DNA of 64,000 nt from Verrucomicrobiaceae bacterium (GTDB taxonomy: Bacteria > Verrucomicrobiota > Verrucomicrobiia > Verrucomicrobiales > Verrucomicrobiaceae), in NCBI GenBank assembly GCA_016795485.1, contig JAEUHM010000040.1, positions 124,001 through 188,000 of the forward strand, read 5' to 3'. Within the stretch, counting starts at the first letter, position 1. Each line of letters begins with the position of its first letter. This document shows positions 1 to 64,000 of this stretch, piece after piece. The notes under the pieces are model-generated. The model searched no databases and had not been told where the DNA came from. It saw nothing but the letters and a program-made list of their open reading frames with translations. The position numbers and the translations under genes were made by a program.

Positions 1-907
1 CCAGTTCTTGCTCAGGAGCATCCTGGCTCGCTACGCGATCAAACTCATCGAGCCTCGTCCTCGCCTTGCTACGTTGGGCCTTTACACCAGCCCTCACAAA
101 CTCCAACTCCCGCCTTAAATAGGCCTGCCTCCTCCGCTCGCTACCGGCCTCGATGCTTTCCCTCAACGACTTGGCTTCCAGATATGCGGTGTAGTTTCCA
201 ACATGACTGTAGATGCGCGAATCATCAATCTCCACGATCCTGGTTGCGATGTGATCCAGAAAATACCGATCATGTGTGACAAACAAAACCGCGCCCTTGA
301 ACTCTCGGAGGAAGTTCTCCAACCACTCGATCGATTCCGCATCCAGATGGTTCGTAGGCTCATCCAGAAGCAGCAAGTCGGGTTGTGATACGAGTGCTCT
401 AGCCAGTGCAACTCGCCTCTTTTCGCCACCAGAAAGATCTCGCACGATTCGATCCGCCGCAGGGGCTCCAAGTTCATTCATCACTGCGATGATCCGAGCC
501 TCGAGACCCCAACCGTCACGTAGTTGGATGTCGTTCAACAACGCAGCCTCCTGATCGCCCTTCACCTCACCTGATTCGTAACGCTGGATCATCTCCAGAA
601 CTGCAGAGCCACCTGTGCGGACGTTATCGATCACCGTTGCATCTTCGTTCAAAGAAAACTCTTGGGCCAAATAGCTAGTGAGCATCCCATTCCTGCGGGA
701 GATGGTGCCACTGTCCGGCCGTTCGCTCCCAGCCATGATTTTCATGAGACTGGTTTTGCCCGAGCCGTTTCGACCTACGAGGCCTAGCTTCTCTCCCTCA
801 TGGATCGCCATCGTTGCGTCCGTGAAAACTTGCTGCAAGCCGAACTGGAGACGCAGGTCTTTGACTGAAACGAGGGCTGGAGAAGTTGGAAACACGTTGC
901 CCTCCAT
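1..907 (-). CDS. uup: ABC-F family ATPase, Uup-like (3' part beyond left edge)
   Basis: The reading frame enters from the left edge on the minus strand, so only the N-terminal 302 residues are visible. They contain one complete ABC ATPase domain: Walker A GRNGSGKTS near residue 49, the signature LSGGEKRR, and Walker B LLLLDEPTNHLD, the form typical of ABC-F proteins. After it comes an arginine-rich linker with LEFVRAGVKAQRSKAR, which resembles the Uup linker. ABC-F proteins are soluble, have two ATPase domains, and act on ribosomes or, for Uup, on branched DNA or ribosome function. The second ATPase domain must lie outside the window. The ATG at 907 is chosen because the conserved VSVKDLRLQFG strand follows directly. 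The family is secure; the Uup subgroup is inferred from the linker. Confidence 0.85.
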   Translation of the reverse strand, partial: MEGNVFPTSPALVSVKDLRLQFGLQQVFTDATMAIHEGEKLGLVGRNGSGKTSLMKIMAGSERPDSGTISRRNGMLTSYLAQEFSLNEDATVIDNVRTGGSAVLEMIQRYESGEVKGDQEAALLNDIQLRDGWGLEARIIAVMNELGAPAADRIVRDLSGGEKRRVALARALVSQPDLLLLDEPTNHLDAESIEWLENFLREFKGAVLFVTHDRYFLDHIATRIVEIDDSRIYSHVGNYTAYLEAKSLRESIEAGSERRRQAYLRRELEFVRAGVKAQRSKARTRLDEFDRVASQDAPEQEL

Positions 908-953
908 TGCACGTCAGGCAAAGGAGGGCAATCACGGTCTTGGGGGACGAAGA

Positions 954-1616
954 CTAGTCGTTTAGCACCACGCGAAGAGCGCCACCTGAGATGGCAAAGT
1001 CCTTCACCCCAGCAACAAAACCTTTTACGGCGGGATCACTGCTGATGTCGGCGTTCTGGAATAAGTTCAGGCCTTTGATGTTGCCCAACCAAGCATTAGG
1101 AAGCGATATCCCTCCCACACTGATGTCAGAGATGCTGAACGCCAGCTTCTTCTCTGCATCCATGCGGGCATTGAAAGCGCACTGAATACGAAGCGTCTTG
1201 CCTCCAAACATCGGTGCATCTTTTTCGATGGGTACGATGGCAGTAGCTACACCGCTGCCATTCCCCAACTCTACCTTTACCTGCTCACCCAGACCTTGAT
1301 CGGCCAGGAAGGCATTGATCTCGCGCTCACTGAGCTGCAGGGTTTTCTTCGGGTCAGTTGGAGGGACTTGGGGAGTTGCCTCTGCCTGACCCGCAGCGGA
1401 CATGGCCACAAGCTTTGAATCCAGGGCTTCTTTCTCCGAGTTTGACAGAGCCACTGGGTTCAGGGTGGAAGCATAAAAGTTGTGCTTAACCCACCAGACA
1501 GAAGCGGCTGCGGTGATGCCCGCGGTCCCAAGCACAATAGCGGCAACGACGAAGAAAGGGCGTTTCCAAAATGGACGAACGACTGAGGGAGCGATGGAAG
1601 GAGGGTTCATGTTCAT
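954..1616 (-). CDS. Membrane-anchored protein of unknown function
   Basis: The 220-residue product has a short N-terminal tail, one hydrophobic segment at about residues 20-42, and a remaining domain predicted to lie outside the membrane. I do not recognise a named family. The segment LSEREINAFLADQ followed by an alternating beta-strand pattern loosely recalls YpmS-like anchored proteins, but that is only a resemblance. A second ATG two codons in could also be the start, and neither has a clear ribosome binding site. It lies 80 bp downstream of the Hsp70 gene on the same strand and may be the last gene of that operon or an independent unit before the Uup-like gene. Confidence 0.7.
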   Translation of the reverse strand: MNMNPPSIAPSVVRPFWKRPFFVVAAIVLGTAGITAAASVWWVKHNFYASTLNPVALSNSEKEALDSKLVAMSAAGQAEATPQVPPTDPKKTLQLSEREINAFLADQGLGEQVKVELGNGSGVATAIVPIEKDAPMFGGKTLRIQCAFNARMDAEKKLAFSISDISVGGISLPNAWLGNIKGLNLFQNADISSDPAVKGFVAGVKDFAISGGALRVVLND

Positions 1617-1696
1617 ACGCGTCAGACGTTGGAGGCAAAAAGTTGTTCATCTATTGCAAAATCACTTCCCATCTGGAACTGACTTCTTCGGGCTTG

Positions 1697-3466
1697 CTAC
1701 AAACCGAGCTTGCGATCCAACGCCTCCTCCATCGCTCGCTCTACCAACAAGACGGCCAGGGACTGAGTAACATCGTCGAGCGTTGCATTAGCCCGTTTCA
1801 GAGCAGTAGCATCATGCAACTCCGCTTCCAAAATCTCGCGCACAGCACTGCTCGCACGCCGAATCGCACCCGTATCCACAGCGTCTCCCACCAAAGGAAG
1901 CGCTTCATCGACGGCTGCCAGTAGTTCCTCGGACTTCATCTTCGCCTCAGTCCAGATGCGCTCATTCATGTCATCGAGCGCATGCTCCACACTGGCGTTG
2001 ATCATTTCTTCCACCCGGCTGTCATCTACATCGACAGCAGTATTTTGAATCTCCAAAACAGTGTCTTTACCCGTGGCCGTATCGCGCGCTAGAACACTGA
2101 GGATACCGTCAGCATCAATGCTGAACTGCACACCAACGCGAGCTGTTCCTTTTGCACCCGAAGGAAAAGGCACTTCGACACGGCCAAGCTCCCAGTTGTC
2201 TTTGGCAAGCTCCCGTTCTCCCTGCAGCACACGGATCAGCATGCTTTCCTGACCGGCAACCGCATTGGTAAACATCTCTCCCGCTTTACATGGAATGGTG
2301 CTATTCCGTGGAATGATGATGTTCATCAACCCACCAAACGTCTCGATCCCTAGCGACAATGGCGTCACATCAAGCAAGATCATCTGACGGAGAGCGCCAC
2401 TGAGGATGCCAGCTTGGATCACGGCACCTTTTGCCACTGCTTCATCAGGGTTCTGAGATAAGTTCGGTTCCGTTTTGAAGGCATCTCTCACTCTCTGCCT
2501 CACCAATGGCATCCGAGTGCTGCCTCCAACCAAAATGACCTCATCCAGATCCTCCACGTTGAGTTTTGCGTCATGTAAAGCACGCTGGCAATGTTTGATG
2601 GTCCGATCCACAAACGGACGTGCCATTTGCTCTAGTTCTGCGCGCTCAACCACCACATGAAAGCTGTGGCTGCCATCAATGAATGGCAGAATGACCTCAA
2701 CCGAGTCGTGCGTGGAGAGTTGCCGTTTCGCTCGCTCGGCGGCCTCGGTCCACGCAGCGTCTTGGGCAACATCCTCGGCTGCCGTCCAGTCCCGTTTTGA
2801 TTTCAGATACCGGACCAACGCAGCATCAATGTCATCGCCACCCAACTGCGTGTCGCCTGCCGTCGAGAGAACCTGGAAAACACCGTCACGCATTTCGAGG
2901 ATTGAGATGTCGAAAGTACCACCACCAAAATCATAGACCGCCACTCTCTTTCGCTCGCCAAGCTGATCCAGACCGTAGGCCAGAGCAGCCGCCGTGGGTT
3001 CAGCAAGAATGCGGTCCACACTCAAGCCAGCCAGTTCCGCAGCGTGCTTTGTAGCAGCGCGCTGAGCATCATTGAAGAAAGCTGGCACTGTGATCACTGC
3101 ACGACTCACATTCTGGCCGAGTGAATCTTCAGCGACCTGTTTCAAGTGCTTCAGTATCTCGGCGGACACCTTGCTTGGGGTCGTGCCCAAGACTCTAAGG
3201 TCGTAAGGCGGTTCCCAGTCCGACTCTCCTGGCCGACGACCAATTAAGCGTTTCACCGAAAAAACGGTGCGTGCTGAATCGAGCACCTGCTGACGACGTG
3301 CAGCGGTCCCTACGGTGATATGACCACCAGAACCGTAATGCACCACCGATGGCGTTGATCGCTCGCCATTCTTGTCAGCAAGCAGGATAGGAAATCCTGC
3401 ATCAACAACCCCCACCAGCGAGTTGGTGGTGCCCAAATCAATGCCAAGGATCAGGTTGTTATCCAT
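1697..3466 (-). CDS. Hsp70 family chaperone (DnaK paralogue)
   Basis: This 589-residue protein has the full Hsp70 layout. The ATPase domain starts with [12 protein letters not shown] and includes [15 protein letters not shown] and [14 protein letters not shown] substrate-binding beta domain follows ([16 protein letters not shown]), then a short helical lid. It is shorter than DnaK (about 640) and lacks the long acidic tail, as in HscA-like or specialised DnaK paralogues, so it is probably not the housekeeping dnaK. A longer frame begins at 3490, but the ATG at 3466 places the conserved domain at residue 5. That ATG overlaps the end of the upstream response regulator gene by 8 nt (ATGGATAA), which implies translational coupling. 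No DnaJ or GrpE gene is nearby, so co-chaperones must come from elsewhere. Confidence 0.9.
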
Positions 3467-4142
3467 TCTCCCGCACCCACTGGCCCGCACGCAGATACAG
3501 CTCCGTCGAACTCCTTAACTGGAGCTTCTCCTTGATCCGTGAGCGATACGTCTCCACCGTAGATTCACCCAGGCCGAGAATCTCCGCGATCTGACGGCTA
3601 TTTTTTCCTCTCCCAAGGAGTTGAAACACCTCCAACTCCCTATCCGCCAGCGACTCGACTCCACTCGCCTGAGCGCTTCCGCCTTTGGTAGCCATTCTTT
3701 CCAATATGCGTGAGGTGACGTTCTTACTGACGTACACATCACCATCCATCACCTTGCGGATGGCCTTAACCACCTCAAATGAAGCCTCGTTCTTGGTGAT
3801 GTAGCCGCGCGCCCCTGCACGCAACACACGCTCGGCGTACACCTCCTCGTCATGCATGGACAGCACCAGAACTTTGACCTGGGAGTTCTGGGCCTTGAGA
3901 TCCTTGAGTAGTTCCAGACCATTGCTCTGCCGTAGCGTGAGATCAATGATCGCCACATCGGGTTCGTGTTCATCAATCAGACGCATAGCGTCACTGGAGT
4001 TGTCTGCTTCTGCGCAAACATTCATGCCCAGATCGCGATTGATGAGCTGAGCGAGCTGCTCCCTAAACATGGGATGATCTTCCACCAAAATAACTTTGAG
4101 GTGGGCAATTGAAGGATCTTTTTGCACGGGGCTAGTTGTCAT
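3459..4142 (-). CDS. NarL/FixJ-type response regulator
   Basis: The 227 residues comprise an N-terminal receiver domain with acidic pocket E21-D22 and phospho-acceptor D67 (AIIDLTL), and a C-terminal LuxR-type helix-turn-helix (LADRELEVFQLLGRGKNSRQIAEILGLG). It should be a DNA-binding transcription factor phosphorylated by the kinase encoded just upstream, whose gene it overlaps by 11 nt. Its own end overlaps the Hsp70 gene by 8 nt. The three genes are therefore very probably one coupled operon. The regulon is unknown. Confidence 0.93.
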   Translation of the reverse strand: MTTSPVQKDPSIAHLKVILVEDHPMFREQLAQLINRDLGMNVCAEADNSSDAMRLIDEHEPDVAIIDLTLRQSNGLELLKDLKAQNSQVKVLVLSMHDEEVYAERVLRAGARGYITKNEASFEVVKAIRKVMDGDVYVSKNVTSRILERMATKGGSAQASGVESLADRELEVFQLLGRGKNSRQIAEILGLGESTVETYRSRIKEKLQLRSSTELYLRAGQWVRENG

Positions 4143-5190
4143 CTTCGTGTCGGGTTCTAACTTTCATCACACAGGATACCGAGGTGCCGCCCTCGGGTCG
4201 AGGTTCAAATTCAATGACTGTGCCAAGCGCCTGGGCTCGATACCGCATGGTGCGCAGTCCAAGACCCTCGCTTCGATCAGATTTTCGAGGAGCTAAGCCT
4301 TTGCCGTTATCTTCGATCCGCAACTCAAGCAAGTCACCCATCGCGCGCAGAGTAATGCTGATCTCGCTGGCTCCACTGTGCTTCACTGCGTTGTTAACAG
4401 CTTCTTGAGCGATGCGATAGAGGTGCATGGCGACATCTGGGTCATCCACGTGGACTTCAGACCACTCGGCTACCTCGATCGGAATCCCTGTCATCCGGCC
4501 AGTGGTCTCGGCCAACTCAGACAAAGCTGTAGACAACCCCGTACGGTCCACGTGAACAGGGAAAATGCCTCTTGCCAAGCTCCTGGCCTCGATGACTGAC
4601 GCTTGGATCGAGTGTTCAATACTCTCTGCATCACGGACCTCTGGAACACCACGAACCTCAAGGTCCTCCGCAAGCGCTCGAGCCGCGCAACCAATTGCCG
4701 CAAGCTGCTGGCAGAGACCATCATGCAAATCCTGACCAATGCGCTGCTGTTCATACTCCGAGATCGAGATAATCTCCTTCTCAAGCTGCCGCATCTCCTC
4801 CAATGCGGCAATCCGCGCCCTGTCTGCTTCATGGCGGGCTTTGATCGCTGAGGCGGCTAGCGCCGCGATAATAAACACCAGCAAGCGATTGAACATTGCC
4901 AGGGTGTAGGCCGCCATCCCAGGGAAAATGTGTCCCTCCAGATTGGTCATCCATGACAACACCGCACAAATCATAGCCAGTATGAGCCCAAGCCTCCTCC
5001 CACCCCACCACACAGCCAGAGTTATGGGCATGCAGTAAAGCAAAAAGGCGCTCCATTCACTTCCAAGCTGGTGATCCAGCCAGCTGATGCCACCGCACAG
5101 CGAGACAAGCACCACCGACATCAACCACGACGGTAGATAGTCCGGGGCGTTCTGAATCCGCTGAAAAAAACCAAATGGCACTTTGCCCAT
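4132..5190 (-). CDS. Membrane sensor histidine kinase, NarX/DegS type (HisKA_3)
   Basis: The 352-residue kinase begins with several hydrophobic segments between about residues 20 and 115, forming a compact membrane sensor with little periplasmic sequence. A short coiled coil follows, then a HisKA_3 dimerisation domain with phospho-acceptor H156 in GQDLHDGLCQQL, and a HATPase_c domain (QEAVNNAVKHS and RIEDNGKGL). This architecture pairs with NarL-type regulators, and the cognate regulator gene overlaps its 3' end by 11 nt. The input signal cannot be read from the sequence; the membrane part resembles small MASE-like or DUF4118-like sensors, without certainty. It is the first gene of the kinase/regulator/Hsp70 operon. 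Confidence 0.9.
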   Translation of the reverse strand: MGKVPFGFFQRIQNAPDYLPSWLMSVVLVSLCGGISWLDHQLGSEWSAFLLYCMPITLAVWWGGRRLGLILAMICAVLSWMTNLEGHIFPGMAAYTLAMFNRLLVFIIAALAASAIKARHEADRARIAALEEMRQLEKEIISISEYEQQRIGQDLHDGLCQQLAAIGCAARALAEDLEVRGVPEVRDAESIEHSIQASVIEARSLARGIFPVHVDRTGLSTALSELAETTGRMTGIPIEVAEWSEVHVDDPDVAMHLYRIAQEAVNNAVKHSGASEISITLRAMGDLLELRIEDNGKGLAPRKSDRSEGLGLRTMRYRAQALGTVIEFEPRPEGGTSVSCVMKVRTRHEDDN

Positions 5191-5260
5191 ATCGACCGTG
5201 GAACTTTGCGGTTAGGTCGGGACTAGCAAGGACCAAATGCACATCCCGGCGATCCAAATC

Positions 5261-6709
5261 TCACTTCTCTGGACGCTTCTTCTTCCCCTTAGAACCCGGC
5301 CGTTCAGCTCGGAACGAGGCTCCATTGTCCTGTGGCATTGCTTGATGCCAGCCAGTGACCAGTTTTACCAAACGGTCGGTGATATCGCCATGCTCCCTCG
5401 CCAAATCCTTGGATTCCGCTTGGTCGGACTCCAGGTCGTAGAGTGCCGGGCGTGAACCGTCGTAATCACACAGCAACTTCCACTTCCCTTCACGCACGGC
5501 CAGATCAGGCAAGGGCTCTACGACGTGTGGTAACCAATTTTTGCGATCCGGTGGTCGGCGCCAGAAGATGGGGGCTCTCCTGGAAACCGTACCCGCCCCA
5601 ACAAGTGCTTCTGACACATTTTCACCATCCCAACGCACCTCTGAAGGAGTTGCTACCCCGGTAATCGCCAAAAGTGAGGGGGGGATATCCATGGCGGCGA
5701 AAACAGACGTGTCGTTTCTGCTTCCAGATGCGCCTGCATTCACAAGTCCAGGCCCCCAAACTACCAGCGGTGATCGGACTCCGCCCTCGTAAAGCGTTGT
5801 CTTGGAGCCACGAAATGGACTGGCGCTTCCGGCACCGGGCTCAGGGCCGTTGTCTGAACAAATCATCACCAACGTGTTGTCACGCAGAGAGGGTGAGTTT
5901 CTCAGGTGCCCAAAAAGCTTCCCGAGTTGACGATCCATCTCCTCCAGCACGGCGAGATAAAGCTCCTGCTTGTTGTTGCCCCATTTGGAAACTGGCGGCC
6001 ACCACGGACCGTGCACATCATCTGGCCAAAGGTTGATATAAAATGGCTGTTTCTTATTCGCTGCTTGATCAATAAACTTGATGGCAGCATCGACAAACCC
6101 GGTCGTGATCTCAGAGCGCTGCATCCAGGTGAAGGGCCTGCCCAACCGCTCAGCATCAGCCCATATTTTCCCTGGCTGCGTGTCTCCTGGTTTCAGCGTG
6201 AGCGGCAAGAGTTTCGCTCCCATCCCCTCGAAGTTGGTCAACGACTCATCAAATCCGTATTCAGTAATCGCTGGCGCATTGTCCACGTCTCGCTGCCCGC
6301 CGAGGTGCCACTTGCCGAAATGGCCGGTTGCATATCCAGCTCTTTGCAACACCCTCGCAAGTGTCGGAGCTGATGGATCAAGCCATTGAGCGACCCCACG
6401 TCGTTCATTGTTTGCACGATTGTCCAAGTAGGAAGTAATCCGCCACCGCGTGGGATACTGGCCTGTCGTAAATGCACAACGAGATGGCGAACAAATCGGC
6501 GAGTTAACGTAAAATTGCGAAAATCGAATCCCTTCGGCAGCTAGACGATCAACTTCAGGCGTCTTGGCCTTAACATTGCCAAAGCACGAGAAATCTCCCC
6601 ACCCCATGTCGTCGATAAGGACAAAAACGACATTGGGCCTTGCTCGTTCAGCAATCGCATGAGTTGCACTCCAAAAGAGCGCCAGCGCGGTCAGCACGCG
6701 ACAAAACAT
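5261..6709 (-). CDS. Exported sulfatase (arylsulfatase family)
   Basis: The 482-residue protein has an N-terminal signal peptide (about residues 1-20) and the alkaline phosphatase-like sulfatase fold. The metal-binding start is VFVLIDDMGWGD with D33 and D34. The catalytic formylglycine precursor is C73 in CSPSR, followed by a GQYP segment. GKWHLGG and a CSDNGPEPG metal site are also present. It should hydrolyse sulfate esters, probably of polysaccharides, in the periplasm. Activity requires a formylglycine-generating or sulfatase-maturating enzyme, and none is encoded in this window. It lies 11 bp downstream of a DUF1501 gene, a pairing common in Planctomycetes and Verrucomicrobia. The C-terminus is lysine-rich. 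The substrate is unknown. Confidence 0.92.
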   Translation of the reverse strand: MFCRVLTALALFWSATHAIAERARPNVVFVLIDDMGWGDFSCFGNVKAKTPEVDRLAAEGIRFSQFYVNSPICSPSRCAFTTGQYPTRWRITSYLDNRANNERRGVAQWLDPSAPTLARVLQRAGYATGHFGKWHLGGQRDVDNAPAITEYGFDESLTNFEGMGAKLLPLTLKPGDTQPGKIWADAERLGRPFTWMQRSEITTGFVDAAIKFIDQAANKKQPFYINLWPDDVHGPWWPPVSKWGNNKQELYLAVLEEMDRQLGKLFGHLRNSPSLRDNTLVMICSDNGPEPGAGSASPFRGSKTTLYEGGVRSPLVVWGPGLVNAGASGSRNDTSVFAAMDIPPSLLAITGVATPSEVRWDGENVSEALVGAGTVSRRAPIFWRRPPDRKNWLPHVVEPLPDLAVREGKWKLLCDYDGSRPALYDLESDQAESKDLAREHGDITDRLVKLVTGWHQAMPQDNGASFRAERPGSKGKKKRPEK

Positions 6710-6720
6710 CAGCAGTAGCC

Positions 6721-8148
6721 TTAGCTAATCAGTTCAGGGATTGGGCGACCGTTCTCAACAATGTGCACCGGACGACCATTGAAGTCATTGATGGTGACCT
6801 TGGCAGAGTCGATCCCTAGATGGTGGTAGATGGTGGAAAGAAAATCACCAGGTCCACACGGCCTCTCGATCACATCTTCACCACGTTTATCTGTAGCACC
6901 AATAAGCTGACCCGTGCGAATGCCACCGCCGGCCCAGATGTTCGTAAAGGCACGCGGCCAGTGATCACGACCAGGTTGCAACGTGCCAGCAGGCGCACTC
7001 GCATCGCCAGCTCCAGTGCTACGATCAAAGCTGATCTTCGGCGTACGACCAAACTCACCGGTCACCACCACAAGAACGCGCTTGTCCAGTCCGCGGGCAT
7101 AAATGTCTTCGATCAATGCCGCTACCGCAAGATCATAGTTAGGCATCCTGAAACGCAATGCTTCAAACTGATGATGATTCACTGCGTGATCATCCCAATT
7201 GTTAACTCTCCCACAGAGTGGGCCATTCAAACTGCTTGTGACGATCTCAACACCAGCTTCGACTAGGCGGCGAGCAAGCAGCAGTTGCTGACCCCAACGA
7301 TTGCGCCCGTATCGCTCGCGCGTTGCCTCTTCCTCCTTCGACAGATCGAAGGCATCCCGCGTGTGGGGATTGGTCAACAAAGTCATAGCTTGTGATTCAA
7401 ACTCGTCCAATGCACCGAGTTCGCCCTCGCGATCGAAGGCACGTTCCATGCGATCAAGGCTTTTGCGCAGGGCGATCCTGTCACTTAGACGCCTCGTTTC
7501 AGACTCATCAGCCAGACCTATGTTCGGGACCTGGAAGCTCGGGCGATTCGGGTCGTCTGTGACTGAGAACGGCGCATAGGCATCCCCAAGGTAAGCCGGG
7601 CTGGAGTATTCGGGGGAAGCGGGTGGCACTCCGATGTAATTGGGCAAGGGATTGTCACGACCGCCATTTTTGGAGCGCAGATAATGGGCCACGGACATCC
7701 AGTCGGGCAGTCGTGGCTTCGGTTTGTCGCGTTCGTCCGAGTCGCCCGAGAACATCTGCATTGTCCCTGCGGGATGACCCCCAGCTTTCTGATACATGGA
7801 GCGAAGAACAGTAAACTTGTCTGCAATCTTAGCCTGTAGCGGTAGCAACTCGGTGAAATGCATACCTGGCACTTTCGTGGGGATCGTTTTGAACGGACCG
7901 CGATACTCACTTCCGATATCCGGCTTCGGATCATAGGAATCCACATGGGAAAGGCCTCCCGGAAGCCAAACCATGATCACTGCAGTGCGTTCCGAGGCTG
8001 GCTTGAGCGCATTCTCGGCCCGTAGACGTAGCAAGCCCGGAAGGCCTATCGACGCAAATCCAGTCAGCCCGATCTGCATGAACGAGCGCCTGGAGGTCAG
8101 AGGACCACCACAACGAATGATTGAGCCAGGGGGATTATTTGAACTCAT
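6721..8148 (-). CDS. DUF1501 family exported protein
   Basis: The 475-residue protein carries a twin-arginine-type leader (TSRRSFMQIG near residue 18) followed by a hydrophobic stretch, so Tat export is likely. The body matches DUF1501, an alkaline phosphatase-like family abundant in Planctomycetes and Verrucomicrobia, seen here in MVWLPGGLSHVDSYDPKP, the ITSGEFGRTP-like VVTGEFGRTPK, and a GRDHWPRAFTNIW motif. The function is not established; DUF1501 genes usually sit beside sulfatases or PSCyt/DUF1553 genes. Here a sulfatase follows 11 bp downstream. A longer frame starts at 8166, but the ATG at 8148 gives a more usual Tat leader. Confidence 0.9.
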   Translation of the reverse strand: MSSNNPPGSIIRCGGPLTSRRSFMQIGLTGFASIGLPGLLRLRAENALKPASERTAVIMVWLPGGLSHVDSYDPKPDIGSEYRGPFKTIPTKVPGMHFTELLPLQAKIADKFTVLRSMYQKAGGHPAGTMQMFSGDSDERDKPKPRLPDWMSVAHYLRSKNGGRDNPLPNYIGVPPASPEYSSPAYLGDAYAPFSVTDDPNRPSFQVPNIGLADESETRRLSDRIALRKSLDRMERAFDREGELGALDEFESQAMTLLTNPHTRDAFDLSKEEEATRERYGRNRWGQQLLLARRLVEAGVEIVTSSLNGPLCGRVNNWDDHAVNHHQFEALRFRMPNYDLAVAALIEDIYARGLDKRVLVVVTGEFGRTPKISFDRSTGAGDASAPAGTLQPGRDHWPRAFTNIWAGGGIRTGQLIGATDKRGEDVIERPCGPGDFLSTIYHHLGIDSAKVTINDFNGRPVHIVENGRPIPELIS

Positions 8149-8222
8149 TGGTCTTCCTACGCTCACAAAATGGCCCGTTTTACGAACATCGAGCCCCAGA
8201 TTCCTAGTTCTTGGCAGTCGGT

Positions 8223-9233
8223 TTACCTCCGAATGACCTCGGAAAACATATCAACATGAGTTGCGGCCTTTGCTTTCTCATTGATTTGAGATCTTTTCCG
8301 CAGCGTCTCGAAGTCCAGACCCTTGAAGTCGAAAACACCTCTTTCATAAAGCGCCTCATCGGCCTTGCCGTTCAAAAGGAATCGCCAGTCCCAAGACATC
8401 CGCTTATCCTTGGGGCGTTGGGTGCGAATGGTGGTGGTGCAATTAGTCGTGATGGCGTTGTACCATGCCGGGCTTGCATGCAGTTCGTTCAGTCCCTGGA
8501 TGTATTCCATGAATCGTTCGCGCGCCTGAACGGCAGTGGCATTGGTGTGGTAAAGAAAGACATCTTCGCCTTTTCGCACGCTGGTGCGTAAGCGGATCAC
8601 GTCTCGCTCATCCGCAACGATATAGATGAGTTCAAACTGACGATAAAGGCCACCGAGAGCAGAGTAGCTTTCACCCACCTCTTTCCGCGTCTCTATCGAG
8701 AAACAAATCGGTGAACTGCCTGAGAACTGAAAGCTAAGAATGGGATGAGCCATCCAGGGAGAACCCCAATAGCAGATCGCGATATCAAAACCGGTAATCT
8801 TGTCGAGATCGACCGTTCGTGTCTCCCAACGCTCTGTGAAGTCGTTGGGTGTCCTGTAGTCGAAGTTTCTTACGTGGTGGAGCGTCACCATGCTGCCATT
8901 CACCTCTGCCCAGGCGGTCTTTGAAACGTCCGTTTGCCAGTCGCGATCACTCCGAGGTCGCTGGGTGAGCCACAGAGCCAAGATAGAACAGAAGATTCCG
9001 GCCCAGGCAGCCGAGAGGCCTAACAAAGATCCTATCTTCCAGACGAAGATGCCGTGAATCGTCAACAGCAAAGCGATGATTACAAGATTGCCCTTCCCCA
9101 GGGGTGCATCAAACCAGACAGCTCCCATCTCCCACAAAAGAATCGGCAGCCCAATGAAGCACAATCCGATGCGACCAATCGTGCTCACTCTAGGCGGCAC
9201 TGGCTGGTAATCAGAAGTTGCTAACGTGTTCAT
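8223..9233 (-). CDS. DUF4105 (Lnb-type periplasmic domain) membrane protein
   Basis: The 336-residue product has about three membrane segments near residues 22-85. It then has a domain that I match to DUF4105: ISIETRKE-like SIETRKEVGESYSALGG, IVADERDVIRLR, and the conserved PAWYNAITTNCTT stretch with a cysteine that is characteristic of the family. DUF4105 proteins are membrane or periplasmic and their biochemical role is unclear; a papain-like fold has been suggested. The frame is open to 9281, but the ATG at 9233 is preferred because it precedes the hydrophobic region. It overlaps the 3' end of the upstream lipase-like gene by 23 nt, so the two genes are probably co-translated. Confidence 0.8.
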   Translation of the reverse strand: MNTLATSDYQPVPPRVSTIGRIGLCFIGLPILLWEMGAVWFDAPLGKGNLVIIALLLTIHGIFVWKIGSLLGLSAAWAGIFCSILALWLTQRPRSDRDWQTDVSKTAWAEVNGSMVTLHHVRNFDYRTPNDFTERWETRTVDLDKITGFDIAICYWGSPWMAHPILSFQFSGSSPICFSIETRKEVGESYSALGGLYRQFELIYIVADERDVIRLRTSVRKGEDVFLYHTNATAVQARERFMEYIQGLNELHASPAWYNAITTNCTTTIRTQRPKDKRMSWDWRFLLNGKADEALYERGVFDFKGLDFETLRKRSQINEKAKAATHVDMFSEVIRR

Positions 9234-10821
9234 GCAGGATGCGTCGAATCTCATCGACCGCCTGCGGATGTTCGTGTGCACTATGCCCGAAGGGCACGAT
9301 TAGTTCGGACTCCACATTGTCGAGGTGCGCGCTTGTATAAGGCACAAAGCCATCTGAGCAACTTGGATCGTTCAGCGGCTTCTGCTTCTTGTTTCCAATG
9401 ATCGAGTGAACGTGGAGACCAGGTCGAAGAGGGAGGCTGATTGAAGTCTTCACAAACTGTGACTTGGGCGAGAGATTGTCGATGCTCGTCGGCACACCCT
9501 TGGCCATCAGTTCTCGGAGTGGTCCATGCTCTGGGGCCCTGCCCTGCACGATATTGAGTGCGTCACCCATAATACTGCCTGGCAGACCCACAAGTTTGCT
9601 TCCGAAAGCACCAAGTCGACCTTCTGCAAGGGCACTACCGCGATGCGGTGTGGCCACGAAGATGACCCGACTGATGTAAGGGTTAGGCTTGTACTCAAGA
9701 TAAGCGCGCAATGCCTCCCTCTGCTCTGCCGACATATTCAGCCGGTCAGGCGTAGATCCAAAAACGTTTACCCAGAGTCGATCACCACTGTCCTGAACCT
9801 GCGACTTACTCACTAATCCTCCCATGCTGTGCCCTACCAGCGCCATGTGATCAGCGTTCCATCCGGCACCCTGCTTCTTCATGGTATCGTGCAAAAGTGA
9901 GAGTTTTTGGCGAAGTTTTGCAGCACTGTAGATCACCGGTACACCCGTAGGGTAGCGGAAGAAGAAAAACTGAGACGAGCTTTGCAGTTTTGGGTCGCTC
10001 CACAGTTCATTGACCACGTTTTGCCAGGTTGCAGGTTTCGACATCAGTCCGTGAACAAAAACGACAGGCACGCGATCGGGATTGGGTCGTTCAAGGGCAA
10101 TGAGACCCATTTTGTCCAAATGATTTTCGCTACTAAGCAGTGCGCCGAGGCCAGACATGCGGATTTCTTTCCGAGAAAGAAGAAACTCCCCTACAGCTGA
10201 GATATCCTCAGCTAATGGCGTGCTCTTCCCGTTGATCAGCACTGATTCGACCGTGCGTGGATCATGCAACGTCAGCACAGCATGCAGCCCATTGCCTTTG
10301 GTTACACTAACGGAGATCGTGGCTGTGACAGGCGAAAGATACCCTCCAGCGGCCATGAAAGGCTCCTGCTCGGCCCGTGTGTCACTATACTTCCACCATG
10401 CGACAAATGGCGCGCCAACTCCTGATTTAGCAATCCGGCGCTTCAATGCGCGGGACTTGACTTCACGTGCAGAGATAAGCTCGTCAAACTCGAGATTTTG
10501 GGGCCAGTTCGCATGAATGTTTACTACGTGACCATCCTTTGAAATGATCCTGCTGCCTCGCTGCGGCTTGTGATCACAAGCTTCCATCCACGCACCCACA
10601 GCCATCTCCACGGCCTCGTTGTACTCGGCCTGATTTGAGGCCAGAGCGAGATCAAGCCTACTGGCATCCCTTACTTCGGCTAGTGAACGATAAAGGTCTC
10701 CTTGCTTGTTACCAAAAGCGAAACTTCGCCTCGAAACAGAACTTTGCTTTTGATGGCTAACACAACTGGATAGCGGAAGTGCAACCAGCAAGCACAGAAT
10801 CAGTCGAGGGCCGAGTTTCAT
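9211..10821 (-). CDS. Alpha/beta hydrolase lipoprotein (lipase/esterase-like)
   Basis: The 536-residue protein has a lipoprotein signal with lipobox LSSC and lipidated C20. About 230 residues of unassigned N-terminal region follow. The alpha/beta hydrolase domain then begins with VPVVFVHGLM (oxyanion region) and has the nucleophile elbow GHSMGG with S332. A late histidine in PFGHSAHEH could complete the triad. It resembles triacylglycerol lipases and PGAP1-like esterases. It should be anchored in the envelope, probably facing the periplasm. The substrate is not evident. The downstream DUF4105 gene overlaps it, which suggests a joint envelope function. Confidence 0.85.
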   Translation of the reverse strand: MKLGPRLILCLLVALPLSSCVSHQKQSSVSRRSFAFGNKQGDLYRSLAEVRDASRLDLALASNQAEYNEAVEMAVGAWMEACDHKPQRGSRIISKDGHVVNIHANWPQNLEFDELISAREVKSRALKRRIAKSGVGAPFVAWWKYSDTRAEQEPFMAAGGYLSPVTATISVSVTKGNGLHAVLTLHDPRTVESVLINGKSTPLAEDISAVGEFLLSRKEIRMSGLGALLSSENHLDKMGLIALERPNPDRVPVVFVHGLMSKPATWQNVVNELWSDPKLQSSSQFFFFRYPTGVPVIYSAAKLRQKLSLLHDTMKKQGAGWNADHMALVGHSMGGLVSKSQVQDSGDRLWVNVFGSTPDRLNMSAEQREALRAYLEYKPNPYISRVIFVATPHRGSALAEGRLGAFGSKLVGLPGSIMGDALNIVQGRAPEHGPLRELMAKGVPTSIDNLSPKSQFVKTSISLPLRPGLHVHSIIGNKKQKPLNDPSCSDGFVPYTSAHLDNVESELIVPFGHSAHEHPQAVDEIRRILHEHVSNF

Positions 10822-10833
10822 TGATCGGTCGAT

Positions 10834-11046
10834 TTATAGTCCACGCCGTCCACGGAGCTTGTCATTCACATTTTCTCTGCGGTCCCAGTAGCCTTCACGG
10901 ATATCGCCACGGCCTGTGTAAACCATCGCATCGCGGCGGTCTTCACGACGATCATAGCGATCTTCCGCACGATCCACACGACCTGCTACACATGAACTGA
11001 GCAGACAAGCCGTGATTAGAGAGAATAGTAGTGTTGCATTTTTCAT
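10834..11046 (-). CDS. Small charged lipoprotein
   Basis: A 70-residue product has a lipoprotein signal (MKNATLLFS... with lipobox LLSSC, C19) followed by a short, strongly charged chain rich in Arg and Asp (EDRYDRREDRRD) and no predicted fold. The open frame extends upstream to 11175, but that extension lies inside the neighbouring barrel gene and lacks a signal; the ATG at 11046 gives a clean lipoprotein leader. Similar small Arg/Asp-rich lipoproteins are common in Verrucomicrobia without known function. It lies 12 bp upstream of the lipase-like gene. Confidence 0.65.
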   Translation of the reverse strand: MKNATLLFSLITACLLSSCVAGRVDRAEDRYDRREDRRDAMVYTGRGDIREGYWDRRENVNDKLRGRRGL

Positions 11047-11071
11047 ACTGATTTTACTTCGAAGGTTAGAG

Positions 11072-12280
11072 TTAAAGTCTGATGCCCATGTTGAGGAAGA
11101 CTCCAGAGGTCGCCACGTCATTGACGAATCCGCCGCTGGTGTAATCCACGGCCATGTGTTTATAGCCAATCTCAAGGGTTGTACGCTTAGTCAGGTTATA
11201 GCCAAGGGCACCATAGACCTGCCAAGCGAGGTCAGAACTGATGCCAAAACCACCTATGTCCGCCTTAGCTGTTGCGTAGAGCCTGTCAGTGAAGTGGTAA
11301 TAGCCACGAACGCCGATGAATGGATCCACCCAGTCCTTAGTGCCTGACAGTTCGGTAGGAATGGATTCCCGGAGTGCTCGCTCAATCTCTTTGGCTAATG
11401 CTTTCTCCGCCTTTGCAACAGCGCGCCTAGCGCGTGCCTTGGCAGCCGCCACCTTACTTTGAACAACAGCAACTTTGCTCTGCGCCAAGGCGATCTGTTC
11501 GTCGATTCTAGCTGACGCCGCATCGCGAATGGCCTGCTGTAGCCTGTCGCTCTTCTGGATAGCATTGATCAGGCCTGGATGGGATTGCCCGATGGCGCGC
11601 AAGTCGTTCAGAATGCTGCTGGCCTTGGCAGCCACCTGATTGGAGAGCTGCGTCTTCTTTTGCTCAATGACGGGAACCGCTTTGCCTCTGACACCACTTT
11701 TGACTCGGTCGATCACCTCATCAATCACACGTGCGCTGACATCCTCAGACACTTGTTCCACTCCAGAGTTGCTTAGACTCAACGAAAGGTCACCCGTGAC
11801 GGACATGTAGCGTGCCCCTGCATACAAATCGAGGGCACCACGAGGACTTTCCCAAACGCGATAGAACAAAGCAGCCTCTGCAACGAGCTGTTCCATGGAG
11901 ACGCTAACCGTATCCAAGAGTGGGTCGGGCGTGCTTCCACCAGTAGAGACTTTGAGATACATCGCATCAATCCAACCACCCCATCTGCCTTTCTGTGCTT
12001 CAAGATTGAGCGAGGCCGTCATATCAAGATGGTCGAGGATGCCGCTAAACGGAACATCCACTTCAGTAGTGAAACCGTGCACCCCAGTGGTGCCCTTAAC
12101 GCCAGCAAGCCAACCATAGGCCCACGAAGTGACTTTCCATTCGCTGGATGATGGCGTGGGTGGTGGTGTCGTAACGACAGGCGCTTTAGGAGCCGGATCG
12201 CCAGCCATCACCAGCGGTGAAAGGGATACCAGGGCCAAAACCTTGACGGAGGTGGGCAGTGACGAGAGTGGGGTCTTCAT
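11072..12280 (-). CDS. Outer-membrane beta-barrel-like protein with internal helical domain
   Basis: The 402-residue protein starts with a signal peptide (cut near AMAG, residue 27) and a proline-rich linker. Residues about 47-170 show amphipathic beta strands (WKVTSWAYGWLAG, GALDLYAGARYMSV). Residues about 178-306 are instead strongly helical and Ala/Lys/Arg/Gln-rich, suggesting a long coiled coil. From about residue 317 beta strands resume and end with VFLNMGIRL, a terminal pattern typical of outer-membrane barrels. I infer an OmpA/OmpW-sized barrel with a helical domain inserted in one loop or periplasmic turn. The function is unknown; a link between outer membrane and cell wall or partner protein is possible. 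It belongs to the minus-strand envelope gene run. Confidence 0.7.
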   Translation of the reverse strand: MKTPLSSLPTSVKVLALVSLSPLVMAGDPAPKAPVVTTPPPTPSSSEWKVTSWAYGWLAGVKGTTGVHGFTTEVDVPFSGILDHLDMTASLNLEAQKGRWGGWIDAMYLKVSTGGSTPDPLLDTVSVSMEQLVAEAALFYRVWESPRGALDLYAGARYMSVTGDLSLSLSNSGVEQVSEDVSARVIDEVIDRVKSGVRGKAVPVIEQKKTQLSNQVAAKASSILNDLRAIGQSHPGLINAIQKSDRLQQAIRDAASARIDEQIALAQSKVAVVQSKVAAAKARARRAVAKAEKALAKEIERALRESIPTELSGTKDWVDPFIGVRGYYHFTDRLYATAKADIGGFGISSDLAWQVYGALGYNLTKRTTLEIGYKHMAVDYTSGGFVNDVATSGVFLNMGIRL

Positions 12281-12328
12281 AGGAATATTTGTGTGGTGTT
12301 AAATCGACAGGAACTGTGGTCTTGGAGA

Positions 12329-13078
12329 TCAATCATCAATCTCGAGGTGGCGTATTGCTTCAGCAAGCGGGCCCTTGCCCAATGGGAACTTGATATTAAT
12401 TCGAAAAATGTTGTCGGTGTACTCCAGGCCGCCGTTCTCTGGGCGCGTCCACTGAGCGTGATAGATGAACTCGATCTTTTTTCCGCCGCCAATCACATAA
12501 CCTAGACCTGCACGAACCCGAAAAGGGTCGATACGGTCAACATCAAAACGATACATTGGTTCCACATCGGCAATGGCGTACCAAGTCTTGGGCTTAAACC
12601 CGTTCTCCTTCGATGTAAGTGGGATCTCCACACCGAGGCGCAAGCGAGCACGGTGGACGTAGTCCCACTCGTTGGACTCGACGTCCTGCAACATCCGATA
12701 CTCGTACCGTGGGAATGCAAAAATGTTCCAGCCCAACTCATTTGGAAGGAAGAACTTGGCTCCCACGAAAGGGCGTATCTCAAGCTTGTTCGAGCTATCC
12801 CAGTCATCTGTGTAGGAACCGATCAGGCCGGTCCAAGTCTGAAGCCAGGAGTTCACATCATAGGTGAACCCGGCTCCAGCGTAGTAGTTCATGTAGTCCT
12901 TGTCCCAACTCGGTACAAAACCAAGGTAGCCAAAACCCACCAACTCCTTGCTGAACGGATAAAACGGCAAGATTGTGAGTCTGTACTCGTCGTTGATGTC
13001 GCTTGCCCTGACTTGGCCGGATGGCACAAGATTGAAGAGCAAAGCCAAAGCTAAGAGGGCATGACGCATGTATTTCAT
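12329..13078 (-). CDS. DUF2490-like outer membrane protein
   Basis: The 249-residue product has a signal peptide (about residues 1-23, ending RAS) followed by repeated amphipathic strands with many Tyr and Trp, ending in NIFRINIKFPLG and a short acidic tail. The pattern of a loading-strand series with RLRLGVEIPLT in the middle resembles DUF2490 proteins, which are predicted outer-membrane barrels of unknown role. The frame extends to 13162, but the ATG at 13078 is the one with a signal peptide. It is flanked by other predicted envelope proteins on the same strand. Confidence 0.65.
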   Translation of the reverse strand: MKYMRHALLALALLFNLVPSGQVRASDINDEYRLTILPFYPFSKELVGFGYLGFVPSWDKDYMNYYAGAGFTYDVNSWLQTWTGLIGSYTDDWDSSNKLEIRPFVGAKFFLPNELGWNIFAFPRYEYRMLQDVESNEWDYVHRARLRLGVEIPLTSKENGFKPKTWYAIADVEPMYRFDVDRIDPFRVRAGLGYVIGGGKKIEFIYHAQWTRPENGGLEYTDNIFRINIKFPLGKGPLAEAIRHLEIDD

Positions 13079-13113
13079 GACGAGATCGGCTAGGTACAAT
13101 CGGACTCTGCACC

Positions 13114-13530
13114 TCAAAATGGACGAGGTGGAATCACGGGCACACCACCTACCACTGTGCACCGAACATAAACATTCTGACCGTTAATGATGTAGATGTA
13201 GTAATAGGTGCCGCTACAAAAATAGTAGTTCACACCAGAATACACACGCACCGTGTATCCCCTGGGAAGTCCATACATGTAGCGCGCAGGATTGCGCGGA
13301 TCGAATGGCCCACGAGGGTCGAATACACCACGCGGATCTAGAGGACCTCTTGGATCGAGAGGACCACGGGGATCAAGTGGCCCGCGAGGATCTGCTACTC
13401 CTCGTGGATCGAATGCTCCACGTGGATTGGCTGGGTGATGTCTTGGCAGCGCCGTGGCATCAGTAACCAGCGAGACGATAACGCCAGCCAACAATGCCAG
13501 ATAGGTGTGTCGAGTGAACAAAGTTTTCAT
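13114..13530 (-). CDS. Secreted protein with DPRG hexapeptide repeats
   Basis: The 138-residue protein has a signal peptide (about residues 1-28). It then has seven tandem hexapeptides of the form x-x-D-P-R-G (for example PLDPRG three times in a row, then VFDPRG and PFDPRN), and a C-terminal part rich in Tyr with two cysteines (VNYYFCSGTYYYIY and VYVRCTVVGG). The C-terminal part is of the type found after repeats in small secreted Verrucomicrobia and Planctomycetes proteins and may be disulfide-linked. The repeat is encoded by an 18-bp tandem array, so copy number could vary between strains. No function is known. The ATG at 13530 is chosen over one three codons upstream because it begins a normal signal peptide. 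Confidence 0.7.
   Translation of the reverse strand: MKTLFTRHTYLALLAGVIVSLVTDATALPRHHPANPRGAFDPRGVADPRGPLDPRGPLDPRGPLDPRGVFDPRGPFDPRNPARYMYGLPRGYTVRVYSGVNYYFCSGTYYYIYIINGQNVYVRCTVVGGVPVIPPRPF
13291..13416 (-). repeat. 18-bp tandem repeat, seven copies, inside the DPRG gene
   Basis: Seven contiguous 18-bp units encode x-x-D-P-R-G. The units differ mainly at third codon positions and in the first two codons, while D-P-R is invariant. This pattern suggests selection on the peptide rather than recent slippage, although three PLDPRG units are adjacent. Confidence 0.9.
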
Positions 13531-13568
13531 GGGGTGCACTTATAGATTTTTGGTTGAAGCATTCGTTC

Positions 13569-14309
13569 TCACCGACTTTTGACCATGGGGGTGAGTTGGG
13601 AGTCTGGTCCAGCACGCTTGGTGAAAAGCGTCTCGTTAATCGACGCATCAAGCTTCCATTTCGTGAGACGGATATCCCACCTCGGTTGAGTCTTCATTCC
13701 GGTGAATGTAAGCATCATGCGGCGGGGCAACTTGTCTTTGATCGCGACCCAGATATCGCCAATGAGACCATCTTGTTCGATGTGAAGTCGTTCACAGCGA
13801 GTAAATCCAACCCACTCCTTTCCCGCTACCTCGGCAGAGGTGGCATTGATGAAGAGCTCACCGGGCAAATCGCTTGCAAGGAGTTCCGCAACTGGCGGGC
13901 GGAAGCCAAAACGCTCGTTCATCGCGTTTGCAAACTGCTCAATCGTGCCCGCCTTGAGCGTTTCAAGTGAATGCACCTTCAACTCTGGCTGAATGAGGCT
14001 GAGCGTCCTGCCGTCATAAGCCAACTCACGAGTTTCTGCACCTGCCGGTTGAAGCACGTAGCACTGATTGGGTCGCTTCACGGTGATGGTGAGCGCGCCT
14101 TGATTCAACTTGGTTGAGGCGCTCAGCGCCGGATCGATCTGATGTGATGCTTTGAGCTGGATAGTTCTTGCAGGAGCTAGCTTAGCAGAAATGGCCTTGG
14201 CTAATGCCATTGCCTCTGGTGAGATGTCCGCCCTAGCCGAGTTGGCCACTGCAGCGACGATTACTACAGCAATGGAAACGCTGCACCGAAGTAGAGAAGG
14301 AGTCTTCAT
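13569..14309 (-). CDS. DUF2092 family periplasmic protein
   Basis: The 246-residue protein has a signal peptide (about residues 1-27, ending ARA). Its mature part matches DUF2092: an N-terminal helix with SPEAMALAKAISAKL, the strand set TIQLKASHQ, ITVKRPNQCYV, and YDGRTLSLIQPELKVHS, a PVAELLASD helix, then CERLHIEQDG and LPRRMMLTFTG. The fold is probably like LolA/LppX, a half-barrel that binds lipids or other hydrophobic ligands, which is inference. Its position just downstream of an arylsulfatase and upstream of predicted outer-membrane proteins suits an envelope role. Confidence 0.8.
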   Translation of the reverse strand: MKTPSLLRCSVSIAVVIVAAVANSARADISPEAMALAKAISAKLAPARTIQLKASHQIDPALSASTKLNQGALTITVKRPNQCYVLQPAGAETRELAYDGRTLSLIQPELKVHSLETLKAGTIEQFANAMNERFGFRPPVAELLASDLPGELFINATSAEVAGKEWVGFTRCERLHIEQDGLIGDIWVAIKDKLPRRMMLTFTGMKTQPRWDIRLTKWKLDASINETLFTKRAGPDSQLTPMVKSR

Positions 14310-14335
14310 AGATGATTAGTCGTGGTTCTAGTTTT

Positions 14336-15841
14336 TCAATGAGCGATATCGTGATCGCCGACACCTTCGTCAGTGATGGAGTGCCCATCTGGCTCAACCG
14401 TAACAGCGCCCTTGCCGTCCTCTGAAGCCATCGCTGGCTTCCCGTGAGCGAGGCCAACTTTGGCCACGTACATCAGCGCCAATGGCTTGGCAGCCTCTGC
14501 ACCTAGCGCGTTGATACGATCCTGCATTGCGGCCACTTTCTCCGGGTGTTGCTTGGCTAGGTTGTTCTTTTCATAAGGGTCCTCGGCGAGGTTGTAGAGA
14601 TCAACACTCGTCGGGATCAGGGAGCGCCAGATGCACTTCCAATCGCCTTGCCTCACGGCACCACGGAAGGGTTCCACATTGTATACGACCTCTGTTCGTG
14701 GTGAATCTTTGCCTTCCGCAATCGTGTCCCACATGTTCAGGCCATCAAGTGGCTTGCACTTGCTGGTGGAGGCCCCAGCTAGCGCGGTAAGCGTCGGATA
14801 AAAGTCCACCGCATGAATGATGCCATCCACCGTCTGAGCCTTGATGTGACCCGGCCAGTTAGCACACGCTGCAACACGGGATCCACCTTCAAACAGTGAT
14901 CCCTTGCCATCACGATACGGTCCATTGTCGCAAGGAAGAACAGTTTTGGACAAGTCAGCCATCTGACCGGCAAACATCGCGTTTTTGGTGCCACCATTGT
15001 CGCTGTGGAAGATGATCAGTGTGTTCTCGCGAAGTCCCTTTTCGTCGAGCGCTGCAACCACTTTCCCAATTTCGTCATCTAAACAGGAAACCATGCCGGC
15101 GTAAGTGCGGCGTGTGGGCTCAGCGATTTCTTTGAATCGATCAATGTAGTTCTGTGGTGCCTGATAAGGCGTGTGAGGCGCATTGAAGGTGAGATAAAGA
15201 TAGAATGGCCGGTCCTTGCCTTGGTCATTGATGTACTTCACAGCATCTGCGCCGATTAACTGCGTGGTGTAGCCTTTCTCCTTCACAGGCTTGTTGTTGC
15301 GGAACCAGTCGAGCACGCCTGCATCGCTGTGCTTGAAGTAGTCTAACTCGCCGATCATTGCTCCATACTGGTAGTCGAATCCACGTTGCTTCGGCCAGTA
15401 TTTGATATCCGCATGACCGAGGTGCCACTTACCAATAATGGCGGTCGTGTATCCAGCATCCTTAAGGGTTTGCGGCAGCAGGTACTCGCTCGTATCGAGA
15501 CCATAACCCGCAGGTCCTGGGATGACGATGGTTTGCAGACCATAGCGGAAAGGATAGCGCCCCGTCATCAGTGCTGCACGTGTTGGCGTGCACATAGACT
15601 GCACGTAAAATTGACTAAACTTGGCTCCTCCTTTTGCCAGTGCATCAATGTTCGGCGTCTTGATGTCAGTTGCGCCATTGAAGCCGACATCTTTCCACCC
15701 AAGATCATCAGCAACGATGTGGACTATGTTAGGCTTTTGTACTGACTTGCCTTCTGCGGCTTGGATGTTGCCGTCGAGGAGTGGCAGGATCATGGCAATG
15801 GCCATGAGGATCATGCTCAGATTGAGTTTGGTCTTTTTCAT
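14336..15841 (-). CDS. Exported arylsulfatase
   Basis: The 501-residue enzyme has a signal peptide (about residues 1-28). Sulfatase hallmarks are VADDLGWKDVG with D45 and D46, the formylglycine precursor C84 in CTPTR followed by TGRYPFRYG, the motif IGKWHLGH, and a HSDNGG metal site. The layout resembles arylsulfatase B-type enzymes and predicts sulfate ester hydrolysis in the periplasm. It is the second of three sulfatases here and has a different active-site pentapeptide from the other two, so substrates probably differ. It sits in a run with a DUF3313-like lipoprotein upstream and DUF2092 downstream. Maturation must rely on an enzyme encoded elsewhere. Confidence 0.92.
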   Translation of the reverse strand: MKKTKLNLSMILMAIAMILPLLDGNIQAAEGKSVQKPNIVHIVADDLGWKDVGFNGATDIKTPNIDALAKGGAKFSQFYVQSMCTPTRAALMTGRYPFRYGLQTIVIPGPAGYGLDTSEYLLPQTLKDAGYTTAIIGKWHLGHADIKYWPKQRGFDYQYGAMIGELDYFKHSDAGVLDWFRNNKPVKEKGYTTQLIGADAVKYINDQGKDRPFYLYLTFNAPHTPYQAPQNYIDRFKEIAEPTRRTYAGMVSCLDDEIGKVVAALDEKGLRENTLIIFHSDNGGTKNAMFAGQMADLSKTVLPCDNGPYRDGKGSLFEGGSRVAACANWPGHIKAQTVDGIIHAVDFYPTLTALAGASTSKCKPLDGLNMWDTIAEGKDSPRTEVVYNVEPFRGAVRQGDWKCIWRSLIPTSVDLYNLAEDPYEKNNLAKQHPEKVAAMQDRINALGAEAAKPLALMYVAKVGLAHGKPAMASEDGKGAVTVEPDGHSITDEGVGDHDIAH

Positions 15842-15889
15842 GTATTTGGGTGGTTGAATGCAGTGGCAATTGGAATCATGGCGCTGACG

Positions 15890-16645
15890 TCAGAGCAGAT
15901 TGAGCGTGAAGAACAAAGAGTCTTTAACCTTGTGCCCTGGCGGCGTGCGGGACAGCTCTTCAAACTGCTTGGCCCAGTCTTTGATCGCAGCTTCGGCATG
16001 GCGGTAGGGAGTAAAGTCGCGCAGACTGACGACGGTCATCTGATCCCTCTCGTTGTCAGCAAACTCAAAAAGGAGCTCTCCAGTCGCATTGTCCCTGACC
16101 TTGCCTTCGATGGCGATGTTGCCGTTCATGAGCGGACTCAGCACACTTCCATACGGAATGGCAGACTTAATGGCATTGCCCGCCGTGTCGGTCGCATTGA
16201 GTTCTACAAGAGCGAGGTGCAAGGTCACGCCACGAGGAGCAACGGTTTGCGAGACCTTAAGCTTTGGTGACGGTGAGTTCTTGAATGCGTCGATGAATGC
16301 TTGGCGGAGCTTACCGGCCATCTGAGCGACTGGACGGTCCTTCTTCTCAATGCCAGTAACATTCGAGATGTTTGTCCTCGCCTTGCGTAAATGACTGGTA
16401 TCGACAGGAGCGATGTGGATGCTGTCGTATTTGGGTCGCTTAGCAGGAAGAGATGGGTTAACCCAGACGAGTGCAAAGGGTGCGCGCTCACGCTGCGGCT
16501 TCATTTCATCCTTGTGTTCGATAAAATCAGACAACGGTGCAGCATTTGCCTTGAGCGATGTCGAAAGGTGGGACTTCGAGCGGGTGGAGCTACAACTGCA
16601 TAACACTGTGGCAAGAGCGAACAAAAGGATAGAGGTAATCTTCAT
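15890..16645 (-). CDS. DUF3313-like lipoprotein
   Basis: The 251-residue protein has a lipoprotein signal with lipobox LCSC (lipidation at about C18). The mature part contains FALVWVNPSLPAKRPKYDSIHIAPV, a helix MAGKLRQAFIDAF, and a strand series with GVTLHLALVELNATD and NIAIEGKVRDNATGELLFEFAD. This arrangement matches my recollection of DUF3313 lipoproteins, which resemble penicillin-binding-protein activator or TolB N-domain folds. The function is unknown. The gene starts 18 bp after the receiver-only gene and may share its transcript. Confidence 0.65.
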   Translation of the reverse strand: MKITSILLFALATVLCSCSSTRSKSHLSTSLKANAAPLSDFIEHKDEMKPQRERAPFALVWVNPSLPAKRPKYDSIHIAPVDTSHLRKARTNISNVTGIEKKDRPVAQMAGKLRQAFIDAFKNSPSPKLKVSQTVAPRGVTLHLALVELNATDTAGNAIKSAIPYGSVLSPLMNGNIAIEGKVRDNATGELLFEFADNERDQMTVVSLRDFTPYRHAEAAIKDWAKQFEELSRTPPGHKVKDSLFFTLNLL

Positions 16646-16663
16646 GAGGTGAGTGGGACTGTT

Positions 16664-17044
16664 TTATGACTTGTGGCCAGAGGTCGCGCCTCGGATGGCA
16701 GACAGCACCGCGCTGCCGGAATCCGTCTTGCGAAAATAGCCAGCACACCCCGCGCTCTCGGCTTGCGTGCGGACTTCCGGAGCGTCATGAGCTGTGATAA
16801 AGATAACCGGCGTATCGATGCCTTTGGTCACCAGCTTTTCATGCAACTCCAAGCCAGACATGCCCTCCAATTGGATATCGAGCACGATGCAGTCATAGTT
16901 AGAATGTCCTTCATCCGCCAGGAAGTCCTCTGCCGATGTGTAGGCGGTGGGCCAAAAGTTAGCCGCACGCAGCAGCCTACTCATTGAGCGGCATAGGCTT
17001 TCGTCATCATCGACGACTGCGATATGGATGTCGGGATTGGTCAT
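16664..17044 (-). CDS. Receiver-only response regulator (CheY-like)
   Basis: The 126 residues are a single receiver domain: acidic pocket VVDDDE, phospho-acceptor D56 in IVLDIQLEGMSG, switch Thr in FITAHD, and the conserved Lys in FRKTD. No output domain is present. Such proteins work by phosphotransfer or protein contact, and the next genes upstream encode an adenylate cyclase and a FixL/FixJ-like pair that could be partners. A 15-bp palindromic box lies 45 bp upstream of the start and is shared with the cyclase gene. A TAGTAT hexamer at 17057-17062 (minus) could be its -10. Confidence 0.88.
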   Translation of the reverse strand: MTNPDIHIAVVDDDESLCRSMSRLLRAANFWPTAYTSAEDFLADEGHSNYDCIVLDIQLEGMSGLELHEKLVTKGIDTPVIFITAHDAPEVRTQAESAGCAGYFRKTDSGSAVLSAIRGATSGHKS

Positions 17045-17088
17045 CTAACAGGCCAAATACTACCTGAGATGACCAGAACCCCGCCACT

Positions 17089-17103
17089 GCCCCTTGGGGA
17101 AGG
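17089..17103 (-). promoter_or_regulatory. Palindromic box CCTTCCCCAAGGGGC, copy 1
   Basis: The 15-bp sequence, read on the minus strand, has a core CCCCAAGGGG palindrome. The same 15 bp occurs at 18520-18534. It lies 26 bp upstream of a TAGTAT -10-like hexamer, about where an activator such as a FixJ-type regulator would bind. The regulatory role is inferred. Confidence 0.5.
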
Positions 17104-17129
17104 TTTCACCCAACAGAGCGTGACTGACG

Positions 17130-18464
17130 CTAAGCCAATCGGCAGAGCTTCAGCGGCTGGGATATCCCTCTGAGATTCACTTCTCCCATGTCCGTCCAGA
17201 CAACTCCAAGCTCAGATAGCCCATCGACAACAATGCTTGAAGCGAGGATCTGTGCTCCTCGCGCCTTGGTTTCCTGCTCAATGCGAGCCGCTGCGTTTAC
17301 CGTGTCACCAAGGAGCGTATATTCTTTTCGCTCATCGCTTCCAACAGTCCCTGCCATTGCACTGCCAGCGTGTATGCCAATGCCAATCTTAGTTGGGTAG
17401 ATACTTTTTGACGCATTCAACTGTTCCACGCACGCGAGCAACTTGATTGAGCACTCCACGGCATTGCGATGTAGAGCTGGATCTTCGAAGGGTGCACCAA
17501 AAATGGCCATGAATCCATCACCAAGGAACTTGTTCACTATTCCACCGTGCTGGTTCACAATGGCAATCATCGGTGTGAAAAGCGTGTTCAGATACTCCAT
17601 CACTTCCCCCGGTGTGTGGCTAGCCGCAATGTTGCTGAATCCTCGAATGTCTAGGAAGAGCACGCAGACGTGACGCTGTTCGGCGTTCATTGAAGTGCGC
17701 TGTTCAATCAGCCTTCTGGCCACTTGGGGTGAAACATGCTGACCAAAAATGTTCACCGCACGATCCCGCTCTCTGGCGAGCTCAACAGCGCGAACAAGAT
17801 GACCTCGAAGCTGGCTCGACACGAACGCTGCCACTCCACCAGCAATCACGAGAATACATCCCTTGAGCACGAAGGATGTCGTTGAAGTTAGAATGGATTC
17901 CTCGATCGAAGGATCAGTGCGGAGAATGAGGCGAGACACCGTTACAAAAGCTACCGCAGCGATCGCACCAGTGAACCAGCAGAGACGGGGGTTCAGGTGC
18001 AAGGCGGATGCTGCAATAAACGGGAAATAGAGCCACGGCAGCACGCCACCAACGGTTGGGATGACTCCCGCAACATGTGCCCAGTTCCACATTACCAAAC
18101 TTGGGACAAGTATCTCAACGAAGGCATTGATGAACTTGGCTACCCGAATGAGGCTAGCGGAACGATGGTGCCAGCGTCTCATCAACCACAGGATGGACAT
18201 CTGATATGCTGCCGTGCCCCCAAGGATGAGAATCATCGTGAAGATCGCAGGTCGAAAAGTCTCCTCTTGTCCCTTAGGAAGCGCGCGTGGTAAGAAAGCT
18301 ACAACACTAGCGATCACCGCCAGCAATCCAGCGACCATCGCCACGGCAGTAGCCCTCAGACGCTCACTCTTCGCCACCAGATGCTCTATGGACCGGAGAA
18401 GCTCCGTTTGTTCTTCCGCCTGACCAGTTGGCAGCCTCGAAAAAGATGTGTCGGGAATTGGCAT
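17130..18464 (-). CDS. Class III adenylate/guanylate cyclase, membrane-bound
   Basis: The product (444 residues from this start) has about six membrane segments in the first 230 residues, a short linker ending in VSPQVARRLIEQ, and a C-terminal class III cyclase domain. That domain has VCVLFLDIRGFSNIA with a metal-binding Asp, FLGDGFMAIFGAP with the second Asp, and YTLLGDTVNAAARIE with transition-state residues. It should make cAMP (or cGMP) at the inner membrane. The frame is also open to an ATG at 18497. I prefer 18464 because the 15-bp box at 18520-18534 would then lie 56 bp upstream, similar to its place before the receiver gene, but neither start has a clear ribosome binding site. Confidence 0.88.
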   Translation of the reverse strand: MPIPDTSFSRLPTGQAEEQTELLRSIEHLVAKSERLRATAVAMVAGLLAVIASVVAFLPRALPKGQEETFRPAIFTMILILGGTAAYQMSILWLMRRWHHRSASLIRVAKFINAFVEILVPSLVMWNWAHVAGVIPTVGGVLPWLYFPFIAASALHLNPRLCWFTGAIAAVAFVTVSRLILRTDPSIEESILTSTTSFVLKGCILVIAGGVAAFVSSQLRGHLVRAVELARERDRAVNIFGQHVSPQVARRLIEQRTSMNAEQRHVCVLFLDIRGFSNIAASHTPGEVMEYLNTLFTPMIAIVNQHGGIVNKFLGDGFMAIFGAPFEDPALHRNAVECSIKLLACVEQLNASKSIYPTKIGIGIHAGSAMAGTVGSDERKEYTLLGDTVNAAARIEQETKARGAQILASSIVVDGLSELGVVWTDMGEVNLRGISQPLKLCRLA

Positions 18465-18519
18465 GGCGAGATGGAGAATAACTGGTCTGCTAAACATGAT
18501 CTAACATCCACCTGCTACA

Positions 18520-18534
18520 GCCCCTTGGGGAAGG
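18520..18534 (-). promoter_or_regulatory. Palindromic box CCTTCCCCAAGGGGC, copy 2
   Basis: The 15 bp are identical to those at 17089-17103. This copy lies between the FixJ-like regulator gene and the cyclase gene, upstream of the cyclase. Identity over 15 bp in two short spacers 1.4 kb apart, each before a signalling gene, suggests a shared operator. The neighbouring FixJ-like regulator is the simplest candidate ligand. Confidence 0.5.
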
Positions 18535-18556
18535 ACTGTCCTGTGGGGATGCCACC

Positions 18557-19168
18557 CTAGAGTCTTTTGCCCGCTAACAACCACAGATGCGTGAGTTCTG
18601 CCACGGACTGAACCTGCAACTTTGTGGTAATTGCCGTCCGGTGAAGTTTGACAGTGCGCTCATGAATGCCGAGGTCGGCAGCAATCTCTTTGTTCATTCT
18701 CCCTCTAACGACCTCACCCAAGACCTCTTTTTCGCGATCACTCAGACTCGATAGGCGAGTCCTAACCTCATATTGAAGCATTCGCTTGCCGTGCTCGGCT
18801 TCATCGCGCGCCAGAGCTCGCCTCACCGCCTCAAACAGCGTTTCTTTAGCTGCACGCTTCTCCAGAAAGTCCACCGCACCTTGCTTCATAGCGCTAACGC
18901 TGCTGGGGATGTCACCATTTCCGGTGAGGAAAATCACAGGCATCGTGTGCCCCGCCATCGCCATCGCCTCTTGAAAAGCCAATCCATTCATTTCGGGCAT
19001 TTGAAGGTCACTGATCACACAGCCTCGTGCCGTTTGGGGAGTATTGTTCAAAAAATCTTCCGCAGAGACAAACGTCTTCACCTCAAATCCAGCAGCCCTC
19101 AAGAGGCGTGTGACCGCCCTGAGAAAGGGCTCATCATCATCGACAACATGGAGTATGGGAGTGGTCAT
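18557..19168 (-). CDS. FixJ-like response regulator
   Basis: The 203-residue regulator has a receiver domain (HVVDDDEPF, phospho-acceptor D54 in VISDLQMPEMNG, FLTGNGD, K in FLEKRAAKE) and a LuxR-type helix-turn-helix (LSDREKEVLGEVVRGRMNKEIAADLGIHERTVKLHR). This is the FixJ/TodT pattern. The open frame reaches 19207, but the ATG at 19168 directly precedes the first receiver strand. It follows a PAS-containing kinase gene by 73 bp on the same strand and is very probably its partner. Two identical palindromes downstream, before the cyclase and receiver genes, could be its targets. Confidence 0.92.
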   Translation of the reverse strand: MTTPILHVVDDDEPFLRAVTRLLRAAGFEVKTFVSAEDFLNNTPQTARGCVISDLQMPEMNGLAFQEAMAMAGHTMPVIFLTGNGDIPSSVSAMKQGAVDFLEKRAAKETLFEAVRRALARDEAEHGKRMLQYEVRTRLSSLSDREKEVLGEVVRGRMNKEIAADLGIHERTVKLHRTAITTKLQVQSVAELTHLWLLAGKRL

Positions 19169-19241
19169 CTTCGGGAGAAGGAACGGGCAGTAATCAATGC
19201 GGGGCACATCGTTTGGCCAGCGCTTTCGTCCAGGAGGACCA

Positions 19242-21068
19242 TCAGACCTCTTGCTGCTCGTCTACAGGCAACGTGAAGCGAAAGACTGCTCCTCCATTCT
19301 TGTGATTTCCGGCAGTGATTTTGCCGCCGTGAGCCTCAATAATCGTTCTGGAAATCGGCAGCCCCATACCCATGCCATGTGGTTTGGTCGTGAAAAATGG
19401 ATCAAAAACATTCTGGAGTTTCTCTGGTGGAATACCTTGGCCGTTGTCGCTAACAGTCACCTCGACAAATCCCGTCTTGGAGGCATCGGCGCTCACGGTA
19501 ACCTTCCGCTCAGGTGTGCACGTATCAGAAAGGGCATCCATGGCATTGATGATGAGATTGATCAGCACCTGCTGCAGATGGACCCGGTCACCGCGCACTG
19601 ATGGAATATCTGAATCACAGCTCACTGTTAACTTCACTCCACGAGCAGCGGCATCAGCGCGAATCAAGGCGAGCACTTCATCCAGAAGTTGAACTACAGA
19701 AACTGAACGTGACTCGATGTCTCTGCGTTTTAGCAAAGCACGGAGCCGATCAATTACATCCCCAGCGCGTTGGTCGTCTTTGCGGATGTCAGCGATGATG
19801 GCGCGCACCTCCTCCAGATTGGGAACATCTGCCTGCATGAATAGCTCTGCCGCTTCGGCATTTCGTAGGATGGCCCCCAAGGGCTGATTTAGCTCGTGTG
19901 CGAGTGCGGATGCCAGTTGTCCCATCATGGACACTCTTCCAGCATGGGCAAGTTGGCCCCTAAGTTGCTGAAGTTCATACTCGGATTGCTTTTGCGCTGT
20001 GATGTCCATCAGAACACCACGCATGAGCACAGGTTTACCTCCCGGGCCTAGCTCTACACGACCACGCGCTGCGATCCAACGATTGCCCGCGTGATTTAGC
20101 ATTGTTCGGTACTCGCGCTCATACGCTAAACCACCTGCCAGAGCCTCCTCCACCGCCTTTTGCACGCCGTCACGATCTTCGGGGTGAACCGCTAACATGA
20201 ATCGACTGAAATCGACCTTCTCATTCGCTGGGACCTCAAACAACTCGCGGGCGGTTTCATTGGCCCAAATCTCGTCCGACTTCAGATCCCACGTCCAAAA
20301 ACCGAGCTTTGCAGCATGGGCGGCCAAATCCATACGACGCTCACTCTCTGAGAGATCGCGACTCAATTGCGCGGCGCGAAAGACTTCGTCACTCAACTCA
20401 TGGCCCATGGCTACAAGCACCGCCAGGAATGCGAACCCAACAAAATACGGAGTCTGGACAATCCCACGCTCAACCATAATGGCGTGGCCACGGGAAAAGA
20501 GAAAGAAGAAGGCAATGCTTCCACCAACGATCACCGCCCTCTTTTGGCCGCCTGCACGCCACAATGTCCGAGAAGCCTCCAGGACAAACCCGATCACCAG
20601 AGCCACCCCAGCGATCTCTACAGGTGACCACGGTCCCTCCACGACATCTGGCTTCGTGAACCAAACACCACCGAACGTCTCAACCTGCTGAAGCCCTGTC
20701 GCGTGACGAACGGCCGGCGTGTCCGATAGAAAATTGGCCGCTTCCGCTGAGGCCATGAGACAGTTGCCAGAGACTGCCAGCCATGCCTTACCCGTCCGGA
20801 AGAAGCTTCCGACAAACCCTGTCACGCACGACACCATGACGACGAGCGGTACGGACGACCACCGCAGCCAAAGATTCACCTCTTCCACCGTTTGAGCCCG
20901 AAGGATCGCCAATTCCATGGCTGTGACAGCAGCCACCGCCAGGGCGCTGAAGAAGAAGAACACATGCGGCAACCGCCGCACGTCTCCCATGGCGATACGC
21001 AGATTGATGAGCGCTAGCGTCAAGCACGCTGCGATCATCATCGGCCAGATCACGGTCATCCAATTCAT
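19242..21068 (-). CDS. Membrane PAS sensor histidine kinase (FixL-like)
   Basis: The 608-residue kinase has an N-terminal membrane region of about seven segments (residues 5-225), a PAS domain at about 245-360 with a PAC tail ([11 protein letters not shown]), a HisKA domain with phospho-acceptor H391 in [13 protein letters not shown], and a HATPase_c domain ([42 protein letters not shown]). The HELNQPL form is typical of FixL/DctB-type kinases that pair with FixJ-like regulators, and such a regulator follows immediately. PAS domains sense small ligands, redox or light. No haem-binding histidine was assigned, so the signal is unknown. Transcription diverges from metH. Confidence 0.92.
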
Positions 21069-21222
21069 CGGCGCAACGCATACCGGAGCCCATGGTGGGG
21101 GTCAATGACGTGCTCTCTTCGGCTAGAGCAGGATGAAATGGAATCGAAACACTACATATTCACAAATGATGATACGTTGATATGTCTCTTGAATGCCTGG
21201 CATGGGTGGGTAGTTTTCCACC

Positions 21223-24200
21223 ATGTCTAAGGGTCAGGAAATCCATGCCGAGTTGTCCAAGCTCATGCGCCAGCGCATTGTCGTCATTGATGGTGCCATG
21301 GGCACTACCATTCGCGGCTACAAGGATAAAGGCGAGTTGGACGAATCCATCGCAAGAGGTGAGCGCTTCAAAAACAACTCCAAAGACTTGCTCAACAACG
21401 GTGACATCCTTTCCGTCACCGCCCCTCATATCATTGAGGACATTCACCGCCGCTTTTTGGAAGCCGGAGCGGACATCATCGAGACAAACACCTTCTCTGG
21501 GACCAGTATCGCTCAGAGCGAGTTCTTTGTGGATGATCCTCGCGAGCATGGAGGCCGCAAAGACCCGGATTTCTTCCAGAAGATCATCGAGGATAAGTTC
21601 CTCAACGACCTCGCCTGGCAGATCAACTACGACTCCGCTCAGCAATGCCGTAAGTGGGCAGACATCGTGGCCGAGAAGACAGGCCGCAAACGCTACGTGG
21701 CCGGTGCAGTAGGTCCGCTCACGGTTTCGCTATCGCAGTTCCCTGACTTGCAGGACTTGAGCTTCCGCTACGTGACGTTTGATCAAGTCAAAGCAGCTTA
21801 TGCTCATCAGATACGCGCCTTAATCGCTGGTGGCGTGGACACACTGCTGGTGGAGACGATTTTCGATTCCCTCAATGCCAAAGCCGCTCTGGTGGCCATT
21901 CGGGAAGTGTTTGATCAAGATAATGTCGAGTTGCCAATTCAAATCAGTGCCGCGGTCGGACCCGGTGGAGAGACGATGATCTCAGGTCAGATGACCGAGG
22001 CTTATCTCAATGCCATGCGGCATGTGAAACCGCTCTCAATCGGTCTCAACTGCTCGCTTGGGCCCGACAAGATGCGGCCCTTCTTGGAAGAACTGGCAGC
22101 CAAAGCGGACTGTTTTGTCTCCGCCTATCCCAATGCCGGAATGCCGAACCCTCTGGCACCCACTGGCTTTGATTTGCTGCCTCCAGACATGGCCAACTAT
22201 GCCATCGACTTCGGCAAGAGCGGCTTCATCAACATCATGGGCGGCTGCTGTGGCAATACTCCTGAGCACATCGCCGCTATCGCCAAAGCAGTGGAAGGCA
22301 TTGAGCCGCGTCAGATACCGCAGCCAGAGAAAATCATGCGCTTGTCCGGCTCTATGCCGTTCAATTTGACGAGTAATGCCAACTATCTCATGATTGGTGA
22401 GCGGACCAACGTGGCCGGCTCGCCAAAGTTCGCCAAACTCATCAAAGAGGGCAAACTCGAAGAGGCAGTGGCCATTGCACGCCAACAGGTGGAGAACGGC
22501 GCCAACGTCATCGACGTTTGCATGGACGAAGGTCTCATTGATGGCGTGGAAATGATGACCAAGTTCCTCGCTCTGCTTCAAACAGAACCCGAAGTGACGA
22601 AAGTCCCCATCATGGTGGACTCGTCCAAGTGGGAAGTCATTGAGGCTGGCCTCAAGATGCTACAAGGCAAAGGCATTGTGAACTCCATCTCGCTCAAAGA
22701 AGGCGAGGAGGCTTTCAAGCAACGAGCGCAAACCATCAAGAGCTATGGAGCGGCTACCGTCGTCATGGCCTTCGATGAACAAGGCCAGGCGGCGACTTAC
22801 GAGGACAAAATCCGCATTTGCGAGCGCGCTTACCGCATCCTCGTCGATCAAGTCGGCTTCCCTGCCGAGGACATCATCTTTGACCCGAACATTCTCACTG
22901 TGGCCACCGGCATGGAGGAGCACAACAACTATGCGCTCGACTTCATCAATGCCACACGCTGGATCAAGCAAAACCTCCCTGGTGCCAAAGTCAGTGGTGG
23001 CGTGAGCAACATCAGCTTCAGTTTCCGGGGTAACAATAAGGTGCGGGAAGCCATGCACAGCGCCTTTCTCTTCCACGCCATCAAGGCAGGAATGGACATG
23101 GGCATTGTGAATGCCGGAATGCTGGAAGTCTATGAGGACATTCCAGAAGAGATGCTCGTGAAAGTCGAGGACGTGCTCTTGAATCGTCGTCCCGATGCCA
23201 CGGAAATCCTGGTGGATTACGCCGAGCAGTTCAAAGGCCAAGCCGGAGCCAAGAAGCAGGAGGCAGACCTCGCTTGGCGTGATGCAACCGTCGAGAAACG
23301 CCTGGAACACGCGCTGCTCAAGGGATTGACAGACTTCATCGTGCCCGACACGGAAGAAGCACTCGCAAAATACGGCGTGCCGCTCAAGGTAATCGAAGGG
23401 CCGCTGATGGATGGCATGAAGGTCGTGGGTGATCTCTTTGGTGAAGGCAAAATGTTCCTGCCGCAGGTCGTCAAATCCGCCCGCGTCATGAAGCAAAGCG
23501 TGGCAGTGCTCACTCCAATGATGGAGGCAGAGAAAGCCGCGAAAGGTGACTCTTCAAGCGCTGGCAAGTTTCTCATCGCCACCGTTAAGGGCGATGTTCA
23601 TGACATCGGCAAGAACATCGTGGGCGTTGTTTTGGCCTGCAATGGTTACGAAGTCACTGACATGGGCGTTATGGTGCCGTGTGAGAAGATTCTAGACAAG
23701 GCGCGCGAAATCGGCGCGGATGTGATCGGTCTCTCTGGCCTAATCACGCCGTCGTTGGATGAAATGATGCACGTAGCAGCCGAGATGGAGCGCCAGGGCT
23801 TCAAGGTGCCGCTGCTCATCGGTGGGGCTACGACCAGCGCGGCTCATACGGCCATTAAAATAGCGCCTCATTACCCCAGCGGAAGCGTGGTTCATGTGCT
23901 GGATGCCTCCCGCTCAGTTCCCGTGACGACGGCACTTCTGAGCGTCGAACAACGTTCTGCATTCATCGCGTCCAATGAGCAACGTCACGACGAGATGCGT
24001 CAAAAGTACGGCCAGAAGAAGTCGCGCGACGTGCTGGACATCGCATCAGCGCGCGCCAATCGCTTCACCTGCGACTGGGCATCGATCGACATCGCAACTC
24101 CCACCAAACTCGGTGTTCATACCGTCCTGCCATCTCTGACAGAGTTGCGTCGATTCATTGACTGGTCGCCCTTTTTCCACACTTGGGAGCTTCGTGGACG

Positions 24201-25008
24201 CTGGAACAGCAAAGAACAACGCTTCTCCAGCGCGCAGGAAGACCCACAAAGAAAAGCTGAGGCAGAAGAAGAAGCCGCCAAACTCTATCGAGATGCTAAC
24301 AAGCTGCTGGATCGCATCATTGCCGAGCATCGGTTCACACCGAAGGGAGTGTACGGTTTCTTTGAGGCCAACAGTGTGGGCGACGACATCCACCTGGCCA
24401 ACGGCAGCAAGTTCCACACGCTGCGGCAGCAGCAGATCAAGAAAGACACGCCCAATTTCGCTCTAGCTGACTTCATCGCGCCCAAAGACAGTGGGCGTAC
24501 CGACTACCTCGGTGGTTTTGCGGTCACGATTCAAGGCGGAGATGAGTTTGCCAAGACCTTTGATGCCGCAGCAGACCCCTACAACAGCATCATGACCAAA
24601 GCGCTGGCAGATCGTTTCGCGGAAGCGTTTGCCGAGTGGTTGCATCAGCAGGCTAGGTTCGACTGCGGCATCGAGAAGCCGGGAGACTTGAGCAATGACG
24701 ATCTCATACGCGAAAAGTATCGCGGTATTCGTCCCGCACCCGGCTATCCTGCCCAACCGGACCACACCGAGAAAATCACCCTATTCAAACTTCTCGATGT
24801 GACCACTCACACCGGCTGTGAGTTGACCGAAAGCTGTGCCATGCACCCCGGAGCCAGCGTTTCCGGCCTTTACTTCAATCACCCTCAAGCCCGCTACTTC
24901 GGCATCAGCGTGGATCTAGGCAAAGACCAGATCGAAGATTATGCCGCCCGCAAAGGCATGAGCGTTACTGAAGCCGAGAAGTGGTTGAGTTCGTGGTTGG
25001 GGTATTGA
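21223..25008 (+). CDS. metH: Cobalamin-dependent methionine synthase
   Basis: The 1261-residue enzyme transfers the methyl group of 5-methyltetrahydrofolate to homocysteine through methylcobalamin. All modules are present. The homocysteine domain has zinc ligands C277 (LNCSLG) and C342-C343 (GGCCGN). The pterin-binding domain starts near 375 ([11 protein letters not shown]). A helical cap comes next. The B12 domain carries the lower axial ligand in D791-x-H793-x-x-G796. The C-terminal AdoMet reactivation domain includes the RxxxGY-like region [15 protein letters not shown]. Length is close to E. coli MetH (1227). The 154-bp spacer to the divergent kinase gene is too short for, and shows no sign of, a cobalamin or SAM riboswitch. 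The start codon lacks an obvious Shine-Dalgarno sequence and follows a small GGTGG/CCACC dyad. Confidence 0.97.
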
Positions 25009-25012
25009 CGGA

Positions 25013-25540
25013 TCAATAACCCTCCGCTTTTTCGAAGACGAAGGTGAACGGTGTGATTTTCTTGAGCGCCTCGGCAAACTGCGTGTGATCCAGGCCTTTC
25101 TGGCCTTTTTCGAGAGGTTGAAACAGAAGGGTGAACTCTCCTCTGGCGGCATCCATCACATTTACTTCGATAAGGTCCTTGAACTGGGAAAACACCGCAT
25201 CCACAGCGGGTTTGTGTTGGGCATATGCGGGGACTTTTAGTTCCATTCGTGCCTCGTAAGGCTTCCCATGAATGGCTACAGCATCCGTCACTGCCTGAGC
25301 TACCTGATGCACCGTGGCGGACTTCGGGTCGAACGTCACATTCGCCACACCCTCCAGCCGCTGCTCGATCTTCAGCTCGGACACGCCTTTGACCTCATCG
25401 ACAGAGAGCTTCACCATCGAAATGCACGCAGGACACTCCACGCCGGAGATGTACATGGTGAGTGTCTCGGATTTTTCTGCTCCGAGAAGCCAACACGAGT
25501 CTCCAAACAAAAACAGGCCCAAAAGCATCGACATCTTCAT
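25013..25540 (-). CDS. Exported heavy-metal-associated (HMA) domain protein
   Basis: The 175-residue protein has a signal-like N-terminus (MKMSMLLGLFLFG) and an HMA domain with the metal-binding pair C36-x-x-C39 in SGVECPACISMV, followed by a predicted second alpha/beta half of about 80 residues that resembles the fold but lacks cysteines. It probably binds copper or a similar ion in the periplasm or on the membrane. An upstream ATG at 25558 is possible, but 25540 gives a better leader. It ends 4 bp from the end of metH (convergent) and starts 33 bp from the divergent SDR gene, so their promoters must overlap. Confidence 0.75.
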   Translation of the reverse strand: MKMSMLLGLFLFGDSCWLLGAEKSETLTMYISGVECPACISMVKLSVDEVKGVSELKIEQRLEGVANVTFDPKSATVHQVAQAVTDAVAIHGKPYEARMELKVPAYAQHKPAVDAVFSQFKDLIEVNVMDAARGEFTLLFQPLEKGQKGLDHTQFAEALKKITPFTFVFEKAEGY

Positions 25541-25573
25541 AGATTCTATGCCTGGCATACGTTGCCACTGAGC

Positions 25574-26350
25574 ATGTCCTCACTCGATCGTTTCTCTCTT
25601 CGTGACAAAGTCGTTCTTCTAACTGGTGGCGCGGGGTTGTATGGGCGGGGGTTGGTCCGGGATTTGGCTTCGGCGGGAGCGGAGTTGGTGATTGCTTCTC
25701 GCAACTTGGAGGCTCTTGAGAAGGTGGCGGAGGAGGAACGGGCTGCTGGGCACAAGGTGACAGCTTTTCAGTTGGATCAGGGGGATGAGGCATCCGTTGT
25801 CACGCTGCGGGATGCCGTGTTGGCAAAGTTTGGGCGTATTGACGGGTTGGTAAACAATGCGGTCGCTCGCCCAATGAAATCGCCAGACAGTGTCGAGGGC
25901 TGGATGGAGTCGATGCGGGTGAATGCCACTGGGCTTTACTTGATCACGCACATTCTTGGAAAAGTGATCTGTCAGCAAGGCAGCGGCAGCATCGTGAACA
26001 TTGGTTCCATGCAGGGAATGATCGGGCCGAGCTTTGAACTGTATGCGGGGACCAACATGGGAGTGCCGCCACCGGATTACTTCTTTCACAAGGGTGGGAT
26101 GATCAACTTCACGCGCTATTACGCGTCGTTGTTTGGCCAACAGGGCGTGCGTGTGAACTGCCTCTCGCCCGGCGGCTTCTTCAACAATCAGCCAGAGCCG
26201 TTTTTAACCCGCTACAACGAGCACACGATGCTCAATCGCATGGCAGATCCGGAAGACCTCGGCGGCAGCGTCATCTTCCTGCTCAGTGACGCATCCAAAT
26301 ACATCACTGGGGCGAATCTCGCGGTGGATGGCGGGTACACGGCGAAATAG
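25574..26350 (+). CDS. Short-chain dehydrogenase/reductase (SDR)
   Basis: The 258-residue protein is a classical SDR: a glycine-rich NAD(P)-binding turn (LLTGGAGLYGRG near residue 18), NNAVAR in place of NNAG, catalytic Ser in NIGSMQG, a Y-x-x-x-K pair in YFFHKGG, and a C-terminal GANLAVDGGYTAK typical of sugar or gluconate-type dehydrogenases. It should be a cytoplasmic NAD(P)-dependent oxidoreductase with unknown substrate. The open frame runs back to 25268 but overlaps the divergent HMA gene; the ATG at 25574 places the Rossmann motif correctly. Confidence 0.9.
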   Translation: MSSLDRFSLRDKVVLLTGGAGLYGRGLVRDLASAGAELVIASRNLEALEKVAEEERAAGHKVTAFQLDQGDEASVVTLRDAVLAKFGRIDGLVNNAVARPMKSPDSVEGWMESMRVNATGLYLITHILGKVICQQGSGSIVNIGSMQGMIGPSFELYAGTNMGVPPPDYFFHKGGMINFTRYYASLFGQQGVRVNCLSPGGFFNNQPEPFLTRYNEHTMLNRMADPEDLGGSVIFLLSDASKYITGANLAVDGGYTAK

Positions 26351-26375
26351 TCGAGCTTCGGTGCGTTCATGATGA

Positions 26376-27200
26376 ATGCTTCGATTGCTCATCATGCTCT
26401 TTGCGGCGGCAGGTGCCGTGTCCGCCGAACCGATTACGCTTAAACTCTTTGACACCCCGCCAGCCAAACCAGCTCCAGTCTCGGAGAAGACGGCTAAGTT
26501 GATTGCTAGCTACGGCAAGCCGGGTCCAAATCATGTCATGGATGTCTCGGAGCCAACGATGACCGTTTATCGTGCGGAAAAACCAAATGGTGTATGCGTG
26601 ATTGTTGCTCCGGGGGGCGGCTACATGTTCATGTCCTATCAGACAGAGGGCAGTCAGGTCTGTGAGTGGCTAAACACCATCGGAGTGACAGGAGTGCTCT
26701 TGAAGTATCGCGTGCCGACTCGTGATGAAAGGGAGCCGTTTGCCATGCCAGTGGAAGATGCGCGGCAGGCGATGAAGATCGTGCGCCAAAGAGCTGCAGA
26801 GTGGAAGATTGATCCGAAACGAGTGGGCCTGCTTGGCTTCTCTGCCGGTGGAAATCTTCTGGGACATGCTGCTTGGGACGCTGGAGAACGGCCTGACTTC
26901 GGCATCATGATCTACGGTGGTGGCTTTTTGGACTACAATGACAAGACCAAGTTCAAATCGGGTTTCACCATGCCGAAGGACGCACCCCCGATGTTCTTTG
27001 CGGTGGCGCATGATGACAAATCCAATCCAGAAGAGGCCACAAGACTGTATCTGGAATACAAGCGACTCGGCTTGCCCGCAGAGCTTCATGTTTATTCTCG
27101 CGGAGGCCATGGTTTTGGCATGAGAAAAACCGGACACCCGATTGATGGCTGGCCACAGCGTGCAGCAGAGTGGATGATGAGCATGGGTTATTTCCAATGA
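26376..27200 (+). CDS. Exported alpha/beta hydrolase (esterase/xylanase-like)
   Basis: The 274-residue enzyme has a signal peptide (about residues 1-17, cut after VSA) and an alpha/beta hydrolase domain. It shows an oxyanion-type VAPGGGYMF (residues 77-85), the nucleophile elbow GFSAGG with S156, and a late catalytic His in GGHGFG. This is the pattern of BD-FAE/Axe-type carbohydrate esterases and DLH-like hydrolases. It probably removes acyl groups from polysaccharide or other esters in the periplasm. Its stop codon overlaps the start of the following CocE-like gene by 4 nt (ATGA), indicating an operon. Confidence 0.88.
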   Translation: MLRLLIMLFAAAGAVSAEPITLKLFDTPPAKPAPVSEKTAKLIASYGKPGPNHVMDVSEPTMTVYRAEKPNGVCVIVAPGGGYMFMSYQTEGSQVCEWLNTIGVTGVLLKYRVPTRDEREPFAMPVEDARQAMKIVRQRAAEWKIDPKRVGLLGFSAGGNLLGHAAWDAGERPDFGIMIYGGGFLDYNDKTKFKSGFTMPKDAPPMFFAVAHDDKSNPEEATRLYLEYKRLGLPAELHVYSRGGHGFGMRKTGHPIDGWPQRAAEWMMSMGYFQ

Positions 27201-29011
27201 AGACGATCATCGCATTTTCGATTCTATTTACTCTCGCCTCCTGGGGTGAGACCCCAGTTGCGCCCGTCACGCTGCAAAAAGACGTGATGGTGGCCATGCG
27301 AGATGGTGTGAAACTGGCGACAGACGTTTATCTGCCTACCAAGCTGGAGGGGAAGCTGCCGGTGATTCTGACACGCACGCCTTACAACAAAGCAGGCTCC
27401 AAAAAACACGGCGAATACTTTGCGCAGAAGGGCTATGTGTTTGTGGCACAGGACACGCGTGGGCGATATGCGAGTGAAGGCGTGTGGCACTGGATGACAG
27501 ACGATGGAGCCGATGGCTCAGACTGTGCTGAGTGGATCATCAGGCAGCCCTGGTGTGACGGAAAAATCGGCATGATCGGCACCAGCTACGTGGGCGGGAC
27601 ACAGCACGCCATGGCGCTAGCCAAAGCTCCTGGACTGGCCACAGTCATACCTGTAGATGCGGTTTCTAACTGCGGGGTGCAATCCATGCGCAATGCAGGC
27701 GCGTTTGAGATGCGGTTCTGGAACTGGATCATGCTCAATGGTGGGAAGGGCAGCAACGCTGCTCAAGATCCTGCTACCGGAGCCGTCCTGAAAGAGATGG
27801 CGGACCATCGGTTGGACTACTTGAATCATCTTCCTCTCCGACCTGGAACCACACCGTTGAAGTTGGCGCCTGAATACGAAGCCTGGCTCGTGGAAGCGAT
27901 GAAACACGGTGCCAATGATGACTTCTGGAAGCAAAACAACATCATCGACCACGCCAGTGACTACAAAGACATCCCCGTGTATCTCGTTGGCGGCTGGTAT
28001 GACTCTTGGGCAGGCAACACGACTGCCAACTTCCGAGCACTAACTCCCGTGCTGAAAAGTGACGTTTATTTGATCATGGGACCGTGGATTCACGGGCAGC
28101 AGTCCAAGAGCAGTCACGGCATGGTGGATTTCGGCACAGAAGCAGCCATCGCGGATGAGCTAGCGTGGAGAATGGAGTGGTATGACCACACGCTCAAAGA
28201 CAAGCCCCTCTCGTTCGCTTCCAAAGTGAGGTATTTCACCATGGGAACTGGTGACGGACATAAAACAGACACCGGAATGCTCTACCACGGAGGTGAATGG
28301 CATGATGCTGAAGAGTGGCCGCCGAAAGGCGCGACTCAAACGAGTTACTACCTCGGTAAAGATGGGACCCTCAGCACAAAAGGGAGTGAAGGCAGTTCCA
28401 GCTATGATTTTAGCCCATCGAATCCTGTGCCAACCATAGGCGGAAACATCTCCAGTGGTGATGGCATCATGCTGCAAGGTGCTTGGGATCAGAAAGGTGG
28501 CCCCCACGTCTGGAACTGGCAGAAACCACTGCCCCTAAGCGCCCGCAATGACGTGCTGGTATTCCAAACTGAGCCGCTGACTCAGGATATTGAAGTGACA
28601 GGCGAGTTGGAGGTTAAACTGTGGGTGTCCTCAAGTGCAGTGGACACCGATTTCACCGCCAAACTCATCGACGTGTATCCGCCAAGCCAATACTGGCCTG
28701 GTGGCTTTGATTTGAACATCGCGGATGGCATTTGCCGCGCGCGTTTTCGCGACTCGCTCACCGAAGAGAAACTCATGGAGCCTGGAAAAGTCTATCCACT
28801 CACCGTGCGACTTTACCCCACCAGCAATGTCTTCAAAAAGGGTCATCGCATTCGCGTGGACATCTCCAGCAGCAACTTCCCTCGGTTTGATGTGAACCCA
28901 AACTCCGGGGAACCGCTCAATGATCACCGCACAGCCTATACAGCAATGAACACGATTTGGCATGATGTCGGGCATCCATCTCAGATCGTGCTGCCACTGA
29001 AGCCAAGGTGA
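27197..29011 (+). CDS. CocE/NonD-type exported hydrolase (X-Pro dipeptidyl-peptidase family)
   Basis: The 604-residue protein has a signal peptide (about residues 1-17). The S15-type catalytic domain carries G-x-S-Y-x-G with nucleophile S130 (MIGTSYVGG) after VAQDTRGRYAS. A late triad region contains GPWIHGQ, and the C-terminal jelly-roll domain starts near VFQTEPLTQDIEVTGE and ends RIRVDISSSNFPRFDVNPN. This is the CocE/NonD layout seen in cocaine esterase, acylases and glutaryl-7-ACA acylases; real substrates are usually unknown. The frame opens at 27170, but the ATG at 27197 overlaps the previous stop by 4 nt and begins a signal peptide. Confidence 0.92.
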   Translation: MKTIIAFSILFTLASWGETPVAPVTLQKDVMVAMRDGVKLATDVYLPTKLEGKLPVILTRTPYNKAGSKKHGEYFAQKGYVFVAQDTRGRYASEGVWHWMTDDGADGSDCAEWIIRQPWCDGKIGMIGTSYVGGTQHAMALAKAPGLATVIPVDAVSNCGVQSMRNAGAFEMRFWNWIMLNGGKGSNAAQDPATGAVLKEMADHRLDYLNHLPLRPGTTPLKLAPEYEAWLVEAMKHGANDDFWKQNNIIDHASDYKDIPVYLVGGWYDSWAGNTTANFRALTPVLKSDVYLIMGPWIHGQQSKSSHGMVDFGTEAAIADELAWRMEWYDHTLKDKPLSFASKVRYFTMGTGDGHKTDTGMLYHGGEWHDAEEWPPKGATQTSYYLGKDGTLSTKGSEGSSSYDFSPSNPVPTIGGNISSGDGIMLQGAWDQKGGPHVWNWQKPLPLSARNDVLVFQTEPLTQDIEVTGELEVKLWVSSSAVDTDFTAKLIDVYPPSQYWPGGFDLNIADGICRARFRDSLTEEKLMEPGKVYPLTVRLYPTSNVFKKGHRIRVDISSSNFPRFDVNPNSGEPLNDHRTAYTAMNTIWHDVGHPSQIVLPLKPR

Positions 29012-29025
29012 TAAAGTGCAAAATA

Positions 29026-29053
29026 GGCCCAGCAAAAGCGAAAGACATGGGCC
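29026..29053 (+). terminator. Weak stem-loop after the CocE-like gene
   Basis: GGCCCA at 29026-29031 pairs with TGGGCC at 29048-29053 around a 16-nt loop, 15 nt past the stop codon. A broken T-rich stretch comes only later (TTTGTTTTGT). It may end the upstream operon, but the stem is short. Confidence 0.25.
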
Positions 29054-29079
29054 GGGATTGAGTTTGTTTTGTCCCCCCA

Positions 29080-29988
29080 ATGCGCCTCGTTTTTGCTACC
29101 TCATTTTTTGTCATCGCCACAAGCCTCTCAGCCGCTCCCCGACCTGAGCATGTTGTGATTGTAAGCATTGATGGTGGCAAGCCTGCGGTGCTGCTTGAAA
29201 GCGAGGCTCCAAGTTTGAAGAAAATGGCTGGTGAAGGCGCTGCTACCTGGCAGGCCAGCACGATTTTCCCTTCCAAAACTCTGCCATCTCATACGTCGAT
29301 GCTGACAGGTGTCGGACCGGACAAACATCAAGTGCTGTGGAACGATTACATGCCCATCCGTGGCATTGCAAAAGTTCCCACGGTCTTCAGTTTGCTGCGA
29401 GCCAAAGAGCCAGAAGCGGTGACTGCGATCTTTGCAGGCAAGATGAAGTTTAGGCATCTTTGGCAAAAGAACTCACTGACACTTTTTGATTTTGGTGGTC
29501 CTCAGCCAGTTGTTCCAGCCGCCAGCAATCCTGAGGTCGAGAAGAGCAAGATACCGTCCCAAGCTGTGGCCAAACAGTTTGCCGAGTGGCTAAAGACTAA
29601 CAAACCTCGGCTCGCTTTTGTGCATTTTCCTGATGTGGACAGTGCAGGCCATAAAGATGGTTGGGGAAGTCCCCAGCAGAAGGAAGCTATTAAGGTCACG
29701 GATCAAGCCCTCTCACAGGTGCGCAAGGCAATCGAGGACTGCAATCTTGCTTCGACCACTACCGTGATTGTGTCTGCCGATCATGGAGGACACGACAAGA
29801 CCCATGGACTCAATATCCCCGACGATATGCTCATTCCTTGGGTCGCCTGGGGTGCAGGTGTCAAAAAAGGGCACACTATTACCCAACAAGTGACCACTTA
29901 TGACACAGCCGCCACAGCACTTTGGTTGCTTGATGTTCCCATCCCGACGGAATGGGATGGAAAGCCCGTAATAGATGCTTTTGAGTGA
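29080..29988 (+). CDS. Exported type I phosphodiesterase / nucleotide pyrophosphatase (ENPP-like)
   Basis: The 302-residue protein has a signal peptide (residues 1-18 or so, before APRPEHVV) and an alkaline phosphatase-superfamily core. Metal site VIVSIDGGKP leads, the nucleophile Thr sits in FPSKTLPSHTSMLTG, and later metal ligands are in FPDVDSAGH and VSADHGGHDKTHG. This is the ENPP pattern, in a compact version (most are about 400 residues). It would cleave phosphodiester or phosphomonoester bonds in the periplasm. Its stop and that of the convergent downstream gene form the palindrome TGATCA with no spacer. Confidence 0.88.
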   Translation: MRLVFATSFFVIATSLSAAPRPEHVVIVSIDGGKPAVLLESEAPSLKKMAGEGAATWQASTIFPSKTLPSHTSMLTGVGPDKHQVLWNDYMPIRGIAKVPTVFSLLRAKEPEAVTAIFAGKMKFRHLWQKNSLTLFDFGGPQPVVPAASNPEVEKSKIPSQAVAKQFAEWLKTNKPRLAFVHFPDVDSAGHKDGWGSPQQKEAIKVTDQALSQVRKAIEDCNLASTTTVIVSADHGGHDKTHGLNIPDDMLIPWVAWGAGVKKGHTITQQVTTYDTAATALWLLDVPIPTEWDGKPVIDAFE

Positions 29989-30663
29989 TCAACTCACTCG
30001 CGGCACAATCATCTGTGTCTGACGAGTCTTAACCATCGTGTCATCGGGTAGGACTCCGGCAAAGTTGCTCAAAGGATACACCACGGATCGCCTTCCAATG
30101 ATTGATCCCGGGTTGATGCAACTATTGCAGCCAATCTCAGCGTAATCGCCGATGATCGCTCCGAACTTCCGCATCCCTGTCGCGATGACCTCTTTGTTTG
30201 TGCGCACGGTCACTTCACCGCGATCGAGCCTGACATTTGATAGAATCACACCTGCACCCAGATGAGCTTTGTAGCCAAGGATCGAGTCACCCACATAATT
30301 GAAGTGCGGAACTTCACATTTGTCGAAGATGATGCAGTTCTTGAACTCGCATGAGTTGCCGAGCACAGCACCATTTCCGACAATGACATTCTCTCGGATG
30401 TAACACCCGCTCCTGACCTGACAATTGTCCCCGATCCAAGCTGGGCCTTTGATCACAGCCCCTGGCTCAACGACAGTCCCCTCTCCAAGATAAACTTCGG
30501 CTCCAACATGAGCACCGGGAAGGATCGTGCCATTCCCACCGGGCTCCAAGTGGCGCTGGAGGTAATCTGCAATCCGCTGGATGGCAGCCCAAACAGGCTG
30601 TGTTTCATCAAATAAGTCAGAATGATCGGTGTGACTTAGGTCGAGGAGAGTGGACGGAGTCAT
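29989..30663 (-). CDS. Left-handed beta-helix acyltransferase-like protein (GlmU C-domain type)
   Basis: The 224-residue protein has about 40 helical residues and then a hexapeptide-repeat left-handed beta helix (GTILPGAHVGAEVYLGEGTVVEPGAVIKGP and onward) ending in a DNLVGVVPDDT-like tail. It matches the C-terminal acetyltransferase half of GlmU and the sugar-nucleotidyltransferase-associated proteins often annotated as UDP-GlcNAc diphosphorylases, but it has no nucleotidyltransferase domain. It may acetylate a sugar phosphate or act as a partner subunit. It lies 6 bp downstream of the peptide-binding protein gene and converges head-on with the phosphodiesterase gene. Confidence 0.75.
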   Translation of the reverse strand: MTPSTLLDLSHTDHSDLFDETQPVWAAIQRIADYLQRHLEPGGNGTILPGAHVGAEVYLGEGTVVEPGAVIKGPAWIGDNCQVRSGCYIRENVIVGNGAVLGNSCEFKNCIIFDKCEVPHFNYVGDSILGYKAHLGAGVILSNVRLDRGEVTVRTNKEVIATGMRKFGAIIGDYAEIGCNSCINPGSIIGRRSVVYPLSNFAGVLPDDTMVKTRQTQMIVPRVS

Positions 30664-30669
30664 GCAGCG

Positions 30670-32298
30670 CTATTCAAGATCGATGGCTTTGTAGGCACGA
30701 TGTTCCAACAGAGACGAATGGAAATGTAACACACCGCGTTGTTGGAGATAGTAGTTCACATGCCAGTAAATGGGAGCGACTGCACCCTGCTCAAGCATAA
30801 GGGACTCGGCCTTTTGCAGGAGGTTCATGCGTTCGGCATAATCCGCCGTCTTTTCTGCTTCGGCGTAAAGTCTGTCATAATCTGGATTGCCCCAACCGGT
30901 GTTGTTGTTGCCGTCCCCGGTTCGCCACAAGCCAAGAAACGTCGTTGGATCTGGATAATCACCCACCCATCCGGCAAAGGCGACTCCATAGGTTAACTTT
31001 CTCATCGCATCCAAATAGACCTGCCAGTCCTGGCTCAACACTCCGACTGAAATGCCAAGCTCTTTCTTCCACATCTCTTGCAGCGTCTCAGATAGAGCCC
31101 TTGCAGCACCTGATTGGGTAATCAGCAACTCGACTCGCGGGAAGCCCTTGCCATTCGGGTAACCGGCCTCTGCCAGCAATTGGCGCGCGCGCGCCACATC
31201 GTATCTCATCAAGTTTGGGGTCTTGTAGCCTTCTGCACAACCGGGAGGAGTGATACCAAAAGCGGCCTCCTGCCCTGCACGCATGACATTCTGCACGATG
31301 CTCTGCCGATCCAAAGCCAGTGACAGCGCCTGCCGCACACGGATGTCATCCAGGGGTTTCATGGTGGTGTTGATTCGCAAGAACCACACTCCAAGCGCAC
31401 GATGGGATCGGTAAAACCCATCTTTCTGGGATGCATAATAAGGCACTCGGGACAATGGCACTCGATAGGTCGCATGAAGTTGACCATCCCGAAAAGCCCG
31501 CTCTTCAGCTGTGTCTGCGGATATCGGGAAAAAATGGACCTCGTTCAATTTCACGGCTTTGGCATCCCAATAGTGCGGATTACGATCCACTGCCAGATAG
31601 TGAGTGAATCTCCACTCTTTCAACTTAAACGGCCCGTTGCTAACAATGTTCTGCGGCTTCGTCCAACGATTCTGCCGATCTGAAATGGAACCATGCTTCA
31701 AAACGACATGCTTGGGCACTCCAAACCATGAGTAGTGCTTCAACAAACCGGGCAGGTACGGCGTTGGACTTTTCAGGTTCAGTTCAAGAGTCAAATCGTC
31801 GACAGCTTTCACACCAACCTGGGTAAAGTCTTTCACTTCACCTTTGTTGTAAGCCTCTCCGTTCTTCAGTGGATACAGCATCGGCGCATAATCACTGCCA
31901 GTCTCTGGAGTAAGCATACGCTGATAAGCAAAGGCAAAGTCACCCGCGGTCACGGGCGTGCCATCACTCCATTTCCCGTTGGGCCTAAGTTTGAATATCC
32001 AACGCGTAAAGGCCTCATGTGTCCACGACAGAGCAGCGCCAGGCGCATCTGCATCAGGATTGTCCACGGCTGGGGCTACCAATCCCTCGAAGAGTGCACT
32101 GATGACATGGTGCTCTGGCACTCCGGTAGCGAGATGACAGTCCAGGGTCTCAATCTCTGTGCTGTTGCCGATGAGCAGCGTTTTGTTGCGAGTGGCCGCT
32201 GCCACCCGTGTCTCCCTTGTTTGCCGAGCACGATGAAACCATGCAACGCTGCCACCCAGCAGGGCGAGGACGAGCATGCGTGTGATCCAGGACTTCAT
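30670..32298 (-). CDS. Oligopeptide ABC transporter substrate-binding protein (OppA-like)
   Basis: The 542-residue protein has one N-terminal hydrophobic segment (residues 7-21) without a lipobox cysteine, so it is membrane-anchored or released by signal peptidase. The rest is an SBP_bac_5 domain: LIGNSTEIETLDCHLATG, WIFKLRPNGKWSDGTPVTAGDF, NGPFKLKEW and a long C-terminal lobe with VRQALSLALDRQ. It should bind oligopeptides in the periplasm. No permease or ATPase genes accompany it here, so the transporter parts are elsewhere or it is an orphan. It diverges from the ABC-F gene at 32400. Confidence 0.9.
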   Translation of the reverse strand: MKSWITRMLVLALLGGSVAWFHRARQTRETRVAAATRNKTLLIGNSTEIETLDCHLATGVPEHHVISALFEGLVAPAVDNPDADAPGAALSWTHEAFTRWIFKLRPNGKWSDGTPVTAGDFAFAYQRMLTPETGSDYAPMLYPLKNGEAYNKGEVKDFTQVGVKAVDDLTLELNLKSPTPYLPGLLKHYSWFGVPKHVVLKHGSISDRQNRWTKPQNIVSNGPFKLKEWRFTHYLAVDRNPHYWDAKAVKLNEVHFFPISADTAEERAFRDGQLHATYRVPLSRVPYYASQKDGFYRSHRALGVWFLRINTTMKPLDDIRVRQALSLALDRQSIVQNVMRAGQEAAFGITPPGCAEGYKTPNLMRYDVARARQLLAEAGYPNGKGFPRVELLITQSGAARALSETLQEMWKKELGISVGVLSQDWQVYLDAMRKLTYGVAFAGWVGDYPDPTTFLGLWRTGDGNNNTGWGNPDYDRLYAEAEKTADYAERMNLLQKAESLMLEQGAVAPIYWHVNYYLQQRGVLHFHSSLLEHRAYKAIDLE

Positions 32299-32399
32299 GG
32301 GAGAACCAACATCGGGGAAAGGTCATTGCCAAGCACGCTCTTGAACTTCCTCCTTGTCCAGAGGGGTAATCCCGGCAAAAGCAACTCTATCAACTTCCA

Positions 32400-34253
32400 A
32401 TGCTTTCTGTCTCCAACATCGAGAAAACCTATGCTGGCCGCACCCTGTTCTCCGGCGTTTCGTTTCACCTTCAGCGCGGCGAGCGTATCGGCCTCGTCGG
32501 GCCTAACGGGGCCGGCAAATCCACACTGTTTGGTCTTCTCTTAGGCGATGGAACGCCGGATGCAGGCGCGGTCATGTGGGAGAAGGGTGCAAGCGTTGGA
32601 TTCCTACCCCAGGAAAGCGCTCCTGTCGGGAATCAGACGGTGCTGGAACTCGCCCTCGATCACATTCCTGACAACTTGCGATGGGAAGCTGAACCAAAGG
32701 CAAAAAAGATCCTCCGTGGCTTAGCCTTCAGGCAATCGGACTTTGAGCGTGCCGCTCGGACACTGAGCGGCGGATGGGTGATGCGCGCGCACCTCGCCCG
32801 TTTGCTTGTTCAAGAACCAGACCTGCTGCTCCTGGACGAACCAACCAACCATTTGGACCTTGAGTCCCTGCTTTGGTTCCAGGATTACCTTCAGGGCTAT
32901 CCTGGAGCGATCCTCATGATCTCCCACGATCGCGAGTTTCTGAACGCTCTCACAGACGGCATCTTCGAGATCGCCAGAGGCAGCGTATATCGCTACCGCG
33001 GCAACTACGACGACTACGTTCGCGAGAAAGCCGCGCGTGAAGCCCAACACGAAGCCGCATTTGCCAATCAGCAGCGCGAGATCGCAAAGCTTCAGCGCTT
33101 CGTCGACAGATTCAAGGCAAAGGCTAGTAAGGCATCCAGTGCACAGAGCAAAATGAAGCTCATTGAGAAGCTGGATGTGCTAGACGCCCCAGAAACAGCC
33201 GATAAGACCGTGAAGTTTCGGTTTCCACAGCCCCGGAAAAGCGGTCAGCGAGTCATCAATCTAAAGAACCTGGACTTTAGCTACGGGAGCACCCAGGTTT
33301 ATAATGGCCTGGATCTGGAGATTGAGCGCGGCCAACGAACAGTGCTCGTTGGACCAAACGGCGCGGGCAAATCAACCCTGCTCAAGCTGCTTGCGGGTGT
33401 TTTGCAGCCGCAGGGGGGCACTCGTGAACTGGGCTATAACGTCAAACTTGGCTACTTTGCCCAGTACCGGATGGACACACTCAATCCAAACCACACCGTG
33501 CTCCAAAGTGCGATGGATCTCCCTGATCCGGTGCCTGAAGTAACCGCTCGCACTCTTTTGGGATCGTTTCTTTTTCGCGGCGATGATGTGTTCAAGCCCG
33601 TCGGTGTGCTCAGTGGTGGAGAGAAGACCCGGCTTGCTTTGGTAAAGCTCCTTCTAGATCCACCAAACTTCCTTTTGATGGATGAGCCCACCACGCACTT
33701 GGATATGGGCAGCATTGATGCTTTGATCGGTGCCCTGGAGCAGTTCGAAGGCACACTGGTCTTCATCAGTCACGACGTGCACTTTATTCGAGCCATGGCG
33801 ACGACTGTTTTGCACGTGGATGCGGGCAATCTCACGCCATACGCTGGAGATTATCAGTACTACCTGGACAAGACCCGAGCGGCCTCGGCGAGAGATGCGC
33901 TCACGGCCTCACTCACCAATCACCAGCCTGAGAATCCTGCCTTTCAGTCGTCAGAAAACCGAGGAAGCTCCTCCAAGTCAAAAGAACAGAAGCGCGCTGA
34001 GGCAGAGGCACGTCAGGCGAAAAGCCGAGCAAAAAAAGAGATTGAGAGCCGGATCAGTCAGATCGAATCCACCCTTGAAGGCAAAGAAAAGCGAAGGACC
34101 GAGATTGTCGCATTCCTGCAGGACCCTAACGCATGGTCAGATGCAGCTAAAGCCATGGCCCTTCAGGGAGAACACGACAAGATCGCAGAAGAGATAGACT
34201 CACTAACAAGAGAATGGGAAACGAAAGCTGGTGAGCTTGAGGCTATGGGCTAG
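32400..34253 (+). CDS. ABC-F family ATPase, YheS-like
   Basis: The 617-residue protein has two ABC ATPase domains: Walker A GPNGAGKST in both, signatures RTLSGGWVMR and LSGGEKTR, and Walker B LLLDEPTNHLD and LMDEPTTHLD. A linker with a charged helix lies between. A C-terminal coiled-coil extension of about 90 residues (from SKEQKRAEAEARQAKS) matches the YheS/ABCF3 type rather than EttA. ABC-F proteins bind ribosomes and modulate translation. It is distinct from the Uup-like gene at the left edge. Its TAG stop and the TAG of the convergent protease gene share the palindrome CTAG at 34250-34253. Confidence 0.92.
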   Translation: MLSVSNIEKTYAGRTLFSGVSFHLQRGERIGLVGPNGAGKSTLFGLLLGDGTPDAGAVMWEKGASVGFLPQESAPVGNQTVLELALDHIPDNLRWEAEPKAKKILRGLAFRQSDFERAARTLSGGWVMRAHLARLLVQEPDLLLLDEPTNHLDLESLLWFQDYLQGYPGAILMISHDREFLNALTDGIFEIARGSVYRYRGNYDDYVREKAAREAQHEAAFANQQREIAKLQRFVDRFKAKASKASSAQSKMKLIEKLDVLDAPETADKTVKFRFPQPRKSGQRVINLKNLDFSYGSTQVYNGLDLEIERGQRTVLVGPNGAGKSTLLKLLAGVLQPQGGTRELGYNVKLGYFAQYRMDTLNPNHTVLQSAMDLPDPVPEVTARTLLGSFLFRGDDVFKPVGVLSGGEKTRLALVKLLLDPPNFLLMDEPTTHLDMGSIDALIGALEQFEGTLVFISHDVHFIRAMATTVLHVDAGNLTPYAGDYQYYLDKTRAASARDALTASLTNHQPENPAFQSSENRGSSSKSKEQKRAEAEARQAKSRAKKEIESRISQIESTLEGKEKRRTEIVAFLQDPNAWSDAAKAMALQGEHDKIAEEIDSLTREWETKAGELEAMG

Positions 34254-35689
34254 AAGTTGACCAGATAGAAGCTTTTCTGCGAAACTTTCTCAGCTTCAGG
34301 GATGCTGATCCACCGCTCCTTGTAGCGCTCTCCCCAACTATCACTGAAAGCGATTTCGTTGGTGTCTTTGTTGTAACCAATGATCAGCACCACGTGAGCT
34401 GACTCATCATCGGGCCTTAATCCAGAGGCAGCAGCCTCAGCTTCGACCTTTGTTTTCCACTCGGCCCAATTGGTGACGGACTTTCTTTGCTCCGTGCGCT
34501 TGTTTGCCGTGTCATTGAACTCATCAGTGCTGGAAAGCCCCCAAATTACTGGCACTCCACGATCTATGAACTTAGCCAGTTCTTTGATTTTCATCTCTCC
34601 ATTCCACTCATCAAACTTCCGCCCTTTGCGGCGAATGTATCTGCCCACGCCTTCAAAAAGGGCTCGCATGCTGGTACCACCACCCAGTTTCGTGCCACCA
34701 GCATTGGCCAGAACATACATGTCTGCGGTGAGGCCCAAATGACGCATAGCGCGCTCGACCGTAGCTGGCGCACAATAGCCTTTAGGGCCTTGGTCCACCA
34801 TCGGCAGGTCGCCGATCACCACATCGCCATTCTCTCGCTTCTCCAGATTTGCTAACACCCGATCTCTGATCACCGTCTCGGAGGTTTTGTCCGCAGCTCC
34901 ACCTTTGTCCGCAAACGCGGTGGTCACGATCTCTAGCCCAACATACTCAGCCTCTACTTCCTTCAGCAGGATCGCATGCCCGCGCCAATCCCAACGTTGC
35001 ACAGTTTCGCGCCCAGCTCCTTCACCGAACCTCATCTTTGAGGGTTCACCCAATTTTGCGCTGAGGGTCTTGGTAATGGCTTCCACGTCGGCCGTCATTG
35101 CCTTGGCGAGCATCTCCAGTGCTTCTTTGGGCACTTCGTCACGGTCAAAGTGCATCTCACCGCTGCCTTTGGCACCAAAGAGGTCTCCTTTGTTTGCGTA
35201 AACGAGCGAAATGCCAGTGGGCTTATCTTCGGCAGCATACATGGCCGCTGAGAAAGGCCGCGCACCAAAGAGCTTGAAGCTTTCGTTCGGATACGACCGG
35301 AAGCTGCTCTGTAGTTTGGTCTTCGACTCTGGCTGAAGCCCTAAACGCTGGGCCACTTCGTCTGCTTTTGAGTCCCAAAGAGGAGCTTGCGCAAATACTT
35401 GTTGGCCAGCAACTGCATTGATCTCCTCAGGCGTAAGTTTGTCTGCGCCTGACGTAGAACTGCCGTTTTTCCGAATGTATTCCTGGTCCGCAGGAGAAAG
35501 GGTTTCGAGCTTTAGCGGGAATCTTTGGCCGTTCTCCATTTGAATCGTAGCCACATCCCCGCTGAGGCTGACAAGTTTGGCCTTCACCTGTCGGCCCTGC
35601 GTGTTAGTGAACACCCGAAACTCCTCCTCAGCCAAGAGGCCAGAAAAAGTCGCGCACAAGAAGGCAGACGAAAGCACCAAGGATTTCAT
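34250..35689 (-). CDS. C39-like cysteine peptidase with N-terminal SHD1 domain
   Basis: The 479-residue protein has a signal peptide (about residues 1-20) and then an SHD1 (SLA1 homology) domain at about 22-72 (RVFTNTQGRQVKAKLVSL, FPLKLETLSPADQEYI), a small module frequent in Planctomycetes and Verrucomicrobia. A middle region of about 200 residues is unassigned. The C-terminal papain-like domain has catalytic C306 in QGPKGYCAPAT, H432 in HVVLIIGY, and D450 in FSDSWGE. It is probably a secreted or periplasmic cysteine protease or peptide-processing enzyme. SHD1 may bind proteins or the cell wall, which is inference. It is convergent with the ABC-F gene, overlapping by 4 nt. Confidence 0.85.
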   Translation of the reverse strand: MKSLVLSSAFLCATFSGLLAEEEFRVFTNTQGRQVKAKLVSLSGDVATIQMENGQRFPLKLETLSPADQEYIRKNGSSTSGADKLTPEEINAVAGQQVFAQAPLWDSKADEVAQRLGLQPESKTKLQSSFRSYPNESFKLFGARPFSAAMYAAEDKPTGISLVYANKGDLFGAKGSGEMHFDRDEVPKEALEMLAKAMTADVEAITKTLSAKLGEPSKMRFGEGAGRETVQRWDWRGHAILLKEVEAEYVGLEIVTTAFADKGGAADKTSETVIRDRVLANLEKRENGDVVIGDLPMVDQGPKGYCAPATVERAMRHLGLTADMYVLANAGGTKLGGGTSMRALFEGVGRYIRRKGRKFDEWNGEMKIKELAKFIDRGVPVIWGLSSTDEFNDTANKRTEQRKSVTNWAEWKTKVEAEAAASGLRPDDESAHVVLIIGYNKDTNEIAFSDSWGERYKERWISIPEAEKVSQKSFYLVNF

Positions 35690-35766
35690 GGTGCCCGTTG
35701 TAGTCGATCAGCACGGCGGCAGCAAGACTCTTTATTCAGGGGCATTGAGCCCACTAATATCCGCGC

Positions 35767-36807
35767 CTAGAGCCGCCGAAGCCCATCCTCTGTCATTGGA
35801 TACGGGATGTCTTCCTCTACGGCATTGATGCGATTGAGCGTCTCCTGGTCGAGAATCAAATCCCTCGCCTTGAGGCTTTCCTCAAGTTGGGCAAGCGAGA
35901 CGGCTCCGATGATGGTGCTGGCGACAAAATCATGCTGGCGACTCCACGCCACGCTCAGAGCGGTGACACTAGTTCCTATGTCCCTGGCGATTTCCATGAG
36001 TCGCGCCGTTGTGGCGAGTGTGCGATCATTCAAGAAGCGTCTTGCCATTCGCTTTTGGCGTTCCTGGCCGTGTTTGAAGTAGTCAGAAAACCGCGCGCCA
36101 TCTGGAAGAGCACCGTTCTGATACTTTCCCGTGAGAACGCCTCCGCCCAGCGGCGAATAGGGCAACAAACTCACCCCTTCTTTGCGGCAGACTTGCGCCA
36201 ACTCATTCTCACAACGCCGATTGATCAGGCTGAAGTTGTTTTGCACCGTGTCCATGCGCTGGAGACCGTTTTTCTCCGCCTCCCAGAGGTTCTTCATGAG
36301 TCCCCACGATGTTTCGTTGCTACAACCGATGGCACGGACCTTTCCTTGGGTCACCAACTCGGTAAGAGCCTCCAAGATGTCCTCCTGTCTGGCACCATGA
36401 TCCGGCCAATGGGTCTGATACAGGTCGATGTAATCCGTTTGGAGGCGTTTCAGACTGTCTTCACAAGCTCGGTGAATCTGCCTTCGATCTAGGGCGGTGA
36501 ATCCACCCCGGACAGGTGGCCGAAACCACCCGTGGCCTGGGCCAGTGACTTTCGTGGCGATGATGATCTGCTCGCGTTGTTGGGTCTTCAGCCAGCGGCC
36601 CACAATCTCTTCGGTGATGCCAAATCTAGCTGCACTCGGCGGGACCGGATACATTTCTGCGGTGTCAAAAAAGTCGATCCCGGCCTCAACCGCCCGATTC
36701 ATCATGGCGAACGAGGCTTTCTCATCCGCCTGAAGGCCAAAAGTCATGGTTCCCATGCAAATGTCCGTCACTACGATGCCGCTACGGCCAAGTCTTCTAC
36801 GAGTCAT
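35767..36807 (-). CDS. tas: Aldo/keto reductase, Tas-like
   Basis: The 346-residue enzyme has the AKR tetrad: D48 and Y53 (FFDTAEMYPVPP), K86 (IIATKVTGP) and a His in LYQTHWPDH. It also has GCSNETSWGLMK and a C-terminal NADPH-binding region. Length, AEMYPVPP and the block from LDRRQI to QTDYIDLYQ are close to E. coli Tas, an NADP(H)-linked aldo/keto reductase that supports tyrosine-independent growth when overproduced. The true substrate is unknown. It is divergent from the LysM lipoprotein gene, with 92 bp between them. Confidence 0.9.
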   Translation of the reverse strand: MTRRRLGRSGIVVTDICMGTMTFGLQADEKASFAMMNRAVEAGIDFFDTAEMYPVPPSAARFGITEEIVGRWLKTQQREQIIIATKVTGPGHGWFRPPVRGGFTALDRRQIHRACEDSLKRLQTDYIDLYQTHWPDHGARQEDILEALTELVTQGKVRAIGCSNETSWGLMKNLWEAEKNGLQRMDTVQNNFSLINRRCENELAQVCRKEGVSLLPYSPLGGGVLTGKYQNGALPDGARFSDYFKHGQERQKRMARRFLNDRTLATTARLMEIARDIGTSVTALSVAWSRQHDFVASTIIGAVSLAQLEESLKARDLILDQETLNRINAVEEDIPYPMTEDGLRRL

Positions 36808-36862
36808 GGCGGAGATGCTAGGCTGCCAACCCCCTTGGGCAAGCAGACGATGGCAGAAACCC

Positions 36863-36892
36863 TTTACAAGCGTTGCACACTGTAGAAATAAT
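36863..36892 (+). promoter_or_regulatory. Possible promoter of the LysM gene
   Basis: TTTACA (36863-36868), an 18-bp spacer, and AATAAT (36887-36892) each match the sigma-70 consensus in five of six positions. The start would fall about at the ATG (36900), implying a leaderless transcript. A 12-of-15 match to the palindromic box found before the cyclase and receiver genes lies at 36830-36844. Support is sequence matching only. Confidence 0.25.
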
Positions 36893-36899
36893 AAGCTCC

Positions 36900-37421
36900 A
36901 TGGCCTCCAAGACCTCCACTTTCACCTCCTGGCTGCTAGCGCTCAGCGCTTGTGTTCTGGCGCTACCTTCCTGCAAAAGCACCAAGTCCCAGCTCCAGAA
37001 TGCCAACGATCCTTATGTGTCCAACAGCGCGGACGGTGGCTTCAATCCTTATCCAGATGGCAGTGGAGCCCAACCCATGGGGAACTATGAGCCAGGGACA
37101 CACATCACCCAATATGGCCAAAACGTACCACCGCCTCCCACTGGATACGAACAAGCCCCAATCACATCCTACGAGCAACCCAAGCCAGTCACCTCTTCCA
37201 GCAGCACCAGTTCATCTTCTAGTAGCAGCTATAAGCCTAAGCCTGCAGTTAAGAAGAAGCCTGCTCCGAAAAAGCCAAGCTACTCGACCTACACCGTGGC
37301 CTCCGGCGACAGTCTTTGGAAGATTGCCTCCAAAAAGAAGACCAGTGTAGCCAAGCTGAAGTCGCTCAACGGACTGAAGAGCGACCTCATCAAGCCCGGT
37401 CAAAAGCTGAAGGTGCCTTAG
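36900..37421 (+). CDS. LysM-domain lipoprotein
   Basis: The 173-residue protein has a lipoprotein signal with lipobox LPSC (lipidation at about C23), an Asn/Pro/Gln-rich stretch, a serine-rich linker (about 11 Ser near residue 105), a Lys/Pro stretch, and a C-terminal LysM repeat ([20 protein letters not shown] to [11 protein letters not shown]). LysM binds peptidoglycan, so the protein would tether a membrane to the cell wall. The open frame begins at 36873, but the ATG at 36900 starts the leader. The acyltransferase-heptosyltransferase gene follows 4 bp downstream, which suggests co-expression of envelope functions. Confidence 0.85.
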
Positions 37422-37425
37422 GCCC

Positions 37426-39408
37426 ATGGGGCGCAAAAACTCGTCACTGCCCGCCACTGTGCTCAAGCGCTGCGGGCAGTACGCAGTCTACCTCGCCGTG
37501 CGGGGACTGGAGTGTGTGCTCTGGGCATTACCGCTGCCCATGGTGGCACTGCTTGGCCGCGCCTTGGGCTGTACTGCCTACTTGGTGGCCCCAAAATATC
37601 GTAAGCTCGCGCATGCTAACCTGCGGATCGCATTCGGGCGCGAGATGTCGCCAAAACAGCGGCGAGCCATCGCCCGGGCGCACTTCAGCTCACTGGGAGG
37701 AAACTTCCTGTGTGGGCTGAAACTGCCACTCATGCCTGAGAGTGCCATCACGAAGCGAGTCAGCATTAGTGGCCTAGAACACTCGACAAAACTAGCCGCT
37801 GAGGGTCGCCCGATCCTATACGCTGTCTGCCATCTGAGCTGCTGGGAACTCCTGACTCAGGTGCCCTCTCTGTTCATTCCGTCTGGCATGAAGCCAGCCA
37901 GCATTTTTCAGGCTTTGGGCAATCCCTATCTCAACAATCACGTGCAGAAACGCCGTGAGCATCTGGGCTATACTCTGTTTGACCGCAAAGATGGTTTCAC
38001 CGGCCCCCTTAAGCTCCTCCGTGGAAGCAATGTGAAGGGTGCCCTCGGTGTTCTGGTAGACCAGCATGCTGGGGATGGGGGCGTCTGGTGCCCATTTTTT
38101 GATCGCCTAGCCTCCACTACACCTCTTCCAGCTCTGATGGCCATCCGCTGTGACACCCCGCTACTGCCCATCACCGTACAGGATGCTGGTCTGGCTCGCT
38201 GGAAGATGACCGTTCATCCGCCCATCGATTCCAAGGAAGCGAAACCGACTCCACAAGGCATCACCGCAGCGCTCAATCTCGTCGTGGAGGCCATCATCCG
38301 TGAAGCACCACACAATTGGTTCTGGGTTCACAATCGCTGGAAGACACCAAAGCCTGATTTTCTACTCTCAGGCTACAAACGCGGTATCACTTTTCCATCG
38401 GGCTATGACCGGATGCGCTTGCAGCCCTTTGAAGTCATTCTGCGCTCTCCGAACTGGCTTGGAGACGCTTGCATGACCTTTCCCGCAGTGCGCGCTATCC
38501 GCCAAGGCAGACCAGACTTGCGTTTGACCGTGCTAACACCATCCAAGCTCGCAGATTTGTGGAAATCACTCGGCATCATTGACGAAATCATCCCCAAAGA
38601 GAGCCATGATGGCGTTCTCAAGGTCGCCCAACGAATCCGTCAAACGAGACGGCACTACGATGCTGGGATTTTGTTCACCAACTCCACGCGCTCGACGCTG
38701 GAGATGTGGCTTGCAGACATCGGTCGACTCTGCGGCTACAAAGGTTCGATCCGCAAATGGATGCTAGGCCAGATCACTCCTGAGCTGAGGAAACCCGGCA
38801 AAAAGCCTGAGCATCACGCCAAGCGATACTTGCGCATCGCCACGAACTGCGGTGCATCCGCAGAGACCGCTGGATTGTTTGCCCCTGAACGAGGTGACTT
38901 AGGCACCGAGAAGATCTTGGGAATCTGTGCCGGTGCCGAGTATGGCCCGGCGAAACGTTGGCCAGCTGACCGTTTTGCCGAAACCATCAAACTCGTCTCC
39001 GCACAATTGCCTGACGCTCGTTGGGAACTCTATGGTGCTCCCGCAGAGAAGGAACTGGGCGAAAAAATGGCCGCGAGCGTGCAGGTGCCTTGCAACAACC
39101 TCGTTGGGAAAACGACTCTCACCGAGTTGATCGCTCATTTGAAGCGCTGCACACTGCTCATCACGAATGACACAGGCACCATGCACTTGGCAGCAGCGCT
39201 CGGCGTACCCACAGTGTCGATTTTTGGTTCCACAGAGCCAGATGCCACGGGCCCACTAGGACAGAATCATACTGTCATCCGCAAAAAGATAGCCTGTAGT
39301 CCTTGTTTTGAGCGGGAGTGTCCGCTCGGCCACTACGAATGTATGACCAGCATCCAATCCACAGAGGTGGCAGCTGCCGCGCTCAAGATGCTTGGCGTTC
39401 AGCCGTAA
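37426..39408 (+). CDS. Fused lipid A acyltransferase (LpxL/HtrB type) and heptosyltransferase (GT9)
   Basis: The 660-residue protein joins two enzymes. Residues 1-310 are a lysophospholipid acyltransferase of the LpxL/HtrB family: a hydrophobic N-terminus, the HX4E motif at H136-E141 (CHLSCWE), and WFWVHNRWK near 298. Residues about 336-660 are a glycosyltransferase family 9 domain like heptosyltransferase II: ILRSPNWLGDACMTFPAVRAI, KRWPADRFAE, and NDTGTMHLAAALGVPTVSIFG, with a CxxC-like pair near the end. The two halves would add a secondary acyl chain to lipid A and heptose to the LPS core. Usually these are separate proteins. No stop or frameshift separates them; the linker is near residue 320 (38383). 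Confidence 0.9.
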   Translation: MGRKNSSLPATVLKRCGQYAVYLAVRGLECVLWALPLPMVALLGRALGCTAYLVAPKYRKLAHANLRIAFGREMSPKQRRAIARAHFSSLGGNFLCGLKLPLMPESAITKRVSISGLEHSTKLAAEGRPILYAVCHLSCWELLTQVPSLFIPSGMKPASIFQALGNPYLNNHVQKRREHLGYTLFDRKDGFTGPLKLLRGSNVKGALGVLVDQHAGDGGVWCPFFDRLASTTPLPALMAIRCDTPLLPITVQDAGLARWKMTVHPPIDSKEAKPTPQGITAALNLVVEAIIREAPHNWFWVHNRWKTPKPDFLLSGYKRGITFPSGYDRMRLQPFEVILRSPNWLGDACMTFPAVRAIRQGRPDLRLTVLTPSKLADLWKSLGIIDEIIPKESHDGVLKVAQRIRQTRRHYDAGILFTNSTRSTLEMWLADIGRLCGYKGSIRKWMLGQITPELRKPGKKPEHHAKRYLRIATNCGASAETAGLFAPERGDLGTEKILGICAGAEYGPAKRWPADRFAETIKLVSAQLPDARWELYGAPAEKELGEKMAASVQVPCNNLVGKTTLTELIAHLKRCTLLITNDTGTMHLAAALGVPTVSIFGSTEPDATGPLGQNHTVIRKKIACSPCFERECPLGHYECMTSIQSTEVAAAALKMLGVQP

Positions 39409-39417
39409 TCGCCGCGA

Positions 39418-41028
39418 CTACTTTGCCTTTCCGCGCTTTCCTTTGCCCTTCGGCTTTGGCTGCTGATCCATTGTCTTGCGAACAAGTGCAGAGAATGAAT
39501 CCGTCTGAGCCTGCCAAGCGGTGGAAAGCTCATCTACCTTCTCAGGCATCTTACTCGCCAGATTGTTCTGCTCAGCACGATCAGTCGTCAAATCATAGAG
39601 TTCCCATGGATCGCCGTCAGCAGCTACGAGCTTCCAATTTCCCACTCGAATGGCGCGGTTACCTTCGTGAAGCCACCAGATGTTGTCGCGTTGGATCTCA
39701 ATGTCTTGGTTGAATGCTTGCAGCAAACTCTTGCCAGGCAGAGGAGGTGCCGTGGCGTCCATCGGCTTCACGCCCGCAAGCTCCAGAGCTGTCGGAACAA
39801 AATCAATCACATGGGCAGGGCTCTGACGCAACTCGCCCTTGGCTTTGATGCCAGCAGGCCAATGAACGACCAGCGGCGTACTAATACCGCCCTCATGCAC
39901 CCACGTTTTGTGCCGCCGATGCGGGGTGTTGCATGCGCTTGAAAAGCCAGGCCCAAGACAAAGATAAGTTTCGGCGCTTCCAGCAGGCGCACTTGGATTG
40001 TGACCACCATCCCGGACCATGATCTCTGCACTGGCACCATTGTCCGAGGCAAAAAAGATCACCGTGTCCTCAAAAGCGTTCATTGCTTTCAATTGCTCAA
40101 TGATCCGCCCAATCTCGACATCCATGCGATCCACCATCGCTGCGTGAATCGCCATTTTCGTCGCCTGAAAGCGACGTTGTTCATCCGTCATACTGTCCCA
40201 CGCAAGTGGCCGATTTACTTCGCCCGTACCCAGCTTCTCTAGCGCCTCGGGAAAGTGATACGGTGGACCGACTTCAGGCTCCAGGGGTGAGAGTGAAGTC
40301 TTGGTGATACCTTCACTCTTCTGCCGCTGATGCCGAGCTTCACGCATCGCTTCCCAGCCCGCCAAATACTTGTCGCGGTACTTCTCGATGTCTTGTGGCA
40401 GCGCATGCAACGGAAAGTGAGGTGCGATGAAAGCGATGTAATGAAAGAAGGGCTTGTCAGCATGATTCGCCGCGTGGTCCTTCAAGCAATCGATCGCATG
40501 ATCCGCCGTGGCTATCGTTGCATAGTAACCTTTCTCGTTCGCTGGTGGCGTAACCGGCACATCGTCAATCGAGTTACCTTTGGAAGTGAAAAAGTTGCCC
40601 TGATTCTTCATGTCCAGGGAGCGGTTAAAGCCACCATCGAGTACTTTCCCGTCGATGTGCCACTTTCCACTGTGATAGCTGCGAAATCCCGCTGCCTTGA
40701 GATGTTCCGGTAACAGATGTGCCCACGACTGACGCACTCCCTGCCCTCCACCTCCGAGTCCCGGCAATGCGTCACGGTGGATTTGCTGTGCATAGTAGCC
40801 GCTCAGCAGCGCACTACGGCTGGGCCAGCACCGCGCCGTGTTGTAGAACTGCGTGAAGCGCAAACCATCACGCGCGAGCCCATCTAGGTTTGGGGTCGCA
40901 ATCTCGCCCCCATAGCATCCCAAGTCCGAGTATCCCAAGTCATCGGCCATGATGAAGACGATATTCGGTTTGTCCGCTGCTGAAAGAACGGGGCTCAGGA
41001 AAAACAGGAATGCGAGAAAACGGCTCAT
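39418..41028 (-). CDS. Exported sulfatase (arylsulfatase A-like)
   Basis: The 536-residue enzyme has a signal peptide (about residues 1-17) and sulfatase hallmarks: IMADDLGYSDLGCYG with D29 and D30, formylglycine precursor C67 in CWPSR, SGYYAQQIH, GKWHIDGK, and FASDNGASAE. The C-terminus is Lys/Gly-rich (PKGKGKRGKAK), as in the first sulfatase of the window. It hydrolyses sulfate esters in the periplasm after activation by a maturase not encoded here. Starting 132 bp from the divergent thioredoxin-like gene, it has its own promoter region, in which I could not name a site. Confidence 0.92.
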   Translation of the reverse strand: MSRFLAFLFFLSPVLSAADKPNIVFIMADDLGYSDLGCYGGEIATPNLDGLARDGLRFTQFYNTARCWPSRSALLSGYYAQQIHRDALPGLGGGGQGVRQSWAHLLPEHLKAAGFRSYHSGKWHIDGKVLDGGFNRSLDMKNQGNFFTSKGNSIDDVPVTPPANEKGYYATIATADHAIDCLKDHAANHADKPFFHYIAFIAPHFPLHALPQDIEKYRDKYLAGWEAMREARHQRQKSEGITKTSLSPLEPEVGPPYHFPEALEKLGTGEVNRPLAWDSMTDEQRRFQATKMAIHAAMVDRMDVEIGRIIEQLKAMNAFEDTVIFFASDNGASAEIMVRDGGHNPSAPAGSAETYLCLGPGFSSACNTPHRRHKTWVHEGGISTPLVVHWPAGIKAKGELRQSPAHVIDFVPTALELAGVKPMDATAPPLPGKSLLQAFNQDIEIQRDNIWWLHEGNRAIRVGNWKLVAADGDPWELYDLTTDRAEQNNLASKMPEKVDELSTAWQAQTDSFSALVRKTMDQQPKPKGKGKRGKAK

Positions 41029-41160
41029 GGTTTGGAACCCTCTGGCAACGCAAAACCGATGTCGAATCTTCCCATCATCAACTCGGACAGCGTCAAGTCT
41101 GGAACAGCAGATGCACCCCGCAGGGTTGAATATTCTTCGGTTTTCTCCATCTTAGATCAC

Positions 41161-41652
41161 ATGAAAACACAGCCACTCTGCTTCGCTCTAGCAATCATGT
41201 TGTTCGCTGCCGATTCCACATTCACCACGGGTCAGGACTCTAAGCTCCCGGATTTGAAACTCTCTGACTTCAAGATTGGCTCCGTTGTCAGCAGACCTGT
41301 GGTAGACCTCAAAAACACGGGTGGGAAGGGTGTTGTGATCGACGCTTGGGGCGTCAATCGCGGTCCCTGCATCGCCCTCTTGCCAGAGATGGAAAAACTC
41401 GCCTCTCGTAACTCCAAGGACACGATCTTTATCGGTGCGGAGTGCCAAGGATCGGAGACAGAAGCTATCATGAAGCTCGTCACAAAAAATCGCCTCTCCT
41501 ACACCATCACCAAAAGTGGAGTGGAAGGGCCGGTTGAGTGGTCGAGCCTACCATACTCTTTTGTTTTCGATCCATCAGGCAATCTCATCTACCACGGCCG
41601 CCCAACGGGGAAGGATTTTGAGAAGGCTGTGCGCCGTGCTGGAAAGCAATAG
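41161..41652 (+). CDS. TlpA/ResA-like thioredoxin-fold protein with a single active-site Cys
   Basis: The 163-residue protein has a signal peptide (about residues 1-22) and a redoxin/TlpA-like domain. In place of the usual WCxxC it has AWGVNRGPC, so only C70 of the active-site pair remains and R67 takes the position of the first Cys. Proteins like this may act as monothiol reductants, haem or copper chaperones, or have lost redox activity. An upstream frame extends to 41032 without features of a leader. It is followed after 4 bp by the PSCyt1/DUF1549 gene, so it probably works with that exported c-type cytochrome protein. Confidence 0.8.
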   Translation: MKTQPLCFALAIMLFAADSTFTTGQDSKLPDLKLSDFKIGSVVSRPVVDLKNTGGKGVVIDAWGVNRGPCIALLPEMEKLASRNSKDTIFIGAECQGSETEAIMKLVTKNRLSYTITKSGVEGPVEWSSLPYSFVFDPSGNLIYHGRPTGKDFEKAVRRAGKQ

Positions 41653-41656
41653 CGGG

Positions 41657-44074
41657 ATGCTAGCGGACGTTGTGAGGTCCGTGTCACGAATCCTCATTGC
41701 ACTGTTCTGCATCAGCTTCTCTGCGGCCGCCGCTCCGATTGACTTCAATCGCGACATTCGGCCTATACTTGGAGAGAACTGCTTACATTGCCATGGCCAA
41801 GATGCCGCGAACCGAAAGGGCGATGTGCGGTTTGACGACGAGAAAGCAGCCCGCAGCGGAAATGCGCTTCAGGATTTGGTGAAGCGCATCTACAGCACCG
41901 ATCCGGATGAAGTGATGCCCACACCGAAGAGCAAACGAAAGCTCTCCGAGTCCCAGAAGGCGCTGCTGAAACGGTGGGTAGCCGAAGGTGCCAAGTGGGG
42001 AAAGCACTGGGCCTTTGAGCCAGTGACTCGTCCGGCTGTTCCTGCTGGGGCAACACACCCTATCGACGCATTTGTGCGTGCGAAACTCAGCGCCAAGGGC
42101 TTGAAGCCAGCCCCCAAGGCAAGTCCTGAAACTCTCGTCCGCAGGCTGAGTCTGGACCTCACAGGCTTGCCACCAGCCGAGTCCAAAACCCAAAATATTA
42201 ACTCAAGAATAGAGGAGTTGTTGGCCAGCCCTCATTTTGGGGAACGCTGGGCCTGGGACTGGCTGGATGCGGCACGCTATGCGGATTCCAACGGGTACCA
42301 GGGCGATCCTGAGCGTACTATGTGGCCATGGCGTGACTGGGTGGTGAAGGCTATCAACGACAACATGCCTTATGACCAGTTCACCATTTGGCAGATTGCA
42401 GGCGACCTGCTCCCTGGTGCCACGCAAGAGCAGAAACTGGCTAGTGGCTTCAATCGCAACCACATGATCAATGGTGAAGGCGGACGCATCGCTGAAGAGA
42501 CCCGCGTGGAGAATGTGATGGATCGCGTGGAGACTACCGGGACTGTCTGGCTTGGCCTAACGTTGCAATGCACGAAGTGTCACGACCACAAGTTTGATCC
42601 GCTCACCATGCGGGACTACTACGGGCTGTATGATGTCTTCAACCAAACGAGTGAAGATGGAAAAGGCCGCAGCGGACAAGCCGCCCCAGCCATGGACATG
42701 AGTACCTCAGCGGAAAAGGAGCGCGTCACGGCTGCATCGCGAAAAATCGAAGCACTCGCGAAAGAGGTAGAGGCTTTTGAGCTGAAAAAGTTCCCGCGAC
42801 CTGCCGGAAAATCTTTAGAAGAGAGTGAAGCCATCAACCTGCCGGGAAACCTCCCCAGTTACATCGCCAAAACACCGCCGGCCAATCGCGTAGTGGATGC
42901 ACTTCTGGAAGCGGTAGGCTACTTTAAGGACAAAGACAGGGCATACACCAAGCTGCTGCAGGGACTGCTCGCCGCTCAGAGAGAAAAGGCCGCTGCGAGC
43001 AACAGCGTGACCCGGGTCATGATCATGGACACCCTGCCGAAGCCGCGGGAGACCTTCATTTTGGACAAGGGGGCGTATGACAAGCCCACCACGGCCAAAG
43101 TGAGTTTTGCAACTCCCGCAGTGCTGCCGCCACTGGCTTCTGACGCGCCGAAGAATCGCCTCGGCCTTGCCCACTGGCTTATCGACAAAAAGAATCCACT
43201 CACTGCGCGAGTCACGGTCAACCGCTTCTGGCAGTCACTGTTTGGAGTGGGTCTTGTGAAGACCGCTGAGGACTTCGGCGTGCAGGGAGAAGTGCCGGTG
43301 CACGTGGAGCTGCTCGACTGGCTAGCCGCAGAGTTCATGGACAGCGGGTGGGACGTAAAAAAGCTGCTGCGTCTCATCGTCACAAGCGAGACCTACCAGC
43401 AGGACAGCCGCATGAATGCAGCGGCGGCAATCGATCCTGAGAACCGGTTGCTAGCACGAGGCCCGCGCTTCCGCATGCCGTCTTGGATGCTGAGGGATCA
43501 GGCACTGGCGTTTGCTGGCCTGCTCAACCCTCTTCTTGGCGGACCATCGGTAAAGCCCTATCAGCCCGAAGGCATCTGGGAAGAGGCCACCTTTGGGAAG
43601 AAAACCTACCAGCAGGACCATGGAGATGCTCTTTACCGCCGCACGCTCTACGTGTTCTGGCGCAGGATCGTGGGACCCACGATGCTCTTCGACAACAGCA
43701 CACGCCAGGTCTGTGCGGTGAAAAGTGCCCGCACTAACACACCGCTGCACGCTCTGGTGACACTGAATGATACGACTTATGTCGAAGCGGCCCGCGTCAT
43801 GGCCGCCAATGTCCTCAAACGCATCAAACCCGATGCGGAACGCCTACAAGTGGCGTTTCATACCGTGACGAATCGCCATCCAACGTTAGCCGAGCAGGAC
43901 GTATTGATCCGCCAACTGGCGGCGCTCAAACAACAGGACCCAGCAGAAGCCAAGCGCCTCATTCAGGTCGGAGAATCAAAAACTGATGGCACTCTTGATG
44001 CCGTTGAGCATGCTGCGTGGACCAGCTTGTGCCTGATGCTCTTCAACCTGGACGAAGTTGTAACGAAGGAATGA
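41657..44074 (+). CDS. PSCyt1/DUF1549/DUF1553 planctomycete-type cytochrome protein
   Basis: The 805-residue exported protein has a signal peptide (about residues 1-26) and a PSCyt1 c-type haem motif C42LHCH46 (IRPILGENCLHCHGQD). A DUF1549 domain spans about residues 130-330 with a second CxxCH (CTKCHDHKFDP), and a DUF1553 domain begins near NRLGLAHWL. The family is common in Planctomycetes and Verrucomicrobia, often next to DUF1501, and may be an oxidoreductase for complex carbohydrates, though no function is proven. It is shorter than many (900-1100 residues). The ATG at 41657, 4 bp after the thioredoxin-like stop, is preferred over 41516. Its end overlaps the next gene by 4 nt (ATGA). Confidence 0.92.
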   Translation: MLADVVRSVSRILIALFCISFSAAAAPIDFNRDIRPILGENCLHCHGQDAANRKGDVRFDDEKAARSGNALQDLVKRIYSTDPDEVMPTPKSKRKLSESQKALLKRWVAEGAKWGKHWAFEPVTRPAVPAGATHPIDAFVRAKLSAKGLKPAPKASPETLVRRLSLDLTGLPPAESKTQNINSRIEELLASPHFGERWAWDWLDAARYADSNGYQGDPERTMWPWRDWVVKAINDNMPYDQFTIWQIAGDLLPGATQEQKLASGFNRNHMINGEGGRIAEETRVENVMDRVETTGTVWLGLTLQCTKCHDHKFDPLTMRDYYGLYDVFNQTSEDGKGRSGQAAPAMDMSTSAEKERVTAASRKIEALAKEVEAFELKKFPRPAGKSLEESEAINLPGNLPSYIAKTPPANRVVDALLEAVGYFKDKDRAYTKLLQGLLAAQREKAAASNSVTRVMIMDTLPKPRETFILDKGAYDKPTTAKVSFATPAVLPPLASDAPKNRLGLAHWLIDKKNPLTARVTVNRFWQSLFGVGLVKTAEDFGVQGEVPVHVELLDWLAAEFMDSGWDVKKLLRLIVTSETYQQDSRMNAAAAIDPENRLLARGPRFRMPSWMLRDQALAFAGLLNPLLGGPSVKPYQPEGIWEEATFGKKTYQQDHGDALYRRTLYVFWRRIVGPTMLFDNSTRQVCAVKSARTNTPLHALVTLNDTTYVEAARVMAANVLKRIKPDAERLQVAFHTVTNRHPTLAEQDVLIRQLAALKQQDPAEAKRLIQVGESKTDGTLDAVEHAAWTSLCLMLFNLDEVVTKE

Positions 44075-45741
44075 ATCGCTTAAATCCATTATTCAAAATT
44101 CTCGCCATCTGCCTCAGCTTCAGCACTTCGGTAAGTGAAGGTGCTTCCGATTTGGAGAACGAAATGTCGTTCTTCGCCGCTCTTCAGGGCAAAATCTTCG
44201 AGTGCTCGTTCACGGCGCTTCCACGTGCACGTTTCACAGCGACTAAGGTCGAGTCACTGGCCGCAGACAACAGCATTGCCGCCACTTACTCGTCCGTCCA
44301 GTGCCTTGAGCCAGGGATTATTCGCGTCTCGTTCAACTCCGGACTCTGGCTCATAGCGTTTACCGATGACCTCAGCGGCTTTGTGATCGGAAACATGACG
44401 TCAATGCATGAGTATGACGCGACTTCACCGGAGTTGATTGCCTTCAAGACCCACCCTGACTGGAAATCGGCTCGGGTCCTGCCTGAGAAGATGGAACTTC
44501 TGGACAGCACCGGTAACCCATTTGCCACCAATCCTGCCATTTACTACACAGACAGGATTCAAGGATTCCTGCTGCCGAACAAGGGCAAGGGAATGCTTGC
44601 GCGAGCTCGGTCCAGGCCCGGTGGATGGTATGCTAGCGGCAATCATTTGGGGACGGGCATACAAGTTGATCGATCCGGCTACTATCGCAGTCTAGTCCGG
44701 TCAAATCTGAGCGGCTTCGATCAGCGCTCAGCACACTTTAACTACTTTCTGCTGCAAGGTGGGGCCGAACCCCTGGCCTCCGCGCAAGAGCAGTATTCTG
44801 CGGTGTTGGTGGAAGAACGTTACGGACCCACCTCCGAGAACGCTGGAAAAGTTTGGAATGAAATGGGCACTCTGCGTGGTTGGGCTCGAAGCTACAAAAA
44901 GGCCCCTCCTCTTCACGCGAAAGCAGTCGAGCATGCGAAAGAGAACTTCCCAAGGGACACCGCAAGACTCCTGCAACTGTCCGTCGATTATGCAGGCAGC
45001 CTCTGCGACTCAGGAGATTTTGCGGGCGCAAAAGCTCAATTGGCCGCGGTCGAATCTCTGCTGCCAAAGGACGGTTCCGATTTCCTGGGTGCCTACACTT
45101 ACTACCGGACGCTGGCAGAAGCAGAGTTTGGTCTTAAAGCCTATTCATCAGCGGCTTCGCACTTCATGACCAATATTCAACGCGCGAGCGAGTCGGGCAG
45201 AAAGTTTTATGGCATGTCGGGCCTATTGGGCATTCTCGCCTGCCAGATCGCACAAAGCGACATCAAAGGAGCCAACGAGACCCTCCAGAAATGCCTCGCA
45301 CTTGATGAAAAAGAGTCCCAAGACACTGGAGGAAAAGACTTTGACCGGTGGGAGCTAGCATTCGCATGCGTGGCTCTCGGCAACTATGAAGCAGCGCTAA
45401 AACATGCAACTACGGCAAACCGAACTGGATGGATCAGTTACGAGGAATACGCCCGTTTAGCTTGCTTGTATCTCTCAGGTCAGAAACAAGAATCAACCCA
45501 ACTCGCAAAGGCTTTCATTGGCAGGTTTGGCAACTTCAATGAAGTCAACATCCGCAGGGATATCGATGCGGTTACAGTTCAGTTTACTCGGACGATGGCA
45601 GATCCAACGGCACCTAATGTTAAGGTGCTTGAGCAAACTTGGGCTGACCAAGTGCAAAGCCTCAGGGATCGCCCACTGAAGAACTACATCTTCGCTCGGG
45701 TGATGGTCGCCGTGTTGGGCAAACTCAAGAGTGGTAGATGA
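44071..45741 (+). CDS. Exported protein with TPR-like C-terminal half, unknown function
   Basis: The 556-residue protein has a signal peptide (about residues 1-25). The first 250 residues are mixed alpha/beta with no family I recognise. From about residue 250 the chain is a series of amphipathic helix pairs with Ala, Leu and Tyr spacing typical of tetratricopeptide repeats, so it probably binds proteins. The start at 44071 overlaps the previous stop (ATGA) and its own stop overlaps the DUF1501 start (ATGA). Insertion of such a gene between DUF1553 and DUF1501 genes, which are usually adjacent, is unusual and suggests it is part of the same complex. Confidence 0.75.
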   Translation: MNRLNPLFKILAICLSFSTSVSEGASDLENEMSFFAALQGKIFECSFTALPRARFTATKVESLAADNSIAATYSSVQCLEPGIIRVSFNSGLWLIAFTDDLSGFVIGNMTSMHEYDATSPELIAFKTHPDWKSARVLPEKMELLDSTGNPFATNPAIYYTDRIQGFLLPNKGKGMLARARSRPGGWYASGNHLGTGIQVDRSGYYRSLVRSNLSGFDQRSAHFNYFLLQGGAEPLASAQEQYSAVLVEERYGPTSENAGKVWNEMGTLRGWARSYKKAPPLHAKAVEHAKENFPRDTARLLQLSVDYAGSLCDSGDFAGAKAQLAAVESLLPKDGSDFLGAYTYYRTLAEAEFGLKAYSSAASHFMTNIQRASESGRKFYGMSGLLGILACQIAQSDIKGANETLQKCLALDEKESQDTGGKDFDRWELAFACVALGNYEAALKHATTANRTGWISYEEYARLACLYLSGQKQESTQLAKAFIGRFGNFNEVNIRRDIDAVTVQFTRTMADPTAPNVKVLEQTWADQVQSLRDRPLKNYIFARVMVAVLGKLKSGR

Positions 45742-47180
45742 TGAGTCATTCCCAGAAACAACTTTTCACGCTCAATCGCAGAGCATTGTTCGGCCACGGA
45801 GCAGCTGGCATTGGCTCGCTGGCGCTTGGTTCGCTGATGGGGGCTCAGAAGCCCGATCCGCTGGCTCCAGTGCTTCCGCACTTTGCGCCCAAGGCTAAGC
45901 GCATCATCTACTTGCTGCAAAATGGTGCTCCATCTCATGTGGACTTGTTTGATCACAAGCCAACGCTACGGAAGATGCACGGCGTGCAGATTCCGGACAG
46001 CGTGGCGGGCGGAAAACGCTTTAGCACCATGACTGGCAATCAGACGGCTCGCCCATGTCTGGCTGAAATCACCGAGTTCGCAAAACACGGCCGGTGCGGA
46101 GCAACGGTGAGTTCATTTTTGCCGAAGACGGCCCAGGTGGTGGATGATCTCTGCTTCATCAAGTCGATGCACACTACACAGGTCAATCATGCGCCTGCGA
46201 TCACCTTTCTCATGACAGGTGCGGAGCAAGCCGGACGTCCCGCGATAGGAGCCTGGCTGAGCTACGGGCTTGGCAGTGAGAGTGAGGATCTCCCAGCATT
46301 TGTCGTGATGACCAGCCGGGACAAGGAAGCGTCCTGCGGCCAGATCTTCTATGACTTTTACTGGGGCAGCGGTTTTCTTCCTTCCAAGTATCAGGGTGTG
46401 AAGTTTCGCGGCAACGGTGATCCGGTTCTTTATCTCAGCAACCCGGATGGAATGAGCCGCCTTACGCGCCGCACGATGCTGGACGGGCTGAAAGAGCTAA
46501 ACACCCTGAAGCTTCAAGATTATGGTGACCCGGAGATCGCCACGCGCATTTCCCAGTATGAGATGGCGTTTCGGATGCAAAGCAGCGTGCCGGAACTGAC
46601 TGACCTGTCCAGGGAGCCACAGCACATCCTAGACATGTACGGTCCAGATGTGCTCACCCAAGGCAGCTATGCCTACAACTGCCTCATGGCTCGGAGGCTC
46701 GCAGAAAGAGGCGTGCGCTTCATCCAGCTCATGCATGCAGGTTGGGACCAACACCGCAATCTGAACACACAATTGAAGATCCAGTGCACGGACGTGGATG
46801 CCCCCAGTGCGGCTTTGGTCAAGGATCTGAAGCAGCGGGGTCTGCTGGAAGACACTTTGATTGCCTGGGGTGGGGAGTTTGGCCGGACTCCATTCCTGCA
46901 AGGTGATATCAACAACACCAAGCAGTGGGGGCGCGATCACCATCCTTATGCATTCACTATCTGGATGGCCGGCGGCGGCGTCAAATCAGGCTACGCCCAC
47001 GGAGAGAGCGACGAGTTTGGCTTCAATGCCGTGCGCGATCCTGTTCATATCCACGATCTCCAGGCCACGATCATGCACCTGATGGGCATCGACCATGAAC
47101 AGTTCACCTTTCGTTTCCAAGGCCGACAGTTCCGCCTCACCGATGTCCACGGGCACGTGGTGAAACCCATCCTGGCCTGA
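45738..47180 (+). CDS. DUF1501 family exported protein
   Basis: The 480-residue protein begins with a twin-arginine-like leader (LNRRALFGHG at residue 12, then a hydrophobic stretch). It matches DUF1501 throughout: IIYLLQNGAPSHVDLFDHKP, VNHAPAITFLMTG, AWGGEFGRTP, RDHHPYAFTIWMAGGGVKSG and a C-terminal HIHDLQATIMHLMGID. Export in folded form by Tat is likely. It is the last gene of the thioredoxin-like / PSCyt1 / TPR / DUF1501 operon, joined by a 4-nt overlap. The role is unknown but is linked by context to the DUF1549/DUF1553 cytochrome. Confidence 0.92.
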   Translation: MMSHSQKQLFTLNRRALFGHGAAGIGSLALGSLMGAQKPDPLAPVLPHFAPKAKRIIYLLQNGAPSHVDLFDHKPTLRKMHGVQIPDSVAGGKRFSTMTGNQTARPCLAEITEFAKHGRCGATVSSFLPKTAQVVDDLCFIKSMHTTQVNHAPAITFLMTGAEQAGRPAIGAWLSYGLGSESEDLPAFVVMTSRDKEASCGQIFYDFYWGSGFLPSKYQGVKFRGNGDPVLYLSNPDGMSRLTRRTMLDGLKELNTLKLQDYGDPEIATRISQYEMAFRMQSSVPELTDLSREPQHILDMYGPDVLTQGSYAYNCLMARRLAERGVRFIQLMHAGWDQHRNLNTQLKIQCTDVDAPSAALVKDLKQRGLLEDTLIAWGGEFGRTPFLQGDINNTKQWGRDHHPYAFTIWMAGGGVKSGYAHGESDEFGFNAVRDPVHIHDLQATIMHLMGIDHEQFTFRFQGRQFRLTDVHGHVVKPILA

Positions 47181-47203
47181 TTGGCGAATCATCTAATGCT
47201 TTA

Positions 47204-47224
47204 CTGCCACAAGATCAGTGGCAG
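47204..47224 (+). promoter_or_regulatory. Perfect 7-bp stem-loop between the DUF1501 and haem-dehydrogenase genes
   Basis: CTGCCAC (47204-47210) and GTGGCAG (47218-47224) form a perfect dyad with loop AAGATCA, ending 15 nt before the next start codon. There is no T-run, so it may be an operator, a translational control hairpin or a weak terminator. Confidence 0.4.
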
Positions 47225-47239
47225 AACGTTATCTTCCCC

Positions 47240-49714
47240 ATGCGCCACAAAACCCCACTCTGTGCCGTACTCGCTCTCACGCTTCCAGCATTGGCCGTTC
47301 ACAAAAAGAACGCCGGCCCCGAAGACGTGGAGTTGAAGTTCAAACTTCCGGCTCCTGCCCCACTCACTCCGGAGCAGGCGCTTGGCTCATTCCAGCTCGA
47401 AAAGGGCTTCAAGATCGAATTGGTCGCGTCCGAACCGATGATCGAGACACCCGTAGCGATCAGTTTTGATGATCAAGGTCGTCTCTATGTGGTCGAGATG
47501 CGTGGCTACATGCACGACATCTCCGGGGAAGGTGAGGACAAGCCCACGGGGCGCATTTCGTTGCTGGAAGACACAGATGGCGATGGGAAGATGGATAAGG
47601 CCTCGGTGTTTCTCGACGGTCTTGTCATGCCGCGCTCCGTGATGGCAGTCAATGGCGGTGCTCTTGTCGCTGAGCCGCCCCATTTGTACTTCTGCAAAGA
47701 CACCGATGGCGATGGCAAGGCGGACAAGAAGGAGATCGTCACCACCGATTACGGCACCAAGGGTGGCCAGCCCGAACACATGCCCAACACACCTGTCTGG
47801 ACACTGGACAACTCGATTTGGAGTGCCGGCTATGGCTCGCGTTTCAAGTTGCGTGGTGGCGCTTGGCTGAAGGATGTTGGCTTGTCACGCGGTCAGTGGG
47901 GCCTGTGTCAGGATGACGCCGGTAGATTGTACTACAACTACAACTCGGACATGCTCCGTGCTGACTTGCTTCCAACAGAAGCCTTTGCGCGCAATCCCCT
48001 GCTCCGGAACGCCACCAGCATCAACTCCAAGCTTGCGGCGGATCAGACACTCTATCCATCTCACCCAACTCCAGGCGTTAACCGTGGCTACGACACAAAA
48101 TCACTTCGTAGCGATGGCACTCTGACGAAACCCACAGCCACCTGCGGTGCGCTGATTTATCGTGGAGACGCCTTCCCCACGGAGTTTAAGGGCAATGCCT
48201 TCGTGCCAGAGCCATCAGCAAATCTGGTGAAGCGTTTCACCATGTCGGAAAAAGGCGGCGCGCTGAAGGCGACCAATACGAGCAAAAAGAATGAGTTTCT
48301 GACCTCCATCGATGAGCGCTTCCGGCCTGTTCAAGCTATGGATGGTCCAGACGGTGCTCTTTACATCGTGGACATGTATCGTGGCATCATTCAGCACGAG
48401 AGCTTCCTGACTCATTACCTCATCGCTAACATCAAGGATCGTAAACTTGAGCAACCCGTGAACCAAGGTCGAATCTGGCGCATCGTTCACGAGGGCAAGC
48501 TGAAGCCTCAGGCAACCAAGCTGCACACAACCACAGAAGAGCGCATCAAGTCGCTCCGACATCCTAGCGGTTGGGTGCGCGACACCGCTCAGCGCCTTCT
48601 TGTGGAGTCAGGAGACGCTGCTGCTGCCCCCGCATTGAAACAACTTCTCACCGATGGCGAGCCCGTAGCACGTCTTCACGCTCTGTGGACGCTGGATGGC
48701 CTCGGTTCTGCCTCCCATGAGGTCCTCAAGCTTGCTTTGACTGACTCCGATGCCCGAGTAAGAGCAGCCACGCTTCGTATTTCACCACGGGACTTCATCC
48801 CACCAGAGATGAGCGGCGAAACGGATCTTCTGGTGCTTGCGAACCTCGCGATCAAGCTCACTACGCTCAACCTTCCCGATGCGGATGCACAGCTTGCCAA
48901 ACTCCTGGCCACTCATGGCACATCGCCACTTGTCGTTGAAGCTGCTCTGACCGGTCTGAGAGGCAAAGAAGCCTCGTTTGCCAAGCTCCTAGCAACCACT
49001 AACGGCCCAGGCACCGGAAAAGCCCTGGGCGCGCTCGCCCAACTCATCGCTCAAGCAGGCAAAGCCGACCCCTTCAATGAAATGCTGACTCTAGCCTCGA
49101 CTGCATCGACAGGGCGCACTGACATTCTCAAGGGCTTGTCCTTCACTGAGTCGAAGTCGAAGACTCCCAAGCTTCTCTGGTTGGAATCTGAACCTGCAGC
49201 GCTAAAGACCTTCAAGCGCGACAAAACACTCTCGCTGATTGAGAAAAGACTCGCTTGGCCCGGCAAACCTGGTGCTCCCCCTCCTCCAAAGATCGCTCCG
49301 CTCAATGAAACTCAGCTAGCTGCGTTTGAGAGAGGCAAACTCACTTACAACACCTTGTGTGCTGCGTGCCATCAGCCTCACGGCTACGGGTTAGATGGCT
49401 TAGCCCCACCGCTGGTGGACAGTGAGTGGGTGCTGGGTAAACCAGAAGTGCTCGCGCGCATCGTCATGCATGGTCTTGCTGGTCCAGTGAAGGTCAACGG
49501 CCGCAATTACAATCTGGCCATGCCACCATTGCCGCAGCTCACCGACGAGAACATCGCCGACGTGCTTACGTTCATCCGCCGCGAGTGGGACCACACGGGC
49601 TCACCTGTGTCCTCTGACTTTGTCGCCAAAGTCAGAGCCGCAGACCCTTCACGCGTGATGATGTGGACTGAGAGCGAACTCAAGAAGCTCGCGACCGAGA
49701 AGAAGAAGGGGTGA
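47240..49714 (+). CDS. PVC-type haem-binding membrane-bound dehydrogenase with cytochrome c domain
   Basis: The 824-residue protein has a signal peptide (about residues 1-18). A six-bladed beta-propeller-like domain of the Pirellula/Verrucomicrobium N-terminal dehydrogenase type (TIGR02604) follows, with two calcium-binding-like loops (DTDGDGKMDK and DTDGDGKADK). Then comes a helical HEAT-like region and a C-terminal cytochrome c domain with C707AACH711. The layout matches the TIGR02604 N-domain plus TIGR02603-like haem domain. It is probably a periplasmic oxidoreductase of sugars or related substrates, by analogy with PQQ or glucose/sorbosone dehydrogenases. A perfect stem-loop lies upstream. 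Its stop and serA's stop form TGATCA. Confidence 0.92.
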   Translation: MRHKTPLCAVLALTLPALAVHKKNAGPEDVELKFKLPAPAPLTPEQALGSFQLEKGFKIELVASEPMIETPVAISFDDQGRLYVVEMRGYMHDISGEGEDKPTGRISLLEDTDGDGKMDKASVFLDGLVMPRSVMAVNGGALVAEPPHLYFCKDTDGDGKADKKEIVTTDYGTKGGQPEHMPNTPVWTLDNSIWSAGYGSRFKLRGGAWLKDVGLSRGQWGLCQDDAGRLYYNYNSDMLRADLLPTEAFARNPLLRNATSINSKLAADQTLYPSHPTPGVNRGYDTKSLRSDGTLTKPTATCGALIYRGDAFPTEFKGNAFVPEPSANLVKRFTMSEKGGALKATNTSKKNEFLTSIDERFRPVQAMDGPDGALYIVDMYRGIIQHESFLTHYLIANIKDRKLEQPVNQGRIWRIVHEGKLKPQATKLHTTTEERIKSLRHPSGWVRDTAQRLLVESGDAAAAPALKQLLTDGEPVARLHALWTLDGLGSASHEVLKLALTDSDARVRAATLRISPRDFIPPEMSGETDLLVLANLAIKLTTLNLPDADAQLAKLLATHGTSPLVVEAALTGLRGKEASFAKLLATTNGPGTGKALGALAQLIAQAGKADPFNEMLTLASTASTGRTDILKGLSFTESKSKTPKLLWLESEPAALKTFKRDKTLSLIEKRLAWPGKPGAPPPPKIAPLNETQLAAFERGKLTYNTLCAACHQPHGYGLDGLAPPLVDSEWVLGKPEVLARIVMHGLAGPVKVNGRNYNLAMPPLPQLTDENIADVLTFIRREWDHTGSPVSSDFVAKVRAADPSRVMMWTESELKKLATEKKKG

Positions 49715-51316
49715 TCAAGCCACTGCGATGCAGTGGATTCGCTTGATGCCCGGAATCTTCTCGAGTTCCGCAATCACTTCCGCAGCTGGCATGGTGTCCA
49801 AGGTGAGAATGGTCAACGCCGTGGCGCTCTGCTTATCACGAGCCAGCGACATATCTGCGATGTTGATCTTATTCTTACCCAGGATGGTGCTGTAGGCAGC
49901 GATCATGCCTGGCTGGTCCTGGTTCTCGATGAGCAAGAGTGTGCCTTGAGGCGCTGCATCAATGCGGCGACCGTTCACCTTGACGATTCGTGCCTCGCCA
50001 CCAAAGAAGGTGCCGGAAATAGATGCCGTTTCCGTTTCATTGCGGGTCACAATCTCGATGAGATCATTGAACTCAGTCGGTTCGGCCAAGCGGCTCTCGG
50101 TAAAGCGCAGGCCCAAGTTCTCTGCCACGCCAGCGGCATTGATGTAGTTCACGCTATCGGCTCCTACGGGGCGCTCAAGGTAACCTTTGAGCACCGCGCG
50201 TGAGATGAGCGTCGTGTCGATAGCGCCGACTTTCCCACAGTAGTTGATGCGAACCACATTTGCGCGCTGTGGTGCCAGTTGGCTTGTGAGACGACCAAGC
50301 AACTCACCAAACTTGAGGAACGGGCCAATCTCAGCCAACACCTTCGGATCGACGTTGGGCATGTTCACCGCATTGACTATGGTTCCTTCCAACAAATGAT
50401 TGCGCACCGCCTCGGCGATCTCTGTGCCAACGTTCTCTTGAGCTTCTTCAGTGGAAGCGCCCAAATGAGGTGTGAAGACGGTGTTTGGGGCCTTCAGCAG
50501 AGGATAATCCGCAGGAGGAGGCTCTACTTCGTAAACGTCAAGAGCTGCACCACCCACTTGGCCAGACTCCAGGGCCGCAGCGAGAGCATTGTCGTCGATA
50601 AGGCCACCTCGAGCACAGTTAATGATACGGACGCCTTTCTTGAGCTTCGAGATACGCTCCGCATTGATCATGTGCTTCGTCTCTGGCGTAAGCGGCATGT
50701 GCATCGTGATGAAGTCGGCCTGCTGCACTGCATCGTCCAGATCATCCACCAACTCCACTCCAAGGCTCTCTGCACGGCTCTTTGAAAGGTAGGGGTCAAA
50801 TGCCACAACCCGCATGCCGAAAGCCTTTGCACGCTTAGCAAACTCGGCACCGATGCGGCCCATGCCAAGCACGGTAAGGGTTTTGCCATAGACTTCGGTT
50901 CCGCTGAAGCTTTTCCGGTCAAACTTGCCCGCTACCATGCTCGCATGGGCGTGTGGCGTCTTTCTAGCCAAGCTCATCATCAATGTGAATGCCTGCTCGG
51001 CAGTAGAGATGGTGTTTCCTGCCGGGGTATTCATCACCACCACGCCACGCTTGCTAGCGGCCGGAATGTCGATGTTGTCCACGCCCACACCCGCACGACC
51101 AACCACACGGAGATCTTTAGCGGCCTCAATCACCTTGGCGGTGACCTTTACTCCACTGCGGACGATGATGGCACTGGCATCTGTAGCGGCAGCGGCGAAA
51201 TCGGCCTCAGCCTTCAGACCCAGTTTCACTTCGACATCGAAGGAGGACTCTGCCTTAAGCAGTTCAATGCCTTTTTCCGAGATGGGGTCAGCGACGAGGA
51301 TTTTGTAGCGTTTCAT
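49715..51316 (-). CDS. serA: D-3-phosphoglycerate dehydrogenase, long form
   Basis: The 533-residue enzyme oxidises 3-phosphoglycerate to 3-phosphohydroxypyruvate, the first step of serine synthesis. It has the substrate-binding segment, a Rossmann NAD domain (VLGMGRIGAEFAKRAKAFG), catalytic Arg and Glu regions (NCARGGLID, HLGASTEEAQ), an intervening ASB domain and a C-terminal ACT domain (LLIENQDQPGMIAAYSTILG) that likely binds serine. This is the long, mycobacterial-type form. An upstream frame reaches 51388, but the ATG at 51316 starts the conserved KILVADPISEKG. It diverges from an exported protein gene, with 74 bp between, and meets the haem-dehydrogenase at a TGATCA double stop. Confidence 0.95.
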   Translation of the reverse strand: MKRYKILVADPISEKGIELLKAESSFDVEVKLGLKAEADFAAAATDASAIIVRSGVKVTAKVIEAAKDLRVVGRAGVGVDNIDIPAASKRGVVVMNTPAGNTISTAEQAFTLMMSLARKTPHAHASMVAGKFDRKSFSGTEVYGKTLTVLGMGRIGAEFAKRAKAFGMRVVAFDPYLSKSRAESLGVELVDDLDDAVQQADFITMHMPLTPETKHMINAERISKLKKGVRIINCARGGLIDDNALAAALESGQVGGAALDVYEVEPPPADYPLLKAPNTVFTPHLGASTEEAQENVGTEIAEAVRNHLLEGTIVNAVNMPNVDPKVLAEIGPFLKFGELLGRLTSQLAPQRANVVRINYCGKVGAIDTTLISRAVLKGYLERPVGADSVNYINAAGVAENLGLRFTESRLAEPTEFNDLIEIVTRNETETASISGTFFGGEARIVKVNGRRIDAAPQGTLLLIENQDQPGMIAAYSTILGKNKINIADMSLARDKQSATALTILTLDTMPAAEVIAELEKIPGIKRIHCIAVA

Positions 51317-51390
51317 GAAAGGGGAGGCGGAGTCTACAAAGGAAGTTTGGGGGGACAAGTCGAAGGTCGATGTTTGAATAAGCGGCAATT

Positions 51391-52722
51391 ATGAAACTTT
51401 TGGTCCTCCCGCTCACTCTGGCTCTGTGTTGGACTAGTGCGCTCGCCCAGTCCGACCTTCCGCCCGGAACCAAGATGAGCTGGCTTGAGAACGATAAGAT
51501 CAAGCTTGGAGTCGATTTGAACCGGGGTGGTGCCATCGTCTACCTCGCGCCCAAAGGCGGGCAGAACGTTGTGAATAACTTCGACCTTGGGAGACAGGTC
51601 CAGCTTTCCTTCTTCTCGGGTCCGGTCCCGTTCGGCAATCCTGCCGAACATTGGAACCACATAGGCTGGAATCCGATTCAAGCGGGAGATGATTTTGGAA
51701 ATCGGGGGGAAACGCTGACCCATACAAACGACCAGAAGTCGATCCACCTCACGTGCAAACCTCTCCAATGGCCACTGAACAACGTCCCAGGCGACTGCTT
51801 GTTCGAGTCTTGGCTGGAGCTTGACGGAGCAGCGGTCAAAGCCCGAGCCCGACTGCAAAACAAGCGATCTGACACCCAACAATACCCAGCAAGGCTGCAA
51901 GAACTCCCCGCAGTGTATGCCAATGCGCGCTTTCACCGCGTTGTGAGCTACCAGGGGGCAAAGCCATTCTCCGGGCAGCCCTTTTCCGCCGCGCCTGAAC
52001 CATCAGGGAAGCATCCTTGGTCGTTTTGGTTGGGAACGGAGGGCTGGGCAGCCCTGCTCGATGAAAACGACGTAGGACTTGGGCTCATCACGCCGGGGAG
52101 AGTTCACTTCACCGGCGGTTTTGCCGGCAAAGCTGGCCCCAATGACACCATGGCGAACAGCACGGGCTACTTGGCTGGTCAAAGCCAGGACATTCTCGAC
52201 CACAACATCGTTTTCGACTTCGGTTACGAGCTCGTTCTCGGTTCGGTGGATCAGATTCGGCAGCGTGCAGCGATCTATCGCCCGAATGGGCTTCCAGAGT
52301 GGTCATTCTCACAGTACCGACAGGGCTGGCATCACCAAAACGTGGAGGATGAAGGCTGGCCGGTGAAAGATGGCCTCCATCTGAAGCTCACGGGGGCCGA
52401 CCCGCAGATGATTAGCCCGTACACTTTTTGGAATGCCGACGATGCGCCAGAAGTTGAGGTCGAGGCCGCTACCAATGTTCCCAACGGCAGCATGATCTTG
52501 ATGTGGCAGCGACTGGGTGACCAAGCGATCCCTTCCGCGAATCACGCAGCCGCGTCAGTCATCGCAGACGGGGAGTTTCATCCAGTCCGATTCGATCTCT
52601 CTAAGTCGGAAGCATACCAGGGCTCAATCGTGCGTCTTCGGCTGGACCCGCCCGGCGGAGGAAGCCCCGATCAGTGGTTCAAAGTCCGCAAAATCACCGT
52701 CAAAAAGGGCGGTTCCAGTTAG
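51391..52722 (+). CDS. Exported protein of unknown function
   Basis: The 443-residue protein has a signal peptide (about residues 1-19, cut after ALA). The mature chain is beta-rich and begins with a strand set around KIKLGVDLNRGGAIVYLAPKGG, similar in feel to galactose mutarotase-like or glycoside-processing supersandwich domains. The C-terminal 130 residues look like a separate beta-sandwich, possibly carbohydrate-binding. I cannot name a family. The gene is alone on the plus strand between serA and tRNA-Thr. Confidence 0.65.
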   Translation: MKLLVLPLTLALCWTSALAQSDLPPGTKMSWLENDKIKLGVDLNRGGAIVYLAPKGGQNVVNNFDLGRQVQLSFFSGPVPFGNPAEHWNHIGWNPIQAGDDFGNRGETLTHTNDQKSIHLTCKPLQWPLNNVPGDCLFESWLELDGAAVKARARLQNKRSDTQQYPARLQELPAVYANARFHRVVSYQGAKPFSGQPFSAAPEPSGKHPWSFWLGTEGWAALLDENDVGLGLITPGRVHFTGGFAGKAGPNDTMANSTGYLAGQSQDILDHNIVFDFGYELVLGSVDQIRQRAAIYRPNGLPEWSFSQYRQGWHHQNVEDEGWPVKDGLHLKLTGADPQMISPYTFWNADDAPEVEVEAATNVPNGSMILMWQRLGDQAIPSANHAAASVIADGEFHPVRFDLSKSEAYQGSIVRLRLDPPGGGSPDQWFKVRKITVKKGGSS

Positions 52723-52743
52723 GTTGGCGACTGAAGAAACAAT

Positions 52744-52771
52744 ATGACAACTCAGTCGAGGGGCATATACT
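52744..52771 (+). promoter_or_regulatory. Promoter of tRNA-Thr
   Basis: ATGACA (52744-52749), a 16-bp spacer and TATACT (52766-52771) fit a sigma-70-type promoter, with the -10 ending 27 nt before the mature tRNA. This is a normal distance for a tRNA leader. Confidence 0.55.
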
Positions 52772-52798
52772 CAACGCCCCTTCCTCCCTGTGTTTTTT

Positions 52799-52873
52799 GC
52801 CGAAGTAGCTCAGAGGTAGAGCAGCGCATTCGTAATGCGCGGGTCGCGGGTTCAATTCCCGCCTTCGGCTCCA
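52799..52873 (+). tRNA. tRNA-Thr (anticodon CGU)
   Basis: All arms fold by eye. Acceptor GCCGAAG (52799-52805) pairs with CTTCGGC (52863-52869). The D-arm is GCTC/GAGC and the anticodon stem GCGCA/TGCGC. The loop TTCGTAA gives anticodon CGU, reading ACG (Thr). The T-arm is GCGGG-TTCAATT-CCCGC. Discriminator T is followed by an encoded CCA. A membrane protein gene begins 12 bp downstream. Confidence 0.97.
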
Positions 52874-52885
52874 CACACGACCCTC

Positions 52886-53860
52886 ATGACTGAGCCGCCA
52901 CCCCAACCACGCAAGCTGTCGAGGACCAAAAAGAAAGAGGTCGTCTGGCGTGCGGCCAGTTTGATTCTTGTCTCCGTGGCGCTGACTGTGACAATCGCGG
53001 CGGTCATCTTTAAGTTCAGCAAAAGTGCTCTTCGGGGTCCTGTGTATGAGCAGAAAGTGGCATCAGAGGCGAGGGACACTGAGCCTGTTGCATTACCTGC
53101 GGTCACATCCGTCCCTGAACCGCAAGACCGAAGTGAAATGCCCTCTCCACCGGCAGTGAAGGCAGAAGACAAGTCCGAGCAGCAACCAGACGAGACGCTT
53201 GAGACCAAAAGAACCGCCATCACCTCTGCGGTGAAAGCCTTCTTTGATGCAGATAGCGTCCAAGCCCGCCTCCGACACGTGCGAGACGCATCACGGGTGC
53301 AGTCTCTGATGACCTCCTACCATGAGAAGCGTCCGGTGGAACGCTTTCGCCTGAGAAACCTCGGCTGGTTAGTCCCCGTGGACGAGCCGGGTCACAGCCT
53401 AGCTTTCGTTCAGGCGATGTTTGAGGATGCCACACCGTCCAGCCTTGTGGTTGAAGAAACTTCTGACGGTCAGTTCCTTGTTGATTGGGAGTGTCTCGTT
53501 CGCTACGGCGAACTAGCCTGGAATGACTTTCTCAAGTTGCGCCCCTCCAAGCCAACTCTGATGCGACTGATCGCCTCCAAGCCCCTCTCACGCCCCATCA
53601 CAGGCGCATTGGCCGGCCGTGAAGGTGAGTGGCTCGAACTCCGGCACCCCGCCGAGTCTGGCACCATCCTGGGGCACTTTGACCACACAGACCCCAAGTT
53701 TGCGACACTCGTCGAACAACTCGAAAGTGGAAACTGGCGTGAGGTTCCGTTAACTTTGCGCCTAGCTTTTCCCTCACAGGGACAAAGTGGTGACCAAGTC
53801 CACATCGCCAGCGTGGAAGGCAAAGGCTGGCTCATTTTGAAACCCAATCCACAGGGATGA
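52886..53860 (+). CDS. Single-pass membrane protein of unknown function
   Basis: The 324-residue protein has a short Lys/Pro-rich cytoplasmic tail, one membrane segment at about residues 22-43, a Pro/Glu-rich linker to about 110, and a C-terminal domain of about 210 residues (VKAFFDADSVQARLRHVRDASRVQSLM and onward) that I cannot assign; comparable anchored proteins are common in Verrucomicrobia. An earlier ATG at 52835 lies within the tRNA, so 52886 is the start. Its stop overlaps the following gene by 4 nt (ATGA). It probably faces the periplasm. Confidence 0.75.
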   Translation: MTEPPPQPRKLSRTKKKEVVWRAASLILVSVALTVTIAAVIFKFSKSALRGPVYEQKVASEARDTEPVALPAVTSVPEPQDRSEMPSPPAVKAEDKSEQQPDETLETKRTAITSAVKAFFDADSVQARLRHVRDASRVQSLMTSYHEKRPVERFRLRNLGWLVPVDEPGHSLAFVQAMFEDATPSSLVVEETSDGQFLVDWECLVRYGELAWNDFLKLRPSKPTLMRLIASKPLSRPITGALAGREGEWLELRHPAESGTILGHFDHTDPKFATLVEQLESGNWREVPLTLRLAFPSQGQSGDQVHIASVEGKGWLILKPNPQG

Positions 53861-54762
53861 AGTCCCTCCTACTCCTTCTCGGCGTCTCTGCTCTGTCTCT
53901 GCCTCTAGCTAGCCTCGGTCAGGGGCCATCCGTCGTCTTTGGTCATCAACAACTCATTGAATACCAACCGGGAAATCTTCCATTGATCATTTCTGCGCCT
54001 CATGGCGGGACGATTCGCCCTGAAGGCATGCCAAATCGAAGCTTTGGACGCATTGCACAAGACTCAAACACACAGGAGATCACCAGACTACTGAAAGAGG
54101 AGGTCGCTGCCCGCTACGGCGCGCCTCCCTACATCATCATCTGCCGCCTTCATCGCATGAAGATGGATGCGAACCGTGAAATCAAAGAAGCAGCTCAAGA
54201 CAACCCTATAGCTGTGCAGGCTTGGAATGACTTTCAGGGTTTCATCAAGGGTGCGCGCCAATCCGTAAACAAGAAGTTTGGCCACGGGCTGTACATTGAT
54301 TTGCATGGTCAGCGTCATCCAGAGAATCGCGTGGAGCTCGGCTACCTTTTGACAGCTGAACAGCTTAGACTGCCGGACGCAAATCTGAATGGCGACAAGA
54401 TGCTCGCAATCAAGACCAGTGTCCGCGAACTCACGATGCGCACCTCGGTCAGTTTTGCGGATTTGATTCGCGGTCCAACAAGTCTTGGTGCAATGCTTGA
54501 GCGACGTGGTTTCGCCAGTGTTCCAAGCCCGGTTAGCCCCGCACCACTCGCAAACGAGGAATACTACAGCGGCGGCTACAACACAGCTATGCACAGTTCA
54601 CTCCACGGTGGTGCGATCAGCGGCTTGCAGATCGAGTGCCCTTGGAAGGGCGTGCGCGACAAGCCCGAGAACCAGAGAAAGTTTGCCCGGGCGCTCGCTG
54701 AGGCTCTCGGAGAGTACTGGCTGGCGCATTTCAAATCCGCGCTTAAAGGTGCGGCACCATGA
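53857..54762 (+). CDS. Exported N-formylglutamate amidohydrolase-like protein
   Basis: The 301-residue protein has a signal peptide (about residues 1-21) and an FGase-like core with SAPHGGTIRPEGMP, a CRLHRMKMDANREI segment, and YIDLHGQRH. Those histidines and acids fit the metal site of N-formylglutamate deformylase relatives. Export makes a role in histidine breakdown unlikely, so cleavage of an extracytoplasmic amide is more plausible. It overlaps the previous gene by 4 nt and the OsmC gene by 4 nt, giving a three-gene coupled unit. Confidence 0.8.
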   Translation: MKSLLLLLGVSALSLPLASLGQGPSVVFGHQQLIEYQPGNLPLIISAPHGGTIRPEGMPNRSFGRIAQDSNTQEITRLLKEEVAARYGAPPYIIICRLHRMKMDANREIKEAAQDNPIAVQAWNDFQGFIKGARQSVNKKFGHGLYIDLHGQRHPENRVELGYLLTAEQLRLPDANLNGDKMLAIKTSVRELTMRTSVSFADLIRGPTSLGAMLERRGFASVPSPVSPAPLANEEYYSGGYNTAMHSSLHGGAISGLQIECPWKGVRDKPENQRKFARALAEALGEYWLAHFKSALKGAAP

Positions 54763-55172
54763 TTGAAATCACCGTCGACTATGAAGGAGATTTGCGCTGC
54801 CGGGCAGTGCACGGCCCGTCCAAAAACGAACTGCTGACCGACGCTCCGGTAGATAATAATGGCAAAGGCGAGTCCTTCTCACCTACAGACCTCGTTGCCA
54901 CCGCTCTGGCTACTTGCATGGCCACGGTTATCGGCATTATCGGCAAAAGAAAAGACATCGACCTCACCGGCATGAAGGTACGCGTGGAGAAGCACATGAG
55001 CACAGACGCACCGAGACGAATCGTCCGCTTGCCCATTGAGATTACGTTACCCCTCTCCCCCGAGCACCCCGATCGTCCCCTCCTAGAATCCGCCGCCAGA
55101 GGCTGCCCTGTGCACCAAAGCGTCCACCCAGACATCGACAAGCCCATCATTTGGCATTGGGTGGGGGCTTAA
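54759..55172 (+). CDS. OsmC family peroxiredoxin-like protein
   Basis: The 137-residue protein is an OsmC/Ohr-superfamily member: FSPTDLVATALATCMATVIG with C53, a long central helix, and the second cysteine C116 in ARGCPVHQSV. The two cysteines are the peroxidatic and resolving residues in OsmC and Ohr, which reduce organic hydroperoxides. It is cytoplasmic. Start and upstream stop overlap (ATGA). Whether it is OsmC, Ohr or YhfA-like cannot be settled by eye. Confidence 0.88.
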   Translation: MIEITVDYEGDLRCRAVHGPSKNELLTDAPVDNNGKGESFSPTDLVATALATCMATVIGIIGKRKDIDLTGMKVRVEKHMSTDAPRRIVRLPIEITLPLSPEHPDRPLLESAARGCPVHQSVHPDIDKPIIWHWVGA

Positions 55173-55192
55173 CCAGCGGGAGGTTTTTCATT

Positions 55193-55390
55193 ATGGCCTC
55201 TGAACTCACGCCAGAATACATCGCCACACTCAGGCGGCTAACCGGCGAGCAAAAACTCCGCACGTCGTTTCAGTTGTACTGGGGCGCACGCAAGCTCAAG
55301 GCCGCTCGCGTGCGTGAGCAACATCCGGATTGGAGTGAAGTGCAGGTGCAGCAGCGCGTGAAAGAGATATTCATGAATGGACTCGCCTGA
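55193..55390 (+). CDS. Small helical protein, partner of the nucleotidyltransferase
   Basis: The 65-residue protein is almost wholly helical (LTPEYIATLRRLTGEQKLRT, then AARVREQHPDWSEVQVQQRV). The frame is open from 55151, but the ATG at 55193 has a good ribosome binding site, GGGAGG, about 10 nt upstream. It overlaps the nucleotidyltransferase gene by 14 nt. Small proteins with a similar REQHPDWSE-type motif often precede nucleotidyltransferase genes, and I infer a toxin-antitoxin-like or regulatory pair. The role is unproven. Confidence 0.65.
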   Translation: MASELTPEYIATLRRLTGEQKLRTSFQLYWGARKLKAARVREQHPDWSEVQVQQRVKEIFMNGLA

Positions 55391-55943
55391 ACTGTTTCTC
55401 CTTTTCACTCGCAGGCTCAACGAAGTCGGCGTTCATTACATGGTGACCGGCAGTGTCGCGGCCATTTACTACGGTGAGCCGCGCATGACCAACGACGTGG
55501 ACATCGTCATGTTCCTCAAGCGAGAAGATGCGCGCCGACTGGTTGAGGCATTCCCAACGGATGACTTCTATTGCCCACCTGTCGAAGTTATTGAAGGCGA
55601 ACGTGCCAGGGATCAGCGCGGGCACTTCAATCTGATCCATCATGACACGGGCTTTAAGGCAGACATCTACCTGACAGGTCGCGATGATCTTCATTCATGG
55701 GGTATGGCTAATGCTAAACCAGCCATGGTGGAGAGTGAAGTGGTGACTTTTGCCCCGCCCGAATACGTCATCGTACGCAAGCTACAGTTCTATCGTGAAG
55801 GAGGTTCCGAGAAACACCTCCGCGACATCAGCCGGATGCTGATTGGCTTGGGAGAAGAATGGCCACGAGAGACGCTGGAGCGTCTGATTGGCGAATGGCA
55901 CTTAAATGCCGAGTGGCAGGAAGTTCTGTCTTATCGCTTCTGA
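55377..55943 (+). CDS. Nucleotidyltransferase-fold protein (MNT/AbiEii-like)
   Basis: The 188-residue protein has the nucleotidyltransferase signature GSVAAIYYGEPRMTNDVDIVM with G25-S26 and the metal-binding D40 and D42. A further Asp lies in FKADIYL. It ends with a helical region (VRKLQFYREGGSEKHLRDISRML) as in AbiEii-type and DUF6036-like proteins. Such enzymes can modify tRNA or proteins as toxins or antitoxins. The start overlaps the small helical protein by 14 nt, so the two are translationally coupled. A T-tailed hairpin follows. Confidence 0.8.
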   Translation: MDSPELFLLFTRRLNEVGVHYMVTGSVAAIYYGEPRMTNDVDIVMFLKREDARRLVEAFPTDDFYCPPVEVIEGERARDQRGHFNLIHHDTGFKADIYLTGRDDLHSWGMANAKPAMVESEVVTFAPPEYVIVRKLQFYREGGSEKHLRDISRMLIGLGEEWPRETLERLIGEWHLNAEWQEVLSYRF

Positions 55944-55988
55944 AGAAAACGGCAGTGGGAAGTCTATTGCCAAGCTGTGGGTGAAGCT

Positions 55989-56014
55989 GGTTGTTAAACA
56001 GCCTTTTTTCTTTT
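55989..56014 (+). terminator. Rho-independent-like terminator after the nucleotidyltransferase
   Basis: GGTTGT (55989-55994) pairs with ACAGCC (55998-56003) with one G-U pair and a TAA loop, followed by TTTTTTCTTTT (56004-56014). It lies 45 nt past the stop codon. The rest of the 235-bp spacer to the next gene shows no coding signal. Confidence 0.55.
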
Positions 56015-56178
56015 CGCACGCTATTGGCTCGTAAAGCTGGCGATAGAGAGGATTAACCTGGAGTTGTCTGTGACTACTCTTGACCTCTTCAGCAGTCATC
56101 ACTGCGCGCATCAGTCACCTGGGTGTGGCTCACCCAATGTGGTGAGTTCACCGTCGCTGGGCGGGTATTAATGAGTCG

Positions 56179-56352
56179 ATGAAATCCAAATACTATTCTC
56201 CCCGGTTGCAGCGCGAGCTTATTTCGCCGCTCTATCATGCGGCCAAGGCGGCACGCATACCCATGACAACACTAGCCAGTCAATGGATTCAGGAAGGCTT
56301 GCTCCGCTTGCAACGGAGCCAGCAGAAGAGTGCCAGGCGCGCTGAAGAATAA
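56179..56352 (+). CDS. Small ribbon-helix-helix-like protein
   Basis: The 57-residue frame encodes a strand-like start (KYYSPRLQRELIS), helix 1 (PLYHAAKAARI), a turn (PMT), helix 2 (TLASQWIQEGLLRLQRS) and a basic tail. This fits a minimal ribbon-helix-helix DNA-binding fold like antitoxin or CopG-type repressors. It was short enough to be easily missed. A perfect 12-bp terminator hairpin follows the stop, and the restriction gene operon runs toward it from the other side. It could regulate that operon or be the remnant of a toxin-antitoxin pair. Confidence 0.6.
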   Translation: MKSKYYSPRLQRELISPLYHAAKAARIPMTTLASQWIQEGLLRLQRSQQKSARRAEE

Positions 56353-56365
56353 ATCCCACATAACC

Positions 56366-56393
56366 AAGGCGGCTGAGGTCACTCAGCCGCCTT
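56366..56393. terminator. Bidirectional terminator hairpin
   Basis: AAGGCGGCTGAG (56366-56377), loop GTCA, and CTCAGCCGCCTT (56382-56393) form a perfect 12-bp stem between two convergent stop codons. The A-rich and T-rich ends allow it to serve both the small plus-strand gene and the minus-strand nuclease gene. Confidence 0.75.
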
Positions 56394-57110
56394 CTAGTTC
56401 ATTCTGATCCAAAGGTGTCGCAAATCGCAATCCACCAAGCCCCCGGAGCGAGCGTGCTTTGACTTGAGCACCTGGAGCTTGGATACTGCATCTGAGTTCA
56501 CCAGTTCGAGCAAATCCGATGCGCTCCATGAGGAGCCATCATCCTCAGAGAGCGTAGTGATCCAGCCGTTTACATCACCGAGCCAGTTCTCCAAAGGCTT
56601 CTCCTGAACGAAAGCGATCATGGCCGCAAATGAATGAGTAGAACCATGAAGCCCGAACTTGAATCTTTGGATTCCGCCTGTGGTGCCTGGGTCGGTGATC
56701 ACATATTCACGCTTGTCTCTATCTCCTTCGGCTGGAGTGGGCAGCCGTTTGCATTCAATGGGAAACAATGAGTCAAACTGACTGTGTCGCCTGCCTTCAA
56801 TGATAAGTGAGGCAGCTCTGGGTTTAACCGTTAGATCAATCTTACGTCCGGCTTTGGCTTCATCACCTGTTTCAGTGCGAAACTGGACATGGCTCCATTC
56901 TTCGGAGTAGTAGCTGGCGCTGTTGAGGTGGTCGCACAAATGTTCGGTCAGCGCTGTTTCTGCTGTTTTGGTGGGACGATCTGGATGATCTCTCCACATG
57001 GGCAACTCTCGGGCGATGAAATCGATCAACTCCAGCTTTGCGGTGGATGGCAGATGAATGTCGGCATCAAGACGACCTGAATGAACTTGAGGTATGCTAT
57101 CGGCCAACAT
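56394..57110 (-). CDS. PD-(D/E)XK nuclease-like protein, partner of the DNA methyltransferase
   Basis: The 238-residue protein shows the PD-(D/E)XK pattern: an acid helix (TAETALTEHLCDHLN), D92 in RKIDLTVK, a 26-residue spacing, then E119-x-K121 in FPIECKRL. Beta strands flank these, as in restriction endonuclease folds. The C-terminal region has no family I know. Its start is 12 bp after the methyltransferase stop, on the same strand, so the pair forms an operon. I infer it is the cleaving subunit of a restriction-modification-like defence system. Its stop abuts the terminator hairpin at 56366-56393. Confidence 0.65.
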   Translation of the reverse strand: MLADSIPQVHSGRLDADIHLPSTAKLELIDFIARELPMWRDHPDRPTKTAETALTEHLCDHLNSASYYSEEWSHVQFRTETGDEAKAGRKIDLTVKPRAASLIIEGRRHSQFDSLFPIECKRLPTPAEGDRDKREYVITDPGTTGGIQRFKFGLHGSTHSFAAMIAFVQEKPLENWLGDVNGWITTLSEDDGSSWSASDLLELVNSDAVSKLQVLKSKHARSGGLVDCDLRHLWIRMN

Positions 57111-57122
57111 GTTCTCGCGTCC

Positions 57123-59963
57123 TTAGAATCCTTGCTCGGCCAAATCAGCGAGTGTTTCGTCCGCATCTCTCAGAGCAATGGAACGCAGCCAGTACCTTAA
57201 GCGATCAGGCTTCAGCAGGTAGATGCATGGGCCGTCATATACCCTGGCAATGCGAGTGACCTTCAAACCTGCTCCGCGCTTCTCGCGAAGAAGCGCATCA
57301 ACCTTGTCTTTGAGTTCATTGGTATTGTTCCAGTCCACCTTCCCTTTGCCAAACACATAGGGCTGGCAAATGACGCCCGGCCAAACTTGCTCTGGTAGAG
57401 CTTGCAGCTTGTTCTTCTTATATACGGCATTGATGCGGGCAATGAAGGTCTCATTGAATGCTGGCAATGCAGGCAACCCAGCGTCCTTCATCGCGGCAGA
57501 GTCTTCTCCCAAGCGGATGAGATCACGGTAATGGCTGACGATTTCAGAAATCAAAATGCGTTCATGCGGTGAGATTTTGAGATCTCGTGATTCCGGTAAT
57601 GGTAAGGAAAGAACATCAATTTCAGATAGCGTCGTCGCTTTTTGAGTAAAGAGCCTAACGCTAATCGCCGCAACGTATGCTCGGAGTGAAGTGCTTTCAG
57701 CATTCAACCAATTCTGAATGTCGTTTAGAACAGTGACATCCCCTGCTTTTGCCCCACAAATGCCAACGACTTTATTTTTGTATGTGAGATAACTCTTGGA
57801 CCAAACAGCAGAATCTATATCCATTTGTTCACGCACAAGAAGCATCGGAGGGGAAAATCTGCTTTTGGTGTATGCCGTCTTGAACAGCTTATCAGTAACC
57901 ACGCTGATGACATTTTCGTCGATGCTGTTTCCGCTTATTGCCCCTGATGGAAGCAGCGGTTTACCTGTAAGGTGTTCGGCTGGAAGTCTCTTTCCGGTTT
58001 TGCCGACAATAAAACCCTCTCCGCAATCCCATCCAAAACTGGATGCATATTGACCTATCGTTGGCAACTTTCGAAGACGGTCCACAAATCCCAGTGTCCG
58101 CCCGCCTCCGAGCAAATTACATCGCCAAACACCATCATTGCTCATCACCAGATCACGGGTGAGCCAGTGCATGTCATAGTAGTCGATATCGAAACCTTGT
58201 TCGGCATCCGTGCGTCCACTGCGACGAAAAGTGGCGTGCAGTATATGTCTATCGAGCGGTGCATCCTGAGCTTCGGCAACCACAACGATGACTTTCGTGT
58301 CTGCATCTCCTTTTTGGAAAAGCCCACGCACGGAGATGAAGTCGAGAATCTCTCGCACATCCCAGCGCTGAATGAACTTCCTGCGGAAGCCGAGAGACTG
58401 CTGGTTGTAGAGGAAGTTGTATTGCTGGAGCATCGACAGGACTCCGCCAGGAGCCAGCAACTCCATGGACTTATGAAGGAACAAATAGGCGACCTGCTTG
58501 TCTGGCAGTTCTCCATGCTCTTTCTGATAAGACTCATAAGCGCGCTTAGCACCTTCAGTGCCCAGCTTGGACGCGAAGGGTGGATTGCCCACAATCACGC
58601 CGACTTTATCTTTGATCGTGCCTGCCTCCAGCGTCTCGAAGAAACAACCCGTGTGAATGAACTTCTCCTTTAGTTCAGGAAAGAGTTTCACACTGGCTCT
58701 GATCTCCATCGGCTCCAAGGCATCGCAAACCGCCAAACAGAGACTGAAGGAGGCGAGTTCGACCGCGCCTTCTTCCAAGTCCACGCCACGAATGCGAGAG
58801 GTGAGGAGCCTTTTGAGCACCATCTGTTTTGGACGATCCCAGTTGTTCCTAGAACGCCAGTGGAGCACGAGGCGCTTGTAGGCTTCCACAAGGAAGATTC
58901 CCGAACCGCAGGCACCATCCAGGATGACCTCGTTATTCTTCTCCAATCGGTCTAGGCGATCCCAACTCAATACCTCGCCAAGCATCATGCGCACCATGAA
59001 GTGGGGCGTATAGACAGCCACTGACGAGTCCTTGACAAAGAGCTGGTAGATGTGGCTGATGAGTTCGACAGGAAGGTCGGCAAAGGAGTAACGCTGCCAA
59101 AGGGTAAGCTGTCCTCCTGCTTCCTGACGACCTTCGATCAAGCGTGCAAACCGTGGGAGCTGTCTGCTCGTTCGTAGAGTTTCAGAGTCGTCACGACTAA
59201 GCGTAAAAACATGGCCATTGAACCTCTCTTCCAATGCTTCTAGCAAAGCTACAAGAGCAGGACCATCTGCAAGCACCTGAAAGAACTTGCTCGCGCCTTT
59301 TTTGAACCTTCCGAAGAAGTCGTCCTCAAACACTTGTCTGGCTTCGAGATAAGCCACTAGCACAGATAGAATCAGGAGTTTTCGACGAAGCGGCTTCGGC
59401 AAGATGCCTTCTGCGTTCAACTCTTCGTGAAGCTCTCTGACAGCATTGATCAGTGTCTTTTGAGCCGCCAGCTTGCTGGACAACAGCTTTTTGCATACGG
59501 CGGGATCATCCCAAAGTGTTCCGTTGCGTAGGCGCTCGGCGTCCCACCAAGGATCGCTGGCTATCTGTGTGGCAAGTTTTAGTGTTTTGAAAGGCTTGCA
59601 GACGATCTCAGCACCCTGCTCGAAGTCAGGCTTGTGAGCGCAGCGAAAAAGCTGAACCACCCCGCTGGTGACCCGGTATAACAGGGGCACGCCACCCCAA
59701 CTCCATAGTTCTTTGTGACGTTGTGCAAACTCGGGGTCTTTTACAGGTCCGTCAGAACGATAAACAAAGGCTTGCGCTATTGGTGGTTTACCCTCTTGGG
59801 ACGCCTCAAAAAAGACGGCGTCAGCCCCATAATGCTTGGCTTTCTCCATCACAGCCACGGTTTCTGGCTGTTGAGCAGCGGGATTGAATCCCATGACAGG
59901 CACGAGTCCATCAACGGCAATGCCGTTTGTGTAGTCAGCCAGCCATAGTGTTCGTTTGCTCAT
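57123..59963 (-). CDS. N6-adenine DNA methyltransferase, type IIG/Eco57I-like
   Basis: The 946-residue protein has an N-terminal region like that of Eco57I-type enzymes (AVFFEASQEGKPPIAQAFVY and WSWGGVPLLYRVTSGVVQLF) and a helical domain at about 150-310. The SAM-dependent methyltransferase core has motif I D349GACGSGIF and motif IV N460-P-P-F463, which implies N6-adenine methylation. A C-terminal part from about 690 resembles target-recognition domains (FGWDCGEGFIVGKTGKRL to SEIDVLSLPLPE). The catalytic residues of a fused nuclease are not obvious at the N-terminus, but a separate PD-(D/E)XK protein follows. It thus looks like a restriction-modification system with split subunits. A 44-bp repeat array lies just upstream. 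Confidence 0.88.
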   Translation of the reverse strand: MSKRTLWLADYTNGIAVDGLVPVMGFNPAAQQPETVAVMEKAKHYGADAVFFEASQEGKPPIAQAFVYRSDGPVKDPEFAQRHKELWSWGGVPLLYRVTSGVVQLFRCAHKPDFEQGAEIVCKPFKTLKLATQIASDPWWDAERLRNGTLWDDPAVCKKLLSSKLAAQKTLINAVRELHEELNAEGILPKPLRRKLLILSVLVAYLEARQVFEDDFFGRFKKGASKFFQVLADGPALVALLEALEERFNGHVFTLSRDDSETLRTSRQLPRFARLIEGRQEAGGQLTLWQRYSFADLPVELISHIYQLFVKDSSVAVYTPHFMVRMMLGEVLSWDRLDRLEKNNEVILDGACGSGIFLVEAYKRLVLHWRSRNNWDRPKQMVLKRLLTSRIRGVDLEEGAVELASFSLCLAVCDALEPMEIRASVKLFPELKEKFIHTGCFFETLEAGTIKDKVGVIVGNPPFASKLGTEGAKRAYESYQKEHGELPDKQVAYLFLHKSMELLAPGGVLSMLQQYNFLYNQQSLGFRRKFIQRWDVREILDFISVRGLFQKGDADTKVIVVVAEAQDAPLDRHILHATFRRSGRTDAEQGFDIDYYDMHWLTRDLVMSNDGVWRCNLLGGGRTLGFVDRLRKLPTIGQYASSFGWDCGEGFIVGKTGKRLPAEHLTGKPLLPSGAISGNSIDENVISVVTDKLFKTAYTKSRFSPPMLLVREQMDIDSAVWSKSYLTYKNKVVGICGAKAGDVTVLNDIQNWLNAESTSLRAYVAAISVRLFTQKATTLSEIDVLSLPLPESRDLKISPHERILISEIVSHYRDLIRLGEDSAAMKDAGLPALPAFNETFIARINAVYKKNKLQALPEQVWPGVICQPYVFGKGKVDWNNTNELKDKVDALLREKRGAGLKVTRIARVYDGPCIYLLKPDRLRYWLRSIALRDADETLADLAEQGF

Positions 59964-60448
59964 GTAATCGATTCTGTTCGATCAAATAGTAAGTGGGGCC
60001 ATCTGTCCATCCGAGAGTGAGTGGTGTGGGCCGATATTTGAGATGTGGCGGGCAAAGATTGGCATTCCGTGATTCGAGGGAGCTGGGCACAAGAAAAGCC
60101 AAAAGGCTCCTAGAAAGCCCATTTTCCGTCCGATGCCAGAGCTTGGAGTCGGGTATCGGGAGCTCTTGGGGTGGTGATACCCTGGGTGAGGGGTAGGGTA
60201 TCGGAGCTTTGGGGGTACGATTACCCTGCCTGAGGGGTGGGGTATCGGTGCCCTAGGGGTGGTAATACCCTGCACGAGGGCTCTGGTATCGGAGCCTTTG
60301 GGGTGCAATTACCCTGCTGGTGGGGTAGGGTATCGAAGCCTTTGGGGTGGGAATACCCTGCATCAGGGCTCTGGTTTCGATGCCCAAGGGGTTCGGCTTG
60401 GGTGCCGGGAGGGTTGCTTTGCGCGGGGTGGACTGGCATGATGGGAGC
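59964..60448. other. Non-coding spacer between methyltransferase and winged-helix genes
   Basis: This 485-bp spacer is the longest in the window. Its first 187 bp, next to the methyltransferase start, hold no credible gene and should carry its promoter. The rest is the 44-bp tandem repeat array and a 33-bp leader of the winged-helix gene. Open frames across it exist in several phases but none is preserved from unit to unit, because 44 is not a multiple of three. Confidence 0.8.
60151..60415. repeat. 44-bp tandem repeat array with internal dyads, about six units
   Basis: Units begin at 60151, 60196, 60240, 60284, 60328 and 60372, with lengths 45, 44, 44, 44, 44 and a decayed last unit. Each starts with (G/T)GGTATCG, continues with a GAGCCTTTGGGGT-like centre, and closes its dyad with TACCCTG, so GGGTA at the start pairs with TACCC about 25 nt later. 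Units 2 and 4 carry ATTACCC and end GGGGT(G/A). Units 3 and 5 carry AATACCC and end AGGGCTCT, so the array also has an 88-bp period. There are no unique spacers, so it is not a CRISPR. A role as a protein-binding array, plasmid-like iteron or mobile-element trace is open. Confidence 0.9.
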
Positions 60449-60838
60449 ATGAGTGACGATGTTTCTGCTCCTCCGACCGCTGTTTCTGAGCCTGTGAATC
60501 CTCCGCCGAGGGTGGCGGGTGCGTTGGAGGTGCTAAAGGCTGTGGCGGTGCCCAAGCGGTATGCGGTGCTGAAGGAGCTGGCGGACGGAAGTTACCCTGC
60601 GGTCATCCAGTTGGCGAAGAAGCTGGGGGCGAATCCTGACCTGATGGGCCGTCATCTGAAGCTCCTGCAAAAGGCTGGCCTTGTGGTGCGGGTGAGAGAC
60701 GGGAATGACTCAGATGGCAGGTCCAAGTATTACCAGATTCCAGAGCGGTTCCGCTCCGTGACGCCGGATGGCGGGCGAGTTTTGGACTTTGGTAGTGTGA
60801 AGCTGAGGTTGGACGCTGCGGGAACGCCTTCTGCGTGA
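60449..60838 (+). CDS. Winged-helix DNA-binding protein (ArsR-like fold)
   Basis: The 129-residue protein has a proline-rich N-terminus and a winged helix-turn-helix at about residues 25-100: AVPKRYAVLKELADGSYPAVIQLAKKLG, recognition helix NPDLMGRHLKLLQKAGLV, and wing VRDGNDSDGRSKYYQIP. This is the ArsR/MarR-like pattern of a transcription regulator. The frame is open upstream into the repeat array, but the ATG at 60449 begins the plausible protein. It starts 33 bp past the repeat array, so the array could be its binding region or part of its regulation. No metal-binding cysteines are seen. Confidence 0.8.
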   Translation: MSDDVSAPPTAVSEPVNPPPRVAGALEVLKAVAVPKRYAVLKELADGSYPAVIQLAKKLGANPDLMGRHLKLLQKAGLVVRVRDGNDSDGRSKYYQIPERFRSVTPDGGRVLDFGSVKLRLDAAGTPSA

Positions 60839-60875
60839 GTTGCGCTTTGCTGACGTTTAGTTTTTCGTTCTTCTC

Positions 60876-62075
60876 ATGAGATACTTCATTCCTTCCATCG
60901 CGCTTATTACTGCGCTTGGCCTTCCACTCGTTGCTCGGGATGTGCCGGGGACGAAAGTGGTGCCTTCTCTGAAACTTTTCGTTGAAGATGGCACCATCGC
61001 GGGCGCGGTGGCGCTCGTTGTTGGGAAGGACGGAGTGAAGGCGCTGGAGACGGGGGGCGTGCGTGATCTCGAAACGAAGGACCCGATGCCAGAGAACGCT
61101 ATGTTCTGGATCGCCTCCATGACGAAGCCGATGACTGCCATGGCGGTGATGATGATGGTGGAGGAGGGTAAGCTCAGCATTGACGATCCGGTGGAGAAAC
61201 ATCTGCCGGAGTTCAAAAGCCAGATGGTGATCGTGTCACGAAACGACGGAAAAGTCACGCTACAAAAGCCCAAGCGCTCAATAACCATCAAAGATCTTCT
61301 AACGCACACCAGCGGACTGGTGGGCAAGTCACCTCTTGAAGCTCAAGCTCTGGACGTGCTCACTCTTCGTGAGGCTGTACTGACTTATGCCCTGTCTCCT
61401 CTCCAATACGAGCCAGGAAGCAAATGGTCGTACTGCAATCCTGGTATAACGACTCTCGGACGGTTGGTAGAAGTGGCGAGTGGGCAGGACTTTGCTGCTT
61501 TTATGCAGGAGCGCTTCTTCACGCCACTGGATATGAACGACACGACTTTCTGGCCTAATGATGAGCAGTTGAAGCGCATGGCTACGTCTTACAAACCGGC
61601 TGCGGATGGCAAGGGCCTAGAGAAAACGACGGTGACTTATCTCAGCCCTATTCTGGGCGACAAAAAACGTATGCCTCTGCCAGCGGGTGGGCTTTTCTCC
61701 TGTGCTCCTGACTTGGCGCGTATTTATCAGATGCTGCTCAATGAGGGTGAACTGGATGGGAAGCGCTACCTGAAGTCAGAGACGCTGAAGCTGATGACCA
61801 CTAATCAACTGGGTGACATGGAGAAGGTGAGTTTCGCCCCAGGGATGCACATGGGACTTGGGTTTCATATAGTGAATGAGCCTCAGGGTGTAACGGAATC
61901 TCTGAGCAAGGGGAGCTTTGGTCACGGTGGGGCGTATGGCACTCAGGCGTGGATGGATCCGGTGCGTAGACTGGGCATCGTGTTGCTGATTCAGCGGGCA
62001 GGTCTGCCCAACTCTGACCAAAGTGAAATGCGCCGTGTGCTCCAAAAAGCTGCGGTGGACGCTTTTGGCCGCTGA
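60876..62075 (+). CDS. Serine beta-lactamase-family hydrolase (class C/EstB-like)
   Basis: The 399-residue protein has a signal peptide (about residues 1-20). Catalytic motifs are S81-x-x-K84 (ASMTKPM), Y186-C-N188 (SYCN), and a late HGG in FGHGGAYG replacing KTG. This fits the EstB or D-aminopeptidase branch of beta-lactamase-like proteins more than a true resistance enzyme. It would hydrolyse esters or amides in the periplasm. It starts 37 bp downstream of the winged-helix gene on the same strand, but has no clear functional link to it. Confidence 0.9.
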   Translation: MRYFIPSIALITALGLPLVARDVPGTKVVPSLKLFVEDGTIAGAVALVVGKDGVKALETGGVRDLETKDPMPENAMFWIASMTKPMTAMAVMMMVEEGKLSIDDPVEKHLPEFKSQMVIVSRNDGKVTLQKPKRSITIKDLLTHTSGLVGKSPLEAQALDVLTLREAVLTYALSPLQYEPGSKWSYCNPGITTLGRLVEVASGQDFAAFMQERFFTPLDMNDTTFWPNDEQLKRMATSYKPAADGKGLEKTTVTYLSPILGDKKRMPLPAGGLFSCAPDLARIYQMLLNEGELDGKRYLKSETLKLMTTNQLGDMEKVSFAPGMHMGLGFHIVNEPQGVTESLSKGSFGHGGAYGTQAWMDPVRRLGIVLLIQRAGLPNSDQSEMRRVLQKAAVDAFGR

Positions 62076-62123
62076 GTCCCGCTTCAAGCGCAAGATATCT
62101 CCCTGCAAAGCAGTTCTCTGGCC

Positions 62124-63587
62124 ATGCACTTTGAGACCGATCCATCAGCGCCAGAGTTCGTCCAAAGACGGGATTTCATTAAGGCGCTCTCCGCTTCAAC
62201 CATCGCGGCTTTAGCCTCCGGTGAGCCGCGACTTTTTGCCGCAGGCACTGGAGAGCATTCCAAGTTAGAGCACCCAAAACCCACCGCCGACTGCTGCATC
62301 CTTCTTTGGATGGGAGGAGGCATGGCCGCTCCAGAAACCTGGGATCCCAAACGCTACTTGCCCTTCAAAGTGGGCCAATCCGTGGACCAGATTCTCAGCA
62401 CATTTCCCGCCATTGATACCGTGGTGCCAGGATTGCAAATCAGCCAAGGCCTTGAGCATTGCGCTCAGGTCATGGACCGCGCCACGATCATTCGTTCCCA
62501 TATCCAGCCAGATCTAGGCAGCATCCTCCACAGCCGACATCAATATCACTGGCACACAGGCTACGTACCTCCACAGACGGTCGCCGCTCCTCACATTGGC
62601 GCTTGGATGGCCAAGGTGCTTGGGCCTCGCAATCCTGTCATCCCTCCGTTTATCAATATCGGACAGCGTCTTGAAGGCGTTGGTGAGCAGGAGGAACTCA
62701 AGGCATTCACCACCTCAGGTTTCTTTGGCAGCGAGTTTGGCCCGTTCAATCTCCCCTATCCTGACGATGCCGCACGCTCCGTAAAACCACCTCCAGGCAT
62801 GGAGCCAGGGCGTTTCAGTAGCCGCTATGCTGCATTCAAAAAGCTCGTTGATGCATCACCCAAACGCGAGTTCATGAGCGATCACCAGCAACAATCCATG
62901 CTCCGAAGCATGGAGAACGCGCATCGATTGCTTTCATCCAAAGACAAGGATGCATTCGATATCGGACTTGAGAGCAAAGAAACTCAAGCCAAGTACGGTG
63001 ACAGCCGTTTTGGCAAAGGATGCTTGTTAGCGCGTAGACTCGCAGAAGCAGGTGCTCGTTACATCGAAGTCACCACGGAATACGTGCCTTTCCTGCATTG
63101 GGACACTCATGAAAACGGTCACGACACGCTCGTGCGGATGAAAAAGGAAATTGATCAACCCATCGCCACATTGGTGCGGGAGTTGGAAGAACGCAAATTG
63201 CTCGACCGCACATTGATCATAGTCGCGAGCGAGTTTAGCCGCGACATGATGATCGAAGGTGTGCCTGGAAGTGCCGCCAGAGATCAGAGCCGTGCCAAGG
63301 TCGACAAACTCTCCGAAATGAAACACTACGGGCTGCATCGTCACTTCACTGGCGGCACTAGTGTGGTCATGTTTGGCGGAGGCATGAAGAAAGGTCATGT
63401 TCACGGTGCCACCGCCGATGAACGACCCCTCGTGGCCATCAAAGATCCCGTCACCATCACCGATATGCATGCAACGGTGCTCACTGCCATGGGTATCAGC
63501 CCAAAGACGGTCTACGAGATCGAGAAGCGCCCATTTTACGCCACGGAAGATGGCAAAGGAAAGTCGGTGATGAGCTTGTTCGCCTGA
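62124..63587 (+). CDS. DUF1501 family exported protein
   Basis: The 487-residue protein has a twin-arginine leader (QRRDFIKALS at residue 14) and matches DUF1501: CILLWMGGGMAAPETWDPKR, RSHIQPDLGSILHSRHQYHWHTGY, GCLLARRLAEAGARYIEVTTEY, VASEFSRDM, and a C-terminal TITDMHATVLTAMGI. It is the third family member in the window and, unlike the other two, has no sulfatase or cytochrome beside it. The final metal-type motif differs from the usual GEFGRTP (here ASEFSRDM). Biochemical role unknown. Confidence 0.9.
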   Translation: MHFETDPSAPEFVQRRDFIKALSASTIAALASGEPRLFAAGTGEHSKLEHPKPTADCCILLWMGGGMAAPETWDPKRYLPFKVGQSVDQILSTFPAIDTVVPGLQISQGLEHCAQVMDRATIIRSHIQPDLGSILHSRHQYHWHTGYVPPQTVAAPHIGAWMAKVLGPRNPVIPPFINIGQRLEGVGEQEELKAFTTSGFFGSEFGPFNLPYPDDAARSVKPPPGMEPGRFSSRYAAFKKLVDASPKREFMSDHQQQSMLRSMENAHRLLSSKDKDAFDIGLESKETQAKYGDSRFGKGCLLARRLAEAGARYIEVTTEYVPFLHWDTHENGHDTLVRMKKEIDQPIATLVRELEERKLLDRTLIIVASEFSRDMMIEGVPGSAARDQSRAKVDKLSEMKHYGLHRHFTGGTSVVMFGGGMKKGHVHGATADERPLVAIKDPVTITDMHATVLTAMGISPKTVYEIEKRPFYATEDGKGKSVMSLFA

Positions 63588-63620
63588 AGAGGCGTCCACG
63601 GCGCATCACCGCCACCCGCG

Positions 63621-64000
63621 TTACACATCCTTTCGCATGACGTGGTCGTCCATGACGAATCCACCGCCTATGTCTGCCACTAACTCAGACTCGAAGACAA
63701 ATCCTTGCCTCAAATAGGCGCGGATTGCCTTGGAGTTGTGTTTGTTGACTCTCAAAATCACCGAACGGCATCCGCGCGCTCTGGCCATCTCAGCGACCCT
63801 CTGTAAACAAGTTCCTCCCAGACCATTGCCGATGTTCTCCGGCAGCAGGTAGAGTTTATGAAGAGTGAGAACCCTCTCACTCACTTCCAGCCCAACGAAT
63901 CCGCAGGTCACTTCGCCTTGCAGAAGCAAGTAGAACTCAACTCCTCGCTCAAGATCAGCTTCCAGTTGTGTCTGAGAGTACATCCACTCAAGCATGTACG
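63621..64000 (-). CDS. GNAT family N-acetyltransferase (5' end beyond right edge)
   Basis: The visible 126 codons cover most of a GNAT domain: YLLLQGEVTCGFVGLEV, strand HKLYLLPENIGNGLGGTCL with the acetyl-CoA-binding loop, LRVNKHNSKAIRAYLRQGFVFESE, and a DDHVMRK tail. The codon before the first ATG at 63995 is still open and the usual first 30 residues of the domain are missing, so the gene very likely starts beyond the window. The substrate is unknown. Confidence 0.75.
   Translation of the reverse strand, partial: YMLEWMYSQTQLEADLERGVEFYLLLQGEVTCGFVGLEVSERVLTLHKLYLLPENIGNGLGGTCLQRVAEMARARGCRSVILRVNKHNSKAIRAYLRQGFVFESELVADIGGGFVMDDHVMRKDV

Follow-up and report, generated by a model that had tools for sequence, protein, structure and literature searches.

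A helically phased tandem array proposed as the operator of an adjacent ArsR-like winged-helix regulator, and its relatives across the phylum

The region upstream of a small winged-helix regulator gene in a Verrucomicrobiaceae bacterium contains a tandem array of 44-bp units, which raises the question of what so many repeated sites are doing at a single gene. The array was first described in an initial annotation of a window of 64,000 nucleotides (assembly GCA_016795485.1, contig JAEUHM010000040.1, positions 124,001 to 188,000), which offered several readings, including a binding array for the regulator, an iteron-like element, a BIME-like element, and a phase-variable promoter region, and placed it beside a restriction system. 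We have analyzed the array, the regulator, and their relatives in other genomes; the features in the window are listed in Table 1.

The array is plainly present. Identity at a lag of 44 is 0.73 (over 176 bp) and at a lag of 88 is 0.77 (over 150 bp). Dinucleotide shuffling of the intergenic region (500 rounds, all lags between 20 and 99) gave a mean of 0.39 and no value above 0.44, and TRF likewise reports periods of 44 and 88 at 60149-60392. As described, the array is made up of five good units and a decayed one, with a 22-bp sub-period within it too. The best-kept columns of the unit are GGGTAT and TACCCTG, corresponding to the dyad arms noted earlier, and in unit 1 the gap from GGGTA to TACCC is 22 nt. 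The 88-bp higher-order period is real but mild, in that units two apart share 31-36 bases per 44 and adjacent good units share 29-33. Direct reading of the left edge shows the subgroup motif once more in inverted orientation, and its word TACCCGACTCCAAGCTCTGGCATCG is also present in an array on contig C14 of the same genome; the array therefore begins further left than position 60151.

The array had been said to lie in the only long intergenic region of the window, but this is incorrect, as gaps of more than 400 bp are also present at 8167-9213, 16646-17132, 41029-41515, and 55941-56396 (counted between ORFs of at least 130 aa, such that small genes may sit inside them). The first of these gaps is a stretch of approximately 1 kb with neither an ORF of at least 130 aa nor an Rfam match.

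Table 1. Coordinates of the array, motif copies, predicted promoter, and regulator gene in the window.
Feature	Coordinates	Strand	Details
Tandem array, proposed operator array	60151..60415	no strand	5 good and 1 decayed 44-bp units (2 x 22); 88-bp higher-order period
Inverted subgroup motif copy (TACCCGACTCCAAGCTCTGGCATCG on minus strand)	60131..60155	-	Left edge of array; read directly
Motif copy TACCCTGC-N4-RGGCTCTGGNATCG, 3 mismatches	60222..60247	+	Genome motif search (G000:C46:184222-184247)
Motif copy, exact	60266..60291	+	Genome motif search
Motif copy, 3 mismatches	60310..60335	+	Genome motif search
Motif copy, 1 mismatch	60354..60379	+	Genome motif search
Predicted -35 (TTGCTT)	60414..60419	+	Right edge of array; weak consensus match; alignment of 37 upstream regions
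Predicted -10 (CATGAT)	60437..60442	+	17 bp after -35, 6 nt before ATG; leaderless transcript predicted
Winged-helix regulator, 129 aa, proposed array-binding protein	60449..60838	+	ArsR/SmtB-superfamily core and family-specific C-terminal extension (LDFGxCxxRF-type motif)

The core of the regulator is a winged helix of the ArsR/SmtB type, as identified with Pfam, NCBIfam, and a PDB sequence profile. HTH_5 scores above its cut-off in the window protein, and among family members 29 of 30 have HTH_20 and 24 of 30 have HTH_5. The AlphaFold2 model (built from five sequences, mean pLDDT 73.5) predicts a winged helix with C-terminal strands, albeit at moderate confidence only, and the top Foldseek matches to the model are SmtB and NolR, extending over about 73 residues. 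With the ArsR/SmtB autorepressors (SmtB, NolR, and SdpR) the protein thus shares a winged-helix core, both in sequence and in predicted fold, and the position of the gene beside its own proposed operator. It differs in that the NCBI curated subfamily model NF033788 is not passed (41.8 bits against a cut-off of 55), suggesting a divergent relative within the superfamily rather than a typical ArsR/SmtB metalloregulator, and in that its C-terminal segment falls outside the part covered by solved relatives. To our knowledge, the known ArsR/SmtB members each make do with a single operator or a small number of them, and arrays of 6-14 units are not a feature of theirs. A phage or plasmid origin was considered and rejected, as no relatives were found in phages or viral contigs and plasmids gave only generic ArsR matches.

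Arrays are not restricted to this locus. A search of the whole 6.5-Mb genome identified similar arrays elsewhere, and arrays with a 22-bp period and related words are present on contigs C46, C20, C14, and C3, as well as in related genomes within the family and the order. Those most like the array in the window sit directly upstream of homologues of the window regulator: a paralogue at G000:C46:64 kb in the same genome (63% identity over the aligned part), and genes at G009:C6 (63%) and G048:C30 (52%).

The association was quantified with relatives searched for by protein alone, 40 loci being taken irrespective of repeats and the upstream regions then inspected. Among the genomes searched, that of the window was the only one from its genus. 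An upstream repeat score of at least 0.54 (in 500 bp) was found for 28 of 51 family genes and for 4 of 268 other genes at the same loci, and 26 of the 51 family genes, chosen by protein similarity, have a period of the 21/42- or 22/44-bp type, or a multiple of it. The sequence of the array differs among subgroups, each of which has its own. A profile search covering 289 genomes of the phylum added array-bearing members in another class and in another family of the same class. There are 35 upstream arrays in a set of 73 genes, all but two of them (33/35) with lags at or adjoining 21, 42, 44, 84, or 88, and 23 with a lag of exactly 42; lags of the 21/42/44 type correspond to two or four helical turns. 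In a tree with few columns and many unresolved forks, all 33 array genes fall inside one group of 43 genes (SH-aLRT 92) and none among the other 30, and the array label changes seven times, compared with 24 in shuffles. Ten members of the array-bearing group have no detected array. Most of the array-less relatives fall in a sister group, whose small ArsR-like proteins end in TLDLGCCQFHFD (L099, L101-L103, L134-L140, and relatives), conserved in many genomes of one genus.

The array sequence varies together with the regulator (Mantel p 0.001 for array against recognition helix similarity). Among cross-genus pairs with similar recognition helices the arrays are alike in 44 of 78 (56%); in the two bins with a helix identity of at least 0.6 the proportion of cross-genus pairs with similar arrays is 50% and 75%, and it is only 1-2% where the identity is below 0.45. 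The flanks of the helix-similar pairs show no such likeness, with 0 of 71 similar in the downstream 400 bp and 0 of 78 in the interval from -1300 to -900. Array similarity correlates about equally with the recognition helix (rho 0.37) and with the remainder of the protein (rho 0.44), which shows that gene and array are inherited and constrained together rather than linked by a residue-by-residue code; part of the co-variation is accordingly explained by common descent of the unit as a whole. Some arrays keep a 22-bp block (0.86-0.89), and the other 20 bp of the 42-bp unit drift (0.62-0.64).

These patterns bear on whether the arrays have a function at all, since tandem duplication by slippage could leave functionless repeats that persist upstream of a dispensable gene. 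Copy number and decay do vary by locus, and the ten array-less group members would agree with this, but a period locked at 21/42/44, array likeness across genera without likeness of the flanks, and a motif that is kept as the spacer drifts make it the least probable of the explanations that we considered.

Nor do other genes appear to belong to the unit. No neighbour gene family is present at more than 2 of 28 loci, and because the flanks are also dissimilar, gene and array evidently travel together while what surrounds them is unrelated. A partnership with the methylase operon, or with another conserved neighbour, was therefore rejected; the neighbours differ at nearly every locus, a link to the operon is not supported, and the methylase neighbours of the window array are incidental. 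That they are a restriction system is itself only likely, in that 57123-59963 encodes an Eco57I/MmeI-type N6-methylase, but the 238-aa partner has no Pfam match.

The alignment of upstream regions also predicts a promoter at the right edge of the array. The pattern TTGNNN-N17-NANNNT is located 4-9 nt ahead of the ATG in 24 of 37 family genes and at 28 of 539 control ORF starts, although some of the control starts are miscalled, making this a weaker comparison. A strict sigma-70 scan did not pick up the promoter in the window, whose hexamers are weak by consensus, and its prediction thus rests on the family alignment. The array abuts or contains the predicted -35 in many family genes, and in several members of the KRLDATLKHL subgroup the -35 (CTTGTCA) forms part of the last repeat. 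A promoter in this position predicts a leaderless mRNA, with the array outside the transcript.

An alternative is that the array is transcribed and acts as a structured RNA, its hairpins serving as an attenuator or small RNA. The window array is indeed predicted to fold, as RNA, far better than shuffles do (z about -5), but internal dyads and hairpins are not a family-wide feature, as neither strand shows excess folding in 13 of 20 family arrays. RNA structure is disfavoured on this account, and with the predicted promoter downstream of the array and no Rfam match to the array region, we regard a role of this kind as highly improbable.

We favor the explanation that the array serves the adjacent regulator as a cooperative operator, providing autoregulation (most likely autorepression), with a few distal targets as well, and from the sequence comparisons we give it a probability of roughly 0.7. 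The winged-helix protein, through its ArsR-like core, would occupy successive 22-bp half-units, with neighbouring molecules on roughly one face of the helix and so able to bind cooperatively, such that the protein would coat approximately 250 bp, ending at the -35 of its own leaderless promoter. A filled array would presumably shut down transcription of the regulator (less likely, it would drive it), and could act as a sensitive, high-capacity autoregulatory switch, with the few distal arrays containing the same motif as further targets. The suggestion that the array binds this regulator is strongly supported, since similarly spaced arrays are found upstream of its homologues in other genera and in another class, with a sequence that tracks the regulator. 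The comparisons establish the array, the family, the linkage, the spacing, the co-variation, and the position relative to a predicted promoter; binding, cooperativity, the sign of regulation, and any signal sensed are inferred, binding being more certain than the sign.

Some observations count against an operator array. Six to 14 sites exceed the need of simple autorepression, control of a promoter is not expected where distal arrays lie between convergent genes, and both the array-less members of the array-bearing group and the weak hexamers of the window promoter fit it poorly. The 26-bp motif of the window subgroup (up to 3 mismatches) is found at eight sites in the genome and at none in the control, and all eight are within arrays: four in the window array, two in the array of the paralogue, and a single one in each of the arrays at C14:361 kb and C20:67 kb, both of which are orphans located between convergent genes. 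The motifs of two other subgroups are also located mainly in the arrays of their own regulators. The KRLDATLKHL-subgroup motif, present in six of eight genomes, is mostly in the regulator's own array, and beyond it there are a few distal sites or short arrays, among them one that again adjoins a family gene. The motif of the paralogue at C3:75 kb recurs at C18:166 kb and C57:412. The first of these (L232:4852-5353) is a distal 42-bp array upstream of an ECF-sigma-like gene in which two unit kinds alternate to give an 84-bp period, and the second (L233:209-622) is a distal 42-bp array upstream of a PfkB-type gene.

This distribution also speaks to the possibility of a selfish or dispersed extragenic repeat of the REP/BIME type, spread by a transposase and located beside the regulator by chance. 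Palindromic extragenic repeats are a point of likeness, similar 22-bp arrays are present elsewhere in the genome, and one orphan array adjoins a Y1 (RAYT-type) transposase gene. However, that transposase gene (G000:C20) is flanked by a repeat of its own, ACTTCGAGTGGCACTCGAAG, which is different, and we rejected a REP/RAYT origin for this reason. Moreover, the arrays here accompany a regulator gene, with a linkage far beyond chance and a sequence that is regulator-specific, and the eight sites are all in arrays instead of being scattered widely as single or paired copies. No more than two motif matches fall outside the arrays linked to a regulator, rather than many copies at unrelated sites, and so far as BIME features were tested, which was in part, the array does not share them; we consider a selfish repeat very unlikely. 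The RAYT-like gene itself is at L057:9532-10167, and further copies of its hairpin repeat are present on contigs C47, C11, and C4.

Iterons at plasmid origins are direct repeats of 19-22 bp, spaced by roughly two turns of the helix, that precede a rep gene of the winged-helix type. The loci described here differ in that the protein is a single short winged-helix (ArsR-like) domain and there are several such loci per genome. No Rep initiator gene was seen, and the iteron proposal, which was likewise tested in part, is not borne out.

Another parallel is TubR, a small winged-helix protein that has a direct-repeat array upstream of its own gene, represses its own operon, and coats the repeats as a filament (PMC5016525). 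The TubR-tubC pair of type III plasmid partition shares with these loci a repeat array upstream of a wHTH gene, and the resemblance of long phased arrays ahead of a small wHTH gene to tubC/TubR (PMC5016525) raises the prospect of a centromere-like or nucleoid-organising array, in which the protein would polymerise along several arrays to anchor, bridge, or segregate DNA, and autoregulation would be a by-product. That a genome has several arrays, of which some lie between convergent genes or repeat the same motif at distal loci, is consistent with this. In contrast to TubRZC, no TubZ-type GTPase, tubulin-type gene, or recurrent family is found among the nearest neighbours, and no recurrent NTPase or tubulin/actin-like partner adjoins the gene. 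There are many paralogues per genome, with different arrays and a 21/22-bp spacing, distal arrays are few, occurrence is patchy among genomes, and kinship with TubR is seen at the level of the winged-helix fold only. A centromere-like role is thus unlikely. A related and rather speculative idea, which we also think improbable, is a phylum-wide system in which ArsR-like protein filaments form on dedicated, helically phased arrays, both beside their own gene and at several sites elsewhere in the chromosome, with a chromosome-organising or long-range regulatory role that dispenses with an NTPase, and in which protein and array diversify together.

Returning to the operator array, BldC offers a further comparison. 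BldC is a small DNA-binding protein that forms a cooperative oligomer on a variable number of direct repeats (PMC5859096), but it is MerR-like, and the abstract does not describe a dedicated long array ahead of each gene. The ingredients are already known, in ArsR-like autorepressors, in TubR on tubC, and in BldC on direct repeats. A family of solitary ArsR-like genes throughout a phylum, most with their own long phased array, was not found in the open-access literature searched, although such an absence is weak evidence.

One odd repeat thus becomes a family, with dozens of related regulators, most of which have a matching and strictly helically spaced array. These offer a natural library for the joint change of winged-helix specificity and DNA sites, and for asking why so many sites are present at a regulator's own gene. 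They also suggest a candidate function for the conspicuous repeat arrays that genomes of the phylum contain, and a connection, open to testing, with protein-DNA filaments of the centromere-like kind.

Three further repeats were encountered. A near-perfect 22-bp array of about 20 copies at L241:6554-7008 (G009:C18) lies just upstream of a BRO-N gene, with no detected family regulator adjoining it. The end of L058 and the start of L053 (the end of contig C3 and the start of contig C46 of G000) contain the same array and about 400 bp of flank in opposite orientation, and the assembly breaks there. Within the window, the short 18/36-bp tandem repeat at 13295-13392 is probably coding.
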